From positions 1 to 43,481 of the forward strand of contig CAIPKV010000076.1 in NCBI GenBank assembly GCA_903865745.1: DNA of 43,481 bases. Reading direction: 5' to 3'. The notes under the pieces were generated by a model. It ran no database searches, was not told where the DNA came from, and saw only the letters and a program-made list of their open reading frames with translations. A program made the translations under genes and the position numbers. Each line of letters starts with the position of its first letter. Position 1 is the stretch's first letter. Below, one piece after another: positions 1 to 43,481 of this stretch. This DNA comes from an uncultured Verrucomicrobia subdivision 3 bacterium. GTDB taxonomy: Bacteria; Verrucomicrobiota; Verrucomicrobiia; Limisphaerales; UBA11358.

Positions 1-123
1 CCATCCGCAGACCCGGTTTTTTACCTGCACCCGTTGGATTCGCCGTTTTTTGTTGGTTGGACATAGATGAAAGCCTTTGTTTATGCGGCTTCAGTGTAAG
101 TCAATAACATCAGCTTGTGAAGC

Positions 124-3100
124 TTATTTGGGAAATATGGGGTAGATGGTCATTTTAAAGCTCGTGTAGCCGTTGGCCGTCAGCGAGACGACATTGGTAC
201 CAGTCGAGGTATAAGTATAGGTCGGACTGGCAGTGGTGGACCAGGAACCGGGTTTGCCATCACCAAAGTTCCAATAATAATTGGTAATGCCGGTTCCCAA
301 GGGGATGAAGGTAACGGGTGTTCCCACAGAGAAGTTCGTACCACTCGGAGAGGTAACGAAGGTAGCGATATTGGTCAGGCCCGGCAAAACGCTGATGCCT
401 GTGTTCGTCGCCGTCGAACCGTTATAGGCGTTCGTGGCTAGCAGGATGACAACTGGATAGCCCGTCGGGGCGGCGTTTGTGAAGGTGAACACAGGATTTA
501 CTGCCGTGGACGTTACGGAGTTGGACGATGTCAATTTGAACGTCCATAGGTAGCCCGTAGCGTTCGTGCTGTTATTGGTGAAGTTCACCGTGAGCGGTGC
601 CGGACCGTTGGTCGGTGTGGCCGTGAAACTCGCGCTGGCCACGGGCGATGGGTTCACAACTATGTAGTTAGTCAGCACCAACGTGTTGGTCACATTTCCA
701 TTGATGGCGGACAAGGTGACATTGTAGCTACCCGGATTAGTGAAGGTGTTGACCGAGTTGCTACTGGTAGACGAGTTGCCATCGCCAAAACTCCACAAGA
801 AGCTGTTGGCGCCACCGCTTTTGTTAGTAAAGTTGACAGTCAACGGCGCATAGCCATTTGTGACCGAGGCAATGAAACTCGCACCGACAACATTAATATA
901 GGAATTAATAGTATTGGTGATCCGATTGTAACTGCTGTTGGCGCCACCCGGACAATAGGCCACAAGCCGGACACCGAAGGTACCAACATTTGTATAGGTA
1001 TAACTGAAGGTGGATGACGTACCCGGGGTGGCATAAGATGATGACCCCGTAACTCCATTCATCGGATACCAAGCCCACCTGAATACATCACTGGTAGAGG
1101 TGCTGGTGCTAGTAAAATTGACGGTAGTCCCAGCAACGACATTCGTTTGATCGGCTACAAACGAGACGGACGGCGGCGTAAGGACCCTGATGTAGTTTGT
1201 TTTCATCAAGGTTTCCGAGCCGGTTAAAGTTGTAGCCGCAAAGATCACTGAATAGATGCCGGGATTAGTATAAATATCGGTCGGATTAACGATGTTGGCC
1301 GTATTGCCATCACCGAAACTCCAGCTATATCCCGTGATAGAACTAGTGGTCCCAAGATTAGTGAATTTCACAGTCAGCGGAGCAAATCCGGCGACGGTGC
1401 TCGCAGAGAAATTGGCATACGTGAACTGCCGCGTGACCCGAGTCGCGGCATCGTCCAACAGGGCCTGCACATAGGTTGGATTATGCACACCAAGACTTTG
1501 GTCGTTGTAGGCCATGTAAACGTCATTACGCGCAATCCGAATGTCTTGAGGAATCAACAACTGATTGTTGTTGTTCGTAGCGTTTGGCGTTGGCGAATTG
1601 GTGCTATAACTGAAGGTGGCTGGCGGGCCGACCAAGTATTTGATACCGTTGTTGGTATATTTTGACGACAACCCGCCGATGCCCGCGTATTCCCAAGCCA
1701 ATGCGCCGTAGTTCGTCAAGGCTGTGCCCGCCGTTTCTGTAAGCGCCCATTGTTTCAATAGTGACGCATCGCGCACAATGTTGTTGCTCTCGATGAATTG
1801 CAGATTGTTAATCTTGGCCGTCAACGCGTCCGGCGTATATGTTGAGTGACACGAGGTCAGACAGCCGTAGTAATCAAGGGCAAAGGTATGGCCAGTTACA
1901 TTGGTGCCAGCGTTCACCGCATAATTCGGCACATGGCAGGTGACACACTGGTCGGGAGCCGAGCTGTGGGCATGGGTCTTGTTGGGAACCCCGGCAACCG
2001 TGGCGTAATCATAATCCACGTTGCCAATAAGAATGTTATATTGCGACGTGGGATGCGGCGAGCGGCTATAGCCAGTACTATTGGCGGTGTAGCCGATCGA
2101 GGTGTCGGCATTTGTGTAGGTAACCAGCGTAATGAATTCGTTTGTTACGGTCGCCACTCCGCTGTTGGTGACGACTGCATAGGAATTACCATCCCAGCGA
2201 TTACCACGGGTATTGTGACATTGGCCACAAACCTGAACATTCGGATTGTACAAACTATTAAACACAGTGTTCAGGTTGACAGAATTAGTTGAAGTGGTTC
2301 CGTCGAAGTTAGTTGTCACTACCGTTTCAGTGTCAAAAGTAGTGGGCATGGTAAACCAGTTGGTCGAATAGGTAGGATAACGCAGCTGGGCAACCTGGTT
2401 TGACGAATGCGGGTCATGGCAGGTAGCGCAAGTGGCCGTCCAAGCTGATGCATTCGTGCCGGTATAAAGGTTCAACGAATGCGGATGTCCCGCCAACTGA
2501 TCATTGTATTCATTAAGCATGACCATGCGATTGTTTGCTGAATGGCAAAAAAGACATCCGTTGTCTGTTCTTTGACTGGTATGCGAGTGGCTTAAATTAG
2601 TGTATAACCCCCAAGTATTGGCCGTGGTATATTCCTTATAGGTGGGGTGATGACTGCCTTGATGGCAACTGCCGCAAATGGCCGGATCCATACTAACCGC
2701 CGGCAGGATGACGTCATGATCGCTATCCTTGTGCCAACCTGCTGGGCCGTGGCAGCTTTCACAACCAACATTCTGCAGGGCCGTATAGCCGTTGGTGAAT
2801 CCGGTCGGTTGACCATAACCAACACTGTGGCAGACAATACAACCCGCACCAAAAGCCACACTGGGAGGCACTGCCGATAACAGCGTATTATACGCCCCGG
2901 CATGAGCCGTACGACTCCATGGAGAGTATTTGTCCCCGTGACAACTGCTGCAATAGCCTTGTCCCACGAAGGAATTGGTCTGATACAGACGGAAAAACGA
3001 ATTGCCGCCGAGATTGGTTACAGTCGAACTCTGGGCAAAATCCGTAGCCTGAATTGTGGCAAGCGAACTCCAATTGACCATGTCAGATGAGCCTTGGACC

Positions 3101-3348
3101 GAATACCAGCCCATCATGCCATACCAGCCCAAGGTACAATTAGTGCTGGTCACGTTTGTCAGGGTCAATATGGCCGCCGCCGGCACACCACCACCGGCAT
3201 TGTAAGGCGCCGCCGTACCAGCTGGATAGTTGTTTTGCATCCGATAGATGCTTTGCCCGGAAGCGCTCCCGATGAGACCGCCCAAGGCCAGGCCGGCCAC
3301 TAGGGTGGCCACGGCACGGTGTATACCGTAACGATAGGTCTTTTTCAT
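124..3348 (-). CDS. Large secreted multiheme cytochrome c with C-terminal PKD domains
   Basis: Probable exported electron-transfer protein of 1074 residues. A basic N-terminus and hydrophobic stretch (residues 10-31) form a signal peptide. Residues about 61-122 form a small beta module ending in SFFRL that recurs in other secreted proteins of this window. Residues 131-500 carry eight CxxCH heme motifs (near 133, 170, 196, 225, 265, 307, 374, 468) and one CxxxCH (CLTSCH, near 496), so up to nine hemes c. The spacing and the first motif (CSSCHGDKYSPW followed by a distal H) recall the cytochrome c554-like multiheme family. Residues about 640-1074 hold roughly five PKD-type domains, several with the SFGDG/NFGDG signature. 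PKD domains usually serve adhesion or spacing at the cell surface, which suggests an extracellular or outer-surface terminal cytochrome. It is the last gene of the minus-strand heme cluster, 92 bp after the tetraheme gene. Substrate unknown. Confidence 0.88.
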   Translation of the reverse strand: MKKTYRYGIHRAVATLVAGLALGGLIGSASGQSIYRMQNNYPAGTAAPYNAGGGVPAAAILTLTNVTSTNCTLGWYGMMGWYSVQGSSDMVNWSSLATIQATDFAQSSTVTNLGGNSFFRLYQTNSFVGQGYCSSCHGDKYSPWSRTAHAGAYNTLLSAVPPSVAFGAGCIVCHSVGYGQPTGFTNGYTALQNVGCESCHGPAGWHKDSDHDVILPAVSMDPAICGSCHQGSHHPTYKEYTTANTWGLYTNLSHSHTSQRTDNGCLFCHSANNRMVMLNEYNDQLAGHPHSLNLYTGTNASAWTATCATCHDPHSSNQVAQLRYPTYSTNWFTMPTTFDTETVVTTNFDGTTSTNSVNLNTVFNSLYNPNVQVCGQCHNTRGNRWDGNSYAVVTNSGVATVTNEFITLVTYTNADTSIGYTANSTGYSRSPHPTSQYNILIGNVDYDYATVAGVPNKTHAHSSAPDQCVTCHVPNYAVNAGTNVTGHTFALDYYGCLTSCHSTYTPDALTAKINNLQFIESNNIVRDASLLKQWALTETAGTALTNYGALAWEYAGIGGLSSKYTNNGIKYLVGPPATFSYSTNSPTPNATNNNNQLLIPQDIRIARNDVYMAYNDQSLGVHNPTYVQALLDDAATRVTRQFTYANFSASTVAGFAPLTVKFTNLGTTSSITGYSWSFGDGNTANIVNPTDIYTNPGIYSVIFAATTLTGSETLMKTNYIRVLTPPSVSFVADQTNVVAGTTVNFTSTSTSTSDVFRWAWYPMNGVTGSSSYATPGTSSTFSYTYTNVGTFGVRLVAYCPGGANSSYNRITNTINSYINVVGASFIASVTNGYAPLTVNFTNKSGGANSFLWSFGDGNSSTSSNSVNTFTNPGSYNVTLSAINGNVTNTLVLTNYIVVNPSPVASASFTATPTNGPAPLTVNFTNNSTNATGYLWTFKLTSSNSVTSTAVNPVFTFTNAAPTGYPVVILLATNAYNGSTATNTGISVLPGLTNIATFVTSPSGTNFSVGTPVTFIPLGTGITNYYWNFGDGKPGSWSTTASPTYTYTSTGTNVVSLTANGYTSFKMTIYPIFPK

Positions 3349-3440
3349 ATTAATTTTATTATTTCAAAGGTTTTTGTGCGTCGCCTTAGGGCGGCCCCAA
3401 CGGGGCGGCTCACAAGTCCGGCACATCGGTTGTTTCCGGT

Positions 3441-4208
3441 TTACTTGTTATGGCAACTGCGGCAGAGCAAACTGCCATCACCATTGCCGTCCACACCAAC
3501 AATCTTGACCAAATGTTTGTTATAGGTGGTGCTATAGGGCGTGCCGTTCTGGTTGTGCACATCATGGCAGGAGGTACATTCTACGGTATGATTTCCATTC
3601 AATAAGAATCCGTTCACGGTCATGTTATTGCCGGGCACAAACGCACCGCTGCTGGGGGTAAGCACCGTAGTGGTGTCAGGGTTATAGAGCCATTGATCTT
3701 GATTGGGGCCTGTGCCGACAAGCGCCGCCGTATATTGAAAAGAAATGGGATGCGAATGGGTCAGGTCGGTGCCCAGATTGGCACTGTTCGTAATATATTG
3801 ACCCTGGCTGCCAGGAGCCTGAGGCGCCCACGGTGAACCACCGTATTGCGGGCTACCGCCGTAAGTGTTGATGGCTACCGTGCCGTCATGGCAGCTCAAG
3901 CATGCCAGCGAAGGACCATTGGGTGACGCTGCCACCGCTGCCTGCATACTGGAAACCGGGACATTCGCTTGATTATACATCTTGAACGCCGAAGAAGTGG
4001 TCTGATGGCCCCAAAGAGGCACTACGCTGCTATCCGCATGATGCGGTACATGGCAAACACCGCAAACCGTGGCCGGATCCGAAGGATCCGTATTCCATTG
4101 AGTGTACCCGGAAAAGTCATGGGGGCTGCCAAGGATGCCCGCCCGGGCGGTGAAGGCCAGCAGGGAGCCGGCGACTATGGTCAGAGTGAGGAGGTTGATG
4201 TTTTTCAT
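3441..4208 (-). CDS. Secreted tetraheme cytochrome c (doubled CxxCH type)
   Basis: Encodes 255 residues with a clear signal peptide (MKNINLLTLTIVAGSLLAF, cleavage near TARA). Four CxxCH motifs are visible: CGVCH followed by VPHH, CLSCH followed by DGTVA, CTSCH followed by DVHN, and a C-terminal CRSCHNK. The order CxxCHxPH, PLWGH, CLSCHDGTVA, HPISF, CTSCHDxHN, terminal CxxCHNK is characteristic of a family of periplasmic multiheme cytochromes seen in metal-reducing and nitrogen-cycling bacteria (remembered family pattern). It probably carries electrons in the periplasm between the membrane-bound nonaheme protein and the PKD cytochrome encoded on either side. The order in transcription is membrane cytochrome, hemA, this gene, PKD cytochrome. 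The 210 bp before it leave room for an own promoter, but I see none convincing. Confidence 0.88.
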   Translation of the reverse strand: MKNINLLTLTIVAGSLLAFTARAGILGSPHDFSGYTQWNTDPSDPATVCGVCHVPHHADSSVVPLWGHQTTSSAFKMYNQANVPVSSMQAAVAASPNGPSLACLSCHDGTVAINTYGGSPQYGGSPWAPQAPGSQGQYITNSANLGTDLTHSHPISFQYTAALVGTGPNQDQWLYNPDTTTVLTPSSGAFVPGNNMTVNGFLLNGNHTVECTSCHDVHNQNGTPYSTTYNKHLVKIVGVDGNGDGSLLCRSCHNK

Positions 4209-4351
4209 AATATTATGTTTAGGTTATCAGTTTAACTACGCGTGTTTGTTGTTGTTTGTTGTTTCGATTCACTTGGCACGCGGTCGGATATCAGCGCCGC
4301 GTTTTGTTTTAAGCCAACCGTAAATTTCCCATTTTCCCAGGCAGATATGCC

Positions 4352-4371
4352 CACCGGCCAACCGGCCGGTG
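4352..4371. other. Perfect hairpin between hemA and the tetraheme cytochrome gene
   Basis: An 8-bp perfect inverted repeat (CACCGGCC, 4-nt loop, GGCCGGTG) lies 48 bp past the hemA stop. No T-run follows on the minus strand, so it is not a classical intrinsic terminator. It could be an mRNA processing or stabilising stem between hemA and the cytochrome gene. Confidence 0.35.
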
Positions 4372-4418
4372 CCCACCCACCGTCAAATTCACAAAATAAT
4401 TTCATAAACTTACGTGCT

Positions 4419-5495
4419 TCAGGCGTTCACGACCACGGCACCGCCCAGTGCCCAATCAGGTGCCACTACTTCGGCGCGTTTCGCCCACGGCGATTCAAAT
4501 CGCGCCATCAATTCCGCCGCATGCTCAGCCAGGATCGCCTGACACACAGTCAGTTCCTGCGCACGGTTTTTGGTGTTTTCACGAACGACCGCTTCAAGGT
4601 CGTCAATGTCGTATAGAAAAACATTCGGGAGTTCCGCCACGGCTGGGTCAATGTCACGCGGTACCGCAATGTCCACGAGCACCAACGGACGATTTCCGCG
4701 CGCGGGCAAAATCTTCGCCACATCCTCGCGCTTCAAAACAATTTCAGGACTGCCGGTTGAACTGACCAAAATGTCTGCCTCCGTCAATGCCACTGACGAA
4801 TCTTCGAGACGCACCGCACGACCACCGAACTCCGCCGCGAGCTTCTCGGCACGTTCCACCGAGCGATTGGCCACCAAAACGGTTTTGGCACCGCGCTTGG
4901 CAAGATGTTTCACACAGGCCTCGCCCATTTTACCCGCACCCAAAATCATCACCGTCTTCGCACTCAGGTCGTGGTCGAATACTTTTTCCGCAAGTTCCAC
5001 CGCCACACTGCCAACCGAGGTTGCCCCGCGCCCGATGCCCGTATTGGTACGAACCGCCTTCACCACCGCAAAAGCACTTTGAAACAGCCGGTTCATTTTC
5101 TTACCAACCAGACCCGCTGCCTTGGCGGCTGAATACGCATTCTTTACCTGGCCGGTAATTTCCGTTTCACCGATCACTAGGGAGTCCAAGCCGCTGGCAA
5201 CGGCAAACAAATGGGTTGCCGCTTCGGTCCCTTCTTTGATGTATAGGTGTGGGGTAAAATCAAAATCGCTACCGGTGAGTTCCTGAAACAACGCCTGCAC
5301 CCGGCCATGAATCCAGGACGAAACCCCGTAAATTTCCACCCGGTTGCAGGTGGAAAGTAAAACGACTTCTTCAAGTCCACCCTGCAGCTTAAGCCGGCAG
5401 CCGCAGCATTGGAGCCGCGCGCGCTGGACAGCCAGTTTCTCACGCACCTCTACGGGCGTTGTCTTATAGCTCAATCCGGCAACAAATATTTTCAT
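4419..5495 (-). CDS. hemA: Glutamyl-tRNA reductase HemA, short form
   Basis: Catalyses NADPH-dependent reduction of glutamyl-tRNA to glutamate-1-semialdehyde, the first committed step of heme synthesis by the C5 pathway. The N-terminus MKIFVAGLSYKTTPVEVREK and the motif LLSTCNRVEIY, which contains the catalytic cysteine, are diagnostic. The NADPH domain is visible as MILGAGKMGE (about residues 185-195), followed by VANRS and LVDIAVPRDIDP. The protein is 358 residues against about 420 in E. coli. It stops shortly after the start of the long spinal helix (YDIDDLEAVVREN), so most of the C-terminal dimerisation domain is missing. No continuation is visible in another frame downstream. It sits inside a cluster of multiheme cytochrome genes, which suggests heme supply is co-expressed with heavy heme demand. 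The start ATG has no strong Shine-Dalgarno sequence. Confidence 0.95.
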   Translation of the reverse strand: MKIFVAGLSYKTTPVEVREKLAVQRARLQCCGCRLKLQGGLEEVVLLSTCNRVEIYGVSSWIHGRVQALFQELTGSDFDFTPHLYIKEGTEAATHLFAVASGLDSLVIGETEITGQVKNAYSAAKAAGLVGKKMNRLFQSAFAVVKAVRTNTGIGRGATSVGSVAVELAEKVFDHDLSAKTVMILGAGKMGEACVKHLAKRGAKTVLVANRSVERAEKLAAEFGGRAVRLEDSSVALTEADILVSSTGSPEIVLKREDVAKILPARGNRPLVLVDIAVPRDIDPAVAELPNVFLYDIDDLEAVVRENTKNRAQELTVCQAILAEHAAELMARFESPWAKRAEVVAPDWALGGAVVVNA

Positions 5496-5631
5496 GACTT
5501 ATTTTCAGACCTGACCGCTTCCTGATGCTTTAATTTTCAGGTATTCCCAGAAAACGCGCTTACCATTTCTTGTCATTTACTAAACAACCCTTGGCTAGAT
5601 TTAATCTTTGTTTTTTGTCTTATTTTAACTA

Positions 5632-7359
5632 TCAGATTTCCTTACCGGAGTTTTCCTCTCCCGGCGGCGACACGCGCGGCTCGTCAAACGGCCGCTCCAG
5701 CGGGTGTTCGTGCATCTGAAATTCCTCGGAGATGCGCCCATCCAGACACGCCGTGTTTAGTGGGTAAACTTCTGGATCAAAAATGACGTGGTAGAAATGC
5801 CAGACGACGATGGCGAGGCATGCGAGTACCGCTTCGTAATAATGAATCGTGGTCGCCACGGTCATTACCCAGCGCGGCAGAAACTCGGTCACATCAATCT
5901 TGAACCAGATGGCGAGACCGGTTACACCCATGATGACGGTGCCCCAGACAACCGCCCAATATTCCATTTTTTCCGCGTAGCCGAAGCGGCCAATTTTCGG
6001 TTTGTCTTTGCTCAGGCCAGTCAGATAGCTAACAGCTTGATAAACATCGATTGCATCTTTTTTTACCGGGAATAAATCAGCGACCAGCTTACGCCCGTCG
6101 CGCGTCGCGAGGATATATATTAGGTGAAACGCGCCAATGCCGATCATCACAATGCCGGCGACGCGATGCGCCCAGCGGCGAAACGGCTCGTTGGACCCCA
6201 AAATTTTCGCCAGCCACGAATCGGAAAACTTCAAGGCAAAGCCAGTGACAGCCAGGACGATGAAACTCGTTGCCAGAATAAAATGCTGCCAACGCTGCGA
6301 CACCGTCATCCGCACCACCGGGCGCTCGGTCATGCGTAGCCGCGCAGCAGTTTTTTTAATGAACAAGATGCCGTTGTGCGCCAGCATCCCGCCAATGGTC
6401 GCAAAAATGAGGAAGAGATAGATGCGCCGCGTCCAGTTATTCAGTTTGCTGCCAAAGTCAGTGCCCCCTGCTTCTCCATCCGGTGCGACATGGATTTTAC
6501 CAAGGGAAAACTCCATGTTCGCGCCCGGGTGACATTTACCGCAAGTCGCGACTAGATTGACTTTATTGATGGTGGAATTGGTGTCCGACGACGGGAGAAT
6601 TTTATGGAACCCATGACAGCTGGCGCAATTTGCTGCGACTGTGGAACCGTATTGCGCCGCCAGCCCGTGGTAGCTTTCGAAAAAAGTGGTCACACGATCA
6701 GCGGGCAGGTTGTATTTGGTATTCAGCCGCTCGGAAGCGTGGCAGCGGCTGCACACATCTTCGGAGATACTTATGGTCGAAGTGCTCTTGAGCGACCGGA
6801 TCTTGTGGTCATCATGGCAACCAGTGCAGGTCGGCGCGTCCGTCGAACCAGCCGCTACCGCCCGACCGTGAACACTCTGCGCCCACTCTCGAGCCTCTTT
6901 ATCATGGCAGGCACCGCAGGTCGCCGCCTGGCGCGAAAAATAAACCGGCGAAGTTGGCGAGTTGTCAGAAATGATTTCGTGCGAATCGTGGCAGTCGCGG
7001 CACGTCGCCGCATCATCATGGCCGGCTTTGAGTGCGAGGCCGTGGACACTGACATTGTAACTGGCCGTCTGCCGAGCGTGGCACAAAGCACAATTAACCA
7101 GGGCCAGAACTTTATTGTCGTCGGGATGCTTGTTCGTGACGTCGGCATGACAACTGACGCAGGCATTTGTGGCGTGCGCGGATTTTTTTAATTTCGCGAC
7201 ATCAACAAACAGCGAGATCGCTTTGCCGGCAGCATTGGTTTTGAATAGCGTGTTGTCGCCGTGGCAATCCAGGCAATCGCTGTTTTTCAATCCGGCGAAG
7301 GCCGGTGTCGCCGCTAGGAGGACAAGGATGAAGATGAAAGGAACAAAGTGGCGATTCAT
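5632..7359 (-). CDS. Nonaheme cytochrome c fused to membrane cytochrome b domain (CbcL-like)
   Basis: A 575-residue inner-membrane protein. The ATG at 7359 gives a clean signal peptide (MNRHFVPFIFILVLLAA) and is preferred to a GTG five codons upstream. Nine CxxCH motifs lie in the first 280 residues (CLDCH, CVSCH, CALCH, CRDCH, CGACH, CTGCH, CSRCH, CASCH, CGKCH). About five transmembrane helices follow (near 313-335, 359-378, 399-417, 467-486, 505-527), with histidines in several of them (WQHF, WAHR, FHLIY, IHYYE, WHFYH) suited to two b hemes. A nine-heme periplasmic domain plus a FdnI/HydC-type di-heme b domain is the architecture I recall for CbcL of Geobacter, a quinol-oxidising entry point to extracellular electron transfer. 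First gene of the cytochrome-hemA cluster, so probably the menaquinol-to-periplasm step. Which acceptor it serves cannot be read from the sequence. Confidence 0.88.
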   Translation of the reverse strand: MNRHFVPFIFILVLLAATPAFAGLKNSDCLDCHGDNTLFKTNAAGKAISLFVDVAKLKKSAHATNACVSCHADVTNKHPDDNKVLALVNCALCHARQTASYNVSVHGLALKAGHDDAATCRDCHDSHEIISDNSPTSPVYFSRQAATCGACHDKEAREWAQSVHGRAVAAGSTDAPTCTGCHDDHKIRSLKSTSTISISEDVCSRCHASERLNTKYNLPADRVTTFFESYHGLAAQYGSTVAANCASCHGFHKILPSSDTNSTINKVNLVATCGKCHPGANMEFSLGKIHVAPDGEAGGTDFGSKLNNWTRRIYLFLIFATIGGMLAHNGILFIKKTAARLRMTERPVVRMTVSQRWQHFILATSFIVLAVTGFALKFSDSWLAKILGSNEPFRRWAHRVAGIVMIGIGAFHLIYILATRDGRKLVADLFPVKKDAIDVYQAVSYLTGLSKDKPKIGRFGYAEKMEYWAVVWGTVIMGVTGLAIWFKIDVTEFLPRWVMTVATTIHYYEAVLACLAIVVWHFYHVIFDPEVYPLNTACLDGRISEEFQMHEHPLERPFDEPRVSPPGEENSGKEI

Positions 7360-7528
7360 GCCACGATTTTCCACCCAGGCGAGCCGGAAAGCTCCCCATC
7401 TATTGCGAACTACTCGCCAATTCTTGGGGGCTAAAACGAGAGTTAAATCCTTTTACAACTAGGGCCAGCCCACCATCCGTTAACTAATCGAACCGTACCA
7501 ATCCAACACAGCCACTCCATCCATTGGT

Positions 7529-9964
7529 TCACCGGCTCAGCTGGAAAAACTGCATGGAGTTGGAGTAAGGAACCGAGATTTGCCAGAGGTTGTTACCCAA
7601 GCTTTTTGTCGCGTTCAGATTTGTCCAGACACCGAATCCTCCCAAGACAGAAGCGGTCTCCAATCCGAAGCCCACGGCGGCGGCCGGCCATGACAACACC
7701 AAGCCAGAGGAAGTATTCGACTGCACTAGGCTGACGGGTAGCGCCAGTTCACTGGGGCCGAACTGATCGTTGACTGAGATTTGCAACGGCGTGAGCCGGC
7801 CGTCATAAATCCGAAATTCATCTATATTCGCGTTGAGCCACGCATCGGCACTGAAAAGCGACCGACCAATAAACGACCAGGTATTACTGACGCCGGTGAG
7901 CGGCGGCAATACATTCGTCTGCGCCACCGCTAACACACCGTTGGTGTAAAGAGCGGTGTAGTTATCGGTCGGGTCAACAATGCAGACAACGTGCAGGGTC
8001 TCATTGTCAAAAGTGGCGGGTCCGGTCAAGGTGTTGGTGCCAGTGCCACTAATCAACATCCCCAATTGAGCACCGCTGGCCGCATTGTGCGGCGTGAAGA
8101 AAAGATAATCCTGTCCGCTGTTGCCCGCGATATTTCCAAAATCAAAGACGCGCGCCCAGTTACCATTCGCACCAAAGGTCGCCCAGAATTCAATCGTCGC
8201 AGCGGAAGAACCGGAGACCAGACCGCCCGGCAGATTGACATAATCACCAGCCACGCCATCCAACTGCAAGGTGCCGTTGCTTGCCACGGCATTCCCCATC
8301 AGCGTGCCATGTGCCATACCAATGGAGTCCCACGCGGCATTGGTGAAACTGTAGCGATGCGCCAGCGTTGGCGGCGCGTAGGCAAGATTCTGGATTTCGG
8401 CGGCAGACAGGGCGCGGCTAAAAGTTCGGAAGGAGGTCATCTCGCCATTAAAATAAGGATCAGCCGAAAACTGGCTGTGACCAAGATAATTGCTGCGCGT
8501 CAGCGTCTGCCACGGACGAATGGTCAACGTGGAATTAGTCGCCAACGACACTCCGTCTAGATACATCACTCCCGTCGTGCCATTGAGAGTGACCGCCAGA
8601 TGGCACCAGGAATTCGTCGGCAACGCGACGGGTGCGTTGATCTGCTGTTCATGACTGTTGCCGCTGGTAGTGATAGCAAAGCGTAATTTACCACTGCTGG
8701 TAGCCGGAGTGAGGAAAAAATACGTGCCGGTACCATTACCAAAATCAAATATCCGCTGCCAGCTGGCCCCGCCGTTCCATTTCACCCAGCCAGCCAGGGT
8801 GCTGCAATTGGCGACGGAATCCGGCAGCAGCGCATACTGGTTGACGCCGTTAAGCAGCAGCGTCTTGCCGAGGTCGGGATCGTTCGTGACGACGGCTCCG
8901 TTCTGCAAGGTGCCATTGTAAAGCCCCAGATGTTCGCGGGCATCCACGTTGAAGGGATAAAATGCGCTCCAATCATTCGTGAATACCGGCCAACCGTTCG
9001 TATCCCAGTTCATCCGCCCCAAGCCGAGCGCGGGCGTGCCGGCGTTGTTGCCATCGTAATAGTGATACGTCAGCCAGTTCGTGCCATTGTCGTTCAAGAT
9101 GCCGGTCTGGCCGGGACCGATGAAGCGCGCCGTGCTTTCCAAAAAGACTGAGCCAGCGCTGCTCACCATATTGACGCCGTTGCGATCCAGATACGGGCCG
9201 GTAACGGAAGAGCTACGGCCCACGCGGATGTTGTAAGTACTGCCAATGCCCGCGCAGCAGGAGTTCCAGTTCACAAATAGATAGTAATAGCCACCCTGCT
9301 GGTAAAGAAATGACCCTTCAATGGAACTATTGTAGGCCAACTGCGTAAGCGTTGAACTGGCTGAAATCCGTTTGCCGGTTGTTGGATTCAACTGCACCAA
9401 ATAGATACCATTCCAAAAGGAACCGAACGACAGCCACAGCGTGCCGTCAGTGTTTAGCAGCGGACAGGGGTCAATGCAGTTATAGGCGGAGCCATTGGTA
9501 GATTGAATCACCGCACCCTGATCCGTCCATGGTCCAGTAGCAAGGTTGGTGGTAGTGACTAAACCAATGGCTGATATCTGACTACCAAAAGTGGATACGG
9601 CATAATACAGGAAATAGACCCCATTCAAGTAGATGATATCCGGCGCCCAAAAATCTCCCGTGAAACCCGGCACCGCGCTGGTGGTCCAAGCGGGCGGGCT
9701 GCCCGGGAACACCTGGCTGACATCCGTCCAGTTGCGGAGATCGGTGGAGGTTTTTTCCACAATGCCCTGACTGGTATAAAAAAGATAATACGTATTGCCC
9801 ACCTTGGTGAGGCGCGAAGGATCGTGCGCGTAAGTGTCACCCAGCACCGGCAGTTGCGCCCGAGCCACCACAATCAGCCCGAACAAAATGCTCATGAAGG
9901 AGATGAATTGGCGCAATCTATAATTAATGGGGGGTTGCAATCTAGTAACCAATGCGACAATCAC
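7529..9964 (-). CDS. Secreted GH43 arabinanase-like glycosidase with two LamG domains
   Basis: Predicted extracellular endo-1,5-alpha-L-arabinanase or related GH43 five-bladed propeller enzyme. The three catalytic acidic residues are recognisable: Asp in YAHDPSR, Asp in NCIDPCPL and Glu in SIEGSFLY. The stretch LWLSFGSFWNGIYLVQL is close to the arabinanase consensus. The catalytic domain covers about residues 37-345. Two concanavalin A-like (LamG) modules follow at about 345-535 and 540-745, probably carbohydrate binding. The last 57 residues form the W...FFQL module shared with neighbouring secreted proteins. Translation from the GTG at 9964 gives a long n-region before the hydrophobic SILFGLIVVARAQ. 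An ATG at 9895 would give a compact signal peptide and may be the true start, although neither has a strong ribosome binding site. It stands alone, so polysaccharide use is inferred from this gene only. Confidence 0.88.
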   Translation of the reverse strand: MIVALVTRLQPPINYRLRQFISFMSILFGLIVVARAQLPVLGDTYAHDPSRLTKVGNTYYLFYTSQGIVEKTSTDLRNWTDVSQVFPGSPPAWTTSAVPGFTGDFWAPDIIYLNGVYFLYYAVSTFGSQISAIGLVTTTNLATGPWTDQGAVIQSTNGSAYNCIDPCPLLNTDGTLWLSFGSFWNGIYLVQLNPTTGKRISASSTLTQLAYNSSIEGSFLYQQGGYYYLFVNWNSCCAGIGSTYNIRVGRSSSVTGPYLDRNGVNMVSSAGSVFLESTARFIGPGQTGILNDNGTNWLTYHYYDGNNAGTPALGLGRMNWDTNGWPVFTNDWSAFYPFNVDAREHLGLYNGTLQNGAVVTNDPDLGKTLLLNGVNQYALLPDSVANCSTLAGWVKWNGGASWQRIFDFGNGTGTYFFLTPATSSGKLRFAITTSGNSHEQQINAPVALPTNSWCHLAVTLNGTTGVMYLDGVSLATNSTLTIRPWQTLTRSNYLGHSQFSADPYFNGEMTSFRTFSRALSAAEIQNLAYAPPTLAHRYSFTNAAWDSIGMAHGTLMGNAVASNGTLQLDGVAGDYVNLPGGLVSGSSAATIEFWATFGANGNWARVFDFGNIAGNSGQDYLFFTPHNAASGAQLGMLISGTGTNTLTGPATFDNETLHVVCIVDPTDNYTALYTNGVLAVAQTNVLPPLTGVSNTWSFIGRSLFSADAWLNANIDEFRIYDGRLTPLQISVNDQFGPSELALPVSLVQSNTSSGLVLSWPAAAVGFGLETASVLGGFGVWTNLNATKSLGNNLWQISVPYSNSMQFFQLSR

Positions 9965-10093
9965 CCCCCATTCTACGCCATTTTTGTGTCCACGTCGAAG
10001 GTCTTCCTTTGTTAGAGATAAGCCAAAACCTTGCCTTGCTTAGACCGTAACTTAAACTGATTTAGTAAAACTTCAGCGGCCAAATTGATTATT

Positions 10094-11495
10094 TCACCGG
10101 CTCAACCGAAAAAACTTCTGGCTGACAGTAACTGGATTGGTCACTGGCGTCTGGCCCGCAACTGGACTCCAAGTTGCCGTCGGCGCCAGATTCGTGGTTG
10201 ATTGCAGCGCGAACCCGACCGCGTTGGTCGGCCAAGTCAGGATGACATTCGTGCCGGATAAACTGAGGCTCAGCGATGGCGGGATAACTACGCCGAACAC
10301 CGTACCATTGTCATAGTAGCCGCCGAGTTTGGCCGTGCCATACAACATATCGCCCGATAACACCAACCCATCAAAGGGTTGAAAACCGTCGCTGTTGGTA
10401 TAACTGACGGGGTCATGCGCGGTAAAACTATACATGACCTTGAAACCCGAGCTGTCCGTGTTGACTGCGAACACCGTGCCGTTGGTCCAAGTGCCGCCGC
10501 CCGAGGTCGTCCCATAGAGCGTATTACCGACAAGAACGAGTTTGCCATAAGGATTGGAACCATCGGCTCCATTGAATACGTGTAGGGAGGTGATTCCCGA
10601 GCCATTCGTGTTGATGGCGAAAACTGTGCCGACATTCCCCCCCCCCGCCGTAATGCGTTGTGCCATACAACAGGCCATTTGAATAAAGTAAATCTGCTTC
10701 CGGCTCCGTGCCAGCGTTACCGTCGAAAGAGTAAAGGTTGGTGAATGTAATAGCACCGTTTGTGCCTTGGGCAAAAAGCGTGCCGTAACCGTAATAACCA
10801 CCACTATAGGACACGCCATACAGCATGCCGCCTACCAAAGTCATGCCCGCATGCGGATTCGCCCCATCGCTATTTGTTCCATTCAACGTAGTAAAATTGT
10901 GCAAGTTCGTAAAACTCTGACCATTTGTGCCAACGGCAAAAATCGTGCCCGCTTTAAACCAGCCGCCATAAACGGTCGTACCATACAACATACTACCCAC
11001 CAGCGTAAGGCCGGCATTCGGATTCGCCCCGTCATTGTTCGTACTACTGTGCATGCCCGTGAATGAATAAATATTCGTAAAGCCCGATCCATCTGAATTG
11101 AGTTTAAATACTGTGCCATTTTGGGCGCTGCCTCCAGCACTCGCCGTCCCATAAAGCGTATTACCAGCGATAACCAAGTTGGCCGTAGGGTCAGCTCCGT
11201 CAATGCCGTTGGTAAAGCTGTAAAGATTAGTAAACGCTGAGCCATCAACGTTGAGCCGGAATACGGTGCCATATCCTGCCCCTCCTTTGGTCGTCGTTCC
11301 AAAAAGCGTGCTGCCCGAAACAATCAGGGCCGCTTTCGGCGAAGCGCCGTCATAATTGGTGGAAGGTGACCCACTTGTAATCGAGAAATTATGCAGATTC
11401 GAGAACAGTTGTGCCGTGACAAGGCCCTCTGGCATAAAACCAGCAAAACTTGCCAGCGCTATTACCATCAAAAGAGATTTTATACCACTATTCAC
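10094..11495 (-). pseudogene. GloVer tandem-repeat secreted protein, frameshifted in a G10 tract
   Basis: Two overlapping reading frames make one protein if one G is removed from the run of ten C (plus strand) at 10637-10646. With nine, the frame reads through as YGGGGNVGTVFAINTNG, giving about 466 residues. The N-terminus has a signal peptide. Seven repeats of about 50 residues follow, each with the core LYGTTxxGG...GTVFxxNTDGS.FTNLYSF, which is the Gloeobacter/Verrucomicrobia repeat (GloVer, a beta-propeller-like extracellular repeat of unknown role). The C-terminal 50 residues are the WP...LQ...W...FFRL module found in the upstream GH43 protein. The upstream frame ends soon after the tract and the downstream frame has no own start, so as written the protein would be truncated after about four and a half repeats. 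Explanations are an assembly error in a homopolymer, a true mutation, or phase variation. Confidence 0.8.
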
Positions 11496-11562
11496 GTCGA
11501 CTGATTGAGATTTATTAGCTCCTATACTACAAATACTTCCGAACCTGATTATTGTCGAGTAG

Positions 11563-11576
11563 ATTTGAATTCAAAT
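11563..11576. promoter_or_regulatory. 14-bp perfect palindrome in a divergent intergenic region
   Basis: A perfect AT-rich palindrome (ATTTGAA/TTCAAAT) lies in the 181-bp gap between the divergent GloVer gene (start 11495) and the cupin gene (start 11677). It could be an operator for either side. A chance occurrence cannot be excluded. Confidence 0.3.
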
Positions 11577-11676
11577 TAAGAAAAATTGCTCTCTGCGTAT
11601 CAATCTCCCACTCCGGCTCCGGCCACTAGCCCAGCCGCGGTCTTGACTTATAGCCAGCCTGCGATATCAACAAACC

Positions 11677-12072
11677 ATGGAAATCAAACGTAACGGTTCC
11701 CAGCCTTCCACCCCCGGGCCCGCCGACTGGTTCACCGGCACGGTGCGCCTTGATTCGCCGTTCAAAGCCAGTGCCCCCGCCCGCGTCGCCGGTGCCGTGG
11801 TGACTTTCGAACCCGGCGCCCGCACCGCCTGGCACACGCATCCGCTGGGTCAGACCTTGATTGTGGTCTCTGGCTGCGGACGCGCCCAGCGCTGGGGCGG
11901 TCCCGTCGAAGAAATCCGCCCGGGCGACATCGTCTGGTTTCCACCTGGTGAAAAACATTGGCACGGTGCCGCGCCGACCACGGCCATGACCCACATTGCC
12001 ATTCAGGAAGCGCTCGACGGCAAAGCCGTGGATTGGCTGGAAAAAGTCAGCGACGAACAATACCTAGCCTAA
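11677..12072 (+). CDS. Small single-domain cupin, hydroxynitrile-lyase-like
   Basis: A 131-residue cytoplasmic cupin without a signal peptide. Motif 1 ([12 protein letters not shown]) supplies His53, His55 and Gln59, and motif 2 (GEKHWHGA) supplies His94. This is the same ligand set at the same numbering as I recall for the manganese-dependent cupin hydroxynitrile lyase of Granulicella (GtHNL). The N-terminal MEIKRxGS, the segment [10 protein letters not shown] and the C-terminal DGKAVDW also fit that protein. Such cupins are widespread and cyanohydrin cleavage is probably not their natural role; carboxymuconolactone-type or quercetinase-like small-molecule chemistry is equally possible. The gene stands alone, divergent from the GloVer gene and 72 bp before the helicase gene. 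Cupin fold is sure, substrate is not. Confidence 0.88.
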
Positions 12073-12144
12073 ACTCCCGAAGTCGGAATTTCCTTTTTGT
12101 TGCACGCTTGCGTTCGCACTGGCGCAAATTAAACTCCGCGCCCG

Positions 12145-14160
12145 ATGTTGAATTTGTCCACGCTCAACCCGCAGCAGCGCCAGGCCGTCGAAACTATTCG
12201 CGGCCCGGTGCTGATCCTCGCCGGTGCCGGCACGGGCAAGACGCGCGTCATTACTTTCCGCATCGCGCACATGGTCGGGCACGGCCTCGCGCCCGGCAAT
12301 ATTCTCGGTGTGACGTTTACCAACAAGGCTGCCCGCGAAATGCAGGAGCGCGTTCGCAAGCTGTTGCCCAAGCCCAAGGCCGACGACAAAGCCAACCGAC
12401 CTACCATCTGCACGTTTCACTCCTTGTGCGTCCGCATCTTGCGTCAGCACATTGACAAGCTGGGTTATAAAAAGAACTTCGTCATCTACGACGAATCGGA
12501 GCAGCTCGCCGCTGTGAAGAAAATCCTCTCGGCCATTTCGGCTAAAGGCGAGAAGACCGACCCCGGCGCCGTGCTCGGGATGCTCAGCAAGTTCAAGAAC
12601 GGTGGCGAAAACGCCAAAGTCTTCGGTGATCCCAGCGTCCACGCGCTCGCCCAACACATCGCCAAGCGTTACGAATCCGCGCTGCACGCCTGCAACGCCG
12701 TGGACTTCGATGATTTAATCCTCCTCACGCTGCGCCTGTTCCGCGAGCATCCCGATGCACTGGCCGCCTGCCGCACCAAATATAAGTACGTCATGGTGGA
12801 CGAGTATCAGGACACTAACGCCGCGCAGTTCGAGCTGGTACATTCGCTGACGGTCGAGCATCGGAATCTGTGTGTGGTCGGTGACGATGACCAAAGCATC
12901 TACGGCTGGCGCGGCGCCGAGGTCGCCAACCTGCTGAACATAGAACAGCATTATCCCGAGATTAAAGTCGTCAAACTCGAGCAGAATTATCGCAGCACCT
13001 CGAACATTCTCAACGCCGCCAACGCCATCATTAAAAACAACGCCCGGCGGCGTGGCAAATCGCTCTGGTCGCAGAAGGGTGCCGGCGCCAAGATTCTGTT
13101 GCAGGCCTACACCAACGACGAAGACGAGGCGCGCGAGACGGTGGCGCAAATCGAATTCAAGCGGCTCGCCTATCGCGTCCCGTGGTCGGACTGCGCCATC
13201 TTATTTCGCACCAACCAGCAGTCGCGGCCGATTGAAACCGAGCTGCGCAAAGCCAATGTCCGCTACCATCTCATCGGCGGGCAAAGTTTCTTTGATCGGC
13301 GCGAGATCAAGGATTTCCTCGCCTATCTAAAAACCTTTCTCAATCCCGACGACGACATCAGTCTCTTGCGCATTGCCAACACACCAGCCCGCGGCCTGAG
13401 CGATGTCACCATGGAGCGTCTGCTTGGCGCGAGTCACGAACGGAAATGTTCCGTTTTCACTGCGATGAAGAATCCGCTCGTAACAACTACGTTTCAGAAG
13501 AACACCCGCGAGAGCATTGAAGCCTTCGTGGCCTTTGTGGAGCGGGTGCAAGGCCAGTTGCAAACCACCGCCAACGAGTTCCGATTACAGCAGTGGGCGG
13601 AAGATTTCTTGAACGAAGCCGGTTACTTCGCCGAATGTCGTCGGCTGGAAAAGACGCCCGAAGCCGGCGAGGCGCGCGTCCGCAATTTAAAGGAACTTAT
13701 GACCACGATGGATGGTGCCGGCAATCTGCCCACCGAACGGCTGGATAATTTTCTAGAGAACATCACGCTCGACAGCGACCGCGAGGAAGAAAAGGAAAAC
13801 ACCAGCGACGCCGTCACGCTCATCACCATGCACTCCTGCAAGGGGCTGGAGTTCCCCCATGTCTTCGTCGTCGGACTGGAGGACGGCTTGCTGCCGCACA
13901 CCCGGTCCAAAGTGGAAGGCACCATGGATGAAGAACGCCGCTTGTTTTACGTCGCCGTAACGCGCGCGATGCTGACGCTGACCATCAGTCATTGCGGCGG
14001 GCGCAAAAAGTACGGCCAGTTACTGCCCTGCCACCCTTCCCCTTTCTTGAAGGAGCTGCCGGAAGAACTCGTTGAAACCTCTGATTCAAAATCCAAGACG
14101 CCCGTCGCGCCGGAATCTGGCAAGAATCTTTTTGCAGCCATGCGGTCGGCGGTTTCGTAA
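12145..14160 (+). CDS. rep: Rep/UvrD-type superfamily 1 DNA helicase
   Basis: ATP-dependent 3'-5' DNA helicase of 671 residues, nearly the length of E. coli Rep (673). The helicase motifs appear in order: Q-motif LNPQQRQAV, Walker A GAGTGKTR (about residue 30), motif Ia TFTNKAAREM, motif II VDEYQDTN (about 225), motif III GDDDQSIYGWRGA, motif IV KLEQNYRS, motif V TMHSCKGLEFPHVFV and motif VI RRLFYVAVTRA. The insertion length and the phrases CNAVDFDDLI and DDDISLLRIANTPARG match Rep better than UvrD or PcrA. The expected role is removing roadblocks ahead of replication forks or repair. The C-terminal tail beyond the helicase core is short and not UvrD-like. It is followed by a dispersed hairpin element at 14169-14236 that could terminate or protect the transcript. 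Confidence 0.93.
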   Translation: MLNLSTLNPQQRQAVETIRGPVLILAGAGTGKTRVITFRIAHMVGHGLAPGNILGVTFTNKAAREMQERVRKLLPKPKADDKANRPTICTFHSLCVRILRQHIDKLGYKKNFVIYDESEQLAAVKKILSAISAKGEKTDPGAVLGMLSKFKNGGENAKVFGDPSVHALAQHIAKRYESALHACNAVDFDDLILLTLRLFREHPDALAACRTKYKYVMVDEYQDTNAAQFELVHSLTVEHRNLCVVGDDDQSIYGWRGAEVANLLNIEQHYPEIKVVKLEQNYRSTSNILNAANAIIKNNARRRGKSLWSQKGAGAKILLQAYTNDEDEARETVAQIEFKRLAYRVPWSDCAILFRTNQQSRPIETELRKANVRYHLIGGQSFFDRREIKDFLAYLKTFLNPDDDISLLRIANTPARGLSDVTMERLLGASHERKCSVFTAMKNPLVTTTFQKNTRESIEAFVAFVERVQGQLQTTANEFRLQQWAEDFLNEAGYFAECRRLEKTPEAGEARVRNLKELMTTMDGAGNLPTERLDNFLENITLDSDREEEKENTSDAVTLITMHSCKGLEFPHVFVVGLEDGLLPHTRSKVEGTMDEERRLFYVAVTRAMLTLTISHCGGRKKYGQLLPCHPSPFLKELPEELVETSDSKSKTPVAPESGKNLFAAMRSAVS

Positions 14161-14168
14161 CAAGATTG

Positions 14169-14236
14169 CCCGCAGATTTCACAGATTGACGCCGATATTT
14201 ACTTTTTTAATCTGCGGAATCGGCGTCATCTGCGGG
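14169..14236. repeat. Dispersed palindromic element, CGCAGAT type, copy 1
   Basis: An imperfect hairpin with outer arms CCCGCAGAT/ATCTGCGGG and inner arms GACGCCGAT/ATCGGCGTC starts 9 bp after the rep stop. A related copy in opposite orientation lies at 24752-24826, sharing CAGATTTCACAGATT and the CGCCGAT core. Repeats of this wording are common in many bacterial genomes rich in interspersed palindromes. Confidence 0.75.
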
Positions 14237-14340
14237 TAAAACCCAGGAAAGGTTTGGGAAGTGCATCAGTCCATTGCCAAAGACTTTTTCCTTGTTTATG
14301 GATTCTGCCAAGAGTATTAGCAGTCAAACTCAATTCATTT

Positions 14341-14490
14341 ATGGGATCTATATTCTTCGGATTTGTGGTCGGGTTTATCATCTGGTTCCTCGTCCGCTAC
14401 CTCGCCGCCGGCTTTTACACCGTCAACCAAAACGAGCGTGCCGTCAAAACCAGCTTCGGTCGCGCCGAACGCGTGGGCGATGCCAATACT
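14341..14490 (+). pseudogene. Truncated N-terminus of an SPFH/band-7 membrane protein
   Basis: Starting at ATG 14341, the frame encodes MGSIFFGFVVGFIIWF, one membrane helix, then AGFYTVNQNERAVKTSFGR and RAERVGDA. This is the start of a stomatin/prohibitin/HflK-like SPFH protein, normally 300 residues or more. After about 49 residues the match stops abruptly near 14487-14490, and the same frame runs into unrelated sequence and a stop at 14583. The rest of the gene is absent from this window, so this is a 5' remnant cut by a recombination or insertion event. The adjoining sequence is the nuclease fragment listed next. Confidence 0.7.
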
Positions 14491-14866
14491 AGATTTGACC
14501 ACAGAAGCTGGGGTCCAAGATATTGTTTATTTCATGCTACGCCCAGCGGTTGCGGATTTAGTCCCAGAACAGCCGGTTTCTGACACGGTAAGGCAATATA
14601 GTATTGAAGATTATCTTTCCAGAAATTTAGGAACAGTTGTGGAGGCGAAATTAGTGCGAACTAAGGCACATGGAAAAGGAATCCGAACGGAACTAAATGA
14701 CGATGTTGGCAAATATAAGTCTGATGCAAACTGTCGGCATTTGATTTTTTTTATTTACGATCCCAATAAATATATTGAATCGCCAATAGGATTGAAAAAG
14801 GCGATTGAAGGTATTCATGTGCATAATGGGAAGACATTAAACGTGTATTGCATAATTCAAACATAA
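14480..14866 (+). pseudogene. Remnant of a PD-(D/E)XK nuclease-like protein (C-terminal part)
   Basis: A 128-residue frame begins at an ATG created at the junction with the SPFH remnant. It contains TVVEAKLVR (the ExK of a PD-(D/E)XK nuclease core), then RTELNDDVGKYK and HLIFFIYDPNKYIE followed by a GLKKAIEG segment. This order resembles the DpnII/MboI-type restriction endonuclease-like domain often found at the C-terminus of defence or hypothetical proteins (remembered family pattern, not verified). The sequence is visibly more AT-rich than the flanking genes. That and the missing N-terminus suggest a horizontally acquired defence gene of which only the 3' end remains. Probably non-functional, though the frame is intact and could be expressed. 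Confidence 0.55.
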
Positions 14867-14877
14867 TGGCTTCGGTC

Positions 14878-14934
14878 TTCATTGCCCCGCCATTCCCCAA
14901 CCCCTTGCACGTGCTGGTTTTTGCCGCCGGCCAT
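14878..14934 (+). repeat. 57-bp direct repeat, copy A
   Basis: Near-identical to 15184-15240 (only about three differences), both beginning TTCATTGCCCCGCCATTCCC and ending in GCCGCCGGCCA. The copies are 306 bp apart and bracket further repeat DNA. No open frame of interest spans it. Confidence 0.75.
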
Positions 14935-15102
14935 CCGCCTGCGCTGCGTTCCGGCGCGACGAGCCATTTGCCTCCGCCACCGGAGCGCGGATTGTCCCCA
15001 ATCCGCAGCGCGTGGCCAGAACAAGTCGTTTGAAATCACCTGCGGCGTCGGGTCTGGCGTAGCGCTGCGAGTTGAGACAACTCGCGCTCCGTCGTCAAGA
15101 TT

Positions 15103-15181
15103 GTAGGAGACGAGGTGACGAGACTCATTTCAAATCCGGTCTGCCGGTATTCATTCAGAGACTCCTCACGTCGTCACCTAC
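15103..15181. repeat. Inverted repeat with 24-bp arms
   Basis: Arms 15103-15126 and 15158-15181 (GTAGGAGACGAGGTGACGAG and its near complement) can pair with a few mismatches around a 31-nt centre. It lies between the two copies of the 57-bp direct repeat. It has the look of a small non-autonomous palindromic element. Confidence 0.65.
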
Positions 15182-15183
15182 GA

Positions 15184-15240
15184 TTCATTGCCCCGCCATT
15201 CCCCAGCCCCTTGCACGTGCTGGTCTTTGCCGCCGGCCAC
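15184..15240 (+). repeat. 57-bp direct repeat, copy B
   Basis: Second copy of the element at 14878-14934. It starts 2 bp after the inverted repeat ending at 15181, so the two repeat families abut. Confidence 0.75.
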
Positions 15241-15262
15241 CAAAAGTTAGTTTAACGACCGT

Positions 15263-15412
15263 CCTCACCCCACCCTCTCCTCCGAGGAGAGGGCTTTGAC
15301 GTTCCCAGCGTCTTTTCAAAAATCCAGCGCGGGATTGACCGGTTAATCATTCAACCCACCGGAAGCATGGCCGCTAAAATCCTCTCCTCGGGGGAGAGGA
15401 CACAGGTGAGGG
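15263..15412. repeat. MITE/REP-like palindromic element, copy 1
   Basis: About 150 bp with inverted ends CCTCACC...CCCTCTCC and GGAGAGGACACAGGTGAGG. Each end also contains its own small hairpin (CCTCTCCTCCGAGGAGAGG and CCTCTCCTCGGGGGAGAGG). The same architecture recurs at 42002-42153. There is no coding capacity, so any mobility would need a transposase in trans. Confidence 0.7.
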
Positions 15413-15645
15413 CGAGCATTAAAACAAAATAGTTCAGTTCCATACTTCCCAAAACCGCCTTTACCTACTCCATCCACCTGCCCGTTTTTGGGTCGGCCCC
15501 TTTCCCAAACCTGTAAGGTTTAAAATTATTCAGCCCAAAGTTGGTCCGAGCCAGCCGGGCGAGGAACTACCCTGGGTGTGACTTCCCAGCACCACTCCAT
15601 TACCGGTCAGGAAGGGCAAAATTCCACAAATGGGACACTCCTTAA

Positions 15646-15876
15646 CCTTTTTAACCGAGTGAATAGCCTTAATGGGCCGGTGCTTAACCTTAATCACTCA
15701 GTGATTAGTGTTAATAACGCGGCCATTAGCCTTAATCACCCGGCCATTAGCCTTAGTGACCGAGTAAATAGCCTTAGGAATTCAGTCCCTAACCTTAATG
15801 ACTCAGTGATTAACCTTAGTGACTGAGTGAATAACCTTAATCACCGAGTTAAAAACCTTAAGGAAGCCTCAAAAAA
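15646..15876. repeat. 21-bp tandem array, about 11 units, palindromic TAATCACTCAGTGATTA core
   Basis: Eleven consecutive 21-bp units begin CCTTA/CCTTT (one TGTTA), at 15646, 15667, 15688 and so on to 15856, without a phase slip. Each is a 17-bp more or less dyad-symmetric core plus a 4-bp spacer, usually RCCT. The unit at 15688 is a perfect 17-mer palindrome (15691-15707); others keep TAAT...ATTA ends with changed centres. Because 21 is a multiple of three, a frame of heptads (NLNHSVI, SLNHPAI, SLSDRVN) stays open from 15578 to 15826, but the unit pattern is conserved at the DNA dyad rather than as protein. I treat it as noncoding. Confidence 0.85.
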
Positions 15877-16250
15877 CCTTGGGAGCGGCGAGCCAAATCC
15901 AGTTCATACCGTTCTAAACCAATGTCTTGCAATGTAAAACACACTCAAACCAGCGTCCTGCCCCGTTCCAACCGAGCGTACTCGCCTCTTTGCGTCAGGG
16001 CGTTAAATCCCACTGCCCGCCACCTAGCTGCCAAATTTAACTAGAAGTCGCCAAGCCACGAAGACAAAGCTTGAGAAGTGACGATTTCGGCGTGCGAAGT
16101 TGAATACAAACGCAATCCAGTTCCACCTTGGCGTCCTGGCTCCCTGGTGTCTTGGCGTTAAATTCCCCAGTACCCGGCAAGCTTTACCACCCGATGCCAA
16201 CTGGTAATTTAACCTTGTTTAATAATATATGCTTATACTTTACAGAATTT
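15877..16250. other. Gene-free stretch with degraded repeat copies
   Basis: No gene is visible here. Two degraded related segments occur, near 15953-16022 and 16130-16180, sharing GCGTCCTG and GGCGTTAAAT followed by CCC. They read like remnants of dispersed repeats. The promoter of the small RNA candidate begins just after it. Confidence 0.5.
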
Positions 16251-16251
16251 G

Positions 16252-16280
16252 TTGACAATGGTAAGCAGATATGATTTAAT
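16252..16280 (+). promoter_or_regulatory. Strong sigma-70-type promoter of the small RNA candidate
   Basis: Perfect -35 TTGACA (16252-16257), 17-bp spacer and -10 TTTAAT (16275-16280, five of six matches). The expected start is at about 16287, exactly at the base of the first hairpin. It is the most consensus-like promoter I find in the window. Confidence 0.7.
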
Positions 16281-16286
16281 TAGGAC

Positions 16287-16471
16287 GTTGCAGGCGGGCT
16301 GGTCGTTGGTAAAGGGGTGCAGCCGCCGGCAACAAATTGCTCTTTGAATTAAAAATTTTCGGTTCCAGTTGATTCAATTGGAACCCGTCATCTACATAAT
16401 CCCACTGTCGGATCATTTCGAATTCTCCGGACCTTTCAGCCACCCTCTGGCCGACTGGTCCGGTTTTTTTT
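16287..16471 (+). ncRNA. Candidate structured small RNA of about 185 nt (or leader of the next gene)
   Basis: Bounded by a near-consensus promoter and an intrinsic terminator. Three stems are visible. The first is 16287-16333: GTTGC/GCAAC closes GGCGG(G)CTG/CAGCCGCC with one bulged G. The second is 16361-16385 (GGTTCCA/TGGAACC). The third is the terminator stem 16427-16463 with an inner GCCA/TGGC helix. No reading frame of interest lies on this strand. I cannot assign it to a known family: the 5' and 3' ends do not pair as in 6S RNA, and no riboswitch consensus was recognised. It ends 90 bp before the secreted-protein gene at 16562, so it may instead be a transcription-attenuating leader. Confidence 0.55.
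16427..16471 (+). terminator. Intrinsic terminator of the small RNA candidate
   Basis: Stem CCGGACC (16427-16433) with GGTCCGG (16457-16463), an internal GCCA/TGGC pairing, then eight T (16464-16471). Confidence 0.8.
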
Positions 16472-16561
16472 GCCCTGAACAGTCCTCCCACTTGTCATCA
16501 AAATGTCACTTGCGGTAAACCGACCTCGTTTTAGGCTGTCAGCAGAAATTTAATCATCTTT

Positions 16562-17260
16562 ATGAAATTAAAATCTTATTTATTTGTATTGGCCATCGCG
16601 GCCACGGTGATTTTGCCATCGTTGGTTTCAGCGCAAGGCGTGGTTGGCGGTAATCAGAATGGTTTTGGCCCGGGCGGCTATATTCCGGTGCCGCTACCGC
16701 CCATCAATTCCAAGTCAACCAATTTGCCCGCCGGTAAGCTTACCAGCAGCCTCACCCTGCCGGGCTATGATTTTGAACTAGTCGAGATTTCCGGTCAGCC
16801 AGTACAGTTGACGGTGGATAGTGCGCCGGTGGTCGCGCCGCTCGCCTCGGCTTTTACCAGCACCAATACGAATATTCTCGGCTTTGTTGCCTCTTTTAAG
16901 CTAGATAACGCAACGGCCGTGAACCGCACCTTCGGTTTCGCCGCCGCTTACTACGCCAACCTGCGCGTGGGTTTCCGCGTGCTGGATAGCAACGACAATG
17001 TGGTCTGGCAATCGTACCAATTGCTGGTCGATATCCCGCCGGGCCAGCCGGCGGTGGCCTTGACGCTGGGCAAGAAGTCCGCGTGGGTCAACCAAGTCTT
17101 CGTACCGGTCTACAGTCAGGGTCAGGCAGTTCTTCAACCCGGCGATTACACGCTGGAGGCGGAAGTCCTCGGGTCACCGGCTTATTCAGCGCGCTCAGCC
17201 TTCACGGTGGGCACCATTGTTGGTGGCCCCATCATTAATCCGACTCCACTCATCAAATAA
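16562..17260 (+). CDS. Secreted protein of unknown function, possible BsuPI-like beta domain
   Basis: A 232-residue protein with a clear signal peptide (MKLKSYLFVLAIAATVILPS, cleavage after VSA). I do not recognise the family with certainty. A Gly/Pro-rich linker (residues 26-55) is followed by a beta-rich domain. The segment from about 125 to 215 (FRVLDSNDNVVWQSYQLLVD, then VLQPGDYTLEAEV) has the layout of BsuPI-like or similar immunoglobulin-type domains, in which 'modifier ... W ... LxPGxYxLxAxL' is typical. There are no cysteines or catalytic motifs. It starts 90 bp after the small RNA terminator and ends at a bidirectional terminator shared with the convergent phosphoesterase gene. No strong ribosome binding site precedes the ATG. 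Confidence 0.75.
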   Translation: MKLKSYLFVLAIAATVILPSLVSAQGVVGGNQNGFGPGGYIPVPLPPINSKSTNLPAGKLTSSLTLPGYDFELVEISGQPVQLTVDSAPVVAPLASAFTSTNTNILGFVASFKLDNATAVNRTFGFAAAYYANLRVGFRVLDSNDNVVWQSYQLLVDIPPGQPAVALTLGKKSAWVNQVFVPVYSQGQAVLQPGDYTLEAEVLGSPAYSARSAFTVGTIVGGPIINPTPLIK

Positions 17261-17336
17261 CCGGCCGTTGCGGCCCGGACTTGATAAGGATGGTTCAGTT
17301 GCAAGCCGCGCAAACGGTTTTGGCCTAAAACAAACA

Positions 17337-17385
17337 GGCCACTCCGGCTCCGTTTAACGGACGCGCAGAGTGGCCTTTTCGTTTT
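17337..17385. terminator. Bidirectional terminator between convergent genes
   Basis: Arms GGCCACTC (17337-17344) and GAGTGGCC (17368-17375) with an inner TCCG/CGGA stem, followed by TTTTCGTTTT on the plus strand and preceded by an A-rich stretch. It sits between the gene ending at 17260 and the convergent gene ending at 17393. Confidence 0.75.
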
Positions 17386-17392
17386 AAGTGCG

Positions 17393-18751
17393 TTACGCGG
17401 CTTCAAAATGGACCAGCTTGTGGCTGGTTAAATCCACGGTTACCGAATCGTCCGGGGTCTTGGCGTCTTCGCCATCTGCCGCCGGATGATATTCAATGCG
17501 TAGTTGCTGGGCATTCACGATGACGCGCAGGTAGCCGAAATCCTGGTCGTCGTAATTCTCGAGTGTCACGGAATTGTACCCCGTGGAGTAAGCCAGTTGC
17601 GGCGCGGGTGTGCGCAGGGCGGCCATCCCCTTCTTGGTGAGCTTGCTCACGGCGTGACCACCGTTACCGCACACGATGAAGGGAGTTTCCCGGCCATCTT
17701 GCACGCGGGTGAAGCGTTGATAATTATGGGCGTGACCGGACAGCACTGCGTGCGGCCAGACACCCGCCGTAGTACAAGCCGCATCAATGTCCTCCAACAT
17801 CAGCGGGCTGCCAAGATGTTTGCCAGCCACTTGCGTGGCCGTTTGCGCCACGTACGGCGGATGATGCACGGCGATGATAACCGCGCCGGTAAAATCTTCA
17901 TTCTTCACGCGTTCCAGGGCGGCCGTGAGAAAGTTCACCTGCGCACGACCGAGCTGTTTGAATTGCTCATCGTTCTGGTCCGAGATGATGCCGGGATCTT
18001 CGAGGCAATTGCTGTAGAGACCGAGAATGCGGACGAACGGCGCTTCCAACGTGAAATAAACGCCCGGCTGAATCTGCGCGGTGCGCGGTAAACCACCGGC
18101 TTCCGGCGTGCGATGAAACGGCTGGCCCGCTGCGCAGAAATTATTCAGAAAGGCGGACAACGGCTTGGCCGTCTTATCGAGCGGCGACACCATGCCGTCG
18201 TGATTGCCGGGAACGGCAAAGATGGGCGCATGATAATCGCGATACGGATCATAAAACTGGTCGTAGTAATATTGGGCCTCGCCGAAACTGTAAACGACGT
18301 CGCCGAGGTGATAGAAGAAGGAGGGCACGTCCTTGTCTTGCGCTTCGTCAAAGTCGGCGATCAATTTATCAGCCACGAGGTTTTGATCCGTCGGACCTTT
18401 GGTATTGCCGGTATCGCCCACGCTGTGAAACACGATTTGGCCGGCGGCTTCAATTTTGTTGATAGCCTCATTGCCATGATTGCCCAGCGCCTGAGCGAGG
18501 GTTAGCACGGGTTCTTCGGTGCCAGTGACGACGGGAAACGTCAGCGGGGGAATCTTGCCACGTTCGCTATCAAGGATGGTGTAAGCACCCGTATCTGAGC
18601 CGTGCTTGACGTGAAATTGCACCGGATCTTGCGTTGGCTGAGTTTCAGCGAACTGCGGGTCGTTGGTTTCCTGATTGGCAACGGGGACCGGGCTGGCGGC
18701 GGCGCGAACAGCGCGGGGAACGCGGCGGGGCGGCGTGGATTTGCGGGGCAT
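17393..18751 (-). CDS. Calcineurin-like metallophosphoesterase
   Basis: A 452-residue predicted metal-dependent phosphatase. The two-metal motifs are all present: GDTGN, YHLGDVVYSFGE, VPGNHDG, VHHPPY and SGHAHNYQRF, which is the order of acid phosphatase type 7 and related calcineurin-like phosphatases. The catalytic domain covers about residues 105-370 and a beta-rich C-terminal part follows. The ATG at 18751 is chosen because AAGGAG lies 4-5 nt upstream (complement of 18755-18760), one of the best Shine-Dalgarno sequences in the window. A longer frame to 18865 exists but looks untranslated. The N-terminus is basic and Pro/Ala-rich (MPRKSTPPRRVPRAVRAAAS) with no signal peptide. The substrate is unknown. 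It is transcribed divergently from the rhodanese gene and converges on the secreted protein gene. Confidence 0.9.
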   Translation of the reverse strand: MPRKSTPPRRVPRAVRAAASPVPVANQETNDPQFAETQPTQDPVQFHVKHGSDTGAYTILDSERGKIPPLTFPVVTGTEEPVLTLAQALGNHGNEAINKIEAAGQIVFHSVGDTGNTKGPTDQNLVADKLIADFDEAQDKDVPSFFYHLGDVVYSFGEAQYYYDQFYDPYRDYHAPIFAVPGNHDGMVSPLDKTAKPLSAFLNNFCAAGQPFHRTPEAGGLPRTAQIQPGVYFTLEAPFVRILGLYSNCLEDPGIISDQNDEQFKQLGRAQVNFLTAALERVKNEDFTGAVIIAVHHPPYVAQTATQVAGKHLGSPLMLEDIDAACTTAGVWPHAVLSGHAHNYQRFTRVQDGRETPFIVCGNGGHAVSKLTKKGMAALRTPAPQLAYSTGYNSVTLENYDDQDFGYLRVIVNAQQLRIEYHPAADGEDAKTPDDSVTVDLTSHKLVHFEAA

Positions 18752-18964
18752 AGGCTCCTTATGGTTGATGGTTAATGATGTTAATTGTGTGATCCAAACA
18801 ACGGGTGAAACTTCGTCGCGAATCTGAACGAGGTTTGTGACAAAACCATGTTGGCCCGGCAACAAATGGGCAACAATCGGAGGGTTGACTTGTGATTGAA
18901 CGTCAACGAACCTAAACAGTCAAAACCAACGTACGGTAAACCAACAACCACAATATCCACGAAC

Positions 18965-19351
18965 ATGAAAAAATTAATTGCCCTCCTCGCGACGGCGCTC
19001 TTAGCCGGCTCGCTTTACGCTCACGAATTCGCTGACATCAGCCCGACGGACGTCCTGGCCGCCGCCAATGCCAAAACGGCGGTGATCATCGACGCCAATA
19101 GTCCTGATTCTTACAAAGCCGGTCATGTGCCGGGCGCCCTGAGCTTTGCCGCCATCAAGGATAATCTGGCCGCCAGCCTGCCGGCGGATAAAAACACGCT
19201 CATCATCGCCTACTGCGGCAACCCGCATTGCGGCGCTTATCTGCGCGCAGCCAAGGCGGCGGAGAAGCTCGGCTACACCAATATCAAGCACATGTCCGCC
19301 GGCATCGAAGGCTGGAATGATGCAAAATTGCCGACGCAACCCGGACAGTAA
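18965..19351 (+). CDS. Periplasmic single-domain rhodanese-like protein
   Basis: A 128-residue protein starting at ATG 18965, which begins a signal peptide (MKKLIALLATALLAGSLYA). An upstream in-frame extension to 18896 is not needed. The rhodanese fold is shown by VIIDANSPDSYKAGHVPGA and the active-site loop AYCGNPHCGA with the persulfide-carrying cysteine, followed by GYTNIKHMSAGIEGW. Periplasmic proteins of this kind handle sulfane sulfur or bind thiosulfate or polysulfide. The exact donor and acceptor are unknown. It is monocistronic: its own intrinsic terminator follows 18 bp after the stop, and the phosphoesterase gene diverges upstream. Confidence 0.92.
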   Translation: MKKLIALLATALLAGSLYAHEFADISPTDVLAAANAKTAVIIDANSPDSYKAGHVPGALSFAAIKDNLAASLPADKNTLIIAYCGNPHCGAYLRAAKAAEKLGYTNIKHMSAGIEGWNDAKLPTQPGQ

Positions 19352-19368
19352 ACCGGTCTGATCTTCAA

Positions 19369-19398
19369 GGGCGACCCGGAAACGGGTCGCCCTTTCTT
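19369..19398 (+). terminator. Intrinsic terminator of the rhodanese gene
   Basis: Nine-bp perfect stem GGGCGACCC/GGGTCGCCC with a 6-nt loop, followed by TTTCTTATT. Confidence 0.85.
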
Positions 19399-19516
19399 AT
19401 TGCCCAAGGGTTTGCCAGATGCTGCCAATAATTTGACCACCAGCAGCCTACGAATGTCCGAAAATCGAAAGCGCTCTCCATTGACCATTGGAAAAGGTTT
19501 CACTAGCTTCGTCTAA

Positions 19517-19687
19517 ATGAGGAAGTTGATTAAAAAGTGGTATCCGCAGGCGAGTCGGGAAGCCCGCCGGAAGCTGGAAACTGTCCTCATCGTCTTCGTG
19601 GCCGTCATGATTGTGTGCGTCCTGTTATTCGTCGCCTTGATTATTTATTACCTTCATCACCGACACGTGACCCCCACCCTGCCGTAA
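19517..19687 (+). CDS. Small single-pass membrane protein (56 aa)
   Basis: A short frame from ATG 19517 encodes 56 residues. A strongly basic amphipathic N-terminus (MRKLIKKWYPQ, then REARRKLE) is followed by one long hydrophobic helix (VLIVFVAVMIVCVLLFVALI) and a short polar tail ending in LP. The charge pattern predicts the N-terminus in the cytoplasm. It is in its own intergenic space, after the rhodanese terminator. No good Shine-Dalgarno sequence is seen close to the ATG. The amino acid pattern, too ordered for chance, is the main support. Function unknown. Confidence 0.55.
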   Translation: MRKLIKKWYPQASREARRKLETVLIVFVAVMIVCVLLFVALIIYYLHHRHVTPTLP

Positions 19688-19789
19688 CCATTGAAGTCAG
19701 AAAAGCAGCAGACCAGAGCCGCGTTCAGCCTTTGAATCTCCGAATTAACACGCCCCGGACAGTCCATCAAACCGGCGGCGGACCGGACT

Positions 19790-20071
19790 TTACTGAATGC
19801 TGGTGAAATCGCCGACGGGACGCGTGAAGGTCGCTTGCGCGGGCGTCACGATGAGGGTGTTGGCAGTTGACTTGATGCTGCCAGACATGGCCGCAAACGG
19901 TAGAGCGACTACAAAAAACACTGAACCTATGACGGTGGCCGCGAAACAGCCCGGTCGAACCAAAGTCACATCAGCAATTGCCCCCAGGGAATCGTCATCG
20001 GCGCGACATTCATTGACACTTTCCAAACAGATCACGACAGCAAACAGAGCAATTAGTAATTTTGTTTTCAT
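19790..20071 (-). CDS. Small exported hypothetical protein (93 aa)
   Basis: A 93-residue protein with a signal peptide (MKTKLLIALFAVVICLESVN). The mature part DDDSLGAIADVTLVRPGCFA is followed by a hydrophobic segment (VIGSVFFVVALPFAAMSG) and ends in TPAQATFTRPVGDF. I recall the order 'VRPxCxxATxxGxxxFVVxLPxAAxSxS...RPxGDF' from a widespread family of small exported proteins without known function. The hydrophobic middle suggests membrane association after export. It points towards the 56-residue gene (convergent). Function unknown. Confidence 0.75.
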   Translation of the reverse strand: MKTKLLIALFAVVICLESVNECRADDDSLGAIADVTLVRPGCFAATVIGSVFFVVALPFAAMSGSIKSTANTLIVTPAQATFTRPVGDFTSIQ

Positions 20072-20194
20072 AGGTATGTTTTTCCGCCGAGTGGTTTTCT
20101 TTCACCGCAGCCTAGCGGATCGCTGAAAAAGCATCAACCTCGAAAGGGTTTAATCATTATCAGCAAATTCGAGCCTATTCGACCGATGACTGCT

Positions 20195-20698
20195 TCAGCG
20201 CAGACAAATCTTCAACGGCGCCTCCGGTGTGAGGGCGGTGGAAGAACCATTATTTAAGAAATGGTAAGTCGGCGTAAAAACCATTTTCAGTTTGCCTGCC
20301 ATAAACCACAGGTTCACGGTGCCATGATTGCAATCTTGCGGCGTGGCGGTGATTTCGACGTGCCGAACGACCCCGTTCTTGGCCGAGGTTGCCGTGCCCG
20401 ACACGGCCACAGGTTTACCCTGATTGACCTCAGCCAACTTCTGGTCCGGAACTTCAATCGCCAGCCGGCCATGATCATTTTTAAAGAAATACGGGAAGAT
20501 TTTGAGTTTGAATTCACCAACATAGAGGCCGTTAGTGCGGGTAAGCGGGCCAATGATCAGTGTGGCCTTGGCTGCCGGTAGCGGCATGCAGCTATTATCC
20601 AGGATGAGCACCCGACTAGCCGAGGCAGGTGCAGTCACTGCGGCTTGAGCACCACAGCTCGCCACTAGCAGCAAAATAAAAAGAATCGTTTTTGGCAT
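20195..20698 (-). CDS. Secreted hypothetical protein (167 aa)
   Basis: A 167-residue protein with a signal peptide (MPKTILFILLLVASCGAQAA; the Cys lies before the likely cleavage site and is not a proper lipobox). I do not recognise the family. The mature part is predicted mostly beta: LTRTNGLYVGEFKLKIFPYF, then GRLAIEVPDQ, PVAVSGTATSAKNGVVRHVE and a C-terminal KICLR. Wording such as 'GKPVAVSGTATS...G..R.VEITATP' suggests a domain of the kind used for small-molecule or metal sensing in the periplasm, but no motif is decisive. It is in the same orientation as the upstream glycosyltransferase, 69 bp after that gene's stop. Confidence 0.7.
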   Translation of the reverse strand: MPKTILFILLLVASCGAQAAVTAPASASRVLILDNSCMPLPAAKATLIIGPLTRTNGLYVGEFKLKIFPYFFKNDHGRLAIEVPDQKLAEVNQGKPVAVSGTATSAKNGVVRHVEITATPQDCNHGTVNLWFMAGKLKMVFTPTYHFLNNGSSTALTPEAPLKICLR

Positions 20699-20767
20699 AG
20701 GCGCGCGAAAGATAATGCCAAGCGAGACTTTATCAAAGCGGCATTTTTCATTTTATAAAAACAATCA

Positions 20768-21493
20768 TCAACGCCGGCCATCGTACCACATGAACGCCGC
20801 CTCGCGGTTCCGGACCGTGCGGCGGTGATTGAAGATGGAGCGAAAGAAAAAACCGCCGAGTTCGCGCCCGGTGTAGAGTTTCATCTTGCGGGCCGAGGTC
20901 TTGATGGGGTGCCGATGAAGAATAACGATTTTCCGATGCGTTGCCTGCGCCAGTTTTTTCAAGCGGATGCTCAAATCCAGTTCTTCGGCAGCAAAGAATT
21001 CATGACTGAAGCCACCCACCTGCCGGAACGCCGCCGCCTCGACAAAGATGAAGGATCCCGCCATAAGCCGCGTGAGGCGGCTGGAGAAATTCCAAAACTG
21101 CGTGAAGCCGCCGGCGACGAAAAGCTTTTCGTCCAACCGGATGGTGACGCCGCCCGCCAGCACTTTACCGGTCGCAATATTATCCGCCACCTCGGCGAAG
21201 AGTCGCTCGCTGGGCTGCGAATCCGCGTCCACAAACACCAGCCAGTCGCCGGTGGCAATGGAGGCACCGGCATTGCGGGCGCGGGCGATCTGATTGATTG
21301 GCTCAAACACCACCTTCGCCCCGGCGTTGCGGGCAATCTCAGCGGTGCGATCGGTGGAATTGTTGTCGCACACCACCAGCTCATATTCCCAGTTGCGAGC
21401 GATGAAGGCGTCGGCGGCAGAATTAATTTCAGCCAGGGACGCAGCCAGAAGTTTTTCTTCGTTAAAGGCGGGGACAATGACAGAGATTTTCAC
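20768..21493 (-). CDS. Family 2 glycosyltransferase
   Basis: A 241-residue GT-A fold glycosyltransferase. Translation starts at the GTG at 21493, giving MKISVIVPAFNEE, the canonical GT2 beginning; the longer frame upstream overlaps the divergent gene and is spurious. Visible motifs are CDNNSTDRTAEIA (nucleotide binding), ARNAGASIATGDWLVFVDADSQ (the DxD-type metal site) and, near residue 185, FFAAEELDLSIRLKK, which matches the acceptor-side ED motif. It has no transmembrane helices, so it acts at the cytoplasmic face. Neighbours do not form a polysaccharide operon, so the sugar and acceptor are unknown. The start lies 91 bp from the divergent CvpA-like gene. Confidence 0.9.
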   Translation of the reverse strand: MKISVIVPAFNEEKLLAASLAEINSAADAFIARNWEYELVVCDNNSTDRTAEIARNAGAKVVFEPINQIARARNAGASIATGDWLVFVDADSQPSERLFAEVADNIATGKVLAGGVTIRLDEKLFVAGGFTQFWNFSSRLTRLMAGSFIFVEAAAFRQVGGFSHEFFAAEELDLSIRLKKLAQATHRKIVILHRHPIKTSARKMKLYTGRELGGFFFRSIFNHRRTVRNREAAFMWYDGRR

Positions 21494-21584
21494 GCGCTGG
21501 CAAGATAGCCTGTGCGGCGGGCTTTTCAACCGGCAGCTGCAATTTTCGTCGTGCATTTTCCGGGGGATGATTTTTAATGGCGGT

Positions 21585-22811
21585 ATGAGCATTTGGATTC
21601 TGGCCATAGTGATCATGATTTCGACGGCGCTCGCCGGCTGGCGGCTGGGTGCCATCCGCGCAGCGATTTCATTTGTCGGCATCCTGTTCGCGGCGCTGCT
21701 GGCAGTGCCGATCGGCAAACTGGTGCACCCCCTCCTGCCCCACCTCGGCGCCGGTAATCCGATTGCGGCTTGGGCGCTGGCCCCGGTCGCCGGCTTCATC
21801 CTCGTCTCCATCGTGTTCAAAGTGATTGGCCAGCCGGTGCACAACAAGGTGGAACATTTTTACAAGTACAAGGCCGGCGACCTGCGCCTGTCCTTGTTCG
21901 AGCGCCTTAATTCGCGGCTCGGTATCTGCGTAGGGCTGCTGAACGGGGCGCTTTATTTCGTGCTGATGACCTTCCTGATTTTTAACCTGACCTACTGGAC
22001 GACGCAGGTTGCGGTAGCCCCGAACCAGCCGCTGGCCATCCGGTTGGCCAATCAGATGGGCCATGATTTACAATCGACCCACCTCGCGCGCGTCGCCAGT
22101 GCCGTGGGCACCCTGCCGCCCGAGTATTATCGGCTGGCGGATTTGGCGGGCTTTTTGATGCAGAACCCCCAGGTTGGCCCGCGGTTGGTGGAATATCCGG
22201 CGCTGACTTCGTTGTGGGAACGCGATGATTTTCAACCGCTGGTGACGGACAGCACCCTGACGAATGCCCTGGCTTCCGGCGTGTCCTTGCAAGAACTGCT
22301 CAACGACCCGACCGTGCGCGGGTTTCTGGAAAACAAAGAGCAGACCAAACTGGTCACCGGCATACTGCAATCCAACCTGGACGACCTCACGGTTTATTTG
22401 CAGACCGGCAAGTCGGCCAAATATGACGACCAAAAAATCATTGGCCACTGGGATTTCAATCCGGCCGTGACCCTCGCGTGGCTGCGCCAGAGCAACCCGC
22501 GGATTCCCGCCAGCGAAATGCGGGTGGTGCGCGCCCGCTGGACCCTGGCTTACGCGGACACCCATGTACTGGTGACCGGCGACAATCAGCTTTTTATTAA
22601 GAACCTGCCGAAATTCCTGCCGCAAACCCAACCCAAAGACCCCTTGTTCCAACCTGAAAACTGGAAGGGCGATTGGACGGCCAATGGCGATGCCTACGAC
22701 CTGCATGCGACTCTCAACGGCACGGACAAATTCATGACGGCCAAGGCGGAGACTTTGCGCCTGTCCATCAAGGACGGCAAAAACCTACTGATTTTTGACC
22801 GGGCTGACTGA
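21585..22811 (+). CDS. CvpA-family membrane protein with long periplasmic or soluble C-terminal domain
   Basis: A 408-residue protein starting at ATG 21585 (MSIWILAIVIMISTALAGWR). Four hydrophobic segments in the first 160 residues (near 3-20, 25-45, 60-80, 125-145) and the phrase GWRLGAIRAAISFVGILFAALLA fit the CvpA (colicin V production) family. Unlike the roughly 160-residue E. coli CvpA, this protein continues with a soluble domain of about 250 residues (SLQELLNDPTVRGFLENKEQ and a final lipocalin-like ADTHVLVTGDN...LYDLHATLNGTD part). The role is unknown; CvpA homologues affect envelope integrity. The stop codon lies within a 19-bp tandem duplication that repeats GACCGGGCTGACTGA. Confidence 0.8.
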   Translation: MSIWILAIVIMISTALAGWRLGAIRAAISFVGILFAALLAVPIGKLVHPLLPHLGAGNPIAAWALAPVAGFILVSIVFKVIGQPVHNKVEHFYKYKAGDLRLSLFERLNSRLGICVGLLNGALYFVLMTFLIFNLTYWTTQVAVAPNQPLAIRLANQMGHDLQSTHLARVASAVGTLPPEYYRLADLAGFLMQNPQVGPRLVEYPALTSLWERDDFQPLVTDSTLTNALASGVSLQELLNDPTVRGFLENKEQTKLVTGILQSNLDDLTVYLQTGKSAKYDDQKIIGHWDFNPAVTLAWLRQSNPRIPASEMRVVRARWTLAYADTHVLVTGDNQLFIKNLPKFLPQTQPKDPLFQPENWKGDWTANGDAYDLHATLNGTDKFMTAKAETLRLSIKDGKNLLIFDRAD

Positions 22812-22830
22812 TTTTGACCGGGCTGACTGA
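22793..22830 (+). repeat. 19-bp tandem duplication over a stop codon
   Basis: TTTTGACCGGGCTGACTGA occurs twice without a gap (22793-22811 and 22812-22830). The first copy encodes the last residues and stop of the CvpA-like gene, the second is untranslated. It looks like a recent slippage event. Confidence 0.85.
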
Positions 22831-22929
22831 TTTCGGAACCGGGTTTCTACTTTTGAGACACTTTTTTGAGGCGCACCCGCTGAATTAAGGCGTTTTTAGG
22901 TCGGCCTGATTCCTGCTGATTCTTATGAC

Positions 22930-23337
22930 ATGGGAATATCGCAAACAACCTCAGCCATCATGGTTTTCCTGACCGGCCTGCTCCCGGCCAGTTGCCACAA
23001 ATCTGCACCCCAGCAAAAGTCCGCCCCGCCCGCCGAGGTTTCCGCCGCCGCGAAAGGCACCAACAGCGCTACCTCCTATTACCGTAATCTCGGGGACATC
23101 TCCCTGACCAATCATAACGACACCTATTTCCGGCTGGCCACTGGCGAAGACTGCACGCTGACCCCCAAGCTCCTTGACCGGAACAACGTCCAGATCACCT
23201 TCGCCGTGGAAACCAAAAACGAATACGGCGAGACGCACAACTTCGCCGTCAGCCAAGTCATTGCCGAGTCCGGCAAACCTACGGAAGTAGCGGTAGGCGA
23301 CTTGAATCTCACCTTCACCCCCCGCGTTAATCAGTAA
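22930..23337 (+). CDS. Small exported protein or lipoprotein (135 aa)
   Basis: A 135-residue protein. The N-terminus has a hydrophobic segment (AIMVFLTGLLPASC) ending in a cysteine; the site LPASC is a weak lipobox, so a lipoprotein is possible but not certain. A Gln/Pro/Ala-rich linker (residues 25-45) follows and then a beta-type domain (ISLTNHNDTYFRLATGEDCT, VQITFAVETKNEYGE, GDLNLTFTPRVNQ). I do not recognise the family. It follows the CvpA-like gene by 118 bp in the same orientation and could be co-transcribed. No catalytic motif seen. Confidence 0.65.
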   Translation: MGISQTTSAIMVFLTGLLPASCHKSAPQQKSAPPAEVSAAAKGTNSATSYYRNLGDISLTNHNDTYFRLATGEDCTLTPKLLDRNNVQITFAVETKNEYGETHNFAVSQVIAESGKPTEVAVGDLNLTFTPRVNQ

Positions 23338-23353
23338 TAGAAAAAAGAAGAAA

Positions 23354-23383
23354 TAAAAAAACGGGAGGGAATTGATTCCCGTT
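23354..23383 (-). terminator. Intrinsic terminator for the 55-residue minus-strand gene
   Basis: On the minus strand AACGGGA and TCCCGTT form a 7-bp stem around a 10-nt loop, followed by a run of seven T. It lies just past the stop of the small gene at 23420-23587 and supports that gene being transcribed. Confidence 0.7.
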
Positions 23384-23419
23384 CAAATAAGAATTTCAGG
23401 AGAAATTCTTAGTTCAACT

Positions 23420-23587
23420 TCAGTGCGAAATCAGCAGGCGCACTACTTCCACCAGCGAGGCAATCAGCAAAGCCGACACCAGCACGCCCCAAATATCAAA
23501 GCGAGCCACCCGCTTCTCGCTCACCGAATGGAAATCAGTAATAACGTGGCAGAGGTTGCTGCGGTTTTTTTCGGTATAATGCAACAT
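23420..23587 (-). CDS. Small membrane-anchored protein (55 aa)
   Basis: A short frame from ATG 23587 encodes 55 residues: MLHYTEKNRSNLCHVITDFH, a basic stretch SEKRVARF, then one hydrophobic helix (DIWGVLVSALLIASLVEVVR) and a short tail. It has the layout of a membrane-tethered small regulatory or assembly protein. An intrinsic terminator on the same strand starts 37 bp past the stop. It converges on the 22930 gene. Function unknown; no larger conserved frame competes for this stretch. Confidence 0.6.
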   Translation of the reverse strand: MLHYTEKNRSNLCHVITDFHSVSEKRVARFDIWGVLVSALLIASLVEVVRLLISH

Positions 23588-23808
23588 ACCCAACTTAAAG
23601 CATCAACCTTGCCAACTTTGAAGAGCAATTCGTTTAATTAAAATTGCGCACCACAGCAAACCCCCACCCTTCTGCATTCAACCTTCTGCCTTCCGGCACA
23701 GTGACCGTCCGCCAGGACCTTCTGCATTCAGCCTTCATACTTCAACATTCCAGAATGGTGCCCATCCGCCAGGACCATTGACTCCATCAGCGATATACGT
23801 TCTTCTCC

Positions 23809-24705
23809 ATGCGCGTGCATACCCGAACCCTGCGGCTTTTTTGTGACGTCGTGGCGAATCACGGCTACACCCGGGCCGCGCACGCGCAGGGTTGCACCCC
23901 GGCCCATGCCAGCCAGTCCGTGGCCGAATTGGAGGGCGTCTTCGGCATCCGCCTCGCCCAGCACGACTGCGCGCGGTTCACTTTGACCCCGGCGGGCGTC
24001 GTGTTCCATGCCGATACCCTTAAGCTGATCGCGCTCGAATCGAATCTCAAACGCGATATGAACCGGTCGCGCGCCACCACTGCCCGCACCATCCAACTCG
24101 CGTCGTGTTACAGTTATGGCCTGCACCAGTTGCAAGCCCGGCTCCCGCACTTTCAGCGCGCGCAGCCCAAGCTCGACGTTTCGGTGAGTTACCAACCCAT
24201 TGCCGCCGTGCATAAACTCGTGCTGGACCGCGCGGTCGATCTCGGGGTCGTGGCTTATCCCCGGCGCCTGCGGGAACTGGTCGTGGAATTAATATCGGCC
24301 GAACGCCTGGTGCTGGTGCTCCCGCCCGGACATCGGCTGGCCGTCGGCCCGGCGGTGCCGGTGATGGCGCTCCGGAATTTAGACATCATCGCTTGGGCGG
24401 AACTTCCGTGGGCGCATTTCCTGGCGAAAGTGCCGGACAGCCAGCGCGCCTTGTTTGAGCCGCGCCATGAGGTGCGCGATTTGGAAACGGTCAAGCAAAT
24501 GGTGCAACGCAGTTTGGGCGTGGCCGTATTACCGGCGGCAACGGTGGCGAGCGAGGTGGCCGACCAACGGCTGGCGGCGGTGCCCTTTGCGGACGGGCAA
24601 TACAGCGAACCGGTGGGTCTCATCTACCGGAAAGACCATAAACTGACCCCTGCCGTGAAAGCCTTCATCCAGTTCATGAAACAACCGCAGCCGCAGGCTG
24701 GGTGA
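23809..24705 (+). CDS. LysR-family transcriptional regulator
   Basis: A 298-residue regulator. The N-terminal winged helix-turn-helix is typical (TLRLFCDVVANHGYTRAAHA, the recognition part TPAHASQSVAELEGVFGIRL, and LTPAGVVFHADT). The substrate-binding domain from about residue 90 (IQLASCYSYGLHQLQARLP ... YSEPVGLIYRKDHKLTPAVK) has the CysB/CbbR-like LysR fold. The usual 'SQPALSRQI' sequence is replaced by TPAHASQSV, still alpha-helical. It has no obvious divergent target gene: the upstream 221 bp contain only a short minus-strand gene and low-complexity CTTCTGCATTC-type repeats. The effector is unknown. Confidence 0.9.
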   Translation: MRVHTRTLRLFCDVVANHGYTRAAHAQGCTPAHASQSVAELEGVFGIRLAQHDCARFTLTPAGVVFHADTLKLIALESNLKRDMNRSRATTARTIQLASCYSYGLHQLQARLPHFQRAQPKLDVSVSYQPIAAVHKLVLDRAVDLGVVAYPRRLRELVVELISAERLVLVLPPGHRLAVGPAVPVMALRNLDIIAWAELPWAHFLAKVPDSQRALFEPRHEVRDLETVKQMVQRSLGVAVLPAATVASEVADQRLAAVPFADGQYSEPVGLIYRKDHKLTPAVKAFIQFMKQPQPQAG

Positions 24706-24909
24706 TATTCTTTAGCCACAGATGGACACAGATGAGGGGAAAGGCATTTTACCCGCAGATAACGCAGATTTTCGCAGAATGGTTTTAGTTTAGGTTGATC
24801 GGCGTGAATCTGTGAAATCTGCACGCAAAGCCGGTGCCGCCGCCTGATTACCTGGTTTCGGCTCAAAACCACCGGAAATCTCCGCTTTACCGGGCTTTAC
24901 CCCGAAAAC
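24706..24909. other. Gene-free stretch with dispersed repeat pieces
   Basis: Holds a CACAGATGGACACAGATGA motif (near 24717), the CGCAGAT-type dispersed element (24752-24826) and a run-in to the 21-bp array. No gene is visible. Confidence 0.6.
24752..24826. repeat. Dispersed palindromic element, CGCAGAT type, copy 2
   Basis: Reverse-complement relative of 14169-14236: on the minus strand it reads CAGATTTCACAGATT, CACGCCGATC and ends CTGCGTTATCTGCGGG. The central part differs in length, which is typical of old copies of one family. Confidence 0.7.
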
Positions 24910-25108
24910 ACCAACTGGTCATGTCATTACACCAGCTGGTTTCATCACCAAACCAGCTGGTGTTGTCGCTAAACCAGTTGGTCTAGCCCTAAAACCAGTT
25001 GGTGCAGACTCAAAACCAGTTGGTCTCGTCGTAACACCAGTTGGTCCGGTCACGAAACCAGCTGGTCTAAGAGTAAAACCAGCTGCTTTCGTTACAAAAG
25101 CAGCTGCT
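24910..25108. repeat. 21-bp tandem array of ten ACCAGCTGGT-type palindromes
   Basis: Ten decamers start at exactly 21-bp intervals (24910, 24931, 24952, 24973, 24994, 25015, 25036, 25057, 25078, 25099). The order is ACCAACTGGT, ACCAGCTGGT twice, ACCAGTTGGT four times, ACCAGCTGGT, ACCAGCTGCT and AGCAGCTGCT. The last is embedded in a perfect 16-bp palindrome (25096-25111), reached by paired changes in both arms. The 11-bp spacers vary but tend to end in AA. Both strands stay open across it (heptads such as KPAGFVT), a by-product of the period being divisible by three. It starts after a dispersed repeat and ends 113 bp before the gap terminator. Confidence 0.9.
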
Positions 25109-25220
25109 TTTATCACACTTTTACCGGCTGGCGACGGTCTTTTAGGCGAATGATCGGGCTGGTTAACTACCTTTGTACCCTCATTGACATGCACTTAGGG
25201 GTTTTAAACTGATTCCAGAC

Positions 25221-25253
25221 AAACAAAAACGGCGACTCGTGCGAGTCGCCGTT
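25221..25253 (-). terminator. Intrinsic terminator of gap
   Basis: Twelve-bp perfect stem AACGGCGACTCG/CGAGTCGCCGTT with a minimal loop, followed on the minus strand by TTTTTGTTT. It lies 20 bp past the gap stop codon. Confidence 0.9.
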
Positions 25254-25272
25254 CTGAATTGATGCTAAAAGC

Positions 25273-26349
<1,077 letters not shown>

Positions 26350-26368
26350 TTAGTTCCTTTTGGTAATT

Positions 26369-26380
26369 GGTTCGCGAACC
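26369..26380. promoter_or_regulatory. Palindromic operator candidate at the gap transcription start
   Basis: A perfect 12-bp palindrome GGTTCGCGAACC lies about 10 bp downstream of the predicted -10 element, at or just past the expected transcription start and 29 bp before the gap start codon. The position is ideal for a repressor. No dedicated regulator gene is adjacent. Confidence 0.45.
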
Positions 26381-26389
26381 CGAGCCAGC

Positions 26390-26417
26390 ATATTAACGGG
26401 AGGCGCGAAACCGTCAA
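26390..26417 (-). promoter_or_regulatory. Predicted gap promoter
   Basis: On the minus strand TTGACG (-35), a 16-bp spacer and TAATAT (-10, four of six matches) precede gap. The 5' untranslated leader would be about 42 nt. Confidence 0.45.
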
Positions 26418-26478
26418 CGAAGATTTACTGAACAATCTTGCGAAAACCTTGCCGGATATTGCTCTCAGCGGAGCGGGC

Positions 26479-27408
26479 TTAGTGGTTCGAGGCCGCGAGA
26501 TAACGTTCGGCATCAATCGCCGCCGCGCAGCCTGCGCCCGCCGCCGTGATAGCTTGCCGATAGACGTGATCCGCGCAATCACCCGCGACGAAGACGCCGG
26601 GGATGTTGGTCATCGTGCCGTTTTGCGGAACGATAAAACCATTCTCGTCGGTCGTAATCACGCCCTTGAACAAATCCGTGTTCGGCACATGACCGATGGC
26701 GATGAAGACGCCGGCGACCGGTAGAATATTTTCGGCACCAGTCTTGAGGTTCTTCAATCTGACGCCGGTGACGTTGTCCTGCTTTACGTCGAGAATCTCG
26801 GTGACAGCGGAATCCCAGATGGGCTTTATCTTCGGATTGGCGAGGGTGCGTTCAGCCATGATTTTGGACGCGCGCAAGCTGTCGCGACGGTGTACGAGAT
26901 AAACGATGGAGCCAAAGCGCGTGAGATACTGCGCTTCCTCGCACGCAGAATCGCCGCCGCCCACGACAACGAGTGGTTGGTTGCGGAACGCTGGCAAGGC
27001 GCCATCGCACGTGGCGCAATACGTGACGCCCTTGGTTTCCAAGATATGTTCGCCCGGTACGCCGAGGTGTTTATGACTCGCGCCGGTGGCGATGATGACG
27101 GTTTCGGCCACGACCTTTTCGCCATCCACGATTAAGGTGAACGGGCGTTGCGAAAAATCGACTGACTCGACGACGCCGAAGCTGGTCTTGGCACCGAAGC
27201 GCTCGGCCTGCTTCTGCATTCGCGTCATAAGTTCGTAGCCGTCCACGCCTTCGGGAAAGCCGGGGAAGTTTTCGACGATGCTGGTGGTGGTAAGCAAACC
27301 GCCGGGCTGCTTGCCGGTGAGCACGAGCGGCGCCAGCTGCGCGCGGGCAGTGTAAAGTGCGGCCGTCCAACCGGCCGGACCGGAACCAATGATGACAACT
27401 TTTTCCAT
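26479..27408 (-). CDS. trxB: Thioredoxin reductase
   Basis: FAD-containing reductase passing electrons from NADPH to thioredoxin, 309 residues from ATG 27408 (MEKVVIIGSGPAGWTAALYT). A GTG ten codons upstream adds MAFYDYLSPP and is less likely. FAD motif GSGPAGWTAA at the N-terminus, redox-active CATC in VTYCATCDGALP (about residue 135), NADPH site VVVGGGDSACEEA and the FAD C-terminal motif VFVAGDCADHVYRQAITAAG are all present. Length and order match the low-molecular-weight bacterial type. It lies upstream of gap on the same strand with 138 bp between; a promoter for gap is visible in the gap. The start region faces the divergent PQQ-propeller gene. Confidence 0.96.
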   Translation of the reverse strand: MEKVVIIGSGPAGWTAALYTARAQLAPLVLTGKQPGGLLTTTSIVENFPGFPEGVDGYELMTRMQKQAERFGAKTSFGVVESVDFSQRPFTLIVDGEKVVAETVIIATGASHKHLGVPGEHILETKGVTYCATCDGALPAFRNQPLVVVGGGDSACEEAQYLTRFGSIVYLVHRRDSLRASKIMAERTLANPKIKPIWDSAVTEILDVKQDNVTGVRLKNLKTGAENILPVAGVFIAIGHVPNTDLFKGVITTDENGFIVPQNGTMTNIPGVFVAGDCADHVYRQAITAAGAGCAAAIDAERYLAASNH

Positions 27409-27529
27409 AGGCGGCGAAAGGTAGTCGTAGAACGCCACACTGACAAGAGGGTTGAAAATTAATTTATTTTAATCCGGCGCGCCGCGTTTGCATTTGCAGT
27501 CTGGCAGCTTTGAAGTTTTACTGGCAGCA

Positions 27530-28651
27530 ATGAAACTGTGGTTATTTTTTTGGGTGGGAGCTTGGCTGACCTATTCCAGCCTCGCGCAGGATACGGTAAC
27601 GGACAAGAATGTGACGACGCTGTGGCAATTCATATTGCCCGAGGGTGAATCGGCATCCTCCCCTGCCCTCGCACCGGATGGCACAATCTACGTAGGCACG
27701 TTTCCCGGCTGGCTGCTAGCGCTGACGCCGGATGGCAAGGTCAAATGGAAGTTTAAGGCTGGCATCGAAATCAAATCCTCGCCCGCAGTCGGTGCCGACG
27801 GCACGATTTACTTCGGCTCACGGGACCGAAAGTTTTACGCCCTCACGCCGCAAGGGAAATTGAAATGGTCCTTTGCCACCGACGCGTGGGTAGATTCCTC
27901 GCCAGCCATCGCAGCGGACGGCACACTTTATTTTGGCTCGTGGGATAACAATTTCTACGCGCTCAGCGCTGAGGGACAATTAAAATGGAAGTTCGCCACC
28001 GGCGGCACCGTGGATTCGTCGCCTGCGGTCGGCGCGGACGGAACGATATACTTCGGCTCTCACGATAAGAATCTTTACGCGCTCACCCCGGACGGTAAGT
28101 TGAAATGGAAGTTCGCCACCAGCGCGCAAATCGTCGCCTCGCCCGCGCTTGCGGCGGGTGGCTCGCTTTATATCAGCTCGACAGACGGGAACCTTTACGC
28201 ACTAAAACCCGACGGCACCGAATACTGGCGAATGCACACCGGCAGCTATACCGCTTCGACGCCGGTTCTGGACGAGCAAGGAAACCTTTATTTCTATGTT
28301 AAAGCGCAGGAATGCTCCGTGAGGCCAGACGGCAAAGGGCGCTGGCAATTTGACACCGCGCCGGATTCCACCGCCATTTCAGCGGCGGTCATCGGCCACG
28401 GTAATATATTCATGTCAGAGCCATGGAGCCGGGCCGGTCTGCTCACCGCCGATAAGAAGTTTAACTGGGAATTTCAAGTGGTTCACGACCTAAGCAGTTC
28501 ACCAAACGTCAGTCCAACCGGCATCATTTATTTCACCGCCGGAGAATTTCTTTACGCCATCCAGCCCGTGAAAGAAGTTGCGCCCCCTGCGAAAAGTGCC
28601 TGGCCGCTCTGGCGCGCAAACCCGCAGCACACCGGTCGCGTGCAGAAATAA
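27530..28651 (+). CDS. Exported PQQ-like beta-propeller protein
   Basis: A 373-residue protein starting at ATG 27530 with a signal peptide (MKLWLFFWVGAWLTYSSLAQ). At least six tandem repeats of about 40 residues follow the pattern SSPAVGADGTIYFGSxDxxFYALTPDGKLKWKFATG, which is the PQQ-type (BamB-like) eight-bladed propeller blade. No quinoprotein dehydrogenase active-site residues or disulfide ring are seen, so it is probably a binding or scaffold propeller, not an enzyme. The near-identity of successive blades points to recent duplication. No lipobox. It is divergent from trxB and converges on the DUF2203 gene with only 6 bp between stop codons. Confidence 0.9.
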   Translation: MKLWLFFWVGAWLTYSSLAQDTVTDKNVTTLWQFILPEGESASSPALAPDGTIYVGTFPGWLLALTPDGKVKWKFKAGIEIKSSPAVGADGTIYFGSRDRKFYALTPQGKLKWSFATDAWVDSSPAIAADGTLYFGSWDNNFYALSAEGQLKWKFATGGTVDSSPAVGADGTIYFGSHDKNLYALTPDGKLKWKFATSAQIVASPALAAGGSLYISSTDGNLYALKPDGTEYWRMHTGSYTASTPVLDEQGNLYFYVKAQECSVRPDGKGRWQFDTAPDSTAISAAVIGHGNIFMSEPWSRAGLLTADKKFNWEFQVVHDLSSSPNVSPTGIIYFTAGEFLYAIQPVKEVAPPAKSAWPLWRANPQHTGRVQK

Positions 28652-28657
28652 TCTAAT

Positions 28658-29044
28658 TCAACCCAACCGCTCACGACCGCCGTAGCCGGTATCGAGGTCG
28701 TGCCAGAACTCCACCTTATCCTCGTCGGATTCCCAGCAGAGAAAAACTTCCCGACCACCGATGATGGCGGGGAAATCCACCAACCCGCGCGATAGATCTT
28801 TGATGAAGATTTCGCGTTTCTGAAATTCCGCCAATACCTGCTGCATCCCGGCCAGCGCGCGGATCCAGCTATTCACCGTCTCGCCACCGGTATCCAAGCC
28901 TTCAACGTTTAGGCCACCAAGCCGTTTCTCATAGCGTTGTTCTTCTTCGCGCAGACGGTTGAGTTCCGCCAGCCACGCGCGCAACTGCGGCAGCAGGGCT
29001 TCCGCCTCAGCCCGCGTGTAATGTTTGGTAAAGCGATGTTTCAT
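28658..29044 (-). CDS. DUF2203 family protein
   Basis: A 128-residue cytoplasmic protein. The segments FTKHYTRAEAEALLPQLRAW (N-terminal helices) and KDLSRGLVDFPAIIGGREVF, then LCWESDEDKVEFWHDLDTGY, match the DUF2203 family as I recall it (small alpha/beta proteins of unknown function found in many phyla). The start codon is only 3 nt after the T-run of an intrinsic terminator that ends the upstream small ribosomal gene. No room remains for a Shine-Dalgarno sequence other than within the hairpin, so expression must depend on read-through, on a leaderless transcript, or on an unusual start. Confidence 0.88.
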   Translation of the reverse strand: MKHRFTKHYTRAEAEALLPQLRAWLAELNRLREEEQRYEKRLGGLNVEGLDTGGETVNSWIRALAGMQQVLAEFQKREIFIKDLSRGLVDFPAIIGGREVFLCWESDEDKVEFWHDLDTGYGGRERLG

Positions 29045-29047
29045 GAC

Positions 29048-29094
29048 AAAAAAAAGACCGTTCGCGTTGGTTGCTGGGCAACCGCCGCGAACGG
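29048..29094 (-). terminator. Intrinsic terminator abutting the DUF2203 start codon
   Basis: On the minus strand CCGTTCGCG/CGCGAACGG (9 bp) with an inner GGTTGC/GCAACC stem and a short loop, then TC and eight T (29048-29055). It ends the bS22-like gene, and three bases later the DUF2203 ATG begins. Confidence 0.85.
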
Positions 29095-29120
29095 CTGTGA
29101 AATCACATGGCGACGGCAGA

Positions 29121-29222
29121 TTACTTCTGCCAGGTGCGCTTCTTGTGACGATTTAAGCGCAGCTTCTTGCGCCGTTTGTGTTTGTTTATTTTTGCCTTAC
29201 GGCGTTTTTTCAATGATCCCAT
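29121..29222 (-). CDS. AURKAIP1/COX24-domain small ribosomal protein (bS22-like, 33 aa)
   Basis: A very short gene, ATG 29222 to stop 29121, encoding 33 residues that are almost half Lys/Arg: [20 protein letters not shown] followed by [13 protein letters not shown]. This is the AURKAIP1/COX24 domain, the bacterial counterpart of mitochondrial mS38, called bS22 in mycobacteria, which binds near helix 44 of 16S rRNA on the small subunit (remembered family knowledge). It is easily missed because of its size. It is followed by a strong terminator and preceded by the 3' end of hisG 62 bp upstream. Confidence 0.85.
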
Positions 29223-29284
29223 AATTGGATGTGGAGATTATGTAACAAATCAACGCGCCAAACGCCACTCAAATTTTCATTCGC

Positions 29285-30160
29285 TCAGTAAACCACCTTG
29301 TTCAGCGGATACTCAATGATGCCTTCCGCGCCGGCTGCCTTAAGTTGCGGAATCAACTCGCGCACGATTTTCTCATCTATAATCGTCTCCACCGCGACCC
29401 AGCCTTTGAGGCTCAAGTTGGCAATCGTCGGATTCCGGAGCGCGGGCAGATCCGCCAGCAGCTTGGCGAGATTTTTCTCGGCAATGTTCATCTTCAAGCC
29501 GACCAAAGCCTCGGCGTCCAGCGCGCCCTTGAGCAGCAGCGCCATCGTCTCAATCTTCCGCCGCTTCCAGGGATTCTTCCACGCGTCCAGATTGGCGATG
29601 AGGCGCGGCGTGGAGCTGAGCAGTTCGTCTACGATGCGCAGCTTGTTCGCGCGCAGCGAGGAACCCGTCTCGGTGACATCCACAATCGCATCCACCAATT
29701 CGTGCGCCTTCGTCTCCGTGGCGCCCCATGAGAATTCCACTTCCGCCTTCACGCCATGTTTCTTGAGATACTTCTTAGTAAGATTTACGACCTCGGTCGC
29801 GATGCGTTTGCCCTGCAAATCTTTCACCGACTTGATGGACGAATTCTCCGGCACGCAGAGCACCCAGCGCGCCGCGCGGCGCGAGACTTTGCTGAACAGA
29901 AACTCCCCCACCTCGTGCACCTTCGAGCCATTTTCCATGACCCAATCGTGACCCGTGATGCCGCAGTCGAGATACCCGTGCTCGACGTAGCGTGAAATCT
30001 CCTGCGCACGGAACATGCGTATATCCAACTCCTCATCATCCACGTAAGGAACGTAGGAGCGGCTGCTGACCGTGATGTTATAGCCCGCCTTGGCCAGCTT
30101 TTGAATGGCGGCTTCCTGCAAACTGCCCTTCGGCAGACCGAATTTCAATTTCTTGCTCAT
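29285..30160 (-). CDS. hisG: ATP phosphoribosyltransferase, long form
   Basis: First step of histidine biosynthesis: condensation of ATP with PRPP. Starts at ATG 30160 (MSKKLKFGLPKGSLQEAAIQ), 291 residues. Catalytic-domain motifs LDCGITGHDWVMENG and the PRPP-binding loop VDVTETGSSLRANKLRIVDE are intact. The C-terminal regulatory domain is present (VGLKMNIAEKNLAKLLADLP ... STVSLKGWVAVETIIDEK-like to the end), so this is the long, histidine-feedback-regulated form that needs no HisZ. It stands alone here; no other his genes are nearby. A GAAGAGAT stretch before the ATG may serve as ribosome binding site. An upstream in-frame extension of 14 residues is not needed. Confidence 0.95.
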   Translation of the reverse strand: MSKKLKFGLPKGSLQEAAIQKLAKAGYNITVSSRSYVPYVDDEELDIRMFRAQEISRYVEHGYLDCGITGHDWVMENGSKVHEVGEFLFSKVSRRAARWVLCVPENSSIKSVKDLQGKRIATEVVNLTKKYLKKHGVKAEVEFSWGATETKAHELVDAIVDVTETGSSLRANKLRIVDELLSSTPRLIANLDAWKNPWKRRKIETMALLLKGALDAEALVGLKMNIAEKNLAKLLADLPALRNPTIANLSLKGWVAVETIIDEKIVRELIPQLKAAGAEGIIEYPLNKVVY

Positions 30161-30307
30161 GTAAATTATCTCTTCACTCGGAGGCGCGTTACCGTAAATC
30201 AAATCTGGCTCAATAATCTTTGCGCTTTCGACGTGAACCGAGGGTTATTTTCCCACTCTAACGCAATCTGGCGACTTCTTTTTTGCCTTTCTCAACGCAA
30301 AACTTGT

Positions 30308-30826
30308 TCACTTCACCGTGACAATGGTCCAGTCGTCACCGCTCTTCTTCAATTTGAATTTATATTCGCCCAGCGCGGCGCGACCGGCGTACCAGCGGCC
30401 AACCACATCCACCGTGCCGTCCGCCGTCGGATCGCCCACGTCCACGCCGAGAATCATGACCGGCTTGCCGGTGTCCTTGTCGAGCGGCGCCTGATTCTCG
30501 CGCAGGTCAAGATGCGTGCTCAGCTTGATGGGCGGCACGTGGTTGGGATATTGCTGAATCAGCGCGGTCACCACCTCGTCATCCGCTTGCAGGAACAAAG
30601 CCGAGTACTCGCCACCTTGCCACGGATGGTGCTCAAACAAATAGCCGAACACGACCATATCAATCTTATGATCATCCGCCCGGAACAAAGTCGGCAGCGG
30701 CGAGTTCACCCCGACTGACGCAGGGATCTTCACCTCGCTGGCAAAATAAATCTGCTCATGGCTCGTACCGCACCCGGCCAGCAGCGCGATTATTCCCACG
30801 CCAGAAAATAGTAGTTTGGTGTTCAT
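30308..30826 (-). CDS. Lipoprotein of unknown function (172 aa)
   Basis: A 172-residue protein with a classical lipoprotein signal (MNTKLLFSGVGIIALLAGC, lipobox LAGC with Cys19). I do not recognise the family. The mature part carries RADDHKIDMVVFGYLFEHHP and ends in a beta segment typical of small envelope proteins (WYAGRAALGEYKFKLKKSGD, DWTIVTVK). The terminal part resembles 'VVGRWYAG...GEYKFKLKKSGDDWTIVTVK', a nuclear-transport-factor-2-like ending, but the link is weak. It starts 3 bp after the purN stop and is almost certainly in one operon with it. Confidence 0.8.
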   Translation of the reverse strand: MNTKLLFSGVGIIALLAGCGTSHEQIYFASEVKIPASVGVNSPLPTLFRADDHKIDMVVFGYLFEHHPWQGGEYSALFLQADDEVVTALIQQYPNHVPPIKLSTHLDLRENQAPLDKDTGKPVMILGVDVGDPTADGTVDVVGRWYAGRAALGEYKFKLKKSGDDWTIVTVK

Positions 30827-30829
30827 AAC

Positions 30830-31447
30830 TTACTTCCAGATGACCCGCCGACCTTCCACCGTAATTTCTTTCCGCGCCAGCGCCGCGACACAGCGCGGAT
30901 ACAGCTCGTGCTCCGCTGCGTGAATGCGCTGGTGCAAAGTTTCTGGCGTATCATTATCCAAAACCGGCACCGCCGACTGGCCGATGATGGCGCCGGAATC
31001 CACGCCGGCATCCACGAAGTGCACCGTGCAGCCCGCCACCTTCACGCCGTGGTCGAGCGCCTGCTTCCACGATTGCAAACCCGGAAAGCACGGCAGCAGC
31101 GAGGGATGGATGTTCACGATGCGCCCCTCGAAGGCCCGCAGAAAATCGCCCTTCAGCACGCGCATGAAACCCGCCAGCACAATCAAATCCACCTGCGCCT
31201 TTTGCAAGGCCGCCACGAACGCGTGTTCCGCCGCCTCATCCAGCTTGGTGCGATAAAGCCCCGGCGCAATGTACTGCGCCGGAATGTTCCGCTCGCGCGC
31301 GTGCCCCAAAATCCCCGCCGTCTCGACATCGCTCAACACCACGGCAATCTCCGCCGGTATCTTCCCCGCCGCCACGGCCTCCGCGATGGCGACAAAGTTT
31401 GAGCCCTTACCGGAACCAAGGACGCCGATGCGAAATTTATTGTTCAC
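30830..31447 (-). CDS. purN: Phosphoribosylglycinamide formyltransferase
   Basis: Transfers a formyl group from 10-formyl-tetrahydrofolate to GAR in purine synthesis. 205 residues. The N-terminus IGVLGSGKGSNFVAIAEAV, the catalytic Asn/His/Asp set (IVNIHPSLLPCFPGLQSWKQ with His, and CTVHFVDAGVDSGAII with Asp) and the PVLDNDTPETLHQRIHAAEH segment are all diagnostic. It starts 21 bp after the stop of the FG-GAP gene and is followed within 3 bp by a lipoprotein gene, so the three probably share one transcript even though their functions are unrelated. The FG-GAP coding end supplies the leader. Confidence 0.96.
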   Translation of the reverse strand: MNNKFRIGVLGSGKGSNFVAIAEAVAAGKIPAEIAVVLSDVETAGILGHARERNIPAQYIAPGLYRTKLDEAAEHAFVAALQKAQVDLIVLAGFMRVLKGDFLRAFEGRIVNIHPSLLPCFPGLQSWKQALDHGVKVAGCTVHFVDAGVDSGAIIGQSAVPVLDNDTPETLHQRIHAAEHELYPRCVAALARKEITVEGRRVIWK

Positions 31448-31468
31448 GAAGCGATTAATCTAAAACTT

Positions 31469-33781
31469 CTATTCCTGCGGATAAACGAGAATCCGATCAT
31501 GCACCAGCACGATCAAATCATTCTTGCCGTCGCCCGTCACATCGGCCACGGCGCATTCGCGCGGCTCGGGCAGCGCGTTCTGCGCCCCGCGGAAGGTGTG
31601 CTGCTCGAACACCTGCCAGCGGTCGCCCGCCGCGAGCTTGCCCGCCGGCGTGAAGTTCACCACATCGAGATAATTCTTCGCCGTCTCCATAAAGATAAGC
31701 TGCTTGCGCCCAGCCCCCGTCAAATCGCCGGCGATGATATCATTCAGATAACCATCCTTGATGGGCGTGTCGTAATCATCCAGCCGCGTCAGTTTCCAGA
31801 CGTCGCCCCCGAGCGGCAGCCACGCCACGGAATTTTGCCCGGTGAACGCCACCGCCGGTCCGCCAAGCGTCGCCGAACTGATGGCGCTAAACGTCGTCAC
31901 CGGCAATTCCAGATCCTTCACCACTTGCCACACGCCAGCAGCGTCCCGTTCGCACAGGGTCAATTGCTTGTGCTCCGCATCAAATAGAAAAATCGACGGC
32001 ACCGCGTTCGTGCCATTCACCACCGCCGTCGCGCCGACAATGCGGGATTCGCTGTCGGAACCGTTGATCTGGTCTTTCACCGTGAACTTCCATCCGGGCG
32101 GGTTTGTGGAACCCGGCACCTTCGCCTCCGGCTCCAGCACAACCGCGCGCAGGAAATTTTTCTGCGGCAGCAACAACTCCGTCTTGCCGGTGCCATCCAC
32201 GTCCGCGGAAGCGAGCCACGGCTGCTCCATTGCGCCGCCCGGTGGGTCCACGTCCACCTCGTTAAACGTGCCGTTCTTCTTTTGCAGCAGCACCTTGATT
32301 TTCTCGTACGGGATCAGCACCACCAAATCCGCCAGCTCATCTTGATTCACGTCCTGGATGGCGAGCGAAGTGGGATTGGACGTAAAACTCGCGCTCAACT
32401 TCGACACCGCCGTCTTGCCATCCGCCGTACGCGTGACGAGCGAGCGCACGCCGTCCTTATCCACGATGATGGCGAGCGTCGGCTTCGCGCCGGGTTTCAG
32501 CGCGCCCACCGCCATGACCAGCGGCTTGCCCTCCAGCGGCAGCGGCGTGGGAAACGGCAGCCGCCCGTTCTTGTCAAATTGCGTCACTGCCACCGCGTTT
32601 TCATCGTGGCTCAATAAAAAGATTTCCGGATGACCATCGTTATTCCAATCCGAAACCGCTATCTGCGAAACGCCGGCGAGACTCGGGAACTTCTTGGGCG
32701 ACGCCAGCGTGCCATCCGCCTGCTGGAGATAGACCGAGAGCTGGCCGCTCTCCGGCTCGGCCACGATGAGGTCCGCACGGCCATCACCGTCCACATCCGC
32801 CCAGAGCGCACCGCGCGCGGCAGCGTCGGATTTATTCAGCGGCAACACTTGCAATTGACCCTGCCGGAACTCACCCGCCAGCGGCTCGGCCAGTTTGTGC
32901 GTGAACTGCGAGACTTCCGCGCGACCCGTCGCCGCCACGATGTCCACGAGATAATTCGTGTTCCCGCCCACCAGCGTATCCAGCCAGAACGAGCGCACCG
33001 GCTGCGTCTTGAAATAAAGTTCCGGCCCCAACTGCCCGCCCGCAATCTGCAACCGCACGCGGAACGGCGCGACGCTGTCGAAATCCACGAACACCAGATC
33101 ATTCTTCCCGTCGCCATTGATGTCCGCCAGTTGGATGGCCTTGGGCGTGCCGGAATACGGTATCTTCACCGGCTCCGCCAGCGTGTGGTCCGGCTGCTGG
33201 GCGAGAAAGAACACCGCGCCATTATCACCAAGCAACGCGATATCGTTCCGGCCATCGCCATTCAAATCGCCGACCGCCAGCGCGTTCGGGTCCATCCGGC
33301 CGTCCTCGATGTGCCAGCTCTTGGGTTCGCTCCAGCCGTTCGTGCCCAAGTTGTAGCGAATGGTCAAATTCTTGCCGTCGCCAAAATAAATCAAGTCCGG
33401 CCGGCCGTCGCCGTTCACATCCGCCACCGCCAGTGCCGCGATGCGTTCTTCCGTGGGCAGCGAATCAATGCGGAACCGCGCGCCGGGCGGCAAGTCATTG
33501 ATCTCCGGCTTCTCAGCGGGCGCGGTGTCCGTGCGATTGGTCTTGCCGGTAAGATTATAGAGCAGGTTGATTTTGGAGCGCAGATTGTTGGCCACGATGA
33601 TGTCGTTCAAGCCATCGCCATCGAGGTCGGCCACGTGGAGATTGCTCACCTGCTGGTCAATGGGATAAATCTCCGTGCCGCTAAACCCGAACAAATTGGT
33701 GGTGCCACCCGCACGGGCCGCGAGGCCGAGGGTCAGCAGGGCCGCGAGGGCGGCGACGGAACCTTTCAGACGACGATTCAT
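31469..33781 (-). CDS. Secreted FG-GAP/VCBS repeat protein
   Basis: A 770-residue exported protein, taking the ATG at 33781 (MNRRLKGSVAALAALLTLGL with Ala-rich cleavage site). The 51 upstream codons open in frame look like dispersed repeat sequence (PSARSGPPQGARI) and are not expected to be translated. About ten FG-GAP/VCBS-type repeats follow, each with a DxDGDG-like calcium loop: VADLDGDGLNDIIVANN, VADVNGDGRPDLIYFGDG, VGDLNGDGRNDIALLGDNG, LADINGDGKNDLVFVDFD, WADVDGDGRADLIVAEPE and others, the last VADVTGDGKNDLIVLVHDR. They should form one or two integrin-like propellers that bind calcium. No enzyme domain and no anchor were seen. It precedes purN by 21 bp. Confidence 0.88.
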   Translation of the reverse strand: MNRRLKGSVAALAALLTLGLAARAGGTTNLFGFSGTEIYPIDQQVSNLHVADLDGDGLNDIIVANNLRSKINLLYNLTGKTNRTDTAPAEKPEINDLPPGARFRIDSLPTEERIAALAVADVNGDGRPDLIYFGDGKNLTIRYNLGTNGWSEPKSWHIEDGRMDPNALAVGDLNGDGRNDIALLGDNGAVFFLAQQPDHTLAEPVKIPYSGTPKAIQLADINGDGKNDLVFVDFDSVAPFRVRLQIAGGQLGPELYFKTQPVRSFWLDTLVGGNTNYLVDIVAATGRAEVSQFTHKLAEPLAGEFRQGQLQVLPLNKSDAAARGALWADVDGDGRADLIVAEPESGQLSVYLQQADGTLASPKKFPSLAGVSQIAVSDWNNDGHPEIFLLSHDENAVAVTQFDKNGRLPFPTPLPLEGKPLVMAVGALKPGAKPTLAIIVDKDGVRSLVTRTADGKTAVSKLSASFTSNPTSLAIQDVNQDELADLVVLIPYEKIKVLLQKKNGTFNEVDVDPPGGAMEQPWLASADVDGTGKTELLLPQKNFLRAVVLEPEAKVPGSTNPPGWKFTVKDQINGSDSESRIVGATAVVNGTNAVPSIFLFDAEHKQLTLCERDAAGVWQVVKDLELPVTTFSAISSATLGGPAVAFTGQNSVAWLPLGGDVWKLTRLDDYDTPIKDGYLNDIIAGDLTGAGRKQLIFMETAKNYLDVVNFTPAGKLAAGDRWQVFEQHTFRGAQNALPEPRECAVADVTGDGKNDLIVLVHDRILVYPQE

Positions 33782-34247
33782 GCGCCGCAACCTGCCAGCG
33801 CCACCCAAATTTTGCGAGTTTATTCTCGCTCCTTGCGGAGGGCCACTTCTTGCCGAGGGCACCGGGGCCAGCAAGTGAGCTGAAGGGGACATCAAAGTTT
33901 TTCGAATCCGCTTAAGATGTGTAGTGAATGACAATCATACGGCTGATTCAAACCCACACTCGGACAAGTCAGTTGCAATTCCGGCCCCCTCAGATGCCCG
34001 CGCGTCCGGCTTGGCGATGCCGAATGGCCTTCAAAGTGCTAATCATGGAAACCAAAGCCGCCAAGGCCACGACAGCGAGCTCTAAACAGAAAATCTAAAT
34101 CCAGAAACTGATAAAATGGAACTCGCTGGAATAATCCGACGTTCTTGTTTTTTTACAGCCGACCACCAGCCTAGTTGAGGGTTCAAGAAAAAAACCACCA
34201 TTACTTCACCCTCCATCTTCTTCTCTTCCTCCAGAGGGAACGCCGTC
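33782..34247. other. Gene-free stretch upstream of the FG-GAP gene
   Basis: Lies between the end of the DUF1800 operon and the FG-GAP start. I see no convincing gene, promoter or terminator. The 33782-33934 part is open in frame with the FG-GAP gene but carries dispersed-repeat wording. Confidence 0.5.
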
Positions 34248-34793
34248 TCAGTGTACAATCAGGTCATCCAAGGTCCACATCTGGCGGTCGACACCGGCGG
34301 AATGGATTTCCATATCGTGTGCGGAAAGCTGATGGAAAAATAATGGAGTACCCCAGGCATCCAGCATTTCGCCCTGATTATTTACCCGCAAGCCCGCATC
34401 CGGCGCGATGAAATTGATATGTTTGGGATTATTACCCATTATGGCAGCTGTGATTTCGGGATTCGTGCCGACGGGATTCCCGCCGTAAACCTGCGCATAT
34501 TGATTAATGGCTTGGCGCGCATTTTGCAGGATGATGAGCGGCGGAATATTGGTCGCCACCGTTCCGGGCGGCAAAACTTCGGCTGCCTTGGTCGCGAGAT
34601 TTTCCGACGCGGGACTGGCTGGCACCGTAACCGTCGTGTTGCCGGTCGCCCCTGAAGAACTTGCCGTCGGCGTGGCGGTGCTGCTCGGTGATTGACCGCC
34701 CGCAGGAATCGAAGAATGACGGAACCCTAAATAAATCAAGGCCACGGCAACCACCACCAAAAAGCCAGTGGCGACGAGAAACTTCTTACTCAT
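34248..34793 (-). CDS. Membrane-anchored pseudopilin-like (GspG C-terminal type) protein
   Basis: A 181-residue protein from ATG 34793, one nucleotide after the stop of the upstream DUF1501 gene. One N-terminal helix (FLVVVAVALIYLGF) is followed by a Ser/Thr/Pro-rich linker (residues 27-70) and a small domain. Its end, DAWGTPLFFHQLSAHDMEIH, then SAGVDRQMWTLDDL, matches the 'DxWGxPxxY...xxxxxSxGxDxxxxTxDD' end of type II secretion major pseudopilins, whose aspartates can bind calcium. The N-terminal pilin motif with a glycine-phenylalanine prepilin site is missing, so it is probably not processed as a pilin. It forms a translation-coupled operon with DUF1501 and DUF1800 genes; I recall similar trios in other Verrucomicrobiota. 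Confidence 0.75.
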   Translation of the reverse strand: MSKKFLVATGFLVVVAVALIYLGFRHSSIPAGGQSPSSTATPTASSSGATGNTTVTVPASPASENLATKAAEVLPPGTVATNIPPLIILQNARQAINQYAQVYGGNPVGTNPEITAAIMGNNPKHINFIAPDAGLRVNNQGEMLDAWGTPLFFHQLSAHDMEIHSAGVDRQMWTLDDLIVH

Positions 34794-34794
34794 C

Positions 34795-36309
34795 TCACGA
34801 AGGATTGATGAATCCGAGATTAGCGGAGGCAAAGCGGCCAATGTTCGGAAAAACTGTGGAGAGATTGCTGGGATCCACGCCGAACCACGTCGCGAGGGTG
34901 GCAAAATACTGGTCGGTCGCAGTTGTGGGAATCCAGCGGCCGGTGCCGGTGTCATCCGGACCATTAACGGTGAGCGCGGGCAATTTGCCATAGGTCTGCC
35001 CGCCATTGACAGAGCCGCCATTACCCGCCCCCAAACCACCTAAGATAAGCTGATGGCTGCCCCAGCCGTGGTCACTGCCCTGGCCATTGCTGGGAAAAGT
35101 CCGGCTGAAATCGCTCGCAGTAAACGCAGTTACCTTGTTTGCGAGACCAAGCTGTTCCATCGCGCGCTGGAAGGTGAGCAGCGACTGGCTCAATTCGGCG
35201 AGCAGATTGGCGTGTGCCCCGACGATGACGCCGTTCGGATTTGTGGCGGTGTAATTCGTCTGACCGGTATGCAGATCGTAACCGCCGACTTGGCAGAAAA
35301 ATATCTGGCGGCTCATGCCGAACCCGCCATTCGCCGCCGCCCGCTGGCCGGCTTCAATCAGCCGGGCAACCATTTGCAATTGTGGTGCGAGGGCGGAATT
35401 AAAGGTACTACCATTGTTCGGCGTGGTGATCTTCGCAGGGAACGGCAAGGACCAATAGTTAGTCGGGGCGGTATTAGTAATGGCGTTGTTCAGCAGCGCA
35501 CCGGTCTTAATGGAATGGGCGGCTACCCCCGCATAGGCCTGCGACTGCAGGTTGAGATATTGCAGACCGAGCAGATTCGTCAGCGCAGTAAGCCGGGCAC
35601 CCGTAACGCCGGTAAGTGAAATCGCCCCGCTGGTTGAAACGGAATATTGGCTGACAATATTGCCGACCTCCAGCGTGTTGGAGCCGGCGAGCGAAACACA
35701 CAAGGATACGGGCGCATTCGGTTGAACCGAATTAAGCAGGTCGGCACAGCGCCCGGCCCAGCCGGTGGTCGGCGGCTGGTCGGGCACGGAAGTCTGCCAC
35801 TGGGTCTGCTGGTCGGCGTGCGAAAAAAGTTGGGGTGGGCGCGTAACAGTCCCGGCCTGATATTGCGAGCGGGTGATGGGATAGACCAGGGTGCCGACAT
35901 TCAGCAGCGCGGCCAGCTTGCCCTCTGAAAAAAGTTGAGCCAGTTCCGGGCACGCGGGATGCAGGCCGTAACTGTGGCCGGCGGCATCCACGTAATTATT
36001 CGAAGTGCCAGGAATGACCAGGTTTTGCAGCGAGCTGGAAGGCAGTGCCAGCACGGGTGTGCGGACCGTGGCGTAATTGTTATATTCCGAGGTTGCGGTC
36101 GGGATGATGAGATTGTTCGAGTCATCGCCACCCTGCAGGAAAATGCACACGAGCGCCTTGTAGTCGGAGACGTTCGATTGCGCCACGGCCGCATTCATCA
36201 GCCGCAAATCGCGGATAGCGGCGCTCATCGCCACGGTGCCGACGGCGGCACAGGCCGCTCGCCGGATGAAATCGCGCCGATTGATGGCGGAGAAGTTTTT
36301 ATCTTTCAT
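34795..36309 (-). CDS. DUF1501 protein with Tat signal
   Basis: A 504-residue exported protein of the DUF1501 (alkaline phosphatase/sulfatase-related fold) family. It starts with a twin-arginine signal (AINRRDFIRRAACAAVGTVA), indicating export of a folded, perhaps cofactor-containing protein. Family-typical segments are ALVCIFLQGGDDSNNLIIPT, the central GGYDLHTGQ and the C-terminal DFSRTFPSNGQGSDHGWGSH, which carries the conserved Asp/His metal-type residues. Catalytic activity in this family is unproven. The start codon is 3 nt after the DUF1800 stop, so translation is probably coupled. DUF1501 and DUF1800 genes occur as a pair across Planctomycetota, Verrucomicrobiota and Pseudomonadota. 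Confidence 0.93.
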   Translation of the reverse strand: MKDKNFSAINRRDFIRRAACAAVGTVAMSAAIRDLRLMNAAVAQSNVSDYKALVCIFLQGGDDSNNLIIPTATSEYNNYATVRTPVLALPSSSLQNLVIPGTSNNYVDAAGHSYGLHPACPELAQLFSEGKLAALLNVGTLVYPITRSQYQAGTVTRPPQLFSHADQQTQWQTSVPDQPPTTGWAGRCADLLNSVQPNAPVSLCVSLAGSNTLEVGNIVSQYSVSTSGAISLTGVTGARLTALTNLLGLQYLNLQSQAYAGVAAHSIKTGALLNNAITNTAPTNYWSLPFPAKITTPNNGSTFNSALAPQLQMVARLIEAGQRAAANGGFGMSRQIFFCQVGGYDLHTGQTNYTATNPNGVIVGAHANLLAELSQSLLTFQRAMEQLGLANKVTAFTASDFSRTFPSNGQGSDHGWGSHQLILGGLGAGNGGSVNGGQTYGKLPALTVNGPDDTGTGRWIPTTATDQYFATLATWFGVDPSNLSTVFPNIGRFASANLGFINPS

Positions 36310-36312
36310 AAG

Positions 36313-39300
36313 TTATTTTTGAATCGTGCAATCCGGCGAACACAGGATGAGATGCACGGCGGCCCGCACCCGGTCGCGCATCTGCGTCTGCGAGGGCGGC
36401 GTGCTATATGGCAAGTTCGTCGAGCTGACATAACTGACGATGTTCGATTGAGCGGCGGCCGATAATTGTCCCGCCACCAGCAGAGTGCTCAAGTTACTCA
36501 CCAAATTAGGCAGGCCGGCATTCGCGGTGTAATTAGTCGTCATCCAAGGTGCGAGGTTGAGTACGATGGAGCCATTGCCATTGACAAAACTTGACAGACC
36601 ATTGGTGTTATTTCCGTTATTTAAAAGGCCGCTTTCAATGAAATTCATTGCCAGCGCCACGCTGGTGTCGGAAGTGAGTTGAAATTCCGGAGTGGTTAAA
36701 CCAGCCGCAGCGATAGCCCCGGGGAATTCATAATTGGGGTAATAATAATTGAACACCGTCGGTGAACGCAGCGGTGATTGAAATAAACTATAAGTCGTAC
36801 CGCTGTCGGTGTAACTCAAGTTCCAGGTGCTTTGCTGAATGGCGATGTTGCCGGAGCGCGTTAACGGCGGCGGATCGAGCGGGTATAGATTGAATGCGCT
36901 CTGGGTCAAGTTTGTAACAGTGGCAGAGTAAATCACGAAATGCAGCGGGTCAGGAATACTAACGACCTGATATTGGGTGCTGGGGAGATTAACCGTGTTC
37001 GCGGGAACAAATATCGTCTGGCCGGAAATCAAGCCATGGGGGCCGGCGCAACTCACCGTGACGTTAGTACCGGTCTGCACAAAGCCGCTAGCACTGATGC
37101 GCGGCAGCAGGCAGGTGCCGGAGCGGGTGAAGCCGTCGAGCGAATTAACGGTGAAAACGTTGTTGGAAATCACGGCGGCGACCGCATAGCCGCCGCTCGG
37201 CGCGCCGCCGGAGGTAAAGACTAGATACGCCGTATTGCTGGCGGATAAGCCGTGGTTGCCAATGCTGACGGTAATCACGTAGTTCGATTCAACGTAAGTG
37301 CCCGTCAAAAGATTGGGCGCGTTGACGGTGAACTGATTCGTGGTCAGCGCCGTGACGGAGTAGGCTTGGCTCGGTGGCGCTGGATTGCCCGAGGTATCCG
37401 TAAACGAAAGTGAAACGGTGTCACCGTTGTTCATCAGATGCGGAACCGCGGTGGTAACTGTAATGGTTTGCGAGCCGTTTTCGGTGTAGGTGCCGGTGAT
37501 GCCGGGCGGGGCCGGGAACGCCCGGGCACTGGCCGTGACGCGCAGCAGCGGCTCGCGTTGTTTGCCATAAGTCGGGTCGGCCAGCAGGTTTGTGCTGCGC
37601 GCTTCGTAGTCTAGCAGGATAGCCTGAACCACAGCCTGCAAATTGCCACGCACACCGGTGCCATCGTTGTTAAAAACTTGGGCCACGCGGTAAACGTAAT
37701 CGCGACTGGGATTGCTCGTGACAAGTCGCTGAATGAGTTGGCGACAAATAAAGGGGGCAACGTTCGGGTGATTGAAAATCGCGTTCATCGCCTGCTCTAA
37801 ATCTTGCAGGCAATAGTTGTCATTGGTCGTGGTGCTGCCAACTCTCTGATTACCCCAAGCGGGTGGCAACATGACGTTATCGAGCAGCAATTTGATGCCT
37901 AGTTCGTGATGTGACGGCACCAGTACCATTGAGTTGGTATAATTTGCTGAAGGATAAAAATTAACCGGCAGCCGGCCGCTGGCTTGGTTGGTTTGGTAAA
38001 AGGTCCAGCCCGTGAATACACTGGAAAAGCCATTGATGGCGTTCTGGTCGTAGGTCGGCACAAGACTGTTTTGCGAATTCAAAACCAGCGAACCATCCGG
38101 CCAGAGGCGGTTCAACCCAATCGAGAAAAGCTGGTTGATTTCGCGCGCGTAGTTTTCGTTTGCATGAAGGCCGGTAATAATGCTGCCGGCGGTATTGCCC
38201 TGCATATTCAGATACATACCCATTGCGGGGGTGAGCGTCACCGCTTCAAGTAGCGTACGGTAGTTGCCAAAAGCATTCGTCAGCAGGGTATCGTAAAACG
38301 ACGCCAGCGCCGTGGCGTTGTTTTGCAGCACGCCATTTTCAGACACCACCAAGATTTCGCTTAAAGCGAAAGCGACGCGCTGTCGCAACTGGTCCGGTGC
38401 AGTAATGGAGTTCTGCCACCACGTATTAAACCAGTCACTGCTCGGATACGGATCGGTGGGGTCGGCACTGGCATTAGTCAGTACAACCGGGAGCGTGTAA
38501 GTCACCGGCAAACTAAACTGGTTAATAATCCAGCCCGCATACCCGAGCGCCTGAACGGTGGCGATGTCGTTGGTACTCGGACCAAACGTAGCCTGGGTCA
38601 AAAATCTTGCCGCAGCGTTGGGGTCTGTGTGGTCATCAGTCCAAACCGGTGGTGCAGGCGGCGCCACAAACGTTTGCGAGCCATTCACAGGAATGAAATG
38701 ACCATTAATTTCACCCGGTTCGCTCGGGTCCAAGGAGGTGTGTATGTCGAGATACGATTTCCCTTGGCGCATTAATTCCTGCACGTCAGACATTGAAAGC
38801 GCGCCCACGCTAGTAATCGGCCACACATAGCTGCCATCCGGCTGTTGAGGGGTTTGGCCAGGGACGATATCAAATAGCAGCGTTTTGGAGACGGCACTGC
38901 CGTAAGGGTCTGCGTGTAAATGCACAACCGTCACCGTTCCAAGCCCACTATAGTTAAATTTAATGGTCGCAGTTGAACTGTCAGCGCTGACTAACATGGT
39001 GGCCGAACCCGACCCGGAGCTGTTGTTGCCTAATTCCGGCAGCAGATTCGCGCTATATAAGGTTCCCGGGGTCTGCGAAAGGGGTGTTTGATAATAACGT
39101 GACAGCAAATAATTTGGCGTCACGCCTGTAGGCACGGTATTTGTACCAGTCGGGTCCTGCAACCACGCCACTGACCAATTGTCGTTCGTGCCAGTGCCAG
39201 CCTTGTGAAGAATCTCAAGGTAATATTGCTGGCCAGCGACCAGCGATAACCAGCCAGACTGCTGTGAGGATTGCAAACTCCATTGGCGCGGCGTAGTTCC

Positions 39301-41409
39301 GTTTTGGCCCGATGCCGTGGGATTGTTCGTTGGCGTGACCCAGGCGCGCAACACTTTGTTCACCGGTTGATTATCATCCGATATCCAAAGCTGAGCTGAA
39401 TCACTGCCGGCAATCCAGAAATAATAGTTACCCGTCGCCGGGGCGGTGAAATAACCCCGTATGCGCTCGCCATAATTGACACCATAATGAGTCGCTCCCT
39501 CCAGCGATGGCAGCGTGTTGGTAATGATTGCCGGTGTGCTGGTCGGAATATCCGCAACATTAGTGCCGGGCACACCGGTCCAAATTTCCTGCACCACCGA
39601 ACTGTAATTGGTGGCCGTGATTTGAATGTTCACGAGCGATGCGCCAATGCCGACGGTGTTGCTCGCCGTTAACAGGGTTTGATAGCTTCCCGCCAGCGTC
39701 GGTGTACCGGTGATAAGGCCGTTGGTATTGTTAAAGCTCAAACCCGGCGGTAGGTTCGAAGCGGTAAACCATAGCGGTGTGTTAGCCGCTGTAACAGTGA
39801 AGCTGAAGGGCTGGCCGACAAACCCATAGGCGTTCAGCGCGCTCGTGATGGCGGCCGGAGCATTAGAACCGCCCACACCAAAGTTATTAGTCGGATATAA
39901 CATGGTGTTGGGGATGATCTGACGCGATTGATCCGCGCTATACCAGTAAAGGTGCGCTTGCGCCTTATTGGTATATTGCAGGTAATCCATCCGGATGTCA
40001 TAGCGTATCCCAGCTTGGAGGGTGATGGCATTGGTCCACTCCGTGCCGTTGTTTTGCGTCTGCCACTTATCAATGAGCAGTTGGTCATTGACCCATAACT
40101 TCACACCGTCATCGGACAAGACGTCGAAGATATAGGTCTCGGAATACTGCGGCTGCACCTGCCCCGTCCAGCGTACGCAGTAAAGCCCGTTGCTTAAGTT
40201 CGGCGAATTGCCATTCGTCCAAGTGAAATCAATCATCGGGTCAATCCGCGTCAGCATAAGATTCGTCGGATTGAAGTTCGCCGCATTTGTGTAAGTCGTA
40301 CTCGAATTGGTGAAATATTGTGCGTACAGGCCGGAGCCACCGGCGGTCGGCGAAGGATAAATCACCACACTCGCATTGGCCGGATTGCCAACGAAATAAT
40401 TCGTCCCGGGTAAGATACTCAGTTGCGCAATCACGGGTGCCGGCAGATTAGTGTTGGCCATGGGTATCAGGTTGATGGCGATCGCACTGACTCCTACGGG
40501 CAAAGTAACGGTTACGGGTAAGTTGCTGTAGTCCAGACCTGGGGTGGCAAAACCCGCTCCCGAGCCAATGACAGCAAGGTTAACTGAGAGGGTAGTCAAG
40601 GGAAAACCACTGCGGGTGACGGTGTACTGTCCCAGCCCTTGAGGTTTGACTCCGGGGTCGGGCTGGGTGGCCATCGGATCGGTGGCGGAAATCGTAATGA
40701 CGTTCTGGGCCGCCAGCAAGTTGGTGCTGTATTGATAATCATTCAGCGGCACACCGTTGTTGTCGCGGGTTGCATTGCTAAACGGATTCGCCGGATCCAA
40801 ACCCAGCTGATACTTTTCCCAGTCATTCATCAAGCCCATGCCGTCGGAATTCGTATCAGATATAGCGATGCGATAAAACTTCATGACCGGGTCGGCGGGC
40901 GATGAAAAGGAAAAGTTCGTGCCTAGTCCGGGTGCGGACAGCGGGATGGCAACCGGCCGGACAACCGTACTGGTCTCCGTCACCCAGTTCGAACTGCCGA
41001 GGCTGGTGCTGCTTTGCAACTGGTATACTTTCCCGAATTGCGCCGGCATGGTGATGCTTCCGTTCGTAGGGGTGAAGGTAAACAGGGATATTTTGGGAAC
41101 GGAGTTGGAATTGAAGGGATCCGTTCCAGCACCAGCTTCATTGCGATTGGATACGCCATCGCCGTCCGAATCAATGTTTGGTGGGATATTCGTGGCACTG
41201 TAAAGCCATTCCCAGACGTCACTCAGGCCATTCCCATTTTGATCAATCATTTGCGCCCGCGCCAGCGGCACGGCTGAAAGCATGAATAGCACCGCCAAAA
41301 CGAGAGAACTGATGCCGGGCATGAGGAATTGAAACGTTCGCCTTGGGCGGGTACCGGGGTCGGCGACACGGCGGTGAGTCATATGCAGATGATTGATTAG
41401 CTTCACCAT
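36313..41409 (-). CDS. Giant exported DUF1800 protein with PA14, CHRD and Calx-beta-like modules
   Basis: About 1698 residues from ATG 41409 (a TTG at 41433 is also in frame). Signal helix ISSLVLAVLFMLSAVPLARA near residues 32-52. Then come a thrombospondin type 3-like calcium segment (DSDGDGVSNRNEAGAGTDPF), an FFRL-type module, a Calx-beta-like stretch (YTVTRSGFPLTT, LPVGVSAIAI), a PA14 domain (GLYAQYFT ... ETYIFDVLSDDGVKLWVND), an Ig-like domain, a second PA14-like domain (YYFWIAGSDSAQLWISDD) and a CHRD domain (VVHLHADPYG, LDIHTSLDPSEPGEINGHF). From about residue 930, the DUF1800 core begins (AARFLTQATFGPSTND). It is split by an insertion of about 210 residues made of three E1_FCCH-like repeats (36.85-37.5 kb), after which the core resumes (SPTVFNYYYPNYEFPG). 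Probably a large surface protein working with the DUF1501 partner. Confidence 0.9.
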   Translation of the reverse strand: MVKLINHLHMTHRRVADPGTRPRRTFQFLMPGISSLVLAVLFMLSAVPLARAQMIDQNGNGLSDVWEWLYSATNIPPNIDSDGDGVSNRNEAGAGTDPFNSNSVPKISLFTFTPTNGSITMPAQFGKVYQLQSSTSLGSSNWVTETSTVVRPVAIPLSAPGLGTNFSFSSPADPVMKFYRIAISDTNSDGMGLMNDWEKYQLGLDPANPFSNATRDNNGVPLNDYQYSTNLLAAQNVITISATDPMATQPDPGVKPQGLGQYTVTRSGFPLTTLSVNLAVIGSGAGFATPGLDYSNLPVTVTLPVGVSAIAINLIPMANTNLPAPVIAQLSILPGTNYFVGNPANASVVIYPSPTAGGSGLYAQYFTNSSTTYTNAANFNPTNLMLTRIDPMIDFTWTNGNSPNLSNGLYCVRWTGQVQPQYSETYIFDVLSDDGVKLWVNDQLLIDKWQTQNNGTEWTNAITLQAGIRYDIRMDYLQYTNKAQAHLYWYSADQSRQIIPNTMLYPTNNFGVGGSNAPAAITSALNAYGFVGQPFSFTVTAANTPLWFTASNLPPGLSFNNTNGLITGTPTLAGSYQTLLTASNTVGIGASLVNIQITATNYSSVVQEIWTGVPGTNVADIPTSTPAIITNTLPSLEGATHYGVNYGERIRGYFTAPATGNYYFWIAGSDSAQLWISDDNQPVNKVLRAWVTPTNNPTASGQNGTTPRQWSLQSSQQSGWLSLVAGQQYYLEILHKAGTGTNDNWSVAWLQDPTGTNTVPTGVTPNYLLSRYYQTPLSQTPGTLYSANLLPELGNNSSGSGSATMLVSADSSTATIKFNYSGLGTVTVVHLHADPYGSAVSKTLLFDIVPGQTPQQPDGSYVWPITSVGALSMSDVQELMRQGKSYLDIHTSLDPSEPGEINGHFIPVNGSQTFVAPPAPPVWTDDHTDPNAAARFLTQATFGPSTNDIATVQALGYAGWIINQFSLPVTYTLPVVLTNASADPTDPYPSSDWFNTWWQNSITAPDQLRQRVAFALSEILVVSENGVLQNNATALASFYDTLLTNAFGNYRTLLEAVTLTPAMGMYLNMQGNTAGSIITGLHANENYAREINQLFSIGLNRLWPDGSLVLNSQNSLVPTYDQNAINGFSSVFTGWTFYQTNQASGRLPVNFYPSANYTNSMVLVPSHHELGIKLLLDNVMLPPAWGNQRVGSTTTNDNYCLQDLEQAMNAIFNHPNVAPFICRQLIQRLVTSNPSRDYVYRVAQVFNNDGTGVRGNLQAVVQAILLDYEARSTNLLADPTYGKQREPLLRVTASARAFPAPPGITGTYTENGSQTITVTTAVPHLMNNGDTVSLSFTDTSGNPAPPSQAYSVTALTTNQFTVNAPNLLTGTYVESNYVITVSIGNHGLSASNTAYLVFTSGGAPSGGYAVAAVISNNVFTVNSLDGFTRSGTCLLPRISASGFVQTGTNVTVSCAGPHGLISGQTIFVPANTVNLPSTQYQVVSIPDPLHFVIYSATVTNLTQSAFNLYPLDPPPLTRSGNIAIQQSTWNLSYTDSGTTYSLFQSPLRSPTVFNYYYPNYEFPGAIAAAGLTTPEFQLTSDTSVALAMNFIESGLLNNGNNTNGLSSFVNGNGSIVLNLAPWMTTNYTANAGLPNLVSNLSTLLVAGQLSAAAQSNIVSYVSSTNLPYSTPPSQTQMRDRVRAAVHLILCSPDCTIQK

Positions 41410-41538
41410 GCTCTCAACCTTGGTAAAAGTCAAATGACGAATGCCTTAGCGGTTCGCGTAACTTCTACCAATTGCGACCTTTATCTGGACTTGTCGGTTC
41501 ACTTCGGGGCGATGAATCGCAAACTTGTCAGTCTTGGC

Positions 41539-42009
41539 TCAATGCGCTAGCCGGAAGAAGAGATTACCCGAGGGCGGCGTGATACTGATGGAGTTCGTAC
41601 CATTGACCGGCGTAATGGTGTAACCGCTCGTCGTCCAACCGTTGGTCAGGGCCAGATTGTTGTTCTGTTGCAAGGTGTACGTGTTGGTGGCGGCATCCGG
41701 CCAGAACACGGTGACGCTGTTGCCGCTATGCGCGATGGTGAGATTCGGTACGCCCGGCATCTGGACCACGCTGATGAGACTCCAGAACCCGCCCGTGACC
41801 GAGTAGCTGCCACCCGACATCTGGCTGCTGGCATCCGGCTGCCCGATGGTGCCATTGACTTGATACGTGCCACCGGTGCTGACACCGCCGCCACCGGCGA
41901 TCTTATACCAATCCACGGTGTAGCTTTGCGCACAGGCAGTTGAGAGGTGGGAGTTGAGGGCTGAGAGCAGCAGGAGGATTCCGAGGAATGGTTTGATGAC
42001 CGCCCTCAC
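41539..42009 (-). CDS. Small secreted protein ending in the FFRL module
   Basis: About 156 residues from the GTG at 42009 (MRAVIKPFLGILLLLSALNS with signal peptide ending STACA). The longer frame to 42168 runs through a palindromic element (translated wording LTLTLSLEARE) and is not expected to be native. The mature part has a Gly/Ser-rich segment (GGGGVSTGGTYQVNGTIGQP, GGSYSVTGGFWSLISV) and a C-terminal WP...TLQQ...W...LFFRL module of about 60 residues, the same module found at the ends of the GH43 and GloVer proteins. Its 5' end, including the start codon, lies in a MITE/REP-like element. It is downstream of the S74 gene on the same strand. Function unknown. Confidence 0.7.
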   Translation of the reverse strand: MRAVIKPFLGILLLLSALNSHLSTACAQSYTVDWYKIAGGGGVSTGGTYQVNGTIGQPDASSQMSGGSYSVTGGFWSLISVVQMPGVPNLTIAHSGNSVTVFWPDAATNTYTLQQNNNLALTNGWTTSGYTITPVNGTNSISITPPSGNLFFRLAH

Positions 42010-42153
42010 CCCAGCCCTCTTCCCGAGAAGAGGGATAAACGCTCCCTGCGTCCGGGCAATACCTTGGCTGGGTTCGACGCGATGAACAGCCGCGTTACGG
42101 CCAGTGGACAATGGCTGTTCCCTCGCCTCGAGGGAGAGGGTTAGGGTGAGGGC
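42002..42153. repeat. MITE/REP-like palindromic element, copy 2
   Basis: Inverted ends GCCCTCACCCCAGCCCTCTT and, at the far end, CTCGAGGGAGAGGGTTAGGG then TGAGGGC. The architecture is that of 15263-15412. It overlaps the start region of the gene ending at 41539 and separates it from the S74 gene. Confidence 0.75.
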
Positions 42154-42174
42154 GGCATTCCGATACATAATGTT

Positions 42175-43377
42175 TTATTTCTTGTCGGCCAGCGCTTGCA
42201 CCAGTTGTTTCAGCTCGGCCACACTTTGTTTCAAAGCCTCGATCTCCGCGGACTGCTGCTGAATCGTCGCATCCTTTTCCTCCACCTTCTGATTCAACCC
42301 TTGGATCGCCGCCAGCGCCACGCCGCCTTCGTCCACGGTGGAGATGTGCGTGTCATCCGCGCCGTTCAGGCCGAACGCCGCGTGAAAATCCTGCGCCACC
42401 GGCCCGATGTGCTTCTCGCCCGGCTGCGCCTTGTAATCCCAGCTTTGCACCGGCAACGCCACCACCTTGGCCAGCACCTCCGCTGCCGGCACCGGCGCAA
42501 AATCCTGTTTCATATTCCGGTCCGAGGCGTTGACCCAGTTGCCACCGTTACAATAAGCGGGACTGCCGGCACTGCCGACCACCAGTAGATTAGCGGGACT
42601 GAAGTTGCCGATGCCCACGTTGCCGGCGCTGGTGATGACCACGCGGTTGTTGTTGCCGCCGGTCCGGAACTCCAGTCCGCGCGTGATGCTGCCGCTGTTA
42701 TAGAGAATGCCGCCGTCGGCGGTGGAATTGGTGTTGCCAAACAGAATGCCGCTCTCGTTGGCAGATGGTGTCAGGAGATTGACATAGCAACTGCCGTAAC
42801 TTTCAAACGCACCGACAGAACCGCTATTTGGTGCAGAAACGCCGGATGAGCCGTTGGCCACGTGCAAAGTGGCTCCCGGATTGGCCTTGTTGATGCCCAC
42901 GTTGCCGGCGGCCCGAATGAGAAATTGATTGGCGGCGGTTGATTGAAAGATGGCATTTTGGGAATCCGCCCAGACAAAGGCCCCCTGATGCACCGCCCAT
43001 GCCTGATTTCCAGCGGCAAAACTATATTCGCCGGCAGCCACATTCTCATATCCGCCGGGAATGCTGGCATAGAAATTTTCAGCTACGTTGCCAAAGCCGC
43101 CGCCAACAAAGGAGCCACTGGCAATCGTTCCGATGGAATTGCTTATGCCTCCGGCAATAACTGAACCCACGGCGGCCGATTGAATGGAATTGCCAGCACC
43201 ACCACCGAGGAAGGAATGATCGGAAGAATCCTGAATGGAATTGCCATTACCGCCGCCAATGACTGAATAATTTGCGCCGCTCGCAATCAAATTGCCCATG
43301 CCACCGACAATCGCGGCGGCATTGCCAAAATTGGTATTACCCGGGATTTCCCATTTGAGTTGATGTTCATGATTCAA
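42175..43377 (-). CDS. Peptidase S74 (self-cleaving chaperone) protein with head-like repeats
   Basis: A 400-residue frame from a TTG at 43377. An in-frame TAA lies 10 codons further upstream and no ATG or signal peptide is present, so the real 5' end is unclear or lost. The N-terminal 170 residues hold repeats of the type SVIGGGNGNSIQ, SFLGGGAGNSIQ, SVIAGGISNSIG, SFVGGGFGNVAE, like YadA-type trimeric heads. A middle part has beta-helix wording (NVGINKANPGATLHVAN, GNVGIGNFSP). The C-terminal 110 residues are a peptidase S74 intramolecular chaperone (ASDRNMKQDF with the Ser and Lys of the autocleavage site, GEKHIGPVAQDFHAAFG, STVDEGGVALAAIQGLNQKV) ending in a trimeric coiled coil (EEKDATIQQQSAEIEALKQS). 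Such proteins trimerise and cut off the chaperone. A cellular surface protein is more likely than a phage tail fibre here. Confidence 0.85.
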   Translation of the reverse strand: MNHEHQLKWEIPGNTNFGNAAAIVGGMGNLIASGANYSVIGGGNGNSIQDSSDHSFLGGGAGNSIQSAAVGSVIAGGISNSIGTIASGSFVGGGFGNVAENFYASIPGGYENVAAGEYSFAAGNQAWAVHQGAFVWADSQNAIFQSTAANQFLIRAAGNVGINKANPGATLHVANGSSGVSAPNSGSVGAFESYGSCYVNLLTPSANESGILFGNTNSTADGGILYNSGSITRGLEFRTGGNNNRVVITSAGNVGIGNFSPANLLVVGSAGSPAYCNGGNWVNASDRNMKQDFAPVPAAEVLAKVVALPVQSWDYKAQPGEKHIGPVAQDFHAAFGLNGADDTHISTVDEGGVALAAIQGLNQKVEEKDATIQQQSAEIEALKQSVAELKQLVQALADKK

Positions 43378-43481
43378 ATTGAGCTTTACCGGTCGTGTTC
43401 GTGATTATCCTCTCGTCCCCTGGCATTTCAAGCCATTTTTCAACACCCAAAGCAGGTTTTTCAGAGCCGCAGGCGTGTTCG

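Follow-up and report, generated by a model that had tools for sequence, protein, structure and literature searches.

An apparently non-coding array between a LysR-type gene and gapA, one of a genome-wide class of exactly spaced, mostly two-fold symmetric 21-bp repeats

The LysR-type regulator gene and gapA are convergent and lie 567 bp apart in the window, the whole stretch of 43,481 nucleotides from an uncultured Verrucomicrobia subdivision 3 bacterium that was analysed here. The interval between them holds ten units of a 21-bp tandem repeat (Table 1), which raises the question of what is kept in such an array: its letters, the pairing of its arms or its spacing. It is an intergenic and apparently non-coding representative of a genome-wide class of arrays that have an exact 21-bp period, are mostly two-fold symmetric and have no word in common.

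Table 1. Coordinates of the array, its surroundings and the second array of the window
Feature	Position	Strand	Remarks
21-bp array, ten units	24910..25119	.	core ACCAGYTGGT, loose spacer consensus
End units of the array			first ACCAACTGGT; last two ACCAGCTGCT, AGCAGCTGCT
Perfect 16-bp palindrome	25096..25111	.	at the AGCAGCTGCT end of the array
LysR-type regulator gene	23809..24705	+	neighbour, convergent with gapA
gapA, glyceraldehyde-3-phosphate dehydrogenase	25273..26340	-	neighbour
5' flank of the array	24706..24909	+	partly a dispersed repeat
3' flank of the array	25120..25210	+	common to the C61 and C8 arrays
Intrinsic-terminator-like hairpin	25226..25255	-	directly after gapA; consensus scan only
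Second array of the window	15620..15933	.	word CCTTAAT.AC.CAGT.A; dyad p 0.005; same class

Decamer k of the array begins at 24910 + 21k, with k running from 0 to 9. Palindromy is perfect in four of them, those at 24931, 24952 and 25057 reading ACCAGCTGGT and that at 25099 reading AGCAGCTGCT; the other six (24910, 24973, 24994, 25015, 25036 and 25078) have one broken pair of five. The preliminary description of ten palindromic or near-palindromic decamers at exact 21-bp steps, with a period that never slips, is borne out: the longest run of near-palindromic decamers spaced by 21 bp in the window is this array with its 10 members, against longest runs of 2, 2, 2, 2 and 3 in five mononucleotide shuffles of the window. 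The perfect 16-bp palindrome is also real and extends beyond the end that had been given to the array. The statement that the spacers differ almost completely from unit to unit goes too far, as their mean pairwise identity is 0.46 and that of random 11-mers drawn from the window is 0.24. The statement that both arms change together in the last units comes down to the single unit at 25099, the preceding unit at 25078 (ACCAGCTGCT) being altered on one arm only. Since 25099 adjoins this unit changed on one arm, and the AGCAGCTGCT end of the array matches the C68 array (89% over 36 bp), a mosaic join may be a fair alternative to compensation at 25099.

The array is one among many non-coding 21-bp arrays of its genome and is not special there. 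Tandem repeats of periods 10-60 were sought by lag identity (0.55 over windows of 105 bp) in the window and in 40 further stretches of its genome, together 675,454 non-N bases; 15 of the 40 stretches are whole contigs shorter than 20 kb, and three of those are all N. The scan found 41 tandem arrays, of which 31 have period 21, two of these in the window; the other periods are 22 (three arrays), 41 (two) and 12, 14, 33, 51 and 54 (one each). One first-order Markov sequence of 287 kb gave no array of period 10-60. With the window left aside, 29 period-21 arrays in 632 kb correspond to about 46 per Mb, or by extrapolation about 166 per genome; some arrays of the sample are copies of each other, such as L198, L200:1 and L211:1, which have 126 identical bp in common at contig edges. 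The period-22 arrays are L200:17834-18120, L209:9638-9967 and L036:11905-12211, the first two being copies at 98% with no length difference. The period-41 arrays (L041:13934-14311 and L201:10682-10979) have inverted words of the form GACC...GGTC and are perhaps a longer cousin. The 120-bp repeat at 27836-28120 of the window, within a beta-propeller (PQQ-like) gene, is an ordinary protein repeat.

According to a simple codon-usage gene caller (83% coding density), 27 of the 31 period-21 arrays have their centre outside any predicted gene; they lie between convergent (5), divergent (4) or same-strand (11) genes or at the edge of a stretch (7), contexts that suit neither promoters alone nor terminators alone. 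The remaining four fall in gene predictions of 67, 100, 178 and 531 aa. Dyad symmetry was tested over the whole 21-bp unit against permutation of the unit columns, in 35 period-21 arrays made up of the 31 of the sample and four others (two of C8, one each of C61 and C68). It is a genuine property of the 24910 array (z 4.6, p 0.005), as had been proposed, and of 28 of the 35 arrays at p 0.05 (19 at 0.005); the seven that fall short of p 0.05 are L044:1, L200:1, L202:3189, L203, L214:2747, L215 and L025:68. Since the test spans the whole unit, a symmetric array has a dyad every 10.5 bp, two per unit. None of the 4- to 6-mers is shared by the consensuses of the 35 arrays above the 95% level of their shuffles, and the GC phase about the dyads, at p 0.04 over 28 arrays, falls to p 0.31 over the 20 that are left once paralogues are dropped. 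A shared word and a shared GC phase are therefore rejected, and nothing yet marks a common protein site.

Both strands had been described as open across the array, leaving a coding reading ambiguous. This holds for the plus frame, open from 24848 to 25153 through all ten units, but the minus frame (25194-24919, GTG start, 91 aa) stops within the first unit. A heptapeptide-repeat protein, KPAGFIT-like in the plus frame or else the 91-aa product of the minus frame, is very improbable. Long open frames on both strands would suit it, as would the 3' flank, which is conserved between copies and readable in either frame. In the 35 arrays tested, an array has on average 1.86 open frames out of six, slightly above the 1.39 of its column-permuted counterparts, and 30 of the 35 have one against 26.3 expected. 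However, the plus frame contains no ORF of at least 20 aa with an ATG, GTG or TTG start, the C8 minus frame carries a TAA just ahead of the array, and the 15620-15933 array has no open frame. The 12 substitutions in the first eight unit pairs of the C8 sister array spread 4, 4 and 4 over codon positions. No coding signature was found, and the coding reading is rejected.

This sister array (C8:38060-38356, minus strand) repeats the 24910 array and is longer by one whole unit. In the first eight unit pairs spacer identity is 90% between cognate units and 44% between non-cognate ones, a conservation which indicates that the spacers are not free and that their diversity predates the copying. There 3 of 80 core positions and 9 of 88 spacer positions differ (p 0.14). 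The final two unit pairs are more diverged and were excluded from this test; all ten pairs together give 6 of 100 and 18 of 110. Conserved spacers together with drifting palindromes had been held to speak against selection on the dyad; the cognate spacers are indeed conserved, but the cores do not change faster than the spacers.

The flanks of the arrays are mosaic. The 5' flank of the 24910 array recurs (88% alike) at C61:47091-47279, ahead of another 21-bp array whose own 3' flank is shared with C8 (87% over 197 bp) and whose core is AGTACCTACT despite the shared flanks. It recurs also at C7:10489-10579 (97% over 90 bp), where no 21-bp array was seen. The 3' flank is 74% identical to that of C61 over 80 bp and 80% to that of C8 over 46 bp. 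In L030 and L205 compared with L042 and L217, flank stretches match at 81-100% and the arrays merely over 27 to 59 bp. Together with L031 these form a family with flanks in common (GGACATTTCGCCATATCC) and inner arrays of two unrelated words, in which the array seems to have been swapped or replaced within conserved ends. The arrays of L025 (C8) and L026 (C61) precede paralogous genes starting MTLQIAPIHVSLAFA; since near-identical DNA lies right before these genes, one duplication may have taken the array along with the gene.

Selection on the dyad, which the preliminary description read from the joint change of arms, is not supported by the arms themselves. In the 24910 array cognate arms agree at 44 of 50 positions, and randomly re-paired arms at 43.2 (p 0.52). 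Re-pairing at the 70 axes of the 35 arrays gives a combined z of 1.0 (32 positive, 37 negative), and at the 56 axes of the symmetric arrays a combined z of 1.8. An excess at one axis (p <0.02) is found in L030, L039, L038:14536 and L213, and a deficit of arm matches in several arrays, for example window:15620, L025:68, L026 and L198. The proposed scoring of compensatory against single-arm changes was carried out on paralogous arrays, seven hand-picked pairs with 685 dyad pairs, and its outcome is at chance level: 4 double changes are compensatory (3.1 expected by chance) and 17 are not, while of 108 single-arm changes 56 break a pair and 52 make one. Compensatory evolution of the dyad is therefore rejected. 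Changes are rarer at paired positions (56 of 359) than at unpaired ones (96 of 305; p 1e-6), which favours constraint on the former, although conserved columns alone could explain it. Long fold-back hairpins are likewise rejected, a whole-array fold-back signal being present in 1 of 25 arrays at p 0.05. With no overall co-variation of arms and no fold-back signal, base pairing is not visibly kept.

These results weigh on the reading of the arrays as RNA or single-strand DNA hairpins, transcribed from either side, in which adjacent cores would pair across 11-nt loops and serve as two-way terminators or RNase targets. The 24910 array folds far beyond its shuffles on both strands (z -9.8 and -9.5); terminator-like sites number 4 in 24600-25400 against 0.9 expected, with two such hairpins at 25080-25106, one on each strand. 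Such folding is, however, expected of any palindromic repeat, both a compensatory excess and a fold-back signal are absent, and hairpins do not require a fixed spacing. Moreover, gapA seems to have its own terminator in the hairpin just past it, so that the array is probably not needed for that role. We regard the hairpin reading as improbable. No family of Rfam reaches its gathering score in the window, and a known RNA family is rejected.

Spacing is the property that stands out. Phase tracking in the 35 arrays found 403 of 412 unit steps to be exactly 21, in sequences whose neighbouring units differ at 8.2 of 21 positions. Six of the nine other steps are at or next to an array end and three are internal or nearly so; these three measure 20 and belong to L198 and L213, which are copies, and to L202. 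A register test took the best local alignment of each paralogous pair at <99.5% identity. The 12 pairs of array copies (374 substitutions) have a net length difference of 0 or exactly 21 (21 in four of them), whereas 10 of the 22 flank pairs (262 substitutions) have other length differences (p 0.006). The contrast persists when the 22-bp arrays and their flanks are removed (0 of 11 against 7 of 19, p 0.03), when no array or flank enters more than once (0 of 7 against 6 of 9, p 0.011) and when two further array alignments, presumably second stretches, are added (0 of 14 against 10 of 22). Taken singly, 14 local gaps in the arrays have lengths other than a multiple of 21, but within each alignment they cancel or sum to 21. 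What looks protected is spacing or register, not any letter or base pair, with the caveat that arrays detected by their period are biased towards those in register and that many are copies of each other. In this genome net length looks protected, and letters, arms and base pairs drift.

A purely mutational product without function might also grow in whole units. Replication slippage by whole units and template switching between inverted words would have created and spread the arrays, the switching would have given the units their symmetry, and the period would descend from a few founder arrays; template switching is a published source of perfect stems (PMC8794818). Several observations suit this account. 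Units are more alike than random ones at lag 1 (z 5.2) and lag 2 (z 7.1), and copies differ in length by whole units. Of 510 core instances 25 are flipped in register, and at control axes, a lenient control, 30 of 13,800 are. Families with common flanks have different words, the 35 consensuses lack a shared motif and the word of the 24910 array is found in none of 195 other genomes of the order. The account explains neither why net differences other than 21 are missing in arrays yet common in flanks nor why one period prevails across many different words. We consider it possible, if rather unlikely, and place it close behind our first choice.

This first choice, a tentative one given somewhat less than even chances, is that the arrays are helically phased sites for a DNA-architectural protein; it is preferred because the register looks protected and the letters and pairs are not visibly so. 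The double helix itself would be the protected feature, presenting two-fold symmetric sites on one face of the DNA at each helical turn. A putative dimeric architectural protein of the nucleoid type, with weak sequence preference, could polymerise or sit cooperatively on the array, and the resulting scaffold might contribute to the organisation or insulation of the chromosome in the intervals between genes. The three period-22 and two period-41 arrays do not fit a strict 10.5-bp pitch. That the arrays amount to a genome-wide set of scaffolds and a bacterial chromatin-like code, in which helical phase and two-fold symmetry are read in place of sequence and any word works provided that a dyad recurs every turn, is doubtful.

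In 33 stretches of the same genus there are 3 period-21 arrays in 438 kb, against 20 expected at the rate found here, and none in 29 same-genus gapA loci (107 kb), a rarity to which repeat loss in these draft assemblies may add. Two of the same-genus arrays, L182:18966-19271 and L194:10098-10507, have different palindromic-looking words. A pair of ACCAGYTGGT cores at exactly 21 bp occurs in the genome itself and in 0 of 195 other genomes of the order, and blastn of the array gave no match in 39 relatives. This rarity in the genus and the confinement of the word indicate that the function of the array, if any, is not conserved. A survey of 80 named gapA loci (1.27 Mb) contained 41 arrays, 7 with period 21; among four of these that were inspected three look coding and one, in a Nostoc (L076), is palindromic. 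Viral copies of the pattern are rejected: eight viral contigs gave one match each, one of these on both strands, and two of the matches lie within short 21-bp repeats (identity 0.56). Among the best 80 of 588 named relatives of gapA the labels are mixed, with Omnitrophota, Phycisphaerales and Spirochaetes at 84-86% and Opitutus, Akkermansia and other Verrucomicrobiota mostly at 67-69%. A LysR-gapA locus conserved in relatives is rejected, tblastn of the LysR protein over 49 loci (the 29 gapA loci and 20 stretches) giving a single place, 31% alike, in two overlapping loci.

Comparison with known systems leads away from several familiar elements. CRISPR arrays have longer repeats, unique spacers and cas genes nearby; here the whole unit is only 21 bp, and no Cas family of Pfam was found among the nine proteins of the window that were scanned. 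Iteron and parS-type replication and partition sites pair one word with one protein at one or few loci. The present arrays resemble them in repeats spaced near two helical turns and differ in their many words and many loci. REP / RAYT elements are palindromes of 20-40 bp in families tagged GTAG or CGTC (PMC3733652). They share with our arrays the character of short palindromic dispersed repeats, and the genome has two matches to Y1 transposases, but 21-bp tandem arrays with changing words are unlike them and this identity is rejected.

The 24910 array belongs instead to a known, unexplained class, the constant-size, variable-sequence tandem repeats of 20-21 nt described in bacteria by Subirana and Messeguer (PMC8161180), who equate 20-21 nt with two helix turns and propose either a protein dependent on one fixed repeat size or small RNAs. 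They describe an exact repeat size, several sequences per genome, mostly non-coding positions, species specificity and several to tens of units, all of which the present arrays share: a constant length in 31 of 41 arrays and 403 of 412 steps, several sequence families in the genome, and absence from the 195 genomes of the order and the 39 relatives. The density here is high, about 46 per Mb by the present scan; a table of theirs, obtained by another method, gives 29 repeats of 20-21 nt in the 4.36 Mb of B. weihaiensis. One short signal word in most arrays of a species, which they report as an accompaniment and which is not taken here to define the class, was not found in our 35 arrays. They note short sequences together with their reverse in 52-nt repeats, and their text has no word beginning with "palindrom"; among the papers listed by full-text searches of open-licence literature, mostly judged from titles and the beginnings of abstracts, none concerns such arrays with dyad symmetry. 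The papers describing the class leave open why some bacteria keep many repeats of a single length in many sequences, a question that becomes testable in this genome, where arrays are dense, occur in paralogous copies and have flanks as a built-in control. Symmetry of the whole unit, common here, is what the present arrays add to the known class.
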